64,000 nt of DNA from Actinomortierella ambigua (Eukaryota; Mortierellomycota; Mortierellomycetes; Mortierellales; Mortierellaceae): NCBI GenBank assembly GCA_016098155.1, contig JAAAJB010000105.1, positions 1 to 64,000 of the forward strand, read 5' to 3'. Both the position numbers and the translations under genes were made by a program. The notes beneath the pieces are model-generated. The model was not told where the DNA came from and made no database searches. It was given only the letters and a program-made list of their open reading frames with translations. The stretch's first letter is position 1; every line of letters begins with the position of its first letter. Positions 1-64,000 of the stretch are shown here, in pieces.

Positions 1-486
1 GAGGCGCGCGAGCGAGCAGCAGGCAGGCTACTAGCACCGGCGGTTCCCTTGGAGAAACTCGAGCTGTTTCTGAATGACCTTTCACCTGCGGAGGCAATCC
101 GAGTGCTCATGGATGGTATCCGTGGATTTGGATCGTCGCTTCGCTCACTAAGGTTTATATCGTATGAGAGAGCGGATGGAGATGAAGGAGAGGAGGACAA
201 ATCTTTACCTCTGCCACCATTGTCCAATGATGAATCTACCATGATGCCGCGACTACAACACCTCGAGATCAGGCTCAGCGATTTTGAACTACTGGATCGT
301 TGGCTCTTTCCGCTGTGCCCTAACCTGAAAAGTCTGCATGTTCACCTAAAGGACTACCCGGACCCAGACGCGCCACCTCCAAGATGGCTTACACTCCATT
401 TCCCAAACCTCACTAGGCTTGAGGTCCTTGGACAAGCAGTCTTCATGTTCAATCCAGCATCCGGATTTTCAACTTGTGTAGAGTGA
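1..486 (+). CDS. F-box/leucine-rich-repeat-like protein, 3' part
   Basis: The frame is open from the first base of the window, so the 5' end is missing; no ATG is visible. The readable 161 residues end at a TGA at 484-486. The repeated pattern 'LQHLEIRLSDFELL', 'CPNLKSLHVHL', 'FPNLTRLEVLG' is typical of the degenerate leucine-rich repeats that follow an F-box in fungal proteins; the F-box itself would lie upstream. Such proteins usually recruit substrates to SCF ubiquitin ligases. Immediately after the stop a second frame is open from 482 to about 715 and reads as plausible protein ('LWHKLPNKALKKHIGLDNEY'), so the gene is either spliced across about 480 or frameshifted. It may be a pseudogene. 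The family assignment rests only on the repeat pattern. Confidence 0.5.
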   Translation, partial: EARERAAGRLLAPAVPLEKLELFLNDLSPAEAIRVLMDGIRGFGSSLRSLRFISYERADGDEGEEDKSLPLPPLSNDESTMMPRLQHLEIRLSDFELLDRWLFPLCPNLKSLHVHLKDYPDPDAPPPRWLTLHFPNLTRLEVLGQAVFMFNPASGFSTCVE

Positions 487-719
487 ACGAGCAAGTGGTA
501 GAATTCACACGGCATCATCCATAGTTGAAGGGGATGTGACACTCTGGCATAAGCTGCCGAACAAGGCCCTAAAGAAGCATATTGGCCTTGACAATGAGTA
601 CCGTGCTGGCGGTGTTTTCACCACCACTAGTGAACGGTGTGTCTATACACTTCTAGGTACAGTGGGGTCCAGGGTAGTTTTGTTGCAAACAATAAAGGTG
701 GCAAAATAGGTTCTGCGAC

Positions 720-741
720 TTTTTTTTTTTTTTTTTTTTTT
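720..741. repeat. T22 homopolymer tract
   Basis: Twenty-two consecutive T on the plus strand lie just beyond the end of the F-box-like frame. This could be the A-tail of a reverse-transcribed insertion on the minus strand or a simple slippage tract; no target-site duplication was recognised. Confidence 0.8.
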
Positions 742-1435
742 GGTTCATCATCCCTGTCGGTCGCGGGTGTTTGAGCATGCCGCCACAAGTTAAGACAATT
801 AACATCACAATTGCACCTATGCACAGCATCGTTGGTGTTTCGAGAAGGACGATCTTGCTCAATTTTGTGTACAGTATCCTCTTCAAATAGGATACCAGGC
901 TTCAATGACGGATAAAAAGGCAAGACTAATCGGCAATGACAAAGAACACATATCTCTGCTAGGACCATAGCCTTCGCGACGACCATGCCTATCCATGGGT
1001 CAATGGGTTGATTGTCTTTTACCGGGAGCCATACTCTGTTGCCATAGTTCTTTACGACTGAGAGTTTCAAGCTACAGAAAGTGAAGCAGGAGGCGAGGCA
1101 GCTGGTGAGCAAGTATACCACGATTCGATCAAATTTTTTGACTTAGCAGAGCCAAAAGAAGTACGTCTACTGTTTGGACTTGACGTAGGGGGTGACAATT
1201 GTAGGTCGCCAGGTAAAGGGCTGCTTTGGACTCAACGGAACGCAGCGCGACACGATATGTCGCGAGAAATTTGATGTCACAGGGGAGAGGGACATCAATT
1301 CATTCAACTATTGTAAAAAATCTAAGCCCTGCGACTTTTTGGACTGGTCTTAAAACAAGCGTGCTCGAACTTCTCTCTTTGCCACTTTCGACAGCCTCCA
1401 CCATTACATTGACGCGACGTAAACATGGTGAACTC
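742..1435. other. Intergenic stretch with no supported gene
   Basis: A 164-codon minus-strand frame (627-1121) crosses the T tract, which gives it a poly-lysine run. It is Cys-rich ('EICVLCHC', 'RCNCDVNC') but has no recognisable domain or splice structure. Part of the 5' flank of kinesin-like copy A lies at the right end. I see no RNA gene or clear promoter. Confidence 0.5.
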
Positions 1436-4310
1436 ATGAAACCAACAGAGCTCCTTCAGGTATCCCTCCCTCTACATCATTAGCATCCCTGAATGGCAAT
1501 GAATTCAAGGTGGACACTTCATTCTAACCATCCCTGGCCTTTTTTGATTGTTTATCTTATTGTCTCGACACAAACAGGCTCATGAAGCAGTTCAAGGTCT
1601 ACCCAGCACCCTGCCTTTTACACCACCCGCTCAGCCCAACACCAAACTCAACAGCACTTCGCCTCCTCAAAGTAGCAGAGATGCAGCCGGGAGACCGTCC
1701 CAGCCCGAGGTCAACCCTTGCGAAAAAGCTGTCCACCCTTATCCACCCGAAATAGCCCGTCAGCGCCACGGTCGACCCACAGCCGTTGACAGCATCCCTG
1801 CGACTCCAGTACGACCTCGCCATTTTCATAGTCCCCGAGGAGGCGCGGTGGTCAAGGGTGCTTCAAAAATAATCACTTCACTGTCGTGGCCTGGACCCCC
1901 TCTATGCAAAGCACGGCCTACTCGTCACCCCACCCCATTCCGTTCATCCGTTTCTACGTCTTCTTGCGCAGCAGGGGTGGTATCCAAGCTACACACTCCA
2001 GAAAAGGCTCCATCCCAGCCCTCCTCTTCCTCTCCGTCTTCCTCCTCAGCCTCCTTTAGAGAGACTCAACCATCCCTGAGCGACACTTCCCTGCCTAACT
2101 CGCCTGCCGTGTCTATCTTGTCCATCTCGTCCGACGAGTCTCCGAATACTCATACCAACCCGTTGGATGAATACCGTGCAGAGATGGAACACATCAAGGT
2201 AACATTCTGTAATACCTCTAAGCCTGTTTTGTTCTCATGTATTTAAACCTATCTTCATGTACTGACCAGCTCTCGTGTAAAACCTTCTCTGCCATCGACA
2301 GACCTACCTTTGTTTGCGTCCATTATCGGGTGACCAACTGTCAGCAGACGATGGGTACATCAACGTCCTCAACTATACGGACATCGCGATGCAAACACCA
2401 GGCAATGTAAGTACAGAATGTCGCAACAATCAAAGTAGATTTATCGTTGCACGAAACAAAAGACTGAGTGTGGAAGAAATGCTCACTAGCTATGCTTCAC
2501 TATATCTATCAATCTTCACAGGAGGCACGGTTGCGGTCCAACGAACCATCCAACTGCAAGTTCACCAAAGTGGTTGAGCAGACCGCCACACAGGATGCGG
2601 TGTTTGAGCAAGACCCCTATGTGATTGATCTGCTCAACCACATCGAAGACCTGCGTGGGCTGTGGTTGGAGACCGAGAATCGGTATGCCGCCGTGGAGAG
2701 CCAGGTGCGAGAGGAGATGGCCGAAGAGATGGAACGACGTCTGCAACAGATGGAGAATTTTTACAGGGGCCAGCTCTACGATGAGGTGTCAATGAATGGG
2801 ACCAAGGTTGCGGGCCAAAAGGATCCTCTGACGCGGGCGAAAGACAGCGAGGAGACTGCAGTTGTGCAAGCGCTCCAATCCGAGATTCGGCGCTTGGAGG
2901 AGACGGCCGCCGGATACCAACGCGATGCCGAGCATGCCTGGCACTCGCTAGCACAGGCCGAGAAGCGCTGCCAGGAGCAGGCTAAGGTTGTCGAATCATT
3001 GCAAAGCCAGCTATCACAATGGACTGGATGGTTTGGAGCAGCTCCATGCGTAGCGATGACAGCCTCGAGCACAAGAGAAGAAGCAACCGAGGACCTTAGC
3101 TATGCATCCAACAAGATCTGTCGGAGCGAAGGTTTTGCCACCATCACACAGTAGGATGCCGCTGGGGAGGAGGAGGGTGAAGAAGGCGACGTGGGCGTTC
3201 GTGAAGAGTCTGCGACATTTGAGGAGGTGGTGCGAGGAGAGCAGGAACAGGCGCAAGTAAAGGTCGAAGAAGAAGGAACGGATGTCGAATTGATGACGAT
3301 CAAGACAGAACTCAAGTCGCTCCTGCCAGCACCGCCTCAACAAACACCACCATCGTCGACCCACGAGGGTCATTGAGGTTCTGTCTTCAATGGGTGCCAC
3401 CCCCGAGCCCCAGGAGCCGTTGCAGAAGACACTACCATCTCCATCGTCGTTGCGCATGCAGCCATCATTGAGCCAATCTTGTGGGGCGATGGGCCAATGT
3501 CGGTCACCATCGATCGGGCCATCGAGGAGCAACGATCACGACAGAAACAGAAACGGCTGCACCGGCCCGAATCAAGCGCCTTGCGATGATGCGGCCTACG
3601 ATGGGGAGAGAGAAGTGGAGATGCACGGCCACGAGGGCATGGAGAAGTGGCTCCAATGGTGCGAGAGGACGGGGCGACAAGCAGCAAAGTTTTGCCCTCG
3701 ATCAGCCGTGCGCCACAGCACGAAGAGGCGACGGGGCCCTTCTCCAGCAAGCACATGGGATGATCTTGGCAACGACGACAAAGGCGGATCGCCACGCACA
3801 CCCAGAAACTTACTGTCACCTCCACCGCCCTCTCCAGTGCCACTCTCTTTTCGTGGCACGGATCAACCTTCTTTGGAGGATGAAGTTTACGATGGGGAGG
3901 GTGGGGCAGAGATGCGCCAGCAAGCGGGCTTGGAGAAGCGGCGGCGAAGATGGGTCAAGAGAGCCACGAGAAAAGCACCAAAGCTTTGTCCTCGGTCGGC
4001 CGTGCATCTTGGCACGAAGAGGCGACGGATCTCTCCCCCTGTGAGAGACTGTGGTGTCACGAGCGATGACGATCAAAGCGGTTCGTCGTGCTCACCCGGT
4101 CACCCGGTGTCACATCCACCCTCGCCCTCGATGCCAACTCCTTGGTTCACTTTCTCGCCGCCTCCAAAGATAGGTAGCTCATCGCTGGAACAGGAGCACC
4201 CACTACAGGAGTCGCGAAAGCAGGTTTGTCAGGGTGAAGACAGAGTACAGTGGCGTTGGACGAATGGTGAGTACCGACAAATGTACCCCGATTGCGGCGA
4301 TCAGCGTTAA
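1436..4310 (+). pseudogene. Kinesin-6-like gene, degraded copy A (motor core deleted)
   Basis: Four exons can be read: 1436-1459, 1578-2198, 2302-2406 and 2522-3154 (460 codons to a TAG). A Pro/Ser-rich N-terminus leads into the first kinesin strand ('IKTYLCLRPL'), then 'FTKVVEQTATQDAVFEQ'. The sequence jumps at once to the post-motor coiled coil ('ESQVREEMAEEMERRLQQME'). P-loop, switch I and switch II are absent, so no ATPase is possible. After the TAG the same frame continues to 3376; a single extra G near 3366-3369 then shifts the reading to the frame of 3390-4310. That part carries two copies of a basic module ending 'PRSAV(R/H)..TKRRR'. Copies B and C lack the TAG and the extra G. The 3' flank resembles that of B as far as about 4750. 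Kinesin-6 is inferred from motor start and coiled coil. Confidence 0.7.
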
Positions 4311-5282
4311 CTCTTTCTCACCTGCCAATATGGTGAATGAGTTTGGGCACCAGGTGAGCACCAGCAATGGTTTGAATGAGGCAGTATCAGATGCAGAATC
4401 AGCAGTAGCAACTGCAGCAACTGCAGCCTCCACCACTGCCGCCACTGCTGGTCTATTCGAGGCAGATGACGTTGTCAAGAAGGAAGTCCCTGATGAGCAA
4501 GTGGCTATGACACTCTCCACCACAGCAACAACAGCAACGTGGATGCTACCAGCATGAAGCCCAGCCAGGTGAGGGTTGGACTGCAGGAACAGGTGGTATC
4601 GTTATCCGAAGAGATTGCAGACAGAATGGATGAGGCTTCGTGTCCGACATCGGTTGGGACAGGGCCCTGGAGACGTCGCATGGGCCAAAAACGTCGATAA
4701 AAACCTTCTCCCTTGCAGACTTGCAATAAAAAAGCTGTGCAAAATGGAATTTGGGTACTTTGTTTGGCTTGTATATGATTGGTAATCTTGTAAGCCATTT
4801 TTTGTTTTCGGTGCTCTCTTCGCCGAAAGACTTGAAAAGGTCCACACCTCATTCTTTTGGATCCTCACTCTCTAAGGCTGAGTGTCATTGTTTCTTTCTG
4901 TTGTTCAGCATGGTTGTTCTGGATTGCAACTTTTTTTTGTGTTATTTGCGCTCTTTCATATGGGAGACATTACAAAATTCCTGCAGGGCCGCAATATCAT
5001 AATATCGGTCGCAGTTGCGAAAAGACTCTCCAGTTCTGAATCTGTCGAGAACTTGTTCTGACAAGACAAGATTGAACACCTTTCCTCAAGACAAGGCTAG
5101 TTAATGTAGGAGTGGTGCTGGTCAGGGTGGATATTGGACGTGTATTGAGGTTGCTAGGTAAGGATCTACGCTAGAGAGAGCAACGAAGTACATAGTATGA
5201 TAAATACAACGTTTGATTCTCAAACGATCTAGGGGGGGATTCTTGGGGCCTATGAAAATGGAGATCTCGGGATCCTCAGGGT
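4311..5282. other. Degraded 3' flank of kinesin-like copy A and intergenic DNA
   Basis: A GTGAGT after 'WRWTN' (4265) and an Ala/Thr-rich frame at 4234-4557 suggest a spliced tail of copy A. The segment around 4621-4750 resembles 9675-9920 next to copy B, including the shared 'CAATAAA...CTGTGCAAA.TGGAAT' element. From 4760 to 5282 I see no gene. Confidence 0.5.
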
Positions 5283-5714
5283 CTAGTAAAGGTCTTGACA
5301 CCTTTCGAATCCAAAGGGGGCCGCAGCGCGTGGACTAGCCCACTCTCCTGATCCACTCGCGACATATGATTTATCCAACCGACCGGCAACACTAGCGGTG
5401 ACCCTGGGACCATTTTCAAATTGCAGGTTGAAAGTTCTGTGTTCGGTTTCAGCAACGATTTGAAAACGTTGAGATCCAGTGAGATCGTCCACATTTTCAT
5501 ACTCCAATCGCACATTCGTGATTCGGAGGGGTGGGAGAATCGGATCGATAGGTCCGGAAAAGAGATAGCGTTTACCATCCTTCACGAACTTGGTTGCGAT
5601 GTAGTTTCCTCTAGGGAAAATTCTAATGCTTCCTTTGGCTATCTCAGCTTGCACCATAGCTGGCGATAGCAAAGCAGCTACAACAGACAGGTAGGAAATG
5701 GTGTTGAAGCGCAT
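5283..5714 (-). CDS. Small secreted protein, unknown function
   Basis: An uninterrupted 143-codon frame. The first 23 residues are a classical signal peptide (short N-region with Arg2, a hydrophobic 'SYLSVVAALL' core, and a likely cleavage after 'VQA'). The mature protein of about 120 residues is beta-rich in appearance ('GSIRIFPRGNYIATKF', 'RFQIVAETEHRTFNLQF') with a single Cys near the end. I recognise no family. Size and signal peptide fit a secreted or cell-surface fungal protein, possibly an effector-like one, but nothing in the sequence shows a target. It stands alone between two broken kinesin-like copies, and no intron is needed. The ATG at 5712-5714 is chosen because the signal peptide starts there. 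Confidence 0.7.
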   Translation of the reverse strand: MRFNTISYLSVVAALLSPAMVQAEIAKGSIRIFPRGNYIATKFVKDGKRYLFSGPIDPILPPLRITNVRLEYENVDDLTGSQRFQIVAETEHRTFNLQFENGPRVTASVAGRLDKSYVASGSGEWASPRAAAPFGFERCQDLY

Positions 5715-7123
5715 GGCTGACGTGATAATCGTGCAAGGATATAATATTTGGTAGTGTGTTAGTCCTCGAGCAGCATGGAGGTTGGTTACATATGTAGAAA
5801 TACTTCACATTTGGAAGAAAAGAAAGTGTAGTAGGAAGGTGAAAGAGGTTCATATTGTTGCTTACTTTGGTCGTGAAGTGGATGGGGTAGAGTTCTGATT
5901 TACACAGCAGAGGGAAGAGATCCTTTATGTACAAAAAATGGATGCTTATCCAAAAACTAGAGAGTTGTGGGCAAAAGCTCAAGGACATGTGTTGGAAGAA
6001 GACAACATTCATGCATTTGCATGAGAACAGCGTGAGAAGGACCACGCTGTTATTCGCTTTCCTTTGTTCTGAGATAGGCGTGGGATTTTGAAAAAAAATT
6101 TAACACGGGTCCTGTTGTTTATGCCCCTCTTTCGCGTCCACACCCCTGCAGGCCACTTCTTTGTTTTTTATGCAATTGTACGAACGTGGTTTTCCTCCAT
6201 CACATCACGCTCTTGTCGCTCTACACAACGCTATTGACTTTGGATGGGTCACGCAAGCATCACTCCACGCGCATACTTTCGCCAAGTTACACGCATAAAG
6301 TCAGATAGGAGGAGAGCAATTAAATCCATCGCTTTGAAGACCCCTTTGTGTCATATGTTAAGGACTAAAGGCTTTTGGATTACAGATGTAGCTCTTTTAA
6401 CTTCCTTTACCACAAAATTGGTCACAAAAGCCCGCCATACAAGTAATTGCGAGACTATTAGAGAAAAGGAGACAATTCTTGCTAAACGGCCTTCGACTCT
6501 TAAGTAAGACTCAAGGCCACGCTCAGCCTCGCCGCGCGGAGGTTATTTGCTGTGCGAGCTGTCTTGTTGCAAACAATAAATAAGGTCAGGATTTGTGCAC
6601 GTATGGTTCATGCTGTCGGAAGTAATATATTAGGGAACTATTACACTGGATTGAGTGATGTAGTTGGTTCCACTGCTGATGGCCCTTTTTCGTTATAGGG
6701 TAGTAGGAGATGGACCGAGATAGGTCGTCGAGAATATTTCCACCATTGTTGGCGCTGAAGACGGGCGGGACCAGGTCGATACTGGTGCTGTAATTTTTTA
6801 CCCATTCCACCAATTTTAGGTCCTGTTCGCATGGCTGCATTTGCACACACACATTCGTCGCACGTACACTTGAGGAAGTCCATGGCGCCCGAAAAGCATC
6901 TTCTGAAACACCACATATACGCCAGATAGAGAGACGTGGTTCCTCCTTGAGAAAGGCACAACCCACCATAGCCTCTCCCAGGTCAGCTGACGCAGTGATG
7001 GGCAAATGTTCCCGATCAGAACAAGCACGCTCGGGCCACTTCCTTTCTTTTTGCCACTTCTCTCTCTTTCCCACTACACATTCGATTTCCCCAATACACC
7101 CATTCCATTCACACGACATAAAC
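5715..7123. other. Intergenic stretch, no supported gene
   Basis: Several frames of 70-180 codons occur on both strands (for example 6244-6507 plus, 6586-7125 minus). They have no recognisable motif, are mutually overlapping and lack convincing splice structure. The string TTGTTGCAAACAATAAA near 6562 also occurs near 680, so flanks of copies A and B share short older homology. Confidence 0.5.
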
Positions 7124-7847
7124 ATGGCAAACCTACAAACCCGATATCAGAGCTCCTTCAGGTATTCCTCTCTCTACATCATTGACATCCCAAGTGGACA
7201 CTTCATCCTATTCATTCATGACCCTTTTTGATTGTTTATATTGTTGGTGTAACGCAAATAGTCCTTTGGAGCCTTTCGACACAAACCATCTCTACGTTGA
7301 GCCACCGATGAGCAAGAAAGACAGTGATGAAGCGACGGTCGTCCAAGGGCTTCAGTCCCAGATTCGGTTCCTGCAAGAAGCAGCCAGCGGCCACCAGCGC
7401 GAGGTCGAGCGTGTCTCGTACTTGCTCGCACAAGCCGAGCAACGGTATGAGGAACAGGTCAAAATTACGGATGCTTTGGAGAGACAGCTGTCGCAGTGGT
7501 CATCATGGCTGCAAGCAGCTCCTTGCACAGCGGCGGCCGCTTCGGTCACACCACCTCCACCCATGGCAGCGGTCCCACAAGACGACGTGCATGAACAAGT
7601 GGAGAGCCAAGAGGAGGAGGACGAAGACGAGGTCGACGAAGGCAACACCTATATTGCTGAGGAAAATGGCATCAAGCAAGGAGAGATGCTGGAGGATGTC
7701 CAAGCGCAAGTCGAAGAATAGGATGAGGCCTCTGTCCTGCCACCTCATTCGCCCGATGCCGACAATGTGGAGGAACACTATATGCCCTCATTCGCAGCTC
7801 CATCTCTCACCGACATTAGGGACGACAACTTTGCGTTGGCCCTAGCG

Positions 7848-8198
7848 CCTCACTCCTCCTACGATAATTACGCACCAGTTACGGTATCCCCCTCGCCATA
7901 TGGCAGCTACGCATCGGCCACAATATCTCGCTCTCCTTGTGGAAGTTACGCCTCAGGCATGGCACCTCTCTCCTTCGAATACATTCAAGTGTCAGCCTCG
8001 GCACTCTACTCTGCGAGCGACAACTGTATGCCAGATTTGACACCTCAGACCCCCGACGGCAATTACACGTCGACCTCGGAACCTCAGTTCCCATACGACA
8101 TGGACGACTCGGCTCCGGAGCCCCACTCCCCCGATGACAATATCATGTCAGCCACATCGTTTCACTGCACAAGCGGCAGCGACACAGCAGCCTTAGCA
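7848..8198 (+). repeat. 39-bp coding minisatellite in copy B
   Basis: Nine successive 13-residue units can be laid out without gaps, for example 'PHSSYDNYAPVTV', 'SPSPYGSYASATI', 'SRSPCGSYASGMA', 'PQTPDGNYTSTSE', 'PHSPDDNIMSATS'. The period stays at 39 bp although the units have diverged. The array is absent from the matching place in copy A. Confidence 0.75.
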
Positions 8199-8498
8199 CC
8201 CTTCTCCAGTGACAACGCACCTCCTTCACTACCTCAGAATCCTGCTGCGAAGAGTATGAGCGACGACGCAGTCTCTGCATCACAGCCCCATCTTTTCAGT
8301 ACCGCAAGCATGCAGGGCTCTTCATCTATGCCATCAGTCAGACGCATGTCTACTCCTGAGAATCTTGGCCATGCCTCCAAGAAGATCCGGCGTCGTGGAG
8401 GTATTGCGGTAATCACACAGCGGGATACCATTGAGGAGGAGGAGGACGATGCAGGCGATCGTGAGAAATCTGCCACATTTGACGCAAGTTGTCCTACA

Positions 8499-8870
8499 TT
8501 GACACCTATATTCTCGAGGCACCTTTCATCACGCGAGCAGGCACGGCAAGGAGCAGGCACGTTTGAGTCGTCATCGCCCCTGCGAGCATCTTCGTCGTCA
8601 GTCCACGAGGTCGTAGAGGTTCTTTTCTTCTAGAGAAGCAACGCCCGAGCTTCGGGAGCCGTCACAGAGGATCCTTTCATTCCCGCACACGTATCTCCCT
8701 GCTTTGACACCTACATCGCCAGACCACCTCCCACCGCATGAGCAGGCACCGCAAAGATCAGGCACGTTTGAGTCCCCGTCTCTCCAGCGAGCATCGTCGT
8801 CGGCGGTCCACGAAATCATAGAGGTGCCTTCATCGCGAGAAGTAACTCCTGAGCTCCAGGAGCCGTCCCA
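8499..8870 (+). repeat. 205-bp tandem duplication in copy B
   Basis: The stretch starting TTGACACCTA at 8499 recurs at 8704. Both units encode the pattern 'H[LP]..[RH]EQA.Q..GTFES.S..RASSS.VHE', followed by 'PEL.EPSQ'. The unit occurs once in copy C (near 20335) and, degraded, in copy A. Confidence 0.7.
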
Positions 8871-9627
8871 GGTGGCGCAGTCGCTCCCATCGTCTTCGAT
8901 GTGACCATCGGCATAGGTGTCGTCACCGTCACTTGCCCCCACTTGCATGATCGATAGAGGCTCGGATATGAATGACTTTGACCTATATGCTCCCCGAAAC
9001 CTGGCTGTGCAACCTTCCTGAGAACGAGCACAATCCAATACTGCCATTGTGCACGGTGGAGCCGGAGCAGTAGCATGGCCGGGACAAGAAACATAGGTCA
9101 TTGCAACACAATGGGCTCGACAGTGCTGCAGATGCGAGAGAAAACCGTAAGTCATTGCCGCTGCACGCGCAGCCGCCACTGAGGACATCTGGTAGGGCTA
9201 TGGGCCAACTTCGGTCACCATCGATGGGGCTACTACCGCGTAGTGACGATCACGTGGGGGAGAGGGGGGGGGAGATGGGCCGGCACGAGGGTAGGGAGAA
9301 GTGGGAGAGATGGTGCCAAAACATGGGGAGCCGCGTCACCAATTTTCACCCCCGGTCGGCTGTACGCCATGGCGTGAAGAGGCGACGGAGCCCTACGCCT
9401 GTGAGGGACTGGGGTTTCCCAGGCGACAACGATGATAGAGGCTCGTCGCACTCTCTTGGACACCAGCTGCCACCTCCGCCATGCTCGTAAGTACCACCAC
9501 CCTTAGACTGTTGTATCTGCCGCCTCCTCAGGTACGTATCCCATCGCAGGAACAGGAGCGCCTAGAATTGGAAATCTCAGGGATTAGATACATCAAAGAA
9601 GAAGAAGAGTGGCGTTGGACGGAATAG

Positions 9628-10113
9628 TGGAAGCCTGACAAGTGTCCCCCCCCCCTCCCGATCGCTAGTTCAACATCGACTCGGTGGACGAGGCCTCATG
9701 CCCGATGGCGGTTTAAACAGGGCTCTTTAAGACGGTCGCCGTAATCCGAACAAAGCAAAGCAAAGCAAAATATAATATAATAAAACAAAATAAAAATTCC
9801 TGCTCTTACGACGACCACCTTCCTATCATCCGTTGATCCATTCTTCTTTGCAGCCCAATCTTTAACAATTCACCTTTGTGGCTAGGGTAGCAATAAAATA
9901 AAACTGTGCAAATGGAATGAAGAGAAAGGTGGGAGGGGGTGTTGAAGAGGGGGATAGAGAAATTCTGTTCCCCTCAGTGTTTTTTTTTTATTCTTTTTTT
10001 TTCATTTAACAAGCTACATCACATCTTCACGGTCGACAAGTAGTCGCAGTAATCAAATACCTGGGCAGCCTAGACGAAGAAACACCCCCTCCCCTCCTTT
10101 TTTTTCTCTCACT
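9628..10113. other. 3' flanks of copy B and of the Vrl1-like gene
   Basis: Contains an A-rich run of AAAGC/ATAAT units (about 9755-9800) and CAATAAAATAAAA near 9892, matching the copy A 3' flank. TTTATT at 9987-9992 is an AATAAA signal for the minus-strand gene ending at 10114. No gene. Confidence 0.5.
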
Positions 10114-10407
10114 TTAGTCAAGTGATACCTTCTCGCTCAACGAATCCTCGTTCCCCACTTCAGCAAGGGTTCCTTCGTCGACCTCACTTTCTTCCATCTG
10201 AGGCCCTCGCCCACCCGATCCAACTCGCCGTACAGGTGATGGCCGACGCTCCACTAGGCTTTCATCAATGCTCTGCTGGATCTCCATCTGCCTCTGCCAA
10301 AGCTTCAGCTCCGCCTTTTCGTCCTCCTCCAGAACCAACTGCCCACCTTCCTCGCTGCCGTGGCGGCGACGCGCCGCCGCCGAAAGGGGAGGACCGCGAC
10401 CCAATGA

Positions 10408-10439
<32 letters not shown>

Positions 10440-13400
10440 ACCCTACACGATGACCGTCGCTCGTCATCGCTTCAGCCTCCGCTCCTTCACCCGCGTGCTG
10501 CGGCTGCTGTTGCATTGACAAGGCTGCATCCAGTGTTAGCTGGGTCTCCTCGCCATGTCCACTGGCTCCAGTCCAGCCATACAGGTTTCGTGGGCCGGAT
10601 CCACGGATGCGGCCTGATCCTGCCACCACGCGGTAGGGTGCAGCCTTTCCCTCTTCCTCCTCTCGCTCATCTGCGGCTGCTAATGCTGCTACTTCTGCCT
10701 TCTTCTTCTCGTCCTTCTCCTGGTTCTTGGCCTCGTGGTCATCATCAGAAGCATGTTGTTGTATCACAGATATCGATGTCGATCTCGACAATGACATTAC
10801 TCGAGCCACCTCCTCCTCCTCCTCCCCTCCACCTCCACCACCTTCTTCCAATCCAGAGCCAACCTGCCACCTCAGCTCCGTCAAGATCTCCATCATATCC
10901 CGTAGTCGGCTCCGTTCAATCTTGAGCTGTCGCTGTCCGAAATCCCGCATCGCTCGCTCCAAGGCCTGCGTGTGGTGATGCTGCAGATGTGCCAGCTCGT
11001 CCGCCAACGACCCATGCATCGCGTTCAGCCGACTCGACGCCCGCCGCATCTGGAGTTCGAGCTCTTCCAGCGCTGACTCGGTCGACGAGGATGAGGCGGA
11101 TGGGGAGGATGTCGAAGACGAATGAGCCCCGACCCCGATCCCGATCCCGATCCCGGCCCCGCCAGAGGACATCATGGTCGATGTCGAGGATGTGGATAGG
11201 GACACTGGGTGGTGCCGTGGATGCCGTGATCGCGGGCTACCGACCGCGGTTGTTGAGGTCGTTGTTGTTGTTGTCGTCGTCGTCAGGTCGCGGAATGACC
11301 CTTCGGCTGCTGTCGTGGTTGTCGCTGTTGTCGTGGCTACCGCTGTCGTCGTCGTCGAAGTTGATGTGGACGATGACGAGGACGATGAGCCGAAGGAGAA
11401 TAACGGCAATGGCGGTAAGAATGACAATGACGGCGCGCTCGTAAAAAACGAGAGCGGAGACGAAGATGACGGTGCAGGAGCAGTGATAGTAGTAGGAGTA
11501 GTAGTAGTAGTGCTGGGAGAAGAAGTAGTAGACGTAGAAGATGTAGCCACTGTAGTGTTCACTGTCGGTGCAGATGGCTCCAATCTTGGCTGCCCCGCTA
11601 CTGGTACTGATGCTCCTGATGCCCGAGGTGATCCAGGCTTGGTAGCCGTCACCATCCCCAATGACGACGACGTCTTTCCACCCGTGACTCGCGAGAGGGT
11701 CGCAGATCGAGTCAACATCGAAGACGGTGAGAGGTCCCTAACAGGCAGCGTCGAAAGCGAGCGAAACGACGACGATGCCGATACCGAAGACGAGGATGCG
11801 GCTCGTCCATGGATCGACGACCTCCTTCCCGAGGTACTCGAAAGATGAGCTTCTGGTGGCGGCGGTGCAAGAATGGACGATGCCTTCGCCGCGGACGCTG
11901 CCGCAGAATCAGCAGCAGCAGCAGAGGGATCAGCGGCAGCAACACGAGCCAATGTCGATGTCGATGTCGGCGCCAATGGAGCAGCGACACCGACCGTAGT
12001 CAGTGCAAACGAGGTGGCCGCTTGTCCAGCAGCGCCGATCGCAGCCCCAGCGCCCTCGATGGCCGACAGAGCGCCCTCGCTGATCGTCGAAAGCCCATGC
12101 CACAGCGCTTCGCTTCGTTTCTGGGCCCGCTGCAGTCGTTCGTACGACTTGCGCATCGTCCGGAGCGAGGCAATGATCTCCTGTGGGTGCTGGAGCGCTC
12201 GTAACGTGCCTTCGACCACAAATGAAAAGTCTATTTGTGGTCAAATAGCACCAACATGATATCATATGTTAAGTAAGTGGGGTCACCATTTTTTTTTTTT
12301 TTTTTTTTTGGATGGCTCAAGTTGGGGACTTTGGCCAAAGCGATACGGGGAGGTTACAAATCACTATACCTTCAAACAAGTTACCGATAGACTCGATATC
12401 CGATGTATGCATCTTGGATTGCGTGGCGGTGATGGCGCGTAGCGCCTGGAGATAGTTGCTCTTGTCGCTCCAATCGACCTGGTCCGCATTCTCCAGCACA
12501 AAGGCGTAGTCTTCCAGTTGCTGGGGTACATCCTGAATGCTCCGATGCAATTTGCGAGCACTACGCTGTGCCTGCTTGATGGCACGATCGAGTTGGACCA
12601 TAGTCTGCTGTAGCATCTTGAAGTACTCTTCTTCGTTCTCCAGGTGATCCACATGGTGCGAAAAGCTGTCGTAGATGGTGTCTAGCGCACTTTCTTGCTT
12701 GGTTTGGGATCGCGTCGATATCATCTCTTTCTGTTATTATTTACAAAAAGAAAAAAAAACGCCAAGGGGTCAGTCGTGGGGGTTTGCCATACTCTCCCAT
12801 GGCACATAAAATATCCCATTGCCTCCCTCCACTCTTCTAAACACTCGCTGGATGAGACCAAAAAAAAAGTGAAGTCGACTCACCTGCAGCTCCGGCATTA
12901 GCATAAACTCCCACAAGAGCTCATGGTCCCTGAGAAGAGGATGGTCCGACAAGTAGTTAAGAAACATGTCAAGCCTTCTTGTCGTGCTCGACATGACAAT
13001 CTTGGAGGGTCGACTCGGGGAGAGCAAGAATGGGCTGTAGAACCCCTCCAGTGATGGGATGCAAATATCGGGGTACTCCACCAAAAGGCACTTGCGAAGA
13101 AACTTAAAGTCGTCCAGCGAGCGTTCCATCGTGACTACTGCGTTGATAGGATGATGGGCCTCAGGGTTGTTGCTTCTCGTGCTTGTGTTCGTGTTCGCCG
13201 ACCCACTCTTGACAATATACTGCACACGGCCCTGCTGACCGACCGCGGCGCCCCGCACCACCCGAATGACCCTTTTCTCCCCTAGATCTTTCTCGTGGGT
13301 CGTGGCTGCCGTGGACGATGATGGATGCCGGGTGTCCCAAAATAGGCTGGCATTGTCCAGTAGCTCCAGCACCTGGGCATCATTCGTCATATCCGTCGGG

Positions 13401-16400
13401 GTCTCATTGGCCCAGTCCCGTAGCTGTGGGTTGGCGCCCATCTGGAGCAAGAAATCCACCACGGGCACCGCTCCCGACTGACAGGCCAGTTGCAGTGGCG
13501 TCGCGCCATCCATGAGTGACTGGAGATCAACAGGCATCCGGTAATGGATGGTCGCTGATGCTGTTGGTGCTGCTGCTCCTGCCTTTGGCTTGCTATTCTT
13601 CTCAGTGGTCGATGATGATGTTGTTGTTGTGCCATTATTGTCGCCTTCTCTTTTCTCCTGAACAAGAAGCATGCGCGCCATGTCGACATTCCCACGAAGA
13701 CAAGCCATATGCAAGGCCGTGTAGCCTCGCGAGTCCGTCATGAGATAGTCGACATGATCGGTGTGGATCAAACTTTTCACAGCCTCTGTATCGTCATGCA
13801 GGGCCCACTTGAGCAACGGCGTCCACCCTGCGTAGTTGTCGACGTCCGGATTCGCTCCCTTGGCGACCAAGAGCGAGATGAGCTCGGGATCCGCCAGGTA
13901 ATGTAAGGCCGAATCACCATGGTTGTTGACTTGATCAAAACAAGAGTCACAACCTCCCGCTGGTGTCGTAGTAGTAGCAGTAGTCGCCATGGCCTCGACG
14001 AGACGTTGCACAATGGGCTTGTAGCGGGCCAAGTCCCTCTCCGTCAGCTTGCTGGCCAGAATCAAGGGCGAGTCGCCGTCATTGTTCGCCAATGTCACAT
14101 CCGGCTGCGCCTGTAGGATAAGATTCAGCAAATCAAGACTGCCGCGTTCGACACTCACATGCACAGCCGTTTGGCCAAACACGTTTTGATGGTTGAGACC
14201 GACGTTGGAGGATTCTTCTTCTCCTACTACTACTGCTGCTCTCCTTTTTCTGCGCACCCCACTTCCTCCTCCTGCTGCTGCTGCATCGCTTGACTCTGGC
14301 TGTCGCGGTTTGGTCAAATGTTGCAAGATAAGCTCAGCCATATCGTATTGTTCCAGTTCGACTGCAAGCATCAGCAGACTTGTCCCTTCAAAGTTGGATA
14401 CATTGGCCGAAACATGTTGCTGCTCGAGCAAGAACCTGAGGACATCCATTTGATTGGCTTTGCAGGCCATCAATACATCGGTGTTGCCCTGGGCGTCTCG
14501 ACTGTTGAAAGGGGCCGCCTTTATTGTCGTAGACGAATGCGATGAGGGATGAGAGAGTAGTGGCGGTCGTGGTGGTGCTATCGGCGCCTGGTGTAGCCCA
14601 TTATCTGACAATTCCATCGACTGGCTATCCGGCTGGGCGAGACTAGCATTTGATGTGCGACGGGATGCTGCTGAGGATGTGGTGGTCATGGTTGTCAGCA
14701 ACGCACTGGCTGTGATATCCAGGTAAGCACGATCTTCACGCATCTGGGTGACTTTGTCCAGGTCGCCCTCCCTAATACTGCGCCAGTACTCTTGATTCAA
14801 TCGGGAAAGCGGTGCGAGTTGCTTGACATGGCCTTGGATGTACCGCGAGACCGCCTCCAACGTTGACAGAGAGTATCCATATTCACCACTCGTCGAGTCG
14901 CCAAACAAGACAAAGTGTTTCATGTAGTACAGGTTGGATGCCAAGTTGCTGATCCCAGAACGCAGAATCGTCAAAAGCAATATTGGGATCAGATCGTCTG
15001 CTCCACCCCCAGAGAGAGCGCTTGTCACGCGGACGTATTGAACTAGACACTGTAGCTTCTCCTTGGGTGTCCGCAAGATGCCAATGGATTGGAACTCATT
15101 GAGGGCCGAGACAAGCGATCGATGATTTGTTAGGGTATCCGTGAGGCCAACCTGGGCCAAGTCAAGGTGATGGAGTTCCCGGATCGCTTCTGCGAGTTCC
15201 CAGTCCTGCTGTTTGAGCTGCAGAGTGATCTTGAAAAAGACAATGTCGTAAGTTGAGTTCAAGATGTAGTCCTCTACCAGCAAGTTTAGCCCATCCACTG
15301 TCATGTTGTGGTCATTGAGTATTCCCAGTAGCACGTTCGGATCCACTTGATTAAGCATCTAGCCATAAGTGGGAGGGGGCGGGGGAGAGAAGGTTAAAAA
15401 ACAATAGCTTATGCTGCCTTTTGCTGTAGGATACACACCTAGTTTCGCAATGAGAACAAGGCTCACCTCCACGACCTGCGCCAGAAGCTGATCGATCGAA
15501 TTCCGGATATCATCTAGATCCGTTTTAATCATTGTCTCGTCGTTGAAAGTCATGATTGTTTGCTCCAGCTTTGACGACAAACCAGGGAGCCGCTGGAGCA
15601 CTGTCGGGAGTGTGATTGTTGGCCGTGGCGCTCTATGCGAACGGTGCACTAGTGCGTATGCTCCGCGAGCATTGGTCCAGTTTTGATAGGAAGGGTATTG
15701 ATATCCCGTCAACAATCGCGATCGTCGCGTTGTGCCTCCACTGCCCCCGACGCCACCAACATTAGACAGATCTTGCGGGCTATCCTGGCTTGATCTGCGG
15801 GCTGATATAGTAGCCTCTTCGGTGGAAGGTCGAGGTGACCTCCTCACTGGAGCTCGCTCTGCTGCCGGCAGCCGCTGCAATTGTGGTTGCTGTGGTTGCT
15901 GCTGCTGCTGCTGCCGCTGAGAGGCCAGTACTGAAGGTGATCCTGTAGGCGTTCTATCAAGTGGTGAGTAAGCGCCGAGTTTGTTGTTATCGGGCCGTAC
16001 TGGCGACGATGGTGATGTAGCCGCCTGGAGACCCTTGGGTATCCCTTGGTGGATGCCGACCAGCGACCGATCAATCAAGTACACAATCCAGCCACGACTG
16101 TCATTGTCGTAGACGATCCTCTCCTCGACCAGACGCGCCTGCTTGAGCTGTCGGAACCCCTTTGCTGTCGTGACCGTCGTGTCCGTCACAATGAGCGACC
16201 GCCCGTTAAAAGTCGGGAGTGTGTTACGCGTCTCTGGCGTTTCACGGTGCGGGATGCGAACAATATGACTAGCTAATAAAGACGTTGAAAAAAAAAAGGT
16301 CGTGGCCATGAGTTAGGTTGGACACACATATAGCGTACAATGTCTTACCATGAGCGACGGAAGAAAAAAAAGACCTTACTAACGAAGTCCTCATCAATGC

Positions 16401-16725
16401 CTCCCCACTCCCATTCGGTGCCTAAGAGCTCATTCTTGCCCATGAGCGACTGGTTGATGGGACACAGAATGACAAACTGACATTGGCTCCTCTCGCGCAC
16501 CATCGTGGCATAGACGCTCTCAAAGGTCTTGCGCAGATACTGAAAGTTCTTGAGCTTGGCAACGTCATGTGAGATTAGGGATGCGGTGGGGAATGAGGTG
16601 GTGGCATGGAACAACAACAGCGACAGAAAGTGATTAGGCGTAGTGGTCGGGTACGCTGTAGACTGTCGCGCAAAGGAACCTGGCGGTGTAGGCCCCGTCG
16701 TGAACAAGGAGAGTGCCAAGTCCAT
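10114..16725 (-). CDS. VRL1: Vrl1/VARP-like endosomal VPS9-ankyrin-PX-BAR protein
   Basis: Five exons on the minus strand: 16725-16380, 16272-15467, 15358-12884, 12730-12370 and 12230-10114, giving 2034 residues. All junctions keep frame. The N-terminal region resembles that of VARP/ANKRD27. A VPS9 Rab5-GEF domain (about 385-560) keeps 'ADDLIPI' (Asp505) and 'GEYGYSLSTLEA' (Tyr546), the positions VPS9 proteins need for nucleotide exchange. Ankyrin repeats follow (about 640-1010, for example 'GYTALHMACLRGNVDMARML'). A PX-like domain ends near 1205, then a BAR-like coiled coil starts ('VDHLENEEEYFKMLQQTM'). This order matches yeast Vrl1, the GEF subunit of the VINE endosomal SNX-BAR coat. Oddly, about 250 Ser/Thr-rich residues interrupt the BAR region before its last helix ('ALEELELQMRRASSRLN'). 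Intron 4 holds a long T tract. AATAAA lies 122 nt past the stop. It should act on endosomes. Confidence 0.8.
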
Positions 16726-17029
16726 GGTGGTTTGACGATAAAGATAGAGAGATGGTATATGTCTAAAAGAAGAGAGCGGAGCAGCAGAGGCGCACTCCCT
16801 CAGAAGAAACTGTGACCCTTGATCACCCTTTTGGCTCCCACCCCCCCCCCACCACCACCACTATTCGTTTTAGCTCTGTTGGACCATGTGCCTCTCATTC
16901 ATACACACCCACATACACCTTTCTCTTTCGCTCTCGCTCCTCTCTCTCTCTCCTCACTGGCGACTCGTGTTGTAATAATAAAGATACTTTTTTATGTATA
17001 GAAATGTTTGATTTGACTCTACTTCCATC
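16726..17029. other. Intergenic between the Vrl1-like gene and GDI
   Basis: This is the promoter/leader of the Vrl1-like gene and the 3' end of GDI, both on the minus strand. It has C- and CT-rich tracts on the plus strand (16843-16860, 16935-16955). No gene. Confidence 0.5.
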
Positions 17030-19008
17030 TTACTCCTCCTGAGCCTCACGCTTGCTCAGGTCGAGCACACGGCCAGTGACGCGCTTATACAAATCCTTGA
17101 CATCGTCGCAGACAGACTCAAAATGCGAGGTGGCATCGTACGACTTGGAGACAAACACCTGTTCTTGGGCACCATCGGTGATAGGCACACAGACATCAGC
17201 GACATCGACAAACTTCTCAACAATATCGCCCAAGAGCTTCAGGCCAGGCTCGATCTCATCCTTTGGCGTATCCGTCTCGACAACAGTCGACACAATCGCG
17301 AGGTAGCCCTTCTCGCAGACCTTGTGCTTGGCTGACAGACCCGCGACGTAAATGTCGTTCTTGCGGCCGACCTGCTTCTGAGGGATGATGATCTGGAACG
17401 AATCCGCATCCTTATCTGCAGGGATCGGGCCGTTCAGCAAGCAGATGGCACGCACGACCTTGGCCACCTTCTTGACCTTGCTTGATGCATACGAGGGGTC
17501 ACAAATCACCTGTGTGCACTTTGCCACCTCGTCACCAGAGCGGACACCGACCACCTTGCCGTTCTCATACACAATCTCGTCGACCTCCTTGTCCAGCATA
17601 TAAGTGGCACCGTTGACGGCACCCAAGCTATTATTTGTTGTTGTTGTTGTTTTAGATGGAGCAATCAAAAAGAGAACACAAGCATGTGAGTCAGATAGCA
17701 CTTTTGGAGAGGCATGCAACAATATACATGGGAAAAAAAAGGGGAGGGAAGAGTACGAGGCCGATGGGAAGAGGAAGGGCTGGGATTTGAGGGGAACAGA
17801 AGAGGGCGGGGGAGGGGCGGGATGAAAGTCTTACCGAGCAAATGCCTGAGGAAGCTCACCCAAGCCATAGCGAGGGTAGATGTAGGGGGACTTGCCGTAG
17901 CGAGCCACCGAGGTGACATAAAGCTTGATACGCTCAAAGGTATCGAGGGCAGGGCTGTCAAGGTAGCTATCGTCTAGGTGCAGTGCCAGAGCGTGACCAA
18001 CAAAGTCTGTGGCGCCCTTCTCAAGGCCAAACTTCTCGAAAACGTCCTTCATGGGGGTGACGGCGGCATCGAGGCCATCGTGTGTCGAGGGATCATCCTG
18101 GCGGTAGGCTCGGATGTATTCAAAGAAGCTCTTGGCCTTGAACTGCTCAGCGGTCGTCAGCAGAGGGCTGGTGAGTGCCTCGGTGGCCGACGAAGGGACC
18201 TTGGCGATCTGGCCGTCGCGGTAGACATAGGAACCGGCGATCTGGACAAACTCGAGGTACTTGTGGACACCAGTGTGCACCAGGATCCTGATGAGCTCAC
18301 CGTCGGCCATTGTGAACTTGGGGATCAGGTCGATGTGGTAGTCGCGGTCGCTGCCCATCGATGCCTGAGGAGCATCCTCGCGCGCAAACTTGCGGTACAG
18401 CTATTTTTGAGGATTATATTACATCGAGGCGAGAGCCAGGTTGGTAAAAAGGGAGCCAGCCTGGATTGAGTTGTTCTGCCTATTTTTCCCAACAGTGAGA
18501 GCGCACGTCTATGTTTAGGAGCGCTCTGCCCCACTTTCTTTTAATATTATTTTGTCAAGGAAGTCTCCCCAACGTTCGTACCTGAGTGAGGTTCAAGCTG
18601 GCCGAGTCACCGCCATAGTAGTCGTTGCGGTCCATCTGGAGCACCTTCTTGCCTTCGACGGCAAGGATGCCTGCCAAAATGCACTCGGTCAAGCCGGTGC
18701 CCAAGACGATAACATCGTAAGTTTGATCCTATGGTGGGTGGTGGGGAATTCAAGAGAGGGAGAAGAACGAGATATAGTTTAGAATGAGTTGTGGAGGAGT
18801 GGTGGGGGGGACCGTGTTGGGGTGTTACAAGGTGATGGAGCTCTCCAGTCCAGATGAGGGAAGGGACATCACCCATCAGGTTCTGAACATGCAGTGAGAG
18901 TGCATGTACGTGTCTGAGGGGAAGGGGATGTCACACGGAAAGCATGTTCTGATGAGTGTGCGTGGAAGTCAGTCTTCCATCGTTTCTAGATGAACAAGTG
19001 CTTACCAT
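17030..19008 (-). CDS. GDI1: Rab GDP-dissociation inhibitor
   Basis: Four coding exons: 19008-19006 (the ATG alone), 18728-18582, 18400-17835 and 17627-17030, giving 437 residues, close to the usual 440-450. The protein starts '[19 protein letters not shown]', the FAD-like dinucleotide fold of the GDI/REP family, and continues '[14 protein letters not shown]', a Rab-binding signature. '[18 protein letters not shown]' and 'GATYMLDK' are also family hallmarks. GDI extracts prenylated GDP-bound Rabs from membranes and returns them, so it is needed for all vesicle traffic. No in-frame ATG lies upstream in exon 2, and the first internal Met is inside the nucleotide fold; ATG followed by GTAAGC is therefore the only sensible start. 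An AACC repeat lies just upstream in the leader. It sits next to a Rab-GEF gene, probably by chance. Confidence 0.93.
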
Positions 19009-19011
19009 GGT

Positions 19012-19046
19012 GGTTGGTTGGTTGGTTGGTTGGTTGGTTGGTTGTT
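19012..19046. repeat. (TGGT)n tetranucleotide repeat
   Basis: About eight TGGT units on the plus strand, directly upstream of the GDI start codon, so the GDI leader would carry an (AACC)n tract. Confidence 0.8.
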
Positions 19047-20018
19047 TGGTGGGTGGTTGGATGAGGGTTGGAGGGGATGAAGACGAAGAAGATGAGAGAA
19101 AGAAAAAGAGAGGAAGAAGAAGAAGAAGAAGAAGGAAAAGATGCTGAGAAGTTGGGGGAAAGGAAAGTGGATGATTATAAGGAGAGGGAGAGTGGGCCAA
19201 CGCAACAAGGCATGCTCTCCCCTCTCTCTTTTCTCTCTCCCTCTATCTCTCTCTCTCTCTCTCTCGCATGCCCAATATGGTTTGCCAGTCCTACATTGGG
19301 GCAAGGCAGCAAACCTTTTTCCCACGGAGGCGTTGTTTTCGCGACTGGACTGCTCGCGGCGGGGTTGCTCCTTTAAAGGGGGAGACGCGACCCCTCCCTG
19401 CCATCTGCTCCTGGACTCTCTTTGCGACATGCACTCACATGCCCTCTATCCTCCGTCCTCTAGATTCTTGCAGCATCCTGCACTTGCCACTCTCCTTCAT
19501 CCCCCTCTCTCTCACACCTCCACAGGCTGGGGCGGGGAGTACATGCAGTACGTACTGTCCGAAACGCGCTGGTGACTTGTACGTATGTCTACAGCAGGTA
19601 ATGCACGGTAGATTTTTTCGATGCTTGCGTGATCTGCGTGCACTTCAGATAGAAGATGAGAGACACGTCGGTGGAATCATCATATACTGTCCAATGCGCA
19701 CTGCTTACCAAGCCGCGCTTACCCTCGCCGATTACTTGGTTCTGTCGAAAGAGCCTTGGTTGATATTCCTCCATCAATGGATTACGTTTAGGTAGGCCGA
19801 GGCTCTCGCTTTCACTCTTCCTATTTTCCTAGAAATCCCCCTTGTTCTCTATAGAAAGAAGAAGAGTACCATTTGCACATATAATGTGTTGACATGCATA
19901 GTCGTACAGCGTACAGAGAAGCCTGTTCCCGTTTGTTGAAATCGTTTGAGCTAGGACGTTCTTAGACTTGTAGCCAGAGAATGGTGACACTCTTTTACTT
20001 CACATCAAAGCAGTCAAA
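19047..20018. other. GDI upstream region and intergenic DNA
   Basis: Contains a GAA/GA-rich stretch (19080-19140), a CT dinucleotide tract (19218-19264) and no convincing gene. The 175-codon plus frame at 19268-19795 shows no domain. Confidence 0.5.
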
Positions 20019-20218
20019 TTAAGCGAAGTAGGAGGGCTTGATGTGGCCAAACTGTCCAGGTCCGGTTTCCAGGTAGAAAAGGTACACCGGTGCAGAGTGG
20101 ACGATCGGGCGCCAGCTTGTAGGGGAGGGCATTGACACTCCTCCATAGCCTGTTTGAGCCAGGAAAGCTGACGACGGCTTGTTGGCTTGGACCCGGTAGC
20201 TAACATGTACAAGTCTTC
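20019..20218 (-). pseudogene. Orphan C-terminal exon fragment
   Basis: Reading the minus strand from about 20218 to a TAA at 20021-20019 gives some 66 residues that look like real protein ('LVHVSYRVQANKPSSAF', 'SWRPIVHSAPVYLFYLE', 'FGHIKPSYFA'), preceded by an acceptor-like CACGCAG. No start or upstream exon is found. The sequence to its right is copy C of the kinesin-like family, which suggests that a gene was cut by that arrival. I do not recognise the family. Confidence 0.3.
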
Positions 20219-20990
20219 CATCTGCGTGGAGACATTGCCGCGATCACGCAGGGAGATGCCGCTGAGGAAGATGAAGAAGACAATGCGGATAATCGTGTAC
20301 AATATGCCAAATTTGACGCACATCGCTCTGTCTTGACACCGACATCCCTGGAGCACTCCTCATCACGCGTACTGGCGCCGCAAAAGTATGCTGCGTTTGA
20401 GTCTCTCCCAGAGCACGAGGATTTCGGAGACAACTACACGAAGGAAGTGGTGGAAGGAGAGCAGGAGCAGGCGCAAGTAGAGGTCGAAGAAGATGAAGCG
20501 CAAACGGATGTTGAATTGATGGCGATCATGTCAGAGTTCAAGTCGCCATAGCGAGCACCGCTTCAGCGAACACCGTAGTCGTCGGCCCACGAGGTCATTG
20601 AGATTCTATCACCAAGAGGAGCAACTCCCGAGCCCCAGGAGCCGTCCAGAACACGCTATCATTCCCATCGTCGTTGCGCATGCTGCCACCACTGAGCCAA
20701 TCTAATGGGACGATGAGCCAATCTCGGTCACCATCGATCGGGCTGTCGAGGAGCAACGACCTCTTCAACAGCAGAAACGGATGCACTGGCCTGAATCAAG
20801 CTCTTTGCGATGGTACAGGAAGGTGAAGATGCGCCGCCATGAGGGCATGGAGAGGTGGTATTGGAAAGGTGCGATGCTGGGGGAAAAGGGAGTGAAGAGG
20901 GGGATAGAGGAGTCCGTTCCCCCAAACAACATTGGAAATTCCAAGCACCTCTTCTTATTTTTCACGCCCAGGATCCCACTGGTGATGAGA
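20219..20990 (+). pseudogene. Kinesin-6-like tail, degraded copy C
   Basis: The segment aligns with copies A and B from the 'ITQRDT' region onward. It encodes 'GDAAEEDEEDNADN', then 'LTPTSLEHSSSRVLAPQ', then 'VVEGEQEQAQVEVEEDEAQ', close to 'EQEQAQVKVEEE' of copy A. Several stops follow (first at 20549-20551). After them come 'SSAHEVIEILS', which shows the reading frame that copy A lost by one G, and a trace of the basic module ('MRRHEGMERW', about 20828). Coiled coil and motor are both missing, so this is the shortest and most broken copy. Confidence 0.55.
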
Positions 20991-23900
20991 TAGGTGTATG
21001 AGAGGAGCGCCGGTGCGCGAGGGGGTTCTCCTGCGGTCTATCAATAGGGAGAAGTTTGCAAAGCTCCTTCTCCGACCGTTCGGTCATGTGTGTGGTCGCT
21101 CAGTTTAAAAAGCTATTTAGAGTACAAGGCGGGGCACATGAAAATGTAGTGCTGTTTGGTCTGGGAGGGCTTTTGGCATCGTGGGGGGGGGCTCGGCGAG
21201 CCGCTCCATATTCCACAGGTGTTCACGGAGAGTACCATAAGAGGGCTCGGTCCGATACCAGAAGGTGCGCGCCCGGTGGTGGTGGTGTTGAAGGCTGTAG
21301 TAGTCCAACAGATGCGGCTGTAGAAGCCGGCGCAGATCGCGCTTATTGTTCTGACGGAGTGGAGGTTTTCTGAAAGCGGCAAAAGAACGGAATGAAATGA
21401 CGAGCCATATTTTTCTTCCATTGAGCCAGTCGCCGCTACCTCTTCCCCGCTTGGAGGATGAGAAAGGGGGGAAGCAATGAGCTTGGTCGATCACAGAAAT
21501 CACTTTTGATGCCTCGACGGACAAGGCTCGAAACACACATCGTGATATCATAAGCAGAATCAATGCAAGTAAGTGTGCTGCATACAAAGAGTATCAGCTT
21601 GGCCATCCTTCAGGCAAAGGCGGGAATGCAGTTTTGAGAGCCCAGTGTAGCACCTTCGCCGAGGGAAGGGCTTTGTACGTGGATGTGAGCAGGCTTTGCA
21701 ACTACATCGCACATATTCGCTGAACATGCGAGAAGAAGGGGTTGGGGTCATGAGTGTCTCAGGATAGCAGTGTTCTCCGTGTTTTGTTTGTGTGTAACCG
21801 TCCATGCTTGTGCAAGCGCTCCAGTTTGGCGCCAATGTAAACCCTCCTTCCACTCTTGCACGAAGGCAAAAATGACTCGCATGAACTGACCGTTACTATT
21901 TTTTGTAATACCATGACTCGGTGACTGAGACTACAACATTTTGGTCCTTCCCCCCCCCCTCTCTCTCTCTCCTCCTCCTCCTCCCCATCCAAGTATACTT
22001 TCTTCTCCCCCCCCCCTTTTTTTTTGTAAGCTGATCAAGTGAAACGGTCATGCTTAACCGCACCGTGCTATCGGTTCGCGGGGGGACCTTGATAGACGCG
22101 CAGATAGAGCTGGCTACCTAGTGGTGACAGGAGCCGACGCTTCCAAGAACCAGCTGGCAGCAGACCCATATGCTCATGTCCTTCTTCCATTGACTCCTCC
22201 CGCCGAGCTCTAAAGTACTACAAACTCTTTACAATAATGGACAAATTTTGAAACAAGGAGGCGATTATAGCCCCCTTCTTTGTGTTGCCGCCATTTAGCA
22301 TTCGGCGATTCGGGGGATGCAATGCTTGTGGCTGCTGCAATGTTCTTGGATTACTTTTTTGTGTCCAGAGCAATGCATCATGCACTGTCCTTTCCTCCCA
22401 CAAAATAAGAACAAGCAAAAGAAAGGAGAGCAATAGGACCCTTGCCGCATTTACGAGTCAAACTTGCTGGACGATCCCTGAATCCAAAAATACCGAGACG
22501 AATCGGACAAACAGTGGCAAACAGCGTGAGGTCCAACATATCCAATTGCTCTCGTCTTACTCGGGTTGTTCCCGCCTCGCTCTACCCCTTCCCCCCCTCC
22601 CTACATCTCCTTTTCCATTTCAAAGGCGTGAACCCCACACGATGTTTTGGGCCTGGCATTGCATGTAGTCTAGCCGCCACACCTTTTTATCGCGTTTTTC
22701 CCTTTCTCACATATTCAACGCGTGCATAAGAGTTAAGGTAGGTTGATTTACTAAAGGAAAATGTGCGGCGCTCATACAGTGGCTTGATTAGTTGACATGT
22801 TAGTACGCTTATCCGTTCGTCAATAAGAATAGGTGCTTATCTGCAACGGTCCATGAACTCCCCAGCCTCTTCCTCCTGTGATGTTACTTCTATCGCATGG
22901 AGGTTCTTTACGTTTGAGTCTGTTGATGTGTCAGCAATGGGAGCACATTATTCAGCGTTACTCTGTACTGTAATTCATGAAGAGATCTTGCTATTGTCGC
23001 TGCCTCTTGAAGCTCTCTTTGGGCGCCTTGGAGTCCTCTCCGACAATGCAGTATGTTCTCCTCCCCCTTCCTGTCTTTAGAATCCTCTCTCCACCCCACC
23101 CCCTTTCCCCCTCCCCTCCCCTTCTCTTCGCCGGGGACATGAACAAAGAGAAGCATGACAAGATAGACCACCCTTGTGCAAACGTAGTGGGAGTGTGGAG
23201 AAAGAAAAGGGGGAGCAAGGAGTGGGGAAGAGCAACCACAGCGATCCGTTTACTGAAAAAAAAAGATAGCACATGCATGGCGCCAAAGGACATGCGGGCG
23301 TCGTATCGTATCGCACGGCCCGACAGTCTCTGTGAGGATGATCACGGTTGCCTGATGAAAGCTGATATCACTATGGAACCAAGCTATTGTAAAACTTTTT
23401 GGGGACATGCCTGAAAACCCCCCCTCCCTCTTCCATTGCTGAGAAAAGTGTTCGTATCTGGTTGGACAATTGCTTGACTCGCCATCGCGCTTAACAAATA
23501 TGAAAAGAAAGAAAGAAAAAAGGAAAGAAAAGGGAGGGAGAGGGTACGATGATGTTCAGTCAAGAATAAGTCCACGAACACAATATCTCTCTTCCTGAAC
23601 AAGCATTGTGTGCTCACTATGCCTCCGCTGGTACATACTCTTCAAAGTGTGCACAAGCATCTATTATTCCCTTTTTGACTGCCTTTGCTCAATCAAATTC
23701 CATTTCCAGTGGGGACATGGGGTCTCCAGGGGGTCCAGACGTTGGAAGGATGATTATGGAATAAGGGGATAGGGGGGTCAATGTGGGGTTGACCAAAGGA
23801 CGGTATAGTAACAAGAGCGCTGAGAACAGGTTACCGCCGAGCATAACCAGATAGCGAGTGAGCATGAACAGTAGCCATTTCGAAACAGCAGAGGGAGCGT

Positions 23901-25263
23901 GGGGAGAGAGAGGGAGAGAGAGGGCGCTACTCTAAAGTTCCCCCTATCTATTTTGCACTTACACCCTCCCCCCGCAACCTCCAACGCCGTCCAACTTGGA
24001 CACAAGTTGTGGGAGATGGTGCGTATTGAGAACGTTGCCTAAGCAGATGTTGGCGTCGCCAGACTGTTCCTAATTCATGAACCTTGGGAGACAACAGGCA
24101 ATTCGGGTGTCTGCGAGATTTGTGGAGATGGCTACCCGTGCATTGACACACATGGAAGCCGAAAAAACCTATAGGAACAGAACAAACAAATGCAGAGCAG
24201 CCGTTGAACGGCTAAAAATCATATCCCGGAGTGTTCCCCAATGCATGAGGACTGTTGATTAGAGAAACACAAGCAGAGAAACACAGAGGGGTCGAAAGGG
24301 GGGGCTGGTTGACAATGCATGCTGAGAACAAACAAATAGAGGTACAGATTCGCCACGAATAGATGTTGTTTGTCCATTTGTTGTCTTCACCTTTGGGGCG
24401 AGTTCATCCTTGTTTTGCTCTCTCGTTCGACAATGGGTGTACAAACCACAAGGTCTGCCAGAGTGGTACTGTCAACCACGTCCGTGGGCCTCTCCATGTG
24501 TTCCCTCCTCCCCGTCGGATATCACGGGCTGGGCTACAAGAGCAAGCGACTAACACCACCACCACCACTACCACCATCCTCTTGAGCCACCTTCGCGCGC
24601 GCCGGAGCAGCACAGAAGTTGTGGAGAAAGCAGATTCATAAGAGCCAGGTCCCGGTAACCTGGGCCCGGTTCAACTCTTATCTTTTTTTTTTGTTTATTG
24701 TTTAGGTGTCTTTGTTTTGACTTTTTGCTTATATTTTCTGGTCTGTCTTTAGCTACATTCGAATTTGATCAAGCTTCAGTCAGGATGTGCAAGATAATGC
24801 CTGGCGCCAACTTGGTTTCCCCTGAGTGAACTCCAGAAAGAGTTCCGTTGCTCTATTGGGTGAGCCAAAGGGTGTTTATGAGTGAGTGAATGGGCGGGGT
24901 GGGCGAGTGTTGTGTGCATGTGTGGTGTATGTGTGTGTTGTCAGCCTCCCTTTCCCCCCTCAATAATGCGATGTGATTCAGTAGCACTGTACTTTGTGAT
25001 CCCACACATCTCTAAAACCCCCTTTGCAACACACACCCCTCCCTGCTTACTTCTTTGTTGCTCTCAATTAAAAAAGGACTGAATATGCTCAAGATGTGCC
25101 CTTGCTTTGTCAAGGACTGTCTGTCTGTCCGTCTTGTTCTTTTCTCGGAAAGGCGCGCTAATCTGTCACAGAGTGTGGTGTTCGGCTCCCAGCCCCGTGT
25201 TTGTGGAGAGGGAAAACAACAAAGAAGCTTTCGGTATTCAATGGATGGACCATGTCACACAGA
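20991..25263. other. Long gene-poor region
   Basis: About 4.3 kb without a gene I can support. Frames up to 156 codons (for example 21117-21587 minus, 22977-23414 plus) lack domains and splice logic. Landmarks are C-runs with CT and T tracts at 21949-22025, GAAA repeats at 23505-23540, (CCA)n near 24556-24572 and the hairpin at 24638. A Cys-rich minus frame at 21560-21853 may be a gene relic. Confidence 0.5.
24638..24692 (+). other. Hairpin followed by T10, possible Pol III-type end
   Basis: ATAAGAG (24638-24644) pairs with CTCTTAT (24675-24681), and CCAGGT (24645-24650) pairs with ACCTGG (24658-24663), leaving an 11-nt bulge. Ten T follow at 24683-24692. GGTTCAACTC at 24668 resembles a tRNA B box, but no tRNA cloverleaf can be folded. 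It may be a degraded Pol III transcript end. Confidence 0.3.
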
Positions 25264-25270
25264 TATAAAA
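25264..25270 (+). promoter_or_regulatory. TATA-like element
   Basis: TATAAAA on the plus strand starts a region that becomes strongly pyrimidine-rich and runs to the ATG at 25988. The distance of about 720 nt implies a long leader if the element is used. Confidence 0.35.
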
Positions 25271-25987
25271 GGACCCGTGGTTCCCGTCTCACCCTCTTTT
25301 TTTTTTTGTCTCCTCTCCTTATCCTCCTCATCTCGTAAATCGCCAGTCTTTTCAGAACTCTCTTTTGTTCTTCCTCCTCTCTTTCTTCCCTCTCTCTTTT
25401 CTTCTCTCCTCAGTTCTCTAACCGGGTTCTCTCTCCTGGTTCCTGTTTGCCTCCCACTCTTCTCTCTACGAGTGCCGTATCCTCCTACGGCAACTTTATC
25501 TCTTCTAATCAGACAGCAACAGCAAACCTGGACGCGTAGCAAGACCGATCCTCTTCCTTTCTTTCATCTCTTACCTTTCTCCTCTCCATCTTCGCTGCCG
25601 AGAACTCCCCCACACGCCCACACGGCCCAACCATTCCTAGTCATAAACACTTTTTGTTGCACAGATCCTGCGCCTCACTCTTCTTTTCCTAGCCATCTCT
25701 TTCTCATTTTCTCCATACCTTCCATTACATCCGTTGAACGATTTCCTCCTCTTCATCCTCTTTTATTTCTTCACACCTCAGAACGCGCTCTCCACTCTAT
25801 CCTGTCAACCTTTTTTTCACTTTCTTGCAGTCCTGCCTAGATCTTTTCTGTACACTTGTTCTCTCTTTCTCTTTCTCGCCCCTCTCGTTCTCTCTTCCTA
25901 TATATATCTCCTATCTCTTCTTTTCTCTGCATCTTTCTCTCTTCCTCTCTCTTTTCATCCGCAACTCCTTCACGCCACCACTTCATC
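25271..25987 (+). other. Pyrimidine-rich leader of the 25988 gene
   Basis: The coding strand is dominated by C and T (CTCTCTTT, CCTCCTCT and similar), which keeps a 261-codon frame (25055-25840) free of stops. That frame has only Ser/Leu/Pro-rich compositional sequence, so I read it as untranslated leader/promoter. Confidence 0.5.
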
Positions 25988-26957
25988 ATGATGCAGACAC
26001 CTCAAAAGAACATGCGTAAAAGGTAACACGAAGAACCCCTGGAGCGCAACAGCATTTTCCTTGCTTTGTGCATCGCGCATGAACGTTGCAGTGCAGATAT
26101 ACATATGATCCCTAACCACCTTACTTCTTCGTTGCATGGGCCTCGATCCTTCCCCTGATCTACTAGCAACAGCTATCACCGCCGCTCCTTGAGCTGTGTT
26201 CCAGCCCCTGCAACCGATGGTTCTTACCGATCGACCGTGGGTCGGTTCTTCGATGAGGCCTCCGAGGGTGAACTCAGCGATGGTCAGTCTGCCTCGCCTG
26301 CTCGTCGCTCGCGCCACATGCATCGCAAGAGTGAGAGTGGAGTCATTGTCGAAGGCGACGACGCTGCGTCGACTGATCCCTCCGATGAAGGTGTGTTGCA
26401 ATATCGATCAGAGCTGTCTTTGTCACGATAGCGACACACCCCCCTTTTTTGGTTTTTTGGCACCAAGAAGGATATCTAACTCTTCTTGATATCATTGATG
26501 TCATATGATAGCCAGGGACTCCATGTCCAAGCTCTCCCTTGGCGGCAAACTTGGCAAGGTCAATGTTGTCCCCGCTACTGGCGCCCGTCGCTCTCTCTTG
26601 TCGGAGGCATTGAATAGCCAGGCGAGTCCCAATCGGCTGGAGCAGAATGCCCAACGACGCCGGGTGCTCAAGAGCATGCGCCGCTACTCGATGGACGTCA
26701 GCGAGATGAACTTTAACATCGCTGCACCCAACAGCCGATCGCCTGGCATGCCCTCCGTAGGCGAAGGCGCGACGCTGATGGATGGTCGCCAAGAATTCCG
26801 CGATGTCCCTACGGTTCGCTATCTGCGCAACCCTTACCACGCCGCAGTGAAGACGAAGCTTCAGTCGTCAGCCTTCCGCACCCCCTACGTGTCGCGTCGT
26901 GGCGGCGAGGACGATGCTGAGGCCCCCGACTGGTTTGCTGAAGACCGCGTGTGGTAA
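25988..26957 (+). CDS. Basic, phospho-site-rich protein of unknown function
   Basis: Three exons, 25988-26022, 26167-26390 and 26512-26957, join in frame to 234 residues. The protein is hydrophilic and rich in Ser and Arg, with several basophilic-kinase-like sites ('RRSLS', 'HRKSES', 'RRYSMD', 'ARRSLL'). An acidic patch follows 'VEGDDAASTDPSDE'. The C-terminal half ('VPTVRYLRNPYHAAVKTKL', ending 'DWFAEDRVW') looks the most conserved and is not low-complexity. There is no membrane segment or known domain. It could be a small regulatory target of PKA-type kinases, but that is a guess. Two adjacent ATGs (25988 and 25991) are possible starts. The gene has a very long CT-rich leader, which suggests strong regulated expression. 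I do not recognise the family. Confidence 0.7.
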
Positions 26958-28230
26958 AGGAGGGTGAATGACTCTCTAGGACTCGCAAGATCTTTGGCTG
27001 TGTGCGACATACATCCTTTTGTCGCTCCCACAATTCCCTCCCCTTTCTTCCATTCTTGCATTGGCTGACAACGCTGCATCCTACAGCAGCAGCATTTGTC
27101 GTTGTGTATAACAGACTGTTCTTTCTACACACTTTAGGTATTTGGCAATCATTGTAGACTCTACATTTTCATTCTTTCTTATTTCTTTCTTTTGCATCTC
27201 GTTGTACTCTACCCATTTTTTTATTTCCACAGCACACTGTTTTTTTTTTTCGCCGTAATAGCTAATGACACGGGTTAGGGACTCTACAATCCCTTCGTTG
27301 TCATTGTCATCCATCTCCCTCTATATCATTTAGACTGTCAATCTTCCCCTTTTATTGTTGCTTGTCATCCTCCTCCTCTCTCCATATCTATCCAGCTCGA
27401 CTATTTCCTCCCTTTAAGCTGGCCTTTTTATTCTCTCTCTCCTTTGAAAGATCTTCTCCTCTATGGCTTCTCTCTCCAGTAGCGCATTGTTTCTCTGTTC
27501 GTCTTTCTTTCAATACACAAATACACACTTACTAGAATGCGAGCAATACTGTAATGAGGGGGGGAAGACGGATTTGATACTCGCATGGATGCGAATCTGC
27601 AGGAGGGGCACTCCCTTTGTAGTTCATCCTGGATTGGCACTTGCGCGTCAGTAGTGAAAAGCAAATCAAGGAGGAGCTATTTGCCTTGGCAGCAATAGCC
27701 GTATTCAGCCGTGTTGCTGGAAAGGTGGTCGTACCCTTGATTGAGGACATCGAAGGGAATGGGCCACCAAAACTGTCATCCGACACACTGACTTGCCACG
27801 GGATCCTATACAGAGTGCATAGGAGATGAGGAGGGGGGGGAAGGGGGAGGAAAGGGAGGCAACAATCTTTTTGGACGCAGGGATCAGAAGAGGAGACGCG
27901 AAGCTGCAATGTAGCGGACCCTCCGGATAGGTGGATTGGATTGGCTGGTGGCTTTGAGACCTCAGCCATCCGTGAGAGTTTTTTTTTCCAACCAACTGAC
28001 AGGGAGAGAAGGGGGAGAGGAAAAAAAAAAAACACGCTCGTCCAACTTTCCTTCCCCCTCTCGTCCTCCTTCTCCATCCACCCTTTCCATTCTCCTTGAC
28101 CCTCTTTCTCTACCCCCCTCAGCGGTCGTAACGGTTGCATCCTTTTCTCGCTTCTGAGTCTACTCAGCCATCCCTCCTACCCCCACTCCCACTTCCTCCT
28201 CGCCCTTACCCGGCATCATTCTTTGTCGAG
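26958..28230. other. Intergenic, no gene
   Basis: Holds the 3' end of the upstream gene and the CT-rich promoter of the next (28050-28225). The 202-codon minus frame 27532-28140 is a reflection of the purine-rich complement and has no domain. Confidence 0.5.
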
Positions 28231-28536
28231 ATGGAGGGCATTTCAACAAAGGAAGAGATGAAGGATCAATTCAAAGAGCTTATCCGTAAGCGCCAACAGG
28301 AAGTGCGCTCTTCCCGTGCCGCTGCTGCCATGTCCGAGACTCGCTCGAGGCGCTCCACCTATAGCAACATGGGTGGCTACGACCTCCGTCATAACATTGA
28401 CCTTGCGAAACAGCACCAGCAGCAACAGCAGCAACAGCAGCAGCAACAGCAGCAATACTATCAAAAACTTCAGCACTACCAACAACCGGCCTTGTACTCC
28501 CAGGCAGCTCTTCAGCAGCAGCTACAAATGCAACAA

Positions 28537-28567
<31 letters not shown>

Positions 28568-31500
28568 AGCTACAACAACAACAGCAGGGGCATCCCGCCA
28601 TGGAAGGTGTGTTGGACCACCAAGTTGATGCTCGTCAACTTATCAACGCCTCAACAGCGACTTCCACCCAGCGTGAGGCCGTCCAGTCCCTGGCCAGGAT
28701 CTCGCAGCATACTCAGCAGTTTGCACCATCGTCTGGCCACGATCACGGCATGGCTGGCGACGCCGAAGGACCGTCTCCTACGCCCCTCGATGTCAATGAC
28801 TTGCGTAACTTTCTGGTCAGTAACCGCCCTAATCCGACTGCCGCTGCTGCTACCTCTGTTGCTTCTGCTGCTCCAACAGAGTTGGCCAGTGCCCTGCCAG
28901 CGTCAGAGATGTCCACCGTGACCTTTCTGCGCGCTGCCCCTACCGCGACGGCCGATTCCCTCCTTGGTCACCAAGGCTTTGGAGTCGGCCCTAGCGGAGC
29001 TTTGTCGGTGGTATGCTCCCCCCTCCTTCATTCTTCATGAGACTCTATCAGCATGCAATGTGTGAAAGATGTAAAGTCCCCTGTGGGGATCAGGAATAAC
29101 TTTTACTGCAGCAAAAATGTGCTTACGCTTACTTACCATTGGCTTCTATTCCCCTCTCCCCTTATTGTCGTCTTGCGTACACCATTCCTTTACTCTTTGA
29201 CACAGCCTGCAATCCCACTGCTTGCGACCCAGAGTATTGCACCAGAGCCAGCTCTTCCTGCTACGCTCATCGTGCCTCATTCAGCACCTTCCCGGGACCC
29301 AAGACTACAGGCGGATCTCGTACGAAGGAAGCTTGCCGAAGAGTATCAAACTTATGCTCTGCGCAATGCTGCCCTGGCGCGTGGCCCACAACCATCTGGT
29401 ATGCTAAAGTGGCAATAGGCGATCCTTCTCAGGGTGAAAAAAAATGTACTGTGGATGGGCGGCTTTAACTTGTCAATGCTTATGCTCTCCATCGCCATCG
29501 CTCTCACATTCTCTTTAGATGCTCCCATCCAAGGGCAATCAACTGGAGCCACGCACCCCTTTTCGCTGACCACATCCTCGCAAGTAGCTGCACACAAGCC
29601 CACTGATCAGGGCAAGGCGCAGGGTATTACCCTCGTCCTCGAGAATCGTCAACAGGCTACTCATCAGCACAAACAGCCATCACCGCAACGCACCCATGCT
29701 CAGAGCGCTCTGACCATTCAGACTACCGGTCAGTCTGGTAGAGCCGTGGATGGTACACAGGGACACGGAAGTAGTGGCAGTGGTCAAGCTGGACAAATGT
29801 CAGGACAGCAAAGTGCATCAGGACAAGTCGGCTTGGCTCAAGGACAAGGACATGGTAATCATGGACAAGAAAAGGTTATAGGAGAGTTGTCTGCTCAGAC
29901 GTCACTTTCTTCACCTTCCGATCTGAAGCTAGATGCACGAAAGCCCCAGCAGAAGCCAGCGCCTGGCACTAAACCACTACCGCAGCAACAACAGCAGCAG
30001 CAGCAGCAACAACAACAACAGCTACCTGGAGCAACTCAAGGAGGATCTACATTCTCGTCTTCTCAAGCGTCGCCGATGACGACGGCAGGCACAGTGCGTT
30101 CTTCTGCCTCAGCCAAGGCGGCGGCCACGACAACGACCAGTTCCACATCCGCCAAGGCCGATACTCCATCCAAGGCAGACGCAAAGTCAGCCTTTGCCCC
30201 TTCCCCCGTGGCGCCACCACCACACTCTGGACGCTCAGAATCCTCCTCTCGCCCATCAACAAGGTCGGCCAAGTCAGCAGCTACAGGTTCCAATGCCCTC
30301 AGCATCCAGGTCGTCACGTCGCTGTCGACTCAACAACCATCTTCCTCCTCGCCCACTACGAAGCAGCACCAGCACCAGCACCAGCACCAGTCACAGTCGT
30401 CGTCCTCGAGCGCCTTGGCTGCAAAGGAAATGGTTGGCATTAGCCTTGCGGAGGAGCGTAGAAAGGCTGGCCTGACCAGTGGAAGCAGCTCCAGTGGTTC
30501 GGGTCGGTCCATGGTGGCAACCGCGGCAGCATCAACAACTACCTCAACAGCTGTATCGACATCAATGATGGTCACCACCGGTGGCGGTAACGGTAACGGT
30601 CATCAGGGGCATGAGTTGGCGGCGGTGGGTGCAGACAACACGGGCTCATCATTGTCTTCATCATCGCTGTCACGATCGACAGACGCACGTCGGTCATCGC
30701 CCCCAGCACCACCTGCCGGTAGAGTCCGAGTGGCCTCGGAGAACGACCTTGATCGGAAGCGTACTAAGCTTAACGTTGGTGGCGACTTTTCAGCCTCCTC
30801 GTCCAGCAACAATAACAACAACAACAGCAACAGCAGCAGCAGCACTAATAATAATAATAATAATGGCAGCGGCAGCGGCAATAACAGCAACAGCAACAAA
30901 GGCAGTGGTATAACATCCAGCAACCATAGTACGCCAACGGGCCGTGATCGCGAGCGAGACCGGGATACATATGGTCGATCGCCTCGTGATCGAGAGCCTG
31001 CCGCCAATGGCACTCGCTCCTCCGGCAACTCACGTGCATCCAGCCCAGCGAGAGAAGGAGGAAACAACTCTTTGCGCCATGATAGGGACTCTTTGCGTGC
31101 CACGGATCGTGACCGAGACCGAGACCGTGACCGTGATCGTGACTACAGCCGGGACCGTGACCGAGACCGAGACCGCGACCGCGACCGTGAGCGTGAACGT
31201 GAACGTGAACGTGAGCGAGATCGGGACCGGGACCGTGATCGTGAACGCGAACGGGAACGCGAACGGGAACGAGAGCGCGAGCGTGAGAAGGAGCGGGACA
31301 AGGAACGTGAGCGTGAACGGGATCGGGAACGGGAACGAACAGGCGAGGTTGACTCGAAGGAGCAACAACAACAGCATCAGCAGCAGCAGCGGGAGCGAAC
31401 CAATGGCAAGGCTCATCCTAGTGGCAGTGTTCGAACGGGCGATGGGTCACAACTGCAGCAACAACAACAGCAACAGCAGCAACTACAACCGCAGCAGTCG

Positions 31501-32682
31501 AAGGAGCAGCCTCAACAGCAACAGCAACAGCAGCAAGAGCAATCGCTCAAGTCTCAGCAACAAGCACAACAGCCGCATGCACCGCAACAACTCTTGCATG
31601 CAGTTATGGAGGAGGATAAGCCCAGACTAGCGTCGGCGACGCCCTCCTTGTCCTCCGCTGCCTCTTCGCCCCGCGAGGCCAGCATGATGCTCTCGGCCGT
31701 GCCAATGGCGCCCAGCTTGTCGCCTCCGGGCTCGATGGGATCGGTGAGCCACGAGGCGCCCATCATCTTTGCTGGTGCTAATCGGAAGCAGTATCTGTCC
31801 TTGATGGCCAATGGTGGGGGCAGTGGTGGTAGTGGTGGAAGTGTTGGCGGGGATGTCGACGGTGGCCATTCGATGGCGTCGACAGCGGCATCAAGTGAAG
31901 ATGGCGACCGGATCATGTTCTCGTCTGCGAATCGCTTGAATGCCTTCCTTGCTGCCACTGGTGAGCGGGTGGCGGCGTTGGCATCACCAACAGGTGCGAC
32001 GTTTGGATCAGCTACAGCAAACGCGCATCACGCCTTGGCGGCAGCAGCGGCAGCGGCAGCGGCGGCGGCAGCAAACGTGTCAACAACATCAACAACAGCA
32101 ACAACAACCTCAGGTTTGCGGTCCGCGGCGGCGGGGCCGAGTTACCACACGAGTCACGGGCTCAACATGATTCCGACGGCGGAGGGGATTGTGGTGCGAA
32201 GCGACATGCAGCTGGCCTTTGAGGTGATGGATCGCTGCCAGTCCGATCTGGACCTGTTGCAACAACGGTATTCGGCCCTGAATGGTCAGCTCGCCGAGTT
32301 TACCACCAAGGCACTCGATTCGGATGCTCGTCTGGCCCAGCTGGGTGCGCAGATTGAGTTTGAGCTCCGGTTGGCCCAGATGCACCACGAGATGAAGAAC
32401 GAACTCAAGGACGACCAGATCCCGAGGGTGCAGCGCATGATGAAGGCCACTCGCGAACTCATGTGTCGTCTTGGCGGCCTGGCCACCACGGCTGCAGCCG
32501 GATCCGCAACTCCTGCTTGGCAGCGGACGGCGTTGGACCATGGGTCCAGTGGTGGTGGTGGTGGTAGTAGTAGCAGTGGCGGCGGTAGCAACAATAGCAT
32601 GAGAATGGAGGTGGATTCAGGAAGCGGTAAAACGGACGAGGTATCGGGACGAACAGGAGGAGCGGCAGCAGGGGGAGGAGCG

Positions 32683-32713
<31 letters not shown>

Positions 32714-32994
32714 GAGGAAGTGGTGTCGGAGGATTGGCGCCGGCACTCATGGGACCAGGATCAGCAGGGGCAGCAGGCGATGGACTGACAGGAGCGTCGG
32801 CAGGATTCTTGGCGGATGGCAAGAACAGCGCCCACAAGCGACCATGCCTGTCGCACAATGTGGCGCCTGAAGGATGTCGTTTCATGTTGTCGTATCGCTC
32901 GTGCCCACACATGCACGTTTGTCTGTACTGTGGATCTTCGACACACATTGTCATGGAGTGTGACTACACCAACGTGGACCCCATGCCACTGTAG
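28231..32994 (+). CDS. Large polyQ, RD/RE-repeat protein with C-terminal zinc knuckle
   Basis: Exons 28231-29010, 29206-29398 and 29519-32994 give 1482 residues. The start is fixed by 'MEGISTKEEMKDQFKELI', a short helical region. Two polyglutamine blocks, a conserved-looking patch ('SRDPRLQADLVRRKLAEEY') and long Ser/Thr/Gln-rich disorder follow. A charged array of Arg-Asp then Arg-Glu dipeptides spans about residues 854-932, like splicing-factor RD/RE repeats. A predicted coiled coil ('EVMDRCQSDLDLLQQRY', near 1230-1300) and poly-Ala/Gly precede the end. The C-terminus has a CCHC knuckle (Cys1459, Cys1462, His1467, Cys1472; C-x2-C-x4-H-x4-C), with Cys-rich residues just before it ('GCRFMLSYRSCPHMHVC'). 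RNA binding or a role in transcription/splicing condensates is plausible from composition; no orthologue is recognised. Confidence 0.75.
28412..28593 (+). repeat. CAG/CAA tracts coding polyglutamine
   Basis: Two blocks of mixed CAG and CAA codons encode Gln runs separated by a Tyr/Leu-rich linker. Codon mixing breaks pure CAG runs. Further blocks of the same gene lie at about 29986-30021 and 31366-31560. Confidence 0.85.
31106..31341 (+). repeat. Arg-Asp / Arg-Glu dipeptide repeat
   Basis: Codons alternate CGN/CGG with GAC/GAT or GAG/GAA for nearly 80 residues, first mostly RD, then RE. Synonymous variation among units shows that the amino-acid pattern, not just the DNA, has persisted. Confidence 0.85.
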
Positions 32995-33517
32995 CCGGTC
33001 GCTTGCTGGATTGTTTAATTGCTTTTTTCTTTGCTCTGTCTTTTTTACTTTTTGTCCACTTCACTGTGTAGTCTATCCATTCTACTCTTTGCATTGTTCC
33101 ACTCTACCTTTCCCCTCGATTTTGCTTTTTTTTTTTTCCATTTCTTCAAAATACACACAATTACAACAAAAGAAAATAAGAGTATAGATACAACTAAAGT
33201 GTTGTTGTTTTGGCAAAAGTAAACCAAACCTTGTGATCACTGGTTGCTCTCACTACTGGAATCCACGTGCGCGTGCTAAACTCGCCAAGTTAAGAGGCAG
33301 TGAGAGAGGCCTTGTGTTTATATAACACGCCGAATTCCAACCACACACACATATGTACGCACACACATACACATACACAGAAAAATGGAATAAAGATAAA
33401 GATAAGGGTAAGTTCCACCAAAGAACGCTTTATTTTCGCCTGTTACAACGGTGTGATCCGCATGCGTCTTGCCCCGGATGCGCGGAAATGATACAAAACT
33501 TCATATATAAAACGAAA
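32995..33517. other. Convergent 3' region
   Basis: The plus gene ends at 32994 and eIF4A (minus) at 33518. TTTATT at 33429-33434 is an AATAAA signal for eIF4A, 84 nt past its stop. T-rich and CA-rich tracts occur; no gene. Confidence 0.6.
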
Positions 33518-35341
33518 TTAGATCAAGTCAGCAACGTTCATGGGCATCTCAAGGATCTGGAAAAGGTTTGAAAAAAAAAAAAAGAAAATTAAAATATGTT
33601 AGAAGGGAAAAGTCTTTTTTTTTTCGAGTAGAGGTACAACCACATATGAAGAACACAGTGACAACAAAAGCCCCTTCTTACCTGAGTGCTGTAGAACTGC
33701 TCAATCTCGCGGAGCATGCGAGTGTCGTCAGCAGTGACAAAGTTGATCGAAACACCCTTACGACCGAAACGACCACCACGACCGATACGATGGATGTAGT
33801 TCTCCTTGTTGGTGGGCAGGTCATAGTTGATGACGAGCGAGACCTGCTGGACATCGATACCACGAGCCAACAGATCAGTGGCGATCAGGACACGGGACGA
33901 GCCGGAGCGGAACTCCTTCATGATGACCTCACGCTGGGCCTGCTCCATGTCACCGTGCATGGCAGAGACGGTGAACTCACGGGCGAGCAGCTTCTCGGTC
34001 AACCAGTCGACCTTTCTGCGGGTGTTGCAGAAAATGACGGCCTGGGTGATCGTGACGGTCTCGTACAGATCGCACAGGGTGTCGAGCTTCCACTCCTCCT
34101 TCTCGACGGCGACGTAGAACTGCTTGATACCCTCGAGGGTCAGCTCGTCCTTCTTGACCAGAATGCGGATGGGGTCGCGCATGAACTTCTTGGTGACCTC
34201 CAAGACATCGGCGGGCATGGTGGCCGACAGAAGGACAACCTGGGTCGAAGGGGGGAGGCGCTGGAAGACCTCGTAGATCTGATCCTTGAAACCACGGGAC
34301 AACATCTCATCGGCCTCATCGAGGACGAACTGCTTGATGTGGTCGGTCTTCATGTAGCCACGGTTGATCATGTCAAGGACACGACCGGGGGTACCGACGA
34401 CGACCTGAGCACCCTTGTTGAGGATGTTCTGGTCCTCGCGGACGGAGGTACCACCAATGCAGGCGTGGCAGGTGACCTTCATAAAGTCGCCAAGGGCAAT
34501 GACGACCTTCTGGATCTGCTGGGCCAACTCACGGGTGGGGGCCAGGATCAGGGCCTGGCACTGGGGGTTGGCAAGGTCCAGCTTCTCGAGGACGGAAATC
34601 GAGAAGGTGGCGGTCTTACCGGTACCGGACTGAGCCTGAGCGATGACATCATTGCCCTTGATGACGGGCATGATGGCACGCTGCTGAATGGCCGAAGGAC
34701 GTTCGAAACTATGGTGCGAAAAAAAAACCAGGTAAACGGTGGTTAGGAATCCAACAGTCTTGAATGTTGTTGTCGTTATTGTTGTTTTTTTCCGGTGCGG
34801 TGGCACATACACAGTATGTGACACAGCATAGGGATCCCCCGCAGTAAATGCGCTCAGGCAATATGTGGATGATCCCATCCGAAACAAACAAAAAATCATC
34901 GGGCTGGTTCCTGGGTGCTTTTTCTTTTGTGCAAATCCTTTTTAGCTTTCGACCTGAACATACCCATAGGCATAGATACCGCGGAGCAACTCGGGCTTGA
35001 GGTTCATGTTGTCGAAGTTGTCGACAACCTCCTCCCAGTTGGACTAGCAACGAGACAAAAATAAGAACCAATGCTCATGTGAGTACAACATATTTTGTTG
35101 TTGTGGTCTTAAATCATGGGGCAAGTGAGTCGGGAACGATGGAATCAACAAGAGAGAGAGGGGGTAGGGCATTGATTTCGCCCGTCTCCTTGCAGGAAGG
35201 GAGAACGGGAGGGGAAGAGGAGAGGAAGGGTCACCCTCATTCTTTACCCCTTGCCCAGCAGCACTTGTGTCAAAGATAGCTTACCTCGATCTCCTTGTCG
35301 GGGATGTCAAGGCCGGAGCCATCTTCAGGGCTAGTAGACAT
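33518..35341 (-). CDS. TIF1: Translation initiation factor eIF4A, DEAD-box RNA helicase
   Basis: Exons 35341-35285, 35043-34964, 34708-33682 and 33556-33518 give 400 residues, the usual eIF4A size. The Q motif '[12 protein letters not shown]' (47-58), Walker A 'AQSGTGKT' (71-78), 'PTRELA' (103-108), 'TPGRVLDM', DEAD (176-179), SAT (207-209), 'ARGIDV' and 'HRIGRGGR' are all intact. The end '[10 protein letters not shown]' is typical of eIF4A, not of other DEAD-box proteins. It unwinds mRNA leaders within eIF4F in the cytoplasm. A TATA-like element lies about 75 nt upstream of the ATG, and RPA1 is divergently transcribed about 1.1 kb away. Exon 1 is acidic and variable, as in other fungi. A catalytically degenerate paralogue lies at 58252-61440 and shares the string 'LRGIYAYG'. 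Confidence 0.97.
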
Positions 35342-35411
35342 TGTGTTGTGAAAAAAGTAATGGTTAGAGAACAAAGAACAGGAAAAGAAAAAAAAGCCCG
35401 TGGGCTTGCAA

Positions 35412-35418
35412 TTATATA
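35412..35418 (-). promoter_or_regulatory. TATA-like element of eIF4A
   Basis: TATATAA on the minus strand, 71-77 nt upstream of the eIF4A ATG, a plausible distance for a short-leader, highly expressed gene. Confidence 0.5.
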
Positions 35419-36275
35419 CCCGGCAAGCCGCAGTATTGTTGAGCGAGAGAGCAGAGCGAGGGGGGGCTAATGAAATGGTTGGGCAAGACATGTGCCGCTG
35501 GTGTGTGTGTTCCTATCTAATCCTATCAGACAATCTCTTGTCTGCGGCTCTACCCCAGCTTCCATTATTTTGTTAAGCAGCTGACAGGGCCAAGGAGGCA
35601 GCCGACTCATCTGCACCGACACTGAGAATCAACTGGAAACTCCCTTTGGATTCATCATTGCAAAAAGTTTTTTCAAAAAAAGTTGGATCCTGCTAGATCA
35701 GAGATGGCTGAGATGAGGCAAAAATGTCCGAGACGATGAGGCCTGGATGAGGACTCTGGTGGTTGTCCCTGGCCAGCCTCTAGCCCATCTGAGTAGTGAA
35801 GCGTGCCCTTGTTTTTCTTTTTTCCTTGCAAGGGCTGGCATGTCCTGGTGATAAAGCCGCCGCGTGGACAGGACTAAACGACTACTGAGCGACAGTGTTG
35901 AGGAGGGGGGGAAACTGAAGGCCCGGTGTTGATGATGATGGTGGGCCTTGTAGGGCATGATGATGGAGGGGTGAGGAGGGGTAACATACCGAGCGCTCAT
36001 GTCTGCTTTTTTTTTCTTTTTTTCTTATTTGCAAGTGTTCTTCTGGGGATGTCAGAAGAAGCTAATCTCGCAAATGTGGGTGGATCTCAATGCAAAGTGC
36101 GAAAGGGCTGTCTCAATGTTCAACATTTGCCCTCAAGAAAAAGTCGTTTTCCTGCCTGGACTGGCTTTCCAAACTCGAAACCCCGACTCTGTGCTCTCCC
36201 TCAACAACAGTCGGCCAGAACTGCAGACTGATTGACGTATATTGTTTTCGATTTTTATTTAAATGAATAGCAGTC

Positions 36276-36377
36276 ACGCGTGCCACTTCGATGTTGCCAC
36301 TGCCCAAAAACTAGGACGCGCTGTTGTTTTTTTTGTTGTCAACTCAACAGGGACTGAGGGGGGCTATTTTAACGCGT
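36276..36377 (+). promoter_or_regulatory. Two MCB-like ACGCGT boxes upstream of RPA1
   Basis: ACGCGT occurs at 36276-36281 and 36372-36377, 139 and 43 nt before the ATG; an ACGCGC lies between them near 36315. In ascomycetes ACGCGT is the MBF site that drives S-phase transcription of replication genes including RFA1. Confidence 0.5.
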
Positions 36378-36419
36378 CTCATTTCTCTTGCACGCACAAC
36401 ACTCACATTCGACACCCTC

Positions 36420-38870
36420 ATGGCCGACAGACTATCCAAAGGCGCCGTCCACGCCATTTACCATGGCGACACCACCCATCCCTATGCCGCTGCCCCCGTC
36501 TTGCAGGTCCTCAACTTTAAGGCAATGCCTCCCCAGCACAACGTTCCAACTCGCTACAGGTACCTTCACCGGCTCAGCCGTGCGCCACTATTTTCATGCA
36601 ACAGTGGACCAGCGACAGTGCAATACTAATGGCCTCTCTTGAACGTCTACCCTTTTCTACCCTTTCTTTCCGCTACATAAAGACTGCTTCTCTCGGATGG
36701 AACTCACCTCCTTCAAGGTAAAGCTTTGCGACTGCGTCTCCGTGTCTTTATTTGTGCACCCTGCCTCACAACAGTGATGCTAAGCTCATTTGAAACTCTT
36801 TTCCATATCAAATACACAGGCATTCTCGGCAGCAGCCTGAACCCGCTGGTTGAGAGCGAAGCATTGAAAAAGTTCACTCTCATTCGCTTGACAAAGTACG
36901 GCCACAAGCTTCTGAATGACGATAAAAAGTAAGTTTATGTTCTCCCGTCTACCTGAAAGGAGTGGCTGTCTACCTTTTGTTGTACATGGTGTTCACCTCG
37001 CACGTTCTTCTTATCTTGTTGTTAGAATCGTCCTCATGTCTGAAATCGAGATCCTCGACAACCTTCTCGCCAGCAAGATTGGTGATCCTGTAAGACTACT
37101 CCGCATTTTCATCAGGATTGATGTTTTTTTTTTTTGGTGGCGCGCATGTCCTAAAACCACGATCTACATACCTTTTCTTCCTGATAGATCTCTATCGACT
37201 CTGTCGACGCACAGAACGGTGCGCAGCGCCCCAATCAACCTTCAGGACAACATCAACAGCCGCAGCAGGCTACACCACACCAGATGGAACCCCTTCTCGC
37301 ACCTAGCGGCGCGCCTATTTTCCCTATCGCTTCACTCAGCCCATATCAGAACCGCTGGACTATCATGGCTCGTGTCACACAAAAGTCGGAAATCAAGCGG
37401 TGGCAGAACCAGAGAGGTGACGGCAAGCTCTTCAGTGTCAACCTGCTGGATGATTCGGTGAGAATCCACGCTTTTTGTCGCGCATTTCTTAGTTGTCATT
37501 TGCTCAGTGTAGGAAAGGAGGTGAAAAAGTTTCTATATTCTGACGAAATCACACTTCTTTTGGTGTTTATGCAAATAGGGTGAGATCAAGGCTACTGGAT
37601 TCAACAGTGAGCTCGACCGATGGTATGATGTGCTGGAGGAGGGCAAGGTCTACTACATCTCTGGTGGCCGTATCAACGCAGCAAAGAAGCAGTTTTCTAC
37701 CTTGAAGAATGATTACGAGATGTCCCTTTCCCGTGAGACAGATATCACTCTTGTAAGTTTTTTTTTCTTATCCTTTCAGAAATGCAGGGTTGTCCCACTC
37801 TAGACTCTGTCTATGGCGATTGTACGTGAGAGGCGATTGTCCTAATCGTAATTATCGCGTCCTCTTATTTCTTCGTCTTGATTGACTGCATATAGGCACC
37901 CGAGATGAACGTTGTCCCGGATATCCGTTTCAAATTTGTGGAGCTGAAGGATCTTGCTGGAATCGAGGAGAAGGAAACTGTGGACGTGATTGCGATTGTC
38001 AAAGAAGTTGGCGAGTTGACAGAGACCATTTCTCAAAGGACCAACAAGCAGGTCAAGAGGCGCGAGCTGACACTGGTCGATCAATCAGGCGTCCAGACTC
38101 GATTGACACTGTGGGGTAATCAAGCCGACACCTTTACCACCCCAGGCGAGAACCCAGTCGTTGCCTTCAAGGGTGTGACGGTCAGCAACTTTGGTGGCAA
38201 GTCCCTTTCTGCGTTTGGTGGTAGCTCGATGAAGCTCAACCCCGAAATCCCCGAGGCCTTCCATTTGAAGGGCTGGTATGAGCAGCAAGGCCATAATGTC
38301 CAGTTCCAGTCTCATGCAACGGACTTCCGTTCAAGCGGTGCCCCCGTGGAGCGCATGACGATTGAGGAGGTGAAGAGTGCGACAGTCAACATGGACCCAT
38401 CTTCACCGTTGATGTTTGAGCTCAAGGCGACGATTGTGATGATGTCCAAGACGGAATCGACGTTCTGTTACCCGGCCTGCCGTACGCCCAACTGCAACAA
38501 GAAGGTGACGCAGGAAACGAGCGGATGGCGCTGCGAAAAGTGCTCGGCTCTCTGGCCCGAGCCCGAGTACCGATACATCATGGGCATCAATGTGAGCGAT
38601 CACACGGGCAATCATTGGATCCAAGCCTTCAACGAGGTCGGCCAGATTATCACGGGTCGGAACGCCAACGACCTGATGCAGAATTCGGATGAGATCAAGC
38701 CAACCTTTGACCGGGCCACGTTCAAGACGTATGTGTTCAAGTGCCGTGCCAAGCAGGAGATCTTTAGTGAAGAAGCCAAGCTCCGCATCACCATCCTCAA
38801 CGCCACACCCGTTGACTATGTCAGTGAATCCAACGAGCTGATCAAGCAACTGCAGGCTTTTGGCATCTAA
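36420..38870 (+). CDS. RFA1: Replication protein A large subunit (RPA70)
   Basis: Seven exons: 36420-36559, 36683-36717, 36820-36928, 37026-37089, 37188-37457, 37579-37752 and 37896-38870, giving 588 residues against 616-621 in human and yeast. The N-terminal OB fold (1-115, '[14 protein letters not shown]') binds checkpoint partners. A Gln/Pro-rich linker precedes DNA-binding domains A ('[19 protein letters not shown]'), B ('[13 protein letters not shown]') and C. Domain C keeps the zinc ribbon Cys459, Cys464, Cys477, Cys480 ('CRTPNC', 'CEKC'). It coats single-stranded DNA in replication, repair and recombination. The third exon is taken from 36820, not 36772, because only this choice restores the conserved '[15 protein letters not shown]' order. 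Two ACGCGT boxes upstream suggest S-phase control. Confidence 0.95.
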
Positions 38871-39707
38871 GAATGGGTCTTCTTTTTTCGCTCCCATCCT
38901 CCCGCCTTTCTTGTTGGATGCCTTTTTTCTTCTTCTTCCTCTTCTTCTTCGACATTCAATGCAGAATTTAGTCCAGTCAAAAACAAGAACAGTGTATTTT
39001 TCCCCTCTCTGTATATCAAGCATATATTTCTTTTCGTTCTGCTTTTTTTTTTCTCCGCTCTGACATTTCGCGTCATGGAGGATGATGTATTATGAGAGGT
39101 GTTATGGTACAAGTATATTCTATTTGGAAGAGAGGGGAGGTGGTGGGAGGAATAAGAAACTCATCCTCGGAAGTGCCGGAGTGTGATCTAGACAGAATTC
39201 GAACGAGGAAGGGGGTTTCCTGTGGGTCAGAAACAGCGAGGAAGGCATGTGGACTTTTATTATTTTATTTATTCCAGTTTTTTTTTATTGGATTACCTGT
39301 GTTGCAAGCGCGACATGCCGTCGCTGGATAATGCTGTCGCGTGTGAGTTGTGCCTGTCGAGCTGCCTCTGCAACCACTCTCTGCAGGAACAATAGATACA
39401 CCACATAGACCTAAAAAATTTGTCCGTCAGGTTATGAAATTTGAATGAAATGACAAGTAGAATCTCATGCCCACAAAGGAGGCCAGAGAGAGAGAGAGAG
39501 TCGGTGGAGGATGTACCTTGATGTCGGCTGTCTTGGACAACTTCATCTCTGGTTCATGGGCACGAATAATCTTTTTGAGAGTGGCGCGTGGGTAGAGACG
39601 TGTCATGGCATTCGTTGCGGGAGGACGAAAGGGGGAGAGTAGGAGGTTGAGATGTAAGACAAAAAAAGAATGCAATACATTGACTACTGGGAACTCCTCT
39701 GACGCCA
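38871..39707. other. Convergent 3' region between RPA1 and the mannosyltransferase
   Basis: T-rich 3' flank of RPA1 (38880-39060), an AT-rich patch at 39253-39290 and a GA tract at 39485-39502. No supported gene. Confidence 0.5.
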
Positions 39708-41499
39708 CTAATTTTTGAATTCCTTGCGCTCAGGGGACTGATAGACAGGGACAAGGGGCAGATGGGCTTCATCCCCACGGCGGTTCTTGAAGGCCCGACT
39801 GTGCTCTTGTCGATTCTGAAACTTTACGATTATCTGCCCCTGCTGTTGATGCTGAGGCTGCTGGTTGTCAGCTTCGTTCCCCCGGTCTTGAGGTCCATCC
39901 CTATACACATAATCGCGAACATCTTCACCCATGTCTTCTGATAAGATATCCTTGGCGCCAGTGAGCCTCAAGAAATGTCTTGTGCATCCTATGAATCCAT
40001 TCATCGGCTTTGAATCTAAACCGCATTAACACGTAAAGGAAGAAAATATGTTTTAGCATATTATCTCGTCAATGGGAAACCGCATTTTTTTTCTCGCAAA
40101 CTAACATCTCGGGTCAGTGTAAGTGAAGGGTTAAAAGCGTAGACTTACTGATGTTTGCACGTGGATCGCAGTGGCACTTGAGCTGGGCCTCTGGATCAAG
40201 TGGGCAGTTCAGGTAAGGATGATGCTTGTACCCAATGTCTCGAAAGTAGTGAATCTCATCCTTGTTCAGCAGCAAAGCGGCTGCGATGGAGTGAACCGGT
40301 GCATCACCCCACCGTTCATAGAAAAATCCACCGGCGCGATCCAGATGCTCAAAAAACGCCTCGTAGGCTGCCGACCGGAACCAACGTAGGTCTGCCAGCT
40401 CAAAGTTGGTCCAGAAATGACACCCGTTATAGTACTTTTGTTGGCGCCCAAACGAGATCATCGAGCGCAGATTATCTGGTGCAAGGTGATGGGGCTGCTT
40501 CTCAACAAATTCTTGGACGGTCGTCCATAGCGATGGGATCGTTTCTGGATACTCGACCATGGTGATCGTGAAGCCTATTGTTGAGTATTGGTTGTGAAAG
40601 TCGAGATGGAGGGGCTTGAGCATGTGGTGCTGTAAGTTCGAGATTGATCAAGTGTAGAATCAATGAAAACACGAACCATATTTCTTTTGGTTCTCTTGCA
40701 TGTACAGGAATGGATCAAAGTCAATGTCACAAAGGAACTCGACGTCGGGCTCGATACGCCAATAGTAATCGAAAGGCATGAGTGCCTCGTGCCTGTAGAA
40801 AAACCCAGACTGGTATCTAAAAGAGGGTATTTTGAGTTTCTCTCTTCGCTTTCTTCAACGTTCAAGGACCAAAGGTTGTTGGAGAAAAAAAAAAGCCGCT
40901 CACCTGCACATATGGCGATAACTCTCGCTATCCCCATATATCACATTTTTCATCCTTTCGCGCGCATTAGCGGCCTTTTCTAGTGAGATCCATTCGGGGT
41001 ATGACCAGTGCTCCTTCGGGACGGTGGCAAACGTCATGTTGGCCTTGGACATGGGTCGAATCCACTCTTGAAACTCGTTGGTGAAGGGTACATCATTCAA
41101 GAACACATAGGGATACTGGTACCGGCGATTGAAGCGATCTTCAAGCTGCCGAAGGGTCAACCGCGCACTATGGATGTCAGAATTTCGTACAAGCATGACG
41201 AAGACGCCGTTTGCGCGTGTGGTGGCTGTCAATGGAGGGTCGACTTTTGGTCGCTCCTGTTGTAGCTGTTTTCGATACGCCGGATCGTGGTTAGAAGTCC
41301 GTTCATAAAAGTCGAACTGGGCAACTGAGTCCAGATTTTTGTGGTGTAGATTGTTTGACAGAGTGTCACCGTCATGGCCTTCTTGTTGCTGCAATGCTCG
41401 ATCATGACTCCAGTGCCGAAACACTGATTGCAGCGTTGTGTACAGGATAAGCGTAGTAATGACAGTTGCAATAATGGTTCTGGTCTGAGTGTCCTTCAT
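39708..41499 (-). CDS. GT15 alpha-1,2-mannosyltransferase (Kre2/Mnt1 family)
   Basis: Exons 41499-40904, 40816-40677, 40574-40149 and 40015-39708 give 489 residues. A short cytoplasmic N-terminus and one hydrophobic segment ('IIATVITTLILYTTL') make it a type II Golgi protein. The catalytic domain shows 'NGVFVMLVRNSD', 'YPYVFLNDVPF', 'SYRHMCRYQSGFFYRH' and 'YYWRIEPDVEFLCDIDFDPF' (metal/donor site Glu221-x-Asp223), then 'CHFWTNFELADLRWFRS' and 'FYERWGDAPVHSIAAAL'. These enzymes add alpha-1,2-mannose from GDP-mannose to O- and N-glycans for the cell wall. The fourth exon is taken at TTTAG 40016 because that frame gives 'FIGCTRHFLRL', which matches the family's C-terminal Cys motif. A hydrophilic Gln-rich tail of about 75 residues follows. 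Which yeast paralogue it matches cannot be told. Confidence 0.88.
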
Positions 41500-42553
41500 G
41501 ATAGATCCTCCAGTTGTCTCACATCCATCGGCTTTGGGGTGTGGAAGTTTTGAATGGGCGAGGAAGTAAAAATGTAGGATTTTGTCGAGTCAGGGAGGTG
41601 ATGGGGGGGGGTGGAAAAAAGGGAGGAAAGGTCTCCTATCTTCCCACTTGATTGTTCACCTTATTCCATTCTATTCTTCAACACAATGGAGATACCTTTC
41701 CCTGCACTTGCGTATGTTCACTAACGGGAAATGAACAACACGGTGAGATAGTCTATGATACATGTTGGAGGAACAACCCATATCTCCTGTCAACCACTGC
41801 TGAAGCCGAGAACCATTGTTTCATCTCGGAGCATGTCTGTAGCCACTGTTTCAGCGATCCAAGATGACATCTACCAAAACTCCGCTGGCAGCCACGGCGA
41901 GGTACTTGAGCTTTAGCGTGAGCAAGAGGTACTGGTTGTTGTACTGTGGTTTCAGCGGCCCCTAGCGCTTGGACGAGTCAAACTATCTGAGCGTATCTAA
42001 GATAGTGTTTACGCGGTCCTCCATTTTTGATATTCAGCAAAATATACATATCAGATATGAGTGGTAATAGTGCACAGTTTATGTGTCGATAACGAGTGTG
42101 TGAATGGGCCATTTGATCAACAAAGTCTTTAGTCTGGAGTAGATCTTTCATCGGCCACGTCTCTGAGGACCCGATCCGCAATACATGCCATTTTTCTTGG
42201 TCATGTCCACTGTTGAGTGACTCTAAGCGATTCTCATCATCTCATCATCATCAGTCGTACAAGGGCCAATGCACCACTTACCAAATGAAACCACAATGTA
42301 CACGCGCAGCCGACGACAAAGGACAGAGATGGCACGCAAGCCTAGTGGATTGCATCCACCTCAATATTTGGTAGGTGACAAGTGCCTCGATTTAACGTAT
42401 TCGATGTCGGTCCAGAGAGCAAAAGGGCGAAGGATAAAGAGACGCAAAAAGAAACACCCAGTGGCGATAGCCGACGGCAGTTTCCCCTCCCCTCAGCACC
42501 TGCCACAAAAACTACATGAGGAGTAGTGATGTACGTTTATTGGCTATTCCTCT
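41500..42553. other. Intergenic, no gene
   Basis: Upstream DNA of the mannosyltransferase and 3' flank of the thioredoxin-like gene. TTTATT at 42536-42541 is an AATAAA signal for the latter, 13 nt past its stop. Short frames only. Confidence 0.5.
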
Positions 42554-43636
42554 TCACTCTTCGTTTGGATAATGACCATTGCCTGTCACCTCTTGCACAG
42601 TATTTTCCAGGATTTGGGGGAAAGAGTCCTGAGGTCCGCCAACATAAGTCACTTTGCCATCCACAAGAAGTACCACACATGGAATGGCGCGGTATCCTCC
42701 AGGCGAGTATGCCACTAAAATAAGAAGAGGAACATTAATGGCCCAGTTAGTCCCACGCAGAGCTTTACTACACAGATCTCGAACGCAGGTTTTGTGAGAC
42801 GTTTTTTCTCCCAGGTGGTGGGGCGCCTTACCATGCTTTGCGTATCCATCCTCACGATCCTGCAGGATGGTGCAGCGAAAGTTATCTCTCTCTTGATCCA
42901 TGAACCTCTTCAAAAGCTCGCGCTCAGGTGGTTTTGTCTCTCCAAAGATGCTCTCGTTGTTGATGCCCAGTATTGTCACTCGACCCGCATACTTCTCCGT
43001 CATTTCAGACAGTTCAGGCCCTGCCTCTACACATGGACTGCACCTATTTTAGAATATCACAGGGAAAAGAAAACAACATGTCAGATGAGGCTGCCTCTCC
43101 GGGCTTGTTACTGCTCATAATTTGTTTTTCCGGCTTTTTTTTTGTTTTCGATTAAGAAAGGGTCAGAGAGGAGAGAAAGACGGAGGAGAAAGGAGGAGAG
43201 GGAAAGAAGAGGGTGGGGAGAAGAGGGAGAGGACACACACTCACCATGATGCCCAAAAGTCAAGCATGACCACCCGATGAATCGGGTGCGGACTCGGCCC
43301 TTCAATATAGTCGCATCGGTTGACAATCTCTTGCACATCAATATGTGCGCCGACTAATGGACTGACCCATCCTGGTCGGAAGCAGGCAGGAGGACCCTTT
43401 TTGAGCTGTGCACGTGCTGTTTCGTACGAATCGACCTTGTACCGAGACAGCAACTCGAATGGGTCTGTGAATCCAATCTCCTGTGCCCTAGCCTTGAACT
43501 GGTCGACTGCACGGTCAAATGCTTCGTCGTCCCACTTGTCCTCGTACTTGTCCTCAAAGGCGTTATGAATGATGGTCTTGTATGCCTCCACAAGCTCCTC
43601 TTCAGTCTCTGTCAGTGGCGGGTCGTGTGGTGCCAT
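42554..43636 (-). CDS. Thioredoxin-fold (TlpA/redoxin-like) protein with N-terminal helical extension
   Basis: Exons 43636-43245, 43043-42832 and 42714-42554 give 254 residues. Residues 1 to about 105 are mostly helical and charged ('EEELVEAYKTIIHNAFEDKY') and not recognised. The rest is a thioredoxin fold: 'VVMLDFWASWCSPC' with the redox pair Cys132-x-x-Cys135, 'RVTILGINNES', and the cis-proline loop 'YRAIPCVVLL'. An inserted helical stretch before the cis-proline strand points to the TlpA/peroxiredoxin-like group. It probably reduces disulfides or acts as a thiol oxidoreductase. No signal peptide is seen, so a cytosolic site is likely. Intron 2 (42715-42831) is 117 nt, a multiple of three, and has no stop in frame, so its retention would insert 39 residues before the last strands. 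Substrate unknown. Confidence 0.85.
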
Positions 43637-46600
43637 GGCGATTTGTTGTGTATGTTGGTATGTATGAGTGCCGAGTGAGAAAGTGGCGACTTCTTGAGCA
43701 AAGAGGGCTTGTTTGTACAAGCTGTCGAACAGCCGAGAAAAAAAAAGGATGACTAATTGTAGAGAGAGCAACAGAGTACTTTCTTCTTTGCTTTCCTGGT
43801 ACAGGAAGAGATGAGAAAAAAAATATCAATTTGGGTTAGAACACAAAAGGGCTTTGATGGACGCATGTCTTTTATCGGACAATATGTGTCCAGGGAAAAA
43901 AAACAAAAACAAAATAAAAGTTTAATGACAAGCTCCCATGGCAGCCATCTTCCCCTCATCCATGCGCTGGATTAAAAGAAACCCTAAACAAAATACCAAA
44001 GGTGCTCTCGCGCTTGTTCCCCCTGTCATTTTCCCTGCATGTCGTCCATTGTACCGTACCCTCCCCTCCCCCGTCCACGCGAGGGACATGCAAGCGGATA
44101 AGACAAGACGAGCACGGGAATGAAATAAGATGATCCGGAAGACACCATTCGTGGCGAATATTGTAAATGGAGCAAAGGCTGGGAACGAAATAGGTTGTTC
44201 TCTAGAGTCAGCCAAACGTGGGTGGATGTCCAGTAAGTGGGTTGACATTTTCCAGGGGCTTGGTGCGCTCACAAGCCCACGAGCAGAGATGGGCCAAAAA
44301 AAATCGCCATCCACGCGTGTATCATACGCGTGTGTGGACAGGGGTGCAAGGGAGAGGCCTTTTTTTTTGTTCTCAGAATGTTAGCCCAAGGGAGGGAAGG
44401 CGCACCAGCTCAAGAACATGGCATGCGGCAACTTTGATTTTGGCGTGCTTTGCAAAGTCCACAGTTCCTGATTTTGCAAATACGAGAGCATGCCTGCACG
44501 CGATGCACGCTAACGAGGATTGCGCACGGCGAGCTGGGAACATGGGATGCGTGCACACCATCACTTGTAAAGAAAGACGGATGGAGCATATAACGAAGCA
44601 AGCCCAAGAAACAAAAAAAAAACAAACAAACAAACAAACAACAAAGCAAAACAAACACAAACACAAAGTACATTAACCATGCAAGGCCAACACAATACGA
44701 TTGACCGAGGGTGTGCCAGAGGGTAAGGGGAGGGGCCCATGGGAAACAAGACGCTCGGTGTTTTCCATATGCTTATGATTGGGAGGGGGTCTGTTGGACT
44801 TTTGTGCTGGTGCAGCACCATTGATGCCAGGGGGTGATGCTAGGTGATGCAACGGCACACTTGATGAGGACTGACAGACAGCCCACAGACAGCCCAGTAT
44901 TGAGTGGAGTTTTACCACGGGAGAAAAAGATAGGCCTCTCCACTCACCTCCAGACCAAAGACACTATGGAGGCAACAGAGGCAGGCGGACAATTAAGGAA
45001 ATGAAGAGAAGGAAGCAAGGAGGGAGTGTGCTGGGAGGAGGAGGAGGAGGAATAAAAACTGGCTGAGTGCTTTTTGAATGACGGGAACGAATGATGAACA
45101 ATGAAGAGAGATGACAAAAGAGAGGAGGAAGAGGAAAAAAGAAGAGGAGGAGAAACAAAAAGAAGAGGAGATAGAGTAAAGAAGTGGAAGAAAGGGGGAG
45201 AGGGGGGAGAAAGGGAGAGAGCGAGCAGGAGTGAGGCGAATGTGAGTCGGTGAAGAAGACAACTGGGAAATTTACTCTTGTCCGTCCAGGGTTCTTTTCA
45301 GAAGACACACGAACAAAATAAGTTTTGAGTAATGTGTGCAACCGTCGTCCGTTGTCCTGCTGCTGCGAACAGGAACCTAAAAACATACACGCAAAGATGT
45401 GGGTACGTGTGTCCGCTGCTTGGCCCCTTCTCCGCTTCTCGTTCACACCCAAAATAAAAAATTGAGTCGGAGAGCAATTGTGTGCCTGGGAATCTCTCAT
45501 GTCCCCACTCCACTCTCAGACGGGGTGCCATCGTGCAAACTTCACGGATCAAGTTTCCACCCGTGGAAGGACTTGCTGTTTCCATGTACTTTAGTCTCCA
45601 AACTGATCAGTCTGGTCAAGAAAAGGACCTACACGTTACTCAACGTGGTGCGAGGAATTACCCTTCTCTATCTCACCTTCACATCTCACATACACACGCC
45701 CAACTCTCCACCCCCGCCCCTCTCACTCTCGATATCAAAACCACATTCCTTCCATTCAACCAATCCATCTCACAAACTAAAATCTGACGCTGCATCACAC
45801 AAGTGCTTCCAACGTACAAGCATAGCACACACATACACACGCACACGCACCATACACACACACGCACACGCAAACATACACTAAACCCTTTGTTTGTGTC
45901 GCATAAAAAAACGGCGAGATTCACTCCTCTTCACTTTCTGTATTTCTTCCCCTCCCCCCTCTGGGGCAGTCCTTTCTGTTCAATTGTGCAATTGTGCCCA
46001 AGCTCAAGCTCTTTGTAGAAGCTTAGTGCGAAAGGAAGGGGACAATAGAAACAAACAAGGAATGTGTGAGAAATACATCATGGACGGGTTCTAGGTCCTC
46101 TGGTCTGTTCTCTTAATCCATCCTCCGCTATCCCCCTCTTCTCTTCCCCCCCCCAACCACCAAACATCAAACTTTAGGTGAGAAACTACGACTGACAGAG
46201 TTGTGATGCAACGCCTGTTGAGTGTGATTTAAATTTGTTCAGCTGCTTGGCCATCTAGCCCAACATTAGATGATTCTAAGACGCGTTTCCCACACTACCA
46301 GCCTTTACCTCGACTTTTACGCTTAGCGAGGTTTTTGATTTGTTGCTATTGTTGTCCTCCTCACCTTACTATTCCGCTACTTTGCCATGGATGTTATCAC
46401 CCAGGGTTGATGGCCAATGCTCGGAAGGCGCGAGAGCTCCTTCGCCGAAAGGTACATTTGCAAGCTACCTCGTTCCACCAATCAGCAGTGTGTGACCAAC
46501 TAATCAACTTTTTTTTTTTTTTTTTTTTTTTTCANNNNNNNNTCCCCCTCCCCCACACCCTCATATTTTATTTATCTATTTTTAGCCCCCCCCCTCTTCT

Positions 46601-46695
46601 TTTTTTTTTTTTTTTTTTTTTTTCAATCATGGCGTGCGGCAAATGGATGCACATGTATATTGTTTAATGATTCTAGGTTGTGTAGGCTCCGCAGT
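43637..46695. other. 3-kb intergenic region with an assembly gap
   Basis: No gene can be supported between the thioredoxin-like gene and the Set5-like gene, both on the minus strand. The plus strand is purine-rich from about 45000 to 45240; CA and AC repeats occur at 45820-45880. Two ACGCGT boxes 13 bp apart lie at 44313-44331. T tracts of more than 20 flank the N gap. TTTATT at 46567-46572 is an AATAAA signal for the Set5-like gene. Confidence 0.5.
46535..46542. other. Run of 8 N (assembly gap)
   Basis: Undetermined bases directly after a T24 tract and near a second T25 tract (46599-46623), so the gap most likely reflects failed homopolymer sequencing; real length unknown. Confidence 0.95.
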
Positions 46696-48224
46696 TTACA
46701 CCAAACGGAAGATGGCTTCCATCAGCTCCCCTCCAAGCTCATCGGATGCTCCTTGGCAACGCTTGCACTTGCAGCCAAACAGATACTCAGTCTTGAGATA
46801 CTGCTGGCGCGTCTCACGGCCCCACCGCGGGTCGCAATAGGTGATATACAGCTCCTCGCCCTTCTTGATGGGGCGCAATGTCCGCACGGTGACACCATAG
46901 TTGGTACCTGCACCAGGATGGTCAATCACCACATTGGGTACACATGCGTGGTTCAGTGACGAATGCAACAGGTACAGTCCACCATCTTGATTGTTAATGT
47001 TGTAGCGTCCCAAAAACTTGAGATACATGTCCATGGTAAAGATAGAGTTGGCCACATCATCCGGAAGAGGCTTGGTGACCGCTTGTGGTGATCCTCCGTT
47101 TTTGGCAGCGGGCAAACCCTCGACAGGGTACTTGCAAGCCTTGACCAGCAAGCTTAAAGCCTTCTTCCACATGTCGTAGGTTTGATCGCCCATCATGTCC
47201 CAGGCTGTCTCCTTCTTCTGGCGCTCCTCCTGGCTAACGGTAGCAAATGCATCCAGGTGCTTCAAGACGCGCTTCAGCTCTTCTGGTGAGATCTCATTGG
47301 CGATCAGAATACGCTCATAGCATCGAAGGGCGCCCATGCCTGCATTCCACGTCTCGCCTTCGCAAAAGTCCATGTATGCTTTGATGTGAGGGTTGATCGC
47401 CGCGCACTCGAAGCGATGGAAGCTATCCCAGGCGGTATCGCGACATGCTGTAGAAGGACATGGAGTCATTGTAAGAAAAAAAAAGTGAGGGAGAAGCATT
47501 CTCTGAGTCAGCCTTCATTTCTTTCCATGCCAGCTGTGAAAGATCCGCTCTATACAAGTCATCCTCGATGGGCATCATGAATACCTTACCTTTGGTACAG
47601 TAGCGCACTCTTTTGCAAGTCGGGCATCCACACACCAGAATGCTACCATTTTTAAGGGTACGGGCGCACAGACCACAGGCATCGCCCTTTCTGACCATCG
47701 TCATCCGCTTCCAAGGAGGGAAGTAAACAAAGGGGAACTCTGTAAACAGGTTCATATCCTTGGGAAGATCCTCGTTGGCAAACATACCTAATAAATAATG
47801 CAGTGGCCGCAGGTGTGTTGAACACGTGGTGAGTGTCGTTTACTATGATCACCACTACCATCATCATCATGGACACATCGAAGGAGGGAGGGAGGAAAGA
47901 GAATCGACAAACGTTAGGCATACCCTTGCCAACAAGGCGGTTGATCATGCGGACTTTCAGCTTGCCCTGGGTCAAGGCGTGTACATCCACAGCAGCATCG
48001 ACGTGACTGACTGGGACCGAGGCATCGACCTCGGGCTCAGCCTTCGTCTGCACAAGGCCGGCGTCAGACATCAACTTCTTGACACGCTTCTCACTCACAA
48101 GCCAGGTAGGCTGCTGTGCCTGGACTTCTGCCAGGACCTTCTTGACACCGAGAGAGGCATCTTTTTGCTTGACGTCCTTGATAAGCGCCAATAGGTCAGC
48201 GGCGTCAGGGGTGATGGATGCCAT
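46696..48224 (-). CDS. SET5: Set5-like SET/MYND lysine methyltransferase
   Basis: Exons 48224-47924, 47787-47590 and 47447-46696 give 416 residues. The N-terminal 60 residues ('GVKKVLAEVQAQQPTWLVSE', 'KRVKKLM') match the small helical domain found ahead of Set5. The SET domain is split, as in SMYD proteins. It starts 'VGKGMFANEDLPKDMNLFTE', is interrupted by a MYND zinc finger (Cys138, 141, 155, 158, 164, 168, His177, Cys181), and resumes with 'SSLNHACVPNVV' (about 330) and 'GEELYITYCDPRWG'. A post-SET Cys cluster ('FGCKCKRC') follows. Yeast Set5 monomethylates histone H4 lysines 5, 8 and 12. The usual 'NHSC' is 'NHAC' here. The gene is divergent from an rRNA methyltransferase, with 145 bp between the two ATGs. 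Confidence 0.88.
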
Positions 48225-48369
48225 TTAAACGTGAATGTAGAAAGAATCATGACAAGAGTGCTGTTGAACAAAGCTTTGAGGTTGACACAGGAGACAGTCA
48301 CAAGTCGCTCGAGCGGTAAACAAGAAACACACCCCTCCATGCTTCCCAGGCAGGTTTCCAGCACTGACC
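48225..48369. promoter_or_regulatory. 145-bp bidirectional promoter
   Basis: The start codons of the Set5-like gene (minus) and the Rcm1-like gene (plus) are separated by only this stretch, which must hold both promoters and both leaders. No TATA box is apparent. Confidence 0.6.
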
Positions 48370-50221
48370 ATGAACTTTTACAAGCAAGCGGCAGACATTC
48401 TCGATCAGCTGGGCAAGAAAGAGGGCAGCATCAAGGGTCTTACCCTTGGCAATGCCAAGGTGACTGACAAGAAGCGCATGTATGCCCTCATTTGTGAGAC
48501 TCTGAAACGTACGCCACCAACTTAGCTCCTATTGACCGTGCTTGTCTGCCCAGCACCCTCGTTCAAACACTCAAAATTGGCCTTCTCCCTCTCGAACTGC
48601 TCTAATAGATAATACGGTTCTGTCCGTCGTTCTCCAAGAGTCCAAACTGCTGACACTGGAAAAGAAGTTGACTCGGTCACTGGCCTTGCTTTTGCTTCAT
48701 GATTTGCTGATGCAAAGCCGAGGCATCCAGGCGACCGACTCGTGGCCCATCAAACAGGCTGTGATGAAGCACAAGACGCGACTCAAGGCAGAGTTTGTCA
48801 AGGCCAAGATCAAACTAGGTGTCAGGAGCGATGGGTTGGTCAACGGCGAAGAAGAGATCGTGATGCCTCGCTATGTTCGTGTGAACCTTCTGAAGATGAC
48901 TCTGCAGCAAGTGATTGATGCATTCGTAGCAGACGGATGGACCTTCCTTTCCGCACCACCATTGCCACCTACAGCCCTGGCGCCAAGAACTTTCTGCAGG
49001 GATGAGCACTTGGACTTTATGCTCGTGTTTCCGCCAAAGTCTGATCTGCATCTGCACCCCCTTTATACCTCGGGCGTTCTGATCCTCCAAGACAAGGCGT
49101 CGTGTTTCCCGGCAGCAATCCTCTCTCCCCCCAAAGGATCATACGTTATTGATGGATGCGCTGCACCAGGAAACAAGACTAGTCAGCTGTCCATGGGACT
49201 GGGTAACACTGGACACATTACAGCATGCGATTTGGATCTTCGACGGCTCAACATCCTGAAGAAAATGACCGCCAAGGCCGGATGCACAAGTATGTTCAGA
49301 TCAGCTGTCTAGGTTGATGCAATTTTACTGTTTATCGATCCACATGAGTTTGGTAGCTATACGTTACTTTGACTAACGTTTTATTCCGCATGAAACCTAG
49401 ACATTACGGCATTGAATACGTCCTTCCTAACACTGGACACATCAGATCCAGAGCTGTCGAAGGTGACCCACATCCTGCTCGATCCGTCCTGCTCTGGATC
49501 GGGCATCGTCAACCGTATGGACTATCTTGTGGATGCCTATGCTGAAGAACAGGAACAAGTCGCTATCCTCGAAACAACCACAACCGGCGGAGCCGCCGAG
49601 AAGGCGCTGGCGGAAGAAAAGAAGAAGGAACGCCTGCGATCGCTAGGTGAATTCCAAGTCGAATGTGTGAGCAAGGCAATGACCTTCCCAAACGCTCAAA
49701 AGATTTCTTATTCGACATGCTCGATCCACGCGGAGGAGAACGAGCATGTTGTTGTGACGCTCCTTCGCAAGCACTGGCCAGAATGGAAGCTGGTGCCCAG
49801 AGCACAGGTGCTGCCTACGTGGCACCGACGAGGCATACCGTCGGACGTAGAAGATATCCCTGGCCTTGTGTCGACTGATGAGGATCGAGCCAAGGTGGCT
49901 GACTGCCTTGTAAGAGCCATTCCAGGTGGCAAGGATGGCGACCCGATGAACGGCTTCTTCGTCGCGTGTTTCGAACGAGTAGGCAAGGATGGGGATCCAG
50001 GGCTATCTCCAGTATGGGAACCCTCCCTGCACCAAGAGAAGAGGTCTGAAAAGCGCGCACTCGAGGACGCCTCCCCGGCAACACAGTCTGGGAGCACCAA
50101 GAAGAAAAAGAAGAACAAGAAGAAGAAGAAGCAGAGCAAGGTGGCGAGTGCCACAGAAACGGTTGCACAGATCAATGATGATCAGGAAGATGACAAGGGA
50201 GAGGATAATGAAGCCGAGTAG
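48370..50221 (+). CDS. RCM1: NSUN5/Rcm1-like rRNA (cytosine-C5) methyltransferase
   Basis: Exons 48370-48508, 48609-49289 and 49401-50221 give 546 residues. The N-terminal domain ('AADILDQLGKKEGSIKGL', 'KRMYALICETLKH') is the helical part specific to NSUN5. The Rossmann-like core has the AdoMet motif 'VIDGCAAPGNKTSQLS' (about 226-240), the motif IV cysteine in 'LLDPSCSGSG' (Cys308) and the motif VI nucleophile in 'YSTCSIHAEEN' (Cys380). Yeast Rcm1 and human NSUN5 make m5C in helix 70/71 of the large-subunit rRNA, in the nucleolus. A Lys-rich tail ('KKKKKNKKKKKQSK') fits nucleolar targeting. Assignment to NSUN5, not NOP2 or NSUN1, rests on the N-terminal domain and on 'FFVACFERV' near the end. 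AATAAA lies near 50353. Confidence 0.92.
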
Positions 50222-52348
50222 AGTTGCAATACATAAATATATCTTTTGTCCAGTTCCTCTTCTTCTCCCCCTACCCCTTTTCTTGTCGGGTCTTCTGATG
50301 AGGGTCTCATTCGCTGGCGTGCGCCAGTCTCACGACTGCGTGTGCTCACTGTAAATAAAACAGGTCTGTGCGTGTGATGCAAAGGCTACTGCGCAACGCC
50401 GCAAATGCCCGTGTTGCTCTCTCCCCCTCCCTCTCTCTCCCTTTCTCTCTCTCTCTATTGGTATCTCGAGAGAAGATAGATGTTTGTTCCCCCTGCATGT
50501 TTCTAACAAGCAGACAGTCGACTGCCCATGGTTGCCTACAGAGATCAGATAGCATGCATACAGGTGCATCTTTGAAACGGTCCGACTGAGGGGAGGACGC
50601 AAGATCTTCCCAGGGAGAACTGATCTGGCACTTGCTTCCCCACTCTCCAAGAGATGGGTGCTACCAGAGTCCGTTTGGAATCGCTCGTCGTGCATGCATG
50701 TCCACCCATAGTGCTTGGAGAGGGGGGAAATATAGAAGGAGAGAAAGGGCAAAAGACATTCCGAATGTCCCTTCGCGGTCAGATTGGTATCTGGAACTAT
50801 CCAGCCCATCCCATCCTCAAGCGATATTTTCTATGCTGTGTGCCCTAGGGTGGGGGTAAAAGTGTGCCTGCTAGTCTGTTTGCTTAAACCTACAGTACCT
50901 GTCTGCATCCACTTCCCTTGATTGCACCACCCACCAGCCTCGTTCTCTTTCCCTTTCTTTCGTTCCTTTTTGTTTCTCTTTGTTTCTTTCCCTTTTTTTT
51001 CTTTCTCTCTCTCCTCTCTCCCTCTCTCCCTCTCTCTCTTTCTTTCTTCCGTTTCTCTTTTCATCGTATCTCTATAAATCGGCATTGTTACTCGGCCCTC
51101 GCATCTCCCTTCTATCCAATCCAGACACGTCGCTGCCCACTTGTGCCGACCGTGATATGTTTGGAGGGGTTCTAAGAGAATGGTAAAGATTAGAAAACAT
51201 ACTCACGTACACATTCGAAGAAGTACTTGAACAATGTAGAGTATTCATAGAGTCGTTGTGGAGCTCGCGGTCTACTTCCTCCTCCTCCTCCCCTCTGTAT
51301 TCTCTCGTCTTCCTTCTCTTACCCACTTTCTCCCTCTCCCTTATTTCCCTCTCACACCCACACACACGTTTACTCTCACTTATACACATGCCCTTACCCC
51401 TCTCCAATAACTCTTGAAAGCGAAACGTCCTTGCACCATCACCACCTACTTTCCTTTTTTTTAACACTACGTTTGTTGCTACCTCTTTGTCCCCGAATAT
51501 ACGAACCACTTGGCTGTTGAGAGTATGTGACATTTTGCCTCGTGCTCGAGAAGAGCTGTGTGCAAAGATGATGAGATTCATCATACCCTGCTATTGCAGG
51601 CTTACTTGCCTCTATCGGGTACACCCCACCGATCCTTCTCTGGAAGCCAAAAGGCACAACCTTCTCTCTTTCTCAATTCTTCCTTTGTTCCTTGCACGCA
51701 TCTCCCCTTTTCCATCCTATTCTCAACCCTCTGTCACTCTCTTTGCCTTCCCCCTCTCCTTTCCGCTCCCTCGTCTCCCCTCTTCCCCTTCCACCACCAA
51801 CTCAGAGCATCTGCCACTAGCACAGCTTGTACATTATCCATCCTCCTCGTTTTCCCTTCTTCGAAGCACACGAGGAAGGCGCCAAGAGCAGCATCCTCTT
51901 TTTCGTCATCGACCTCCTTCCAACTTATCCTTGGACGCGTCGGTAGGACTTTCTTTCCCCCATAACTGTCGCCACTTTCGCCAACACTCCATCTCATCAT
52001 CCATCGCCACTCCACCCAGTGCTTCCTATCACTGTCATTATTATGAGCCCACTTCAATATTGACCAGACGAAATTTTCCGAGAGGCAACTTTCTTTACAC
52101 ATTACGGGGCAAACCCCTTTCATACTGTCATTCTTCGCCTTTAACCCTCGACACCACCACAAGGTTATCATTAGCCTTTCAACGCACCGCTTACCTTCCA
52201 CTTTACACGCTCGCTTTCTATCCTTATGCTGTTGAACTCACGCAAAGGTTCCACTTTCTAGATACCGTCCGCCTCAGCTCCCCCAATCGGTCTCATAAAC
52301 CTCTCTTGCATCTGCTCAACGCCTGTCCTCAAGTTTTGAGGACTTAAT
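50222..52348. other. Intergenic and CT-rich leader of the next gene
   Basis: The coding strand is strongly pyrimidine-rich at 50930-51060, 51280-51400 and 51650-51850. A 286-codon frame (51487-52347) ends directly before the ATG at 52349, but its sequence is compositional (Ser, Pro, Leu, Phe). If transcribed it would be an upstream ORF. No other gene. Confidence 0.5.
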
Positions 52349-52612
52349 ATGAACACTTATCGCGCGGCCAAGGATGGATCGCCTAGGCTTCTTTCGCGCT
52401 CCAAACCGCCCCCTCCACCAACCACAGCCAATGCTATTCCATTTCTATCCACCACAGGCGAAGAGTCGGCGACTTCCTCCAAGCATGTACCCCATGCAGA
52501 AGAAAGCAGTCATCGTTTCCAGCTTTCACAACCACCGCCACTACAGCCACAACAGCAGCTGGAGCAACGATATGATACCCACTTGCAACAGCAGCAGCAG
52601 CAGCAACAGCAA

Positions 52613-52644
<32 letters not shown>

Positions 52645-55600
52645 ACAGCAACATCCACATCAATATCTCCCTCCATTCCGGCACAACTCTGGCGTGACCC
52701 CCAGTCGTTCGACCTCCTCCTACCTGTCGACGTTCTCACTCCCGAGTAGCGATAGCGTTGGATTCGACGATTTCTTAAGTGACCATGGGCAGCATCCTAC
52801 GTTCCGACAAGGGTACGATGGGGGTATTTCATTTTCCCAAGACGAAACACCGTACTCGTCAAGCTGGAACTCGTACCCTTCGTTCGCCTCACCCCAAGAA
52901 TATGGCCACATCCCATCATCGGTGCAACGCAGCTCTAGTTTCGTCAGCACAACCAACCGCTTCCAGAGCACCTTTAGTAGCAGTCATTCTCTCTCACTGG
53001 GAAACAGCTCATCTTCTGCCACCCTTGCCTCTGTTGCTTCTACAGCAGCGTCCAGCCTGATGGAGCCACCTCATCACGCCGACAATATTCAGAAGGGAAG
53101 TGGAAAGCATGTTAAGCAAGAGGATGGAGATCAGGACGAGGATTCCATGACAGAGTCGGACGACGATGCGAAGGAGCACGAGCAGATCAAGGACGAATCG
53201 GGACCTCGTTCACTGCAGTTTCAGCATCATTCTTCCGATCATGCCGTCCAGAACCGACCCCACCAGCAGCAACCCCCACTGCAGTCTCAGACACATCCCC
53301 ACCCCCAGCAACCCCAACACCAGCTCCCTACGCCACAACAGGAGACATATTCTGCTAGTTTTATGAGTGAACGTGAGTTTATGCAGCTGATCGACGACTA
53401 CCTGCTCTCGCTGTCCCCAAAGAAGCGAGAAAAGGCACTGTTGTCCAACGCCATGTATCAAAAGATCCTTATGGTGCTTCTGCAGCCTAAGAACACCCAG
53501 GTATCAACAGCTCAGTTCCGATTCTGGGCCAAGAAGATGTTTACACTATCTACCACGCCCACCCATCACATTGTCTGTCATAGCGGCAAGCCAGTTGCTA
53601 CGAAGGAGTGTTTATATGATGTCCTTGTCTATTGCCATCGTAAAAGTGCGCATGGTGGACGCGACAAAACTTCTGCAGAGGTACGTATAAACCATCCTCT
53701 GTTTTCTATTCAACGTTCATCCTTCCCCCTTTTCTTCCCTTCTCCTCTTCCGCGCTTCCGCGCTCCCACCCCTCCTTCCTTCTTTCTTTCCTTCCTTCCT
53801 TCCTTCCAGGCCTTTCCCACCACATATGCTCCTCCTGGCCATTTTGCTTCACCGCAGCACGTTCATGCATCCCATGAATCTCATGTCATCTGTCGGGCAT
53901 CAACACTGTCATTACCCGCCTATCTGAGAGCCCTGTGGATCCGTGGGTTGACATTCAAGTCATGCACCCACGCCCCAGATCACATTTCATCTTACTGCCA
54001 TGTCTCTGTCCCCTGGTGTCTTTGTCATGAACTGCTCTTATGCAAAGGAAAATGGGAGCAATGACAGGGACCAAAGAGAAGAAACATCGGGCATAAGCGA
54101 AGGCCTGAGTGGCTTGCTTGTCTAAGCGGCCAAGCGGAAAGGTGTTACACCATAGCCGAATGTCCTATGGACTAATTGTGATTTATTTTTACCCCCCCTC
54201 CCCTTCCCCAATGTTGTCCAACGCCATTCAACTCTCCCTCCCATCTCTCTACCAGGTTCGACAGCACTACTCTTGGGTGCCCAAGGAACTTATAGCACGA
54301 TTCGTCAAAAGCTGCCCTCTGTGTTCTAGTCGGCGGCTGTCATTAGCGCGTGTTCCTTCATCAGTCGTACCAACCGGAACACCCATGACTACATCTTCCT
54401 CTGCTCAATGCGGAGAAGCCGATCCAACCGATGTCAAGAGGGAGGATCATATGGCAGATGCTGACGAAAGCTTGGTTCTTCAGGCACACTACTCTCATCA
54501 GGCACAGTTTCAGCAGAGTGGACCGTGGGGACCACTGCCTTCTGTCGCTGCTGCGCCATTGTCATCATTTGAGCTTGAGGCTCAAATTGGCCGAGAACGA
54601 TCGATGGCTTCCACCGATACAGGTTGGCCCCCAAAGAGCCATGACTTGTCTGGTGTAAGCTCACAAGGTCAGCACTCACTAAAGGTAGTCAAAGTCGAAC
54701 GCGATAGTGCCCCAACTCTCGCCGTCGCTGAAAAACGAGACGAACAGCGACATTCCCTTGATATTCCTGTGAATCTGAATGCACCTCTTGGAGGGCCATG
54801 GACATCATCCTCACAAGGCCAAATGTCAAGCCAGTCCAGTGGCCTGCCTGCCCAGCGCACAAGAAACCTGTTTATGGATCATGAAATGGGTGACGGTGAG
54901 TTCGAGAGCACTCGCAATGAGGGCGACGACCAAGCAAGCGACGACGGGCATGAAGCGGATGTAGAAGGTGCGCCGTGTGATGACTATCCCGATATGGAAG
55001 AGGGCGACTATCTGTCCAAGGAAAAACCGCAAGAAGTCATTGAGCGAGTGGCAGGCGTGTACTTTGGCCACCACCACGATACTCATGACCCAAGCACCCC
55101 AGGGATGCGACACCCGTTTTTGAATCTTCCTCGATATCACCCAGAGATGCATACCCATCATCAGAACCCGGAGTTTCCTTACCACCAAGGTGGCTCTATG
55201 CGCGCTCACCCTCCAGCCCACGGCCAACATGCAGGCGAGCTCATCCTGCATGGCCGTCAGCTTGTAGCGAATCGTCATCTTCAAGTACTTGGCTATCCTG
55301 CTCCAGTAGCCATGGGCGATCCCTCCTCACATGCTGGAAGTGCACCGGCTGTCTTTGGCCACCCACTCTCACGGTTTGCCAGTCGAGGGCCGCATACTCC
55401 ATCTATGACAGCAAGTCATTCTACCCCTGTGACCCTGTCGCGTTTGTCATACCACCCCCACCAAGGGCGACCGCCACATCCACACCAGACCCAGAGTCAG
55501 GGAGATGAGCAGCATCCGTCGCGAACGCCACTGCAAGGATATGATTCTCGTGCTTCCTATGCCCAAAGATCTCTGTCATTGTCGCAGGTAGTGTTCGCTA

Positions 55601-57066
55601 GATCCATGCCTGATAATCGAGATAACTTCTCGGCGTTGGCGTCTCCTCACTCACACTCATTTACTTCAAACTTGCATCCACAACAACAGCAGCCACACCA
55701 ACAGGTACAGCAGCAGCATCTCCACGGAACTCAGACCCACCACCAGGCATTTACGGGCCATCATCACCTGCAACATGCCCTTAGCTCACAGACCCTAGCT
55801 GGCCGCCAGGCTGCTGTTCAACACCCTTCAGATCAGGTGTGGCCACAAGGAAGATATCACCAGTACCATCACCATCGGTCATCCTCTGACTCAGTGACAC
55901 AACAGCTTCACGCCTCTCCGTCCCTTTCAAGGCTGTTCCCCACAGATGGCGCATACGAGTCATACAACCGCTATCGATCGTCCGCAACGTTTTCAGAGGA
56001 CATGGACGAGCGGGCCAGTCTCAGTGGCAACGATTCGCTTATGTTTTCCTCTAGCGCCACAAACCTTTTTTCCCAAGATGAAGGCGCTTCCAGAAGCATG
56101 GAGTCTACAGGAGTGTCTCAGAACAAACCACTACAGCGCCCGTCTTCGAGTGCTTCCCAGCACCTCTCGCGGGTCGGGGCTCATAAATCCGGCACGGAGG
56201 GTGGTGAAACTGGTGGCAGCATCGGCGTTGGCACAAGTGACGAGCAACACGACAGCAACATGGCCGTTGACGATGACGAAAAAGGCCATAGCAGCGACCA
56301 AGCGACCGCGGCCCGGGCGGAACACCAGTCTCATTCATATTCATCGCAACCTATTGTTCACCCTCCTGCTCCGCCAGCGATGTTGCAACCTGCCCCAATG
56401 ACGCGCCATTCGTTTCCAGGGTACTACCAACACCCATCGCTGTATCATCTGAGCCATCCGTTTTCGCTGCAAAGCACCTCGCAGCTGTTCCAGCAAGTAC
56501 CGTCGTACCTTTACCCAGCAGACCACTCCAGAGAGGGTATGATTCAACGACCCCCTAGTCAGCCTTCGTTTTCGTCGTCGTCGCAGCATTTTGGTCTCGA
56601 CCTCCCACCACTTCAAAGGTCTGCCTCACAAAATCTAGCTCTTGGATCGTACAGCGGAACCAGCCCTTTTGGTGCGCCACCACCATCGTCCTCGAGTGCT
56701 CGTCACGATGTCGACCATAAGGGGGAGCGAGAGGTTGTTGTTGGCCAGAATCAAGGCCAGGGTCAGAATCAAGTTCAGGGTCAGGACCAAAGCCAGGAAC
56801 AGGAACAGGAACAGGGACAGAATCAGGACCAGGACCAGGATCAGATCATGTCGAATGATCCAGACCCAGGTTTGCTATCGGACACTCAGCCCCTGTCAAC
56901 GGAAGACCAAGCGAGCAGTGGGTATCGTTTATCCCTAGCTACGGAAGGGGGGCCAGAGTCGTCTGAGAGCGACGCGACTGAGACTACCCATGCATCTGGT
57001 CAAGGAGGCAACGCGAGAGGTCGAGCCCTTTGCAAATCATCTTCGCTAGCACATCTGCTGCATTAA
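52349..57066 (+). CDS. Large disordered protein with integrase-type HHCC zinc domain
   Basis: Two exons, 52349-53680 and 54256-57066, give 1380 residues. After a polyglutamine block and Ser/His/Gln-rich disorder, a folded region starts near 350 ('EFMQLIDDYLLSLSPKKREK', then 'RFWAKKMFTL', 'CLYDVLVYCHRKSAHGGRDK'). It contains the retroviral-integrase H2C2 pattern His430-x4-His435-x28-Cys464-x2-Cys467, with 'YSWVPKELIARFVKSCPLC' across the splice. No reverse transcriptase, RNase H or DDE core is present, so this looks like a domesticated Ty3/gypsy integrase N-domain used for DNA or protein binding. The 900-residue C-terminal part is His/Gln/Ser-rich and ends in a QGQNQ/QEQEQ/QDQDQ array (about 1265-1295). 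The 575-nt intron is five times longer than others here. A transcriptional regulator is likely but unproven. Confidence 0.78.
52586..52651 (+). repeat. CAG/CAA polyglutamine tract
   Basis: About 22 consecutive Gln codons with interspersed CAA near residue 80-101 of the integrase-domain protein. Confidence 0.85.
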
Positions 57067-58035
57067 GCCTGCCCCCCTTTTTTTTATGTTGACTTCGCCT
57101 GTTTTGGATAATCGAGGTCTTTTTCTCATGCTGTATGACCCCTCCTTTCTCTTTCTTTCTTCTTTCATCCATCCTTGCTTGCCTGCCTTCATGCGTTCTT
57201 GTCTTCCCTCCCGCCACTTCTCTCTCTGCCTCTCCCTCCGTCTCTCTTTCTCTCTCGTTTGCTTCACATTTTTGCATTCAGCATGTATACCCTTCGCCTG
57301 TCTCAGAGTGAAAATCTGGTTTCCGTTGTACTTTTATGCATCCCTTCACCTCTCTTTGTTATGATCTCTTTCTTCACCGTTATGACTTTATGATATGATC
57401 AAGCCACATCCACCCCACCTTGTACCACAGCCCCTCTCTCTTCCATGCTCACACATATACTTTTCAGCGTGGCACTCACGCATGCCTCAATAAATGACAC
57501 GTTCCGAATTTTATACCGAAAAAACTGCTGCAGCAAGTAATGTACAGAACTCGAGGTTAACCGAACCCCTTTTCCCCTTCCCCTTGCGATATGGCCCAAC
57601 TAATTGGAGACGCGTGAGCCTCGTTGCAGGCGTTCTGTTTGGTTGTATCATGGCCAAATCGAGCTCAACAGCAACAGTGTTTGTGTACATACAGGACACA
57701 AGCACTCGTCCCCCTTTCTTCTCCCTCTTTTTTTTTGTCTCTCCCCTAGCCACATGCACCCCTATTTTTCCAAACTCTCCAAGGTCGTGACAATAATGGT
57801 GCTGTGTATGTATTTGTGTCCTTTGTACCCTTGTTTGTGGCCTGCTGACTTGTTAAAGAAAAAGGAGCTGTCATTCTGCCCAGGGATGCGTCAGTCACCT
57901 ATAATCCTTGATACACCCCGATGCCTGCCTGCTCTTCACTTCTCTCTCTTGCCTCTTCTCAGCACTAAATTCCATTTTCTTCGTCTCACACACACTCTCT
58001 TACTCTCTTTCCTCTCTTTCGTAAACACACACACA

Positions 58036-58087
<52 letters not shown>

Positions 58088-58251
58088 TCCTCGTTCCACT
58101 GTTCCCTCTCTTTCTTCAACTGCTACGGCCTCCATTCGCCACAATAGCATTTCATCCACCACACTTGCCGACTGTATTGTTTAACCGCCATTGTATTGTT
58201 TCCTTGTAACAGTTACAACATTCCGTTGCTAAAGGACCGAGGGTAGTCATT
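57067..58251. other. Intergenic, CT-rich leader
   Basis: AATAAA at 57489-57494 is a poly(A) signal for the upstream gene. From 57930 to 58140 the coding strand becomes CT-rich, ahead of the ATG at 58252. No supported gene. Confidence 0.5.
58039..58088 (+). repeat. (TC)n dinucleotide tract
   Basis: About 50 bp of nearly pure TC, next to a short (CA)n at 58025-58036, about 165 nt upstream of the start of the eIF4A-like gene. Confidence 0.85.
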
Positions 58252-61200
58252 ATGTCCCATCCCACACTAGCCGAACTTTCGTTGGCGCTGAGCCATGTCC
58301 AAACCTTGTTGTCGGACCTGACAGCAGAGGTCAAGGTGATTGCAACCGGGATCGCGCATCTAGTACATGAAGAGAAGGCCGCCAAGGAGCAAACTCGTGA
58401 GGACGACAAGGAAGATGAGCTGGACTACCTGGATGTAGACCCTTGGTCGAACGTCAACGAGCAGGAGCGGGCTAGTGCATTTGCCTCGGATTATGATGAA
58501 GACGATGATCACGGCTACGGGCGCGAGGACGATGATGATGGTAACGGCCACAAACGGTCGATTGCCACGACTGGCGCGGCAGCTGGAAGTGTAGCAGCGT
58601 CAGCTTTGGCCCGAAACAATACGGGTAAGAAGACGCGCAAGGACAGCATTCGCTCGCTCTTGCAGCGCCGGCCTTCGACGGTCAAGGATGAGACAAAGGC
58701 ATTGGCACGCATCCTTAGTCAAAAGGGGGGTAGTTCTCTGCGGCAGTCGACCACCTCAAACTCGGAGAGTCCAGACCAACATCAGCAACCTACACCGTCG
58801 TCCTCTCCTGATGAGTTGTTCGAAAGCGGTACGATCACAGGGTCAGGGGGCATGCGGTCAACGGGCAGCGGAAACACTGCCACCCCCTCGGATCAGCGAC
58901 AAGAGTACAACAACACCCCACAGGAGGGAGAATCTGTCCCTCACACCATCACAGTGCAAACCCGCAATGTCCAAAAGTATGCGCTCGCCTTCACAAAACC
59001 CTCAGCTCCTCAAAGCGTGACAGCTCCATCGTTGTCCACACTGGCCAGTCAACCATTGCCATCGATCGCAGGAAGCGGTTCAGGACCGAGCACACCTAAC
59101 GCAGCCTCACCTCCCAACAACCCTCCGCCCTTTTGGAGGTCTTCGACTATGCCGATTCCGGCTACAGAGAGCAATGTGAGCCGTCCTCACTCGGCTAACA
59201 GTGCCTACTCTGCCTTGGAAGGCAACGGCAGACAAAATGCCACTTCAACGGTAAGATTTAGTTTATTGTTAGCATTGTGTGCATTGGTCTTCTTTTTTTT
59301 AGAATTGGAGATAGAGGAGTGGTGCTAATATTTATTACAACCTATTCTTTTTTTTTCTCTCTCTTGGCTACTGGCACAGCATGCTTCGCGGAAATCCATT
59401 GACGCAAGGTCTCTCACATCAGATCACTATAGTTTCATGGGCAACAGCAACTCTCAGGAGCGCAAGGCTGGCGGTAACCCCGTACTCCATCCCGGTGTCG
59501 GCAGGGACCCCGTGCACCAGACGTTCCGACCACCGCAGTCATCGTCGGCGACCCATGTGGAGCGGGTAGAGTCGGTCGACTGTTTCAGCAAGCTTGGCCT
59601 CTCACCAGAGTTGCTGCGCGGTATCTATGCCTATGGTCTCAAGGTGCCGACGTTCCTCCAGCAACGGGGCATTCCCATGATCATGACGCGCCAGGACGTT
59701 CTTGCGCAGACCAAGCCTGAGATTGCCAAGACGGTGACCTACTCGATTCCGTTGCTACATTTCCTGACTTTGCCTGCAACATCCATCCATCCCCAACTGA
59801 TCATCCTGTGCTCCAACCATGACCTGTGCTTGCATGTCCAGCGTGTGTTGCTTGCTCTGGCAAGATTCATGCCAACCATCTCGTGTCTGATCTGTGCCGA
59901 CGGCGACAATGCAACTATTTCTCATGGTACCATCTCTACTACCCAGGTCAAACTCCAACAGCAACAACAACATCAACAAGGTAGAGGTCCAACAGCCTCG
60001 TTCAGCGGCGCCAATACCTATAACAAGCGGCATAGCACACCAAACACATTCACTCCTGCGACTGAATACCTACCTCCGATTGCCGCACATGTGGTGATTG
60101 GCACGCCTTCCAAGGTCCTGCACATGTTGAGGACAAGGCAGATCAGCACCAAGGCCCTCAAGACCCTCCTTCTCGAAAATGCCGATGTATTGTTGCTAGC
60201 ACCCTTCAAGGAGGCCACAATAGCTTTGATGTCCATGATTCGTGAGGTTCCCAATCCAGGAACAAACGGCTATTCAACGGCTGGCCGTATGAGCTCCAAC
60301 ACCGCGACTGCACCCTCGGGTGGTAGTATGGCCTCTCCCCCAAACTCAGGACCTACGTCGCCTGTTTCGATGGCTGTTGCTGCACTCAATGGCCGTATCA
60401 TGACTGCCAACGGAGGCAGCACATCACCATCAGGAGGAACTGGAGCAGGAACAGGAGCCACGGCGGCTCATGATATCAATGGTCGCTCAACCTCGCCCTT
60501 AAAGAGTCCAATGCAACAACAGCAACAACAACAGCCAAACCAAGTCCAATACATCTTCCTCTCGACGGACGTGCCATCATACGTGCTTGATTATGTGGCA
60601 CAGTACATGCTACAGCCGACCAAGGCACTGGTGAAAGGACATGATCTGGCGCTCAAGGGGATCTTGCAGTTTTACCGGTACCTAACGTTGGATGACGATG
60701 ACTGGCGTGCCGAGACTTTGTGCGACATCCTGGAGGACAGTGGCGTGCATCACGCCGTAGTATTCTGCAATTCGGCTACTTCTGTCGATCGTGTCTTACG
60801 GAAAGTGTGGCAGCGGAACCAAGCGCGTGCCATCGGACTGGTGAGTATCTTTGTTGCGAGTATAAAAAGGAAAGAGTTGCAAAGCGAGGGGAGGGGGAGG
60901 GGGGAGGGAGAGAACGGAGAATTAAGGATGATTCTAATTTCAACCACGAACTAAATTTTTTTTTGTTTCATTTATGGGCATATTGATATACTTTAGCACG
61001 ATGATATGGACATCATCGCAAAGAAGAATGCTCTTGGTGTGTTCCGACAAAAGGCCTCAGCAACATACTTGGTGACAACAGATGCCCTAGTCAAGGATCT
61101 TGAGATCCTGGGAGTGCCTCTCGTGGTTAGCTATGAAGTGCCTGCGATCTCGAATTACATTTCACGCGTCAAGTGGATTGATCGCACAGGTGGGCGAATC

Positions 61201-61440
61201 GGAATCAAGATCTCCCTCGTCGACGGACAACGTGGCGAGGCCGGCGCCCTACGTGCTATCCAACAGCACTACAGGACGCCTATAGACGACATGCCTGTAA
61301 GTTTCTGTGTGTGAGAGGAGTGGAAGGCGTGTAGGGATTGTTCGTTTTGTGTTTAGAGAGGGGCAAGTTGACGATCTGACAAACTTTCTAAACCATAATT
61401 CACCTCATAGGCAAGCATTGCAGATTTGATCATCAACTGA
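58252..61440 (+). CDS. Catalytically degenerate eIF4A-like protein (pseudohelicase)
   Basis: Exons 58252-59250, 59380-60840, 60997-61296 and 61411-61440 give 929 residues. The first 390 are acidic then Ser/Pro-rich and unlike eIF4A. From about 405 the protein follows eIF4A step by step ('LLRGIYAYG' is identical to the window's eIF4A). The helicase motifs are broken. 'AQSGTGKT' became 'AQTKPEIAKT' (441-451). PTRELA is lost, TPGR is now 'TPSK' and DEAD is 'ENAD' (599-602). SAT is 'STD' (728-730), and 'HRIGRGGR' became 'SRVKWIDRTGG' (876). The scaffold remains: 'GILQFYRYLTLDDDDWRAET', 'HAVVFCNSATSVDRVL', and the end 'DDMPASIADLI'. Two low-complexity inserts (about 521-556 and 625-718) enlarge it. 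ATP binding and unwinding look impossible. It may compete with or scaffold eIF4A partners such as eIF4G. AATAAA is at 61523. Confidence 0.82.
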
Positions 61441-61805
61441 GGGTGAAGGAGAAGGAAAAAGAGAGAGAGAGAAGAGTGTGTGTGTCTCCTATGGACATCC
61501 TTTCGCGTAAAGACCAATGTAGAATAAATAACAGCAGCCATCGTACAAGCCTATCTTTTAGTCGCCGTGGTGAGTGTACGGCCATGCTGCAGACTAGCGA
61601 GTCTGAGTGTGCTTACCTTGTCACATCTGACATTTTTCTGTTTGTAAACAATTTGTGACGAGACTTGCATTGCAAAAATGATATAACACCCTTATTGTTT
61701 TGTCTGCAAAAAATAAAACCTGTCGCCCCCCCGTATGTTCCCAATCATTCATTTCTCTCTCCTCCCCTCTTTTTCCCCACTCTCATTCATCCCCACTCTC
61801 ACATC
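61441..61805. other. Intergenic, no gene
   Basis: Short region with the 3' end of the eIF4A-like gene (AATAAA 61523-61528) and a CT-rich leader (61740-61800) for the next gene. Confidence 0.5.
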
Positions 61806-63650
61806 ATGAGCTACTACTCCCTTACAAGCCAGCGTCTTCGAGAATGGCGCCGCAAGCTCACCCTGTACAGTGATCCCTATGATGACTATGATGACGAATA
61901 TGACCGATCCGAATCGAACGACGACCAATCCTGCGACGACGCTGACGAGGGTCATGCATGGGCGTCTTCGGCCAACGAACAACAACAACAACAGCAGCCC
62001 AAGTCCCACACCAAAGCAACAATACCTACCAGCACACAGAGCAAAAGTCGAGACCAGGATGACGGCAACGACGACCCCAGTCCTCCACAAGCAACTCGAG
62101 GTCGCGGTCGTGGTCGCGGTCGTGGTAGGCGAGGGAGGGGCGGCGGCAGGGCCACTGGAGACAGTCATGACAGTCAAGCACAAGGAGAAGAGCCCTCCGC
62201 TCCCGTCTCTGTCCCTGAGCAAAGCGGTGGGCATGTGCCTCTCGAACCACCCCCTTCTTCTTTGCCGAATCAGCCTGGAGCCCCACCACGTGCAAAGCCA
62301 GGGGCGACCAGGGGCCGCGCGAACGTCCGTGGTCGCGGACGAAGAGGAGCTGGGAAGGAGGTCGGCATCGGTCGACATACAACCCAAGGGACACCAAAGA
62401 TTGAAGAAGAGATTACAACACCCCTGCCGCCACTATCAACAGCCGCTGACAATGCTACCAATGCAACAGAGGCTGCAGAGGCAATAAAGCAGGATGGGGA
62501 GCAGTCAGGAGAAGCAGTCATGTCGCCTTTGGTCCATATGAGCGTGGGCACAGCATCAACCTCCACAATACAGGATGCAACTCCATCGTGGAAAGAGAGC
62601 CGACACTCTACACCCTTCACCAACCCCATCCCTCCAAAGAAGCGGGGCAGGCCAAGCAGTATCCTTCATAGTCATGGACACCCAGAAAGCAGTCATGAGG
62701 GCGCTGGAAAGGGGTCTGTCAGTACAGTAGACAATGGGCCAGCAGCAGTGCCCAGTTCTCCAAGCAAGCGTGGTCGACCGAGTCGAGCCTACGTATCAGA
62801 AGGCCAGAAGCGTACCAATTCGGACTTAACGGAGGAAAATGGTCGAGAAGGCAATGCTGAGGCAGTAGAGACATCAGCGATGGAGGAGGTTGTGGCAGAG
62901 GGACAGAAATCATTACCGCCACGCGTAGAGGAAGCGGAATCAAACCCTAGCTCTCCAAGAAAGCGAGCACGAACAGGCAACAGCAACAGCGGCAACAGCA
63001 ACAGCAACAATATCAATAGCAGCAGCGGCAATGTCATTAGCAACAACGACAATAGCGACAGCAGCAATGTCATTAGCAACAGCAGTAAAAGCGACGACAA
63101 CAGTGTGAATAGCAACAACGGCAATAGCAGTATTAACGACGGCGACATCAATAACACTAATGACAACCAGGTTCAAACAACCATTACGACTGACGCCACT
63201 TTGTCTGCCACGACACCAGCGATAACTGAGACCATCAGCACGACCACGACCACGGCTGCGACTATTTCCGCTCCCGGTTCTGCTGCCACGCCCGTAACTC
63301 CCACAAATAACAACAATGATAACAACGATCACAACAACAACAACAACATACCCTCAAGTGCGACTCAGCCGCTGAAGCGAGTCTACATCAATGAAAAGAC
63401 CAAGGAGCCTCGAGCGGAGCGATTGAATCGTCAGATCCTGCACATGCCGGCGAAACTGGACAAGCGACGGAGTTGTCATCTGTGCAGTTTTGTGGGCAAA
63501 AAGGACGAAAAGGGCGAGAAGAAGCAGATTTTGACCCAGTGGCGATGTAAAGGGTGTGATGCCCATCTCTGCTTGACGGGCGAACGCAATTGCTTTGCGC
63601 TCTTTCATGAGATGAAGGATCTGGCGCCCTTGAGAGAATACTCGGGTTAA
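61806..63650 (+). CDS. AT-hook protein with PiggyBac-transposase-like C-terminal zinc finger
   Basis: A single 614-codon exon. The start 'MSYYSLTSQRLREWRRKLTL' is helical and acidic Asp/Glu stretches follow. A Gly-Arg run ('RGRGRGRGRGRRGRGG', about 100-120) resembles RGG/AT-hook segments. Two AT-hooks are clear ('KKRGRP' near 280 and 'SKRGRP' near 322). An Asn/Ser-rich low-complexity block leads to the C-terminal finger, Cys557-x2-Cys560, Cys581-x2-Cys584, Cys589, Cys596 and His601 ('RRSCHLC', 'WRCKGCDAHLCL', 'CFALFHE'). This Cys/His spacing is that of the zinc finger ending PiggyBac-type transposases, which reads DNA at transposon ends. There is no DDE catalytic domain, so it is probably a domesticated DNA-binding protein of the nucleus. 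AATAAA at 63669-63674 lies 19 nt after the stop. Confidence 0.78.
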   Translation: MSYYSLTSQRLREWRRKLTLYSDPYDDYDDEYDRSESNDDQSCDDADEGHAWASSANEQQQQQQPKSHTKATIPTSTQSKSRDQDDGNDDPSPPQATRGRGRGRGRGRRGRGGGRATGDSHDSQAQGEEPSAPVSVPEQSGGHVPLEPPPSSLPNQPGAPPRAKPGATRGRANVRGRGRRGAGKEVGIGRHTTQGTPKIEEEITTPLPPLSTAADNATNATEAAEAIKQDGEQSGEAVMSPLVHMSVGTASTSTIQDATPSWKESRHSTPFTNPIPPKKRGRPSSILHSHGHPESSHEGAGKGSVSTVDNGPAAVPSSPSKRGRPSRAYVSEGQKRTNSDLTEENGREGNAEAVETSAMEEVVAEGQKSLPPRVEEAESNPSSPRKRARTGNSNSGNSNSNNINSSSGNVISNNDNSDSSNVISNSSKSDDNSVNSNNGNSSINDGDINNTNDNQVQTTITTDATLSATTPAITETISTTTTTAATISAPGSAATPVTPTNNNNDNNDHNNNNNIPSSATQPLKRVYINEKTKEPRAERLNRQILHMPAKLDKRRSCHLCSFVGKKDEKGEKKQILTQWRCKGCDAHLCLTGERNCFALFHEMKDLAPLREYSG

Positions 63651-64000
63651 ACGAACAGAAAAACAAAAAATAAAAGATAGTGACGACAACATCATCTCGA
63701 TAGTTTTCCCACTCTTTCTGCTTTCACCCTTTACCCTAATATTTTGCTGGCACATTTCTTCCTCCACCTCCCCATCCTCCCCCCCATACGGATTTCATGC
63801 CAATGGCGAGATAGAATTATAAAAGGGATCCTTGAGAATGAGTGCTCGTCGGCGGCATCGTAAGCATCACTACCAATCACTACCATTGTTTCCAAAATGA
63901 AAAAAAAATTGGGTACAAGATACATGCGACACCGATAGAAAGTATAAGGCCATCGAGAGGCAATTGCGGCATGGTCAGCCATGGGCTCCGGACAAAAATT
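63651..64000. other. Right-end intergenic
   Basis: 3' flank of the AT-hook gene. An ATG at 63981 could start a plus-strand gene cut by the window end, but six codons are too few to judge. The 83-codon minus frame 63731-63982 has no domain. Confidence 0.4.

Follow-up and report, generated by a model that had tools for sequence, protein, structure and literature searches.

An apparently eIF4A- or eIF4A-III-derived pseudohelicase of Mortierellaceae as a likely binding adaptor independent of ATP hydrolysis

eIF4A is a very constrained enzyme, and the locus described here raises the question of what role a copy of it that has lost its helicase chemistry could have. The gene lies in a 64,000-nucleotide stretch of an Actinomortierella ambigua contig (the window), and its features are collected in Table 1. 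An earlier reading made from the letters alone (the sequence-only reading) had described an intact frame of four exons and 929 codons, together with a normal eIF4A in the same window; the eIF4A is as described, and the coordinates, frame and exon count of the pseudohelicase gene proved exact. All three introns are GT-AG, and the 487 codons of exon 2 stayed open in none of 2000 base shuffles. The database protein P0002 of A. ambigua, which is named eIF4A, also has 929 residues and matches the gene's product at 99% identity across residues 390-929, the part searched. The gene's codon usage shows little bias (ENC 54.5 vs 31.7 for eIF4A), which would fit low expression of the pseudohelicase.

Table 1. 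Position of the pseudohelicase gene, its parts and the canonical eIF4A gene in the window
Feature	Coordinates	Strand	Remarks
Whole pseudohelicase gene	58252..61440	+	Actinomortierella ambigua; four exons, 929 codons plus stop
Exon 1	58252..59250	+	residues 1-333; long N-terminal region; GT donor at 59251
N-terminal helix	58267..58362	+	residues 6-37; five heptads with hydrophobic a/d positions; coiled coil predicted
Conserved segment	58627..58725	+	residues 126-158; KKTRKDSIRSLLQRRPSTVKDETKALARILSQK (PSTVKDETKALARIL type)
Intron 1	59251..59379	+	129 bp; GC 0.33
Exon 2	59380..60840	+	residues 334-820; holds RecA1, both inserts and the beginning of RecA2
First half of RecA1 (RecA1a)	59569..59940	+	residues 397-520; best-conserved domain part
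Former Walker A (motif I)	59710..59733	+	TKPEIAKT for AQSGTGKT
Former motif Ia	59812..59829	+	SNHDLC for PTRELA
Insert 1	59941..60075	+	residues 521-565; rich in Gln; little conserved (six orthologues, 20-67% identity)
Former motif II	60175..60186	+	ENAD for DEAD
Insert 2	60247..60540	+	residues 623-720; low complexity, conserved SPPNSGPTSPVS-type element; 27-58% identity to six orthologues
RecA2	60541..61437	+	residues 721-929; split by introns 2 and 3
Intron 2	60841..60996	+	156 bp; after AIGL
Exon 3	60997..61296	+	residues 821-920
Former motif VI	61162..61197	+	SRVKWIDRTGGR for HRIGRGGR
Intron 3	61297..61410	+	114 bp
Exon 4	61411..61440	+	residues 921-929 and stop; eIF4A-like end ASIADLIIN
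Canonical eIF4A	33518..35341	-	four exons, 400 aa; same contig as the pseudohelicase; alignment and genome search

The eIF4A of the window, which served as control, is of the eIF4A-I type (672 bits to human eIF4A-I vs 610 to eIF4A-III), and besides the eIF4A-III locus L002 (582 bits) the genome search gave no further match above 295 bits. The alignment of the pseudohelicase with this control took in the two RecA domains (E 2e-33 and 6e-25; 35.4% identity in 376 columns), and Pfam DEAD (35.2 vs a cut-off of 26 bits) and Helicase_C (32.8 vs 23.5 bits) were both recognized, which bears out the suggestion that the two-domain scaffold is kept. Both RecA domains are also present in the AlphaFold model of an orthologue, for which the eIF4A fold is thus predicted to persist.

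Orthologues bearing the names of 13 Mortierellaceae genera were found. Their sequences share ancestry, so that the counts given below are not independent events. Among the Mortierellaceae sequences checked (44 for motif II), no orthologue with an intact site was found: motif II reads ENAD in 44/44, and also in P0062 and P0063, so the broken motifs are conserved in the orthologues. Two protein searches listed no relatives outside Mortierellaceae among their matches; they required shared 5-residue words and scored the best 7,990 and 7,997 candidates, so that a diverged relative could be missed.

The motif changes were counted in 40 cores, a set that leaves out P0002 (the window's own protein), P0006, P0041-P0045 and the partial ORFs P0064-P0071. 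Both glycines of Walker A are replaced in every core, the first by Glu and the second by Ala or Thr, and GxGKT is absent; the altered form was seen in 43/44 sequences, the stretch being missing from P0045. Among the 44 full predictions, GxGKT is confined to P0004, P0005, P0007 and P0013, where it belongs to a downstream eIF4A copy fused to the orthologue. Motif Ia takes the form SN[HNY][DE]LC in 42/44 sequences, P0044 and P0045 having no such stretch. In motif VI, where HRxGRxxR is no longer found, the His is lost and the middle Arg (human R362) has become Trp in all 40 cores; the first (HR) and third Arg are kept in 40/40, so that the sequence-only reading, which had all the arginines altered, was right for the middle one only, although a one-residue insertion makes the register of these alignment-based counts uncertain. 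Its further claim that TPGR is altered is true of the window (TPSK) and in part of the family, where Lys replaces Arg in 36/40 cores and the Gly is kept in 34/40. Judged from these alignments, the Mortierellaceae sequences found have lost, in the same way, the residues that bind the phosphates of ATP and hydrolyse it.

Part of the site is still there. The Lys-Thr of Walker A, the last Asp of DEAD and the Ser of SAT are kept in 40/40 cores, and so are the Gln of the Q motif and its upstream Phe; the Phe after Gly has become Leu in 40/40. Since the Q-motif Gln and upstream Phe, the Walker A Lys-Thr and the DEAD Asp are all retained, the pseudohelicase may bind adenine nucleotides weakly.

We took as reference the 166 positions that are invariant across 17 canonical eIF4A and eIF4A-III proteins. 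Kept and lost positions numbered 23 and 34 in the motifs and 44 and 65 elsewhere (odds ratio 1.0, p = 1). The idea that loss was targeted at the helicase motifs was thus rejected, as motif positions were not lost more often than other invariant ones. Neither was there a significant excess of fixation of new residues at motifs (p = 0.15 overall), nor was entropy lower at the changed motif positions (p = 0.62 and 0.25). The comparison of the lobes, with variable positions that are still mostly canonical removed, gave 30/43 vs 19/56.

Conservation differs sharply along the protein. The first half of RecA1 is 84-97% identical to six orthologues and 84-87% identical to five relatives in other genera, where canonical eIF4A reaches 87.5-90%, with a mean column entropy of 0.08-0.30 per 20 positions. 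With the same five relatives, identity falls to 60-62% in RecA2 and to 20-47% in the inserts, although the SPP..SP element of insert 2 is matched in 42/44 sequences. Since the RecA2 motifs IV, QxxR and V vary, with mean entropies per 20 positions that reach 1.18, the mRNA binding proposed by the sequence-only reading looks doubtful.

That reading had also proposed a long regulatory N-terminus, and conserved elements are indeed present there, although the coiled coil predicted in it and any docking role are read from the sequence pattern. The a/d heptad positions of the N-terminal helix are hydrophobic in 98-100% of 41 sequences (three of the 44, which have no TLAEL anchor, were left out of the count), and the full-length model, which is otherwise poor, shows a helix at residues 6-54 with block pLDDT of 71-80 up to residue 50. 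The predicted coiled coil probably mediates oligomerisation. Residues 126-158 are 82-100% identical in six pairwise comparisons, compared with 33-68% for the whole N-terminal region, and the pattern QRxPSTVKDETKALARILSQK occurs in 39/44 sequences.

We infer that the pseudohelicase is a binding adaptor whose function needs no ATP hydrolysis, and we put at roughly 60% the probability that it is a family-wide Mortierellaceae protein of this kind, probably oligomeric. The first half of RecA1, from the Q-motif helix to the former motif Ia, is nearly as constant as that of working eIF4A and would be the likely partner-binding surface. RecA2, no longer an RNA clamp, would serve as a second and looser lobe. 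Through its N-terminal coiled coil the protein could form a dimer or higher oligomer and so offer its RecA1 face several times over, and RRPSTVKDETKALARIL and SPPNSGPTSPVS, conserved stretches of disordered regions, could be regulatory or docking sites. The likeliest task would be the control of mRNA or of translation, by way of a MIF4G-type partner or another protein that binds eIF4A.

One such partner would be eIF4G, and the protein could then be a natural dominant-negative eIF4A that replaces eIF4A in eIF4F and lowers cap-dependent translation. Changes are found at sites where eIF4A is experimentally inactivated, namely the E of DEAD and R362 (excerpts of PMC7470955), and R362Q is dominant negative in an excerpt of PMC10362145. 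The predicted lobe arrangement of P0063 is nearest to the MIF4G-bound structures 5anr, 2vso and 4ct4, though in a model of pTM 0.61 that stands without a control. Five eIF4A-eIF4G contacts are named in the excerpts of PMC7470955 (human R45, D265, E268, D296 and T298). Two of them, R45 and E268, are unchanged in all 40 cores, and 39/40 have an acidic residue at position 265, but D296 has become Lys, Asn, Gln or Arg in 40/40 and T298 is kept in only 8/40. According to the same excerpts, human D296K significantly reduces eIF4G binding, and our alignment puts a Lys of A. ambigua eIF4G at one of the two positions described as lying opposite residue 296. Moreover, the commonest residue is kept at 2/4 of the contacts that are invariant in eIF4A-I, compared with 67/166 of all canonical-invariant positions, which are too few positions for the interface to be called kept. 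The earlier idea of an eIF4G competitor is therefore weakened on its own contacts, and we regard the dominant-negative reading as unlikely.

We consider it quite unlikely that the protein is a nucleotide or RNA sensor without hydrolysis, in which ADP, AMP or another ligand would sit in the adenine pocket that is retained, held also by the Walker A Lys, and switch the adaptor by binding. In its favour, the 40 cores are invariant at the Q-motif residues Gln, Pro and upstream Phe, at the Walker A Lys-Thr and at the DEAD Asp, but this retention is not selective, as the whole surroundings of the Q motif are nearly invariant; the Glu at the first P-loop glycine, the Ala or Thr at the second and the drifting RecA2 motifs also speak against it.

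The ancestry of the family bears on a further alternative. The gene appears to be derived from eIF4A or eIF4A-III. The node placing the pseudohelicases inside the eIF4A group has 65% support, with a branch of 1.68 substitutions per site, and in AU tests, run after ten sequences had been dropped, all four placements survived at the 5% level: beside eIF4A-III (p = 0.51), beside Mortierella eIF4A (p = 0.41), outside both groups (p = 0.18) and beside eIF4A-I as a whole (p = 0.06). The placement with eIF4A-III would suit an eIF4A-III-type adaptor that meets CWC22 and NOM1, MIF4G proteins acting in the nuclear pathway, instead of eIF4G. Position 296, polar or basic in the pseudohelicases, is Asn in the two eIF4A-III sequences compared, and the confirmed CWC22 locus and a putative NOM1 locus (a weak match) have, by eye, Glu and Asp where eIF4G has Lys. 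This charge argument hangs on one residue, however, position 268 is Glu as in eIF4A-I, and the diagnostic residues are split between 4 of eIF4A-I, 4 of eIF4A-III and 12 of neither, which leaves this alternative very unlikely.

Several gene predictions are irregular. Six orthologue predictions (P0006 and P0041-P0045) are truncated or skip exons and P0029 has no N-terminus; we assume these to be gene-calling errors. At least 13/46 sequences carry an eIF4A copy on the pseudohelicase's contig, with all five intact motif strings in 9/13. The contigs that carry a 909-residue orthologue measure 2,967 nt at most, which leaves no room for introns and implies a spliced transcript in that relative, and the place of intron 2 is conserved, as 7/8 of the metagenomic ORFs P0064-P0071 break there while P0067 reads through. 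A decaying pseudogene or prediction artefact, which the irregular predictions, the predicted fusion of the pseudohelicase with a downstream eIF4A copy in six database sequences and the decay of some neighbouring eIF4A copies might suggest, is hardly credible given the intact frame in the window, the 84-87% identity of RecA1a to relatives in other genera, the conservation of the new residues among orthologues, the implied spliced transcript and the conserved intron place. That the gene is a selected pseudohelicase, as first proposed, is supported by the invariant ENAD, the implied transcript, the eIF4A fold predicted for an orthologue and the conserved elements of the N-terminus.

A copy of eIF4A that lost the chemistry, and in which half of RecA1 then came under almost the constraint seen in the enzyme, suggests that this lobe also binds something in a way that can be parted from the turnover of ATP. 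The pseudohelicase would be a natural separation-of-function protein for finding that role. Cultured Mortierellaceae species exist, for example Mortierella alpina, so the question is open to bench testing. Database names mislead here, since 38/44 of the orthologue rows P0002-P0045 carry the names eIF4A, eIF4A-I or eIF4A-III. Only tentatively would we propose that this is the first eIF4A-derived pseudohelicase family, in which a frozen motor lobe binds through its broken ATP site, is brought together in several copies by a coiled coil and is controlled by phosphorylation, giving one fungal family an ATP-independent regulator of mRNA translation or of a MIF4G protein.

The pseudohelicase resembles eIF4A (human 6zmw and 5zc9, yeast 2vso) in its two RecA lobes, the LLRGIYAYG lead-in, the Q motif and the C-terminus. 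The PDB entries that match its sequence best are those of eIF4A and eIF4A-III, which by predicted fold also rank near the top. It differs from eIF4A in being 35% identical, in its altered motifs I, Ia, GG, II, III, V and VI, and in the added 390-residue N-terminus and two inserts. By sequence it is as close to eIF4A-III (DDX48, of the exon junction complex; 197.9 bits) as to eIF4A (192.3 bits), but it shows the same losses relative to eIF4A-III, and the true eIF4A-III is elsewhere in the genome. The inactive or dominant-negative eIF4A mutants made in the laboratory (DQAD, R362Q/K) are changed at the same residues, whereas the pseudohelicase has many further replacements and altered eIF4G contacts.

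Pseudohelicases as such are already known. In the open-licence literature (titles, abstract openings and the matches listed), we found no report of an eIF4A-derived one or of this protein. Deinococcus PriA is likewise a helicase called a pseudohelicase (excerpt of PMC4504706) but belongs to a bacterial DNA helicase family. Closer is Utp25/Def, the pseudohelicase of the SSU processome, which the excerpt of PMC9539457 describes as a conserved protein with a predicted DEAD-box fold, lost catalytic motifs and a disordered N-terminus; the same two marks, a predicted fold that is kept and a motif loss that is conserved in orthologues, are found here. Unlike Utp25, which according to that excerpt is alike in yeast and human and is part of the SSU processome, the Mortierellaceae protein appears to be eIF4A-derived, has so far been found only in Mortierellaceae, and combines a conserved RecA1 half with a predicted coiled coil.

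The gene model agrees exactly with the sequence-only reading of an intact gene of four exons and 929 codons, and its introns of 129, 156 and 114 bp are all GT-AG. The gene lies on a 73,367-bp contig of the 33.8-Mb Actinomortierella ambigua genome, and P0002, a database protein from this species, has the same length and matches the window protein at 99% over the searched part. The eIF4A gene of the window is ordinary and lies on the other strand, 23 kb from the pseudohelicase; the eIF4A-III gene is elsewhere in the genome.

Features of the pseudohelicase locus, and motifs of the window protein as directly aligned to canonical eIF4A
Feature	Position in window	Strand	Content	Canonical eIF4A
CT/TC microsatellite	58030-58100		long; ~150 bp upstream of pseudohelicase start codon	
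Pseudohelicase gene	58252-61440	+	N-terminal region, RecA1, two inserts, RecA2	
Next gene downstream	61807-63650	+	long low-complexity ORF; C-terminal Cys-rich segment CHLCSF...CKGC...HLCL	
Q motif			GLKVPTFLQQ, Gln kept	
Walker A			TKPEIAKT	AQSGTGKT
Motif Ia			SNHDLC	PTRELA
GG			DG	GG
TPGR			TPSK	TPGR
Motif II			ENAD	DEAD
Motif VI (after SAT in the series)			SRVKWIDRTGGR	

In the alignment, the catalytic Glu183 of human eIF4A1 is replaced by Asn and Arg362 by Trp. According to the available text of PMC7470955, human eIF4A carrying DQAD or R362K has been reported to lack helicase activity, and that of PMC10362145 describes R362Q as a dominant-negative mutant. From the motif changes and these published mutants at the DEAD Glu and Arg362, we can safely infer that the pseudohelicase would not hydrolyse ATP. 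A loss of all nucleotide binding would not be safe to conclude, because residues on the adenine side and the Lys of Walker A are kept.

Querying protein databases with residues 390-929, and with a core profile built from four sequences, gave orthologues assigned by name to 13 Mortierellaceae genera (Actinomortierella, Mortierella, Podila, Haplosporangium, Linnemannia, Lunasporangiospora, Gryganskiella, Dissophora, Entomortierella, Gamsiella, Modicella, Lobosporangium and Benniella), and the matches ranking under them were ordinary eIF4A and other DEAD-box proteins. In the window protein and P0003-P0045, 44 sequences that are not 44 independent events, many being closely related or different strains of a single species, LENAD is found in all 44, the altered Walker A in 43 (all but P0045, which is missing this stretch), motif Ia as SN-x-[DE]-LC in 42 (the stretch is absent from P0044 and P0045) and the motif VI pattern in 40 (P0041-P0043 are truncated and P0024 has VKWVDR). 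None of these 44 is an orthologue with intact motifs, the main outcome that would have refuted the sequence-only reading, and GxGKT occurs in four predictions, only inside a fused downstream eIF4A copy. The claim of a pseudohelicase is supported, the loss being common to the Mortierellaceae orthologues found. Despite ENAD, 38 of the 44 orthologue rows in public protein databases (P0002-P0045) are named eIF4A, eIF4A-I or eIF4A-III, a naming that could spread via annotation.

Linkage of the pseudohelicase to an eIF4A copy was found in at least 13 of 46 (window, P0003-P0045, P0062, P0063). The two lie on one contig in the window, and likewise in seven further cases inferred from same species and equal contig size (A. 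wolfii, M. claussenii, E. beljakovae, M. sp. GBA43, D. ornata, M. sp. AD094 and M. sp. GBAus27b), and five predicted proteins (P0004, P0005, P0007, P0008, P0013) pass from exon 3 of the pseudohelicase into an eIF4A copy lying downstream. Linkage was not seen in the other 33 among the 120 of 7,992 eIF4A matches listed. All five checked motif strings are intact in 9/13 linked copies; P0191 lacks the SAT string, P0095 and P0008 are altered and P0013 is cut short. Several linked copies lie apart from unlinked ones in the eIF4A tree, where node support is mostly <55%. Several linked-copy species have additional eIF4A proteins on other contigs, and in the A. ambigua genome no eIF4A was found besides the linked one.

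Fusions with the directly downstream copy are predicted in P0004, P0005, P0007, P0008, P0013 and P0044. The motif strings are intact in the copies of the first three; the P0013 copy is cut short, and those of P0008 and P0044 are decayed. These are probably gene-calling joins or, conceivably, a real chimeric transcript. More double or degenerate eIF4A-like proteins are P0095 (Dissophora ornata), on a contig of equal size to that of the D. ornata pseudohelicase P0039, and P0103 (Dissophora globulifera). Mortierellaceae seem to duplicate and erode eIF4A repeatedly.

P0016, a 909-residue orthologue from contigs no longer than 2,967 nt, has no gap at any window junction; its coding sequence takes 2,727 nt, and three window-sized introns would add 399 nt, too long for these contigs. 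On genomic contigs of near relatives, P0064-P0066 and P0068-P0071 are interrupted at AIGL or AIGV, where the window gene has intron 2, and P0067 reads through there. Since introns would not fit and related genomic ORFs break at intron 2, P0016 appears to be a spliced transcript. The pseudohelicase has weak codon bias (ENC 54.5 vs 31.7 for eIF4A), so expression is probably modest. Arg or Ser precedes LKMPS in P0064 and P0065, Linnemannia-like metagenomic ORFs, and may represent a splice acceptor AG plus the third base of a Gly codon. From these unspliced ORFs we infer an intron at the same phase-2 place as that of the window eIF4A (IYAYG^F); the window pseudohelicase has none there. The pseudohelicase may derive from either eIF4A or eIF4A-III.

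The special feature of the pseudohelicase is the contrast between its lobes, not motif loss. Among the 166 positions invariant in 17 canonical eIF4A/eIF4A-III proteins, there was no extra loss at motifs, other positions being changed equally often. Mean column entropy in 40 complete orthologue cores is 0.27 for RecA1 vs 0.63 for RecA2. Canonical-invariant positions whose commonest residue is now a different one are fixed at ≥95% in 30/43 cases in RecA1 vs 19/56 in RecA2 (p = 5e-4), and in 21/22 up to position 120. Between the window protein and five relatives in other genera, identity is 84-87% over residues 397-520, 60-62% in RecA2, 33-42% in the N-terminal region and 20-47% in the two inserts; thus the broken P-loop and motif Ia sit in the best kept part. 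For the canonical eIF4A of A. ambigua, identity is 87.5-90% with three unlinked eIF4As from other genera and 84.2% with one linked copy. The simplest explanation would be that the RecA1 face with the broken P-loop and motif Ia does something new.

Outside the lobes, residues 6-37 are predicted to form a coiled coil: all a and d positions across five heptads are hydrophobic in 98-100% of 41 sequences (three of the 44, without anchor, left out), and six of these ten positions are Leu in the window protein. Residues 126-158 show 82-100% identity in six comparisons, and their RRPS/RKPS core resembles the consensus of a basophilic kinase site. Insert 2 contains SPPNSGPTSPVS, possible proline-directed sites.

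Could the protein compete for eIF4G, as had been proposed? Five eIF4A1 contacts are named in the available text of PMC7470955. In the 40 cores, R45 and E268 are kept in all; D265 is Glu in 32, Asp in 7 and Gly in 1; D296 is Lys in 26, Asn in 8, Gln in 4 and Arg in 2; and T298 is Thr in 8, the remainder being Ser, Phe, Leu, Ile and others. As 67/166 canonical-invariant residues are kept anyway, retention of R45 and E268 gives no clear sign of a kept eIF4G interface. According to the same text, binding to eIF4G is significantly reduced by D296K in human eIF4A1 and rescued by acidic residues at eIF4G 779/783 (PMC7470955). Aligned A. ambigua eIF4G, with the numbering placed from residues named there, has Ser and Lys at the matching places. 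With one contact charge-changed (D296) and one drifting (T298), the competitor role is unsupported as stated, and a plain eIF4G competitor would be possible but not favoured. The suggested mRNA-binding role is likewise unsupported as stated. By eye, translations of the CWC22 locus and a putative NOM1 locus are acidic at the corresponding place, which is a lead only.

Among the titles and abstracts that the literature searches listed, none reported an eIF4A-derived, family-wide pseudohelicase with a frozen RecA1 half. The kind itself is not new, since Utp25 is a known example of a pseudohelicase in the available text of PMC9539457.
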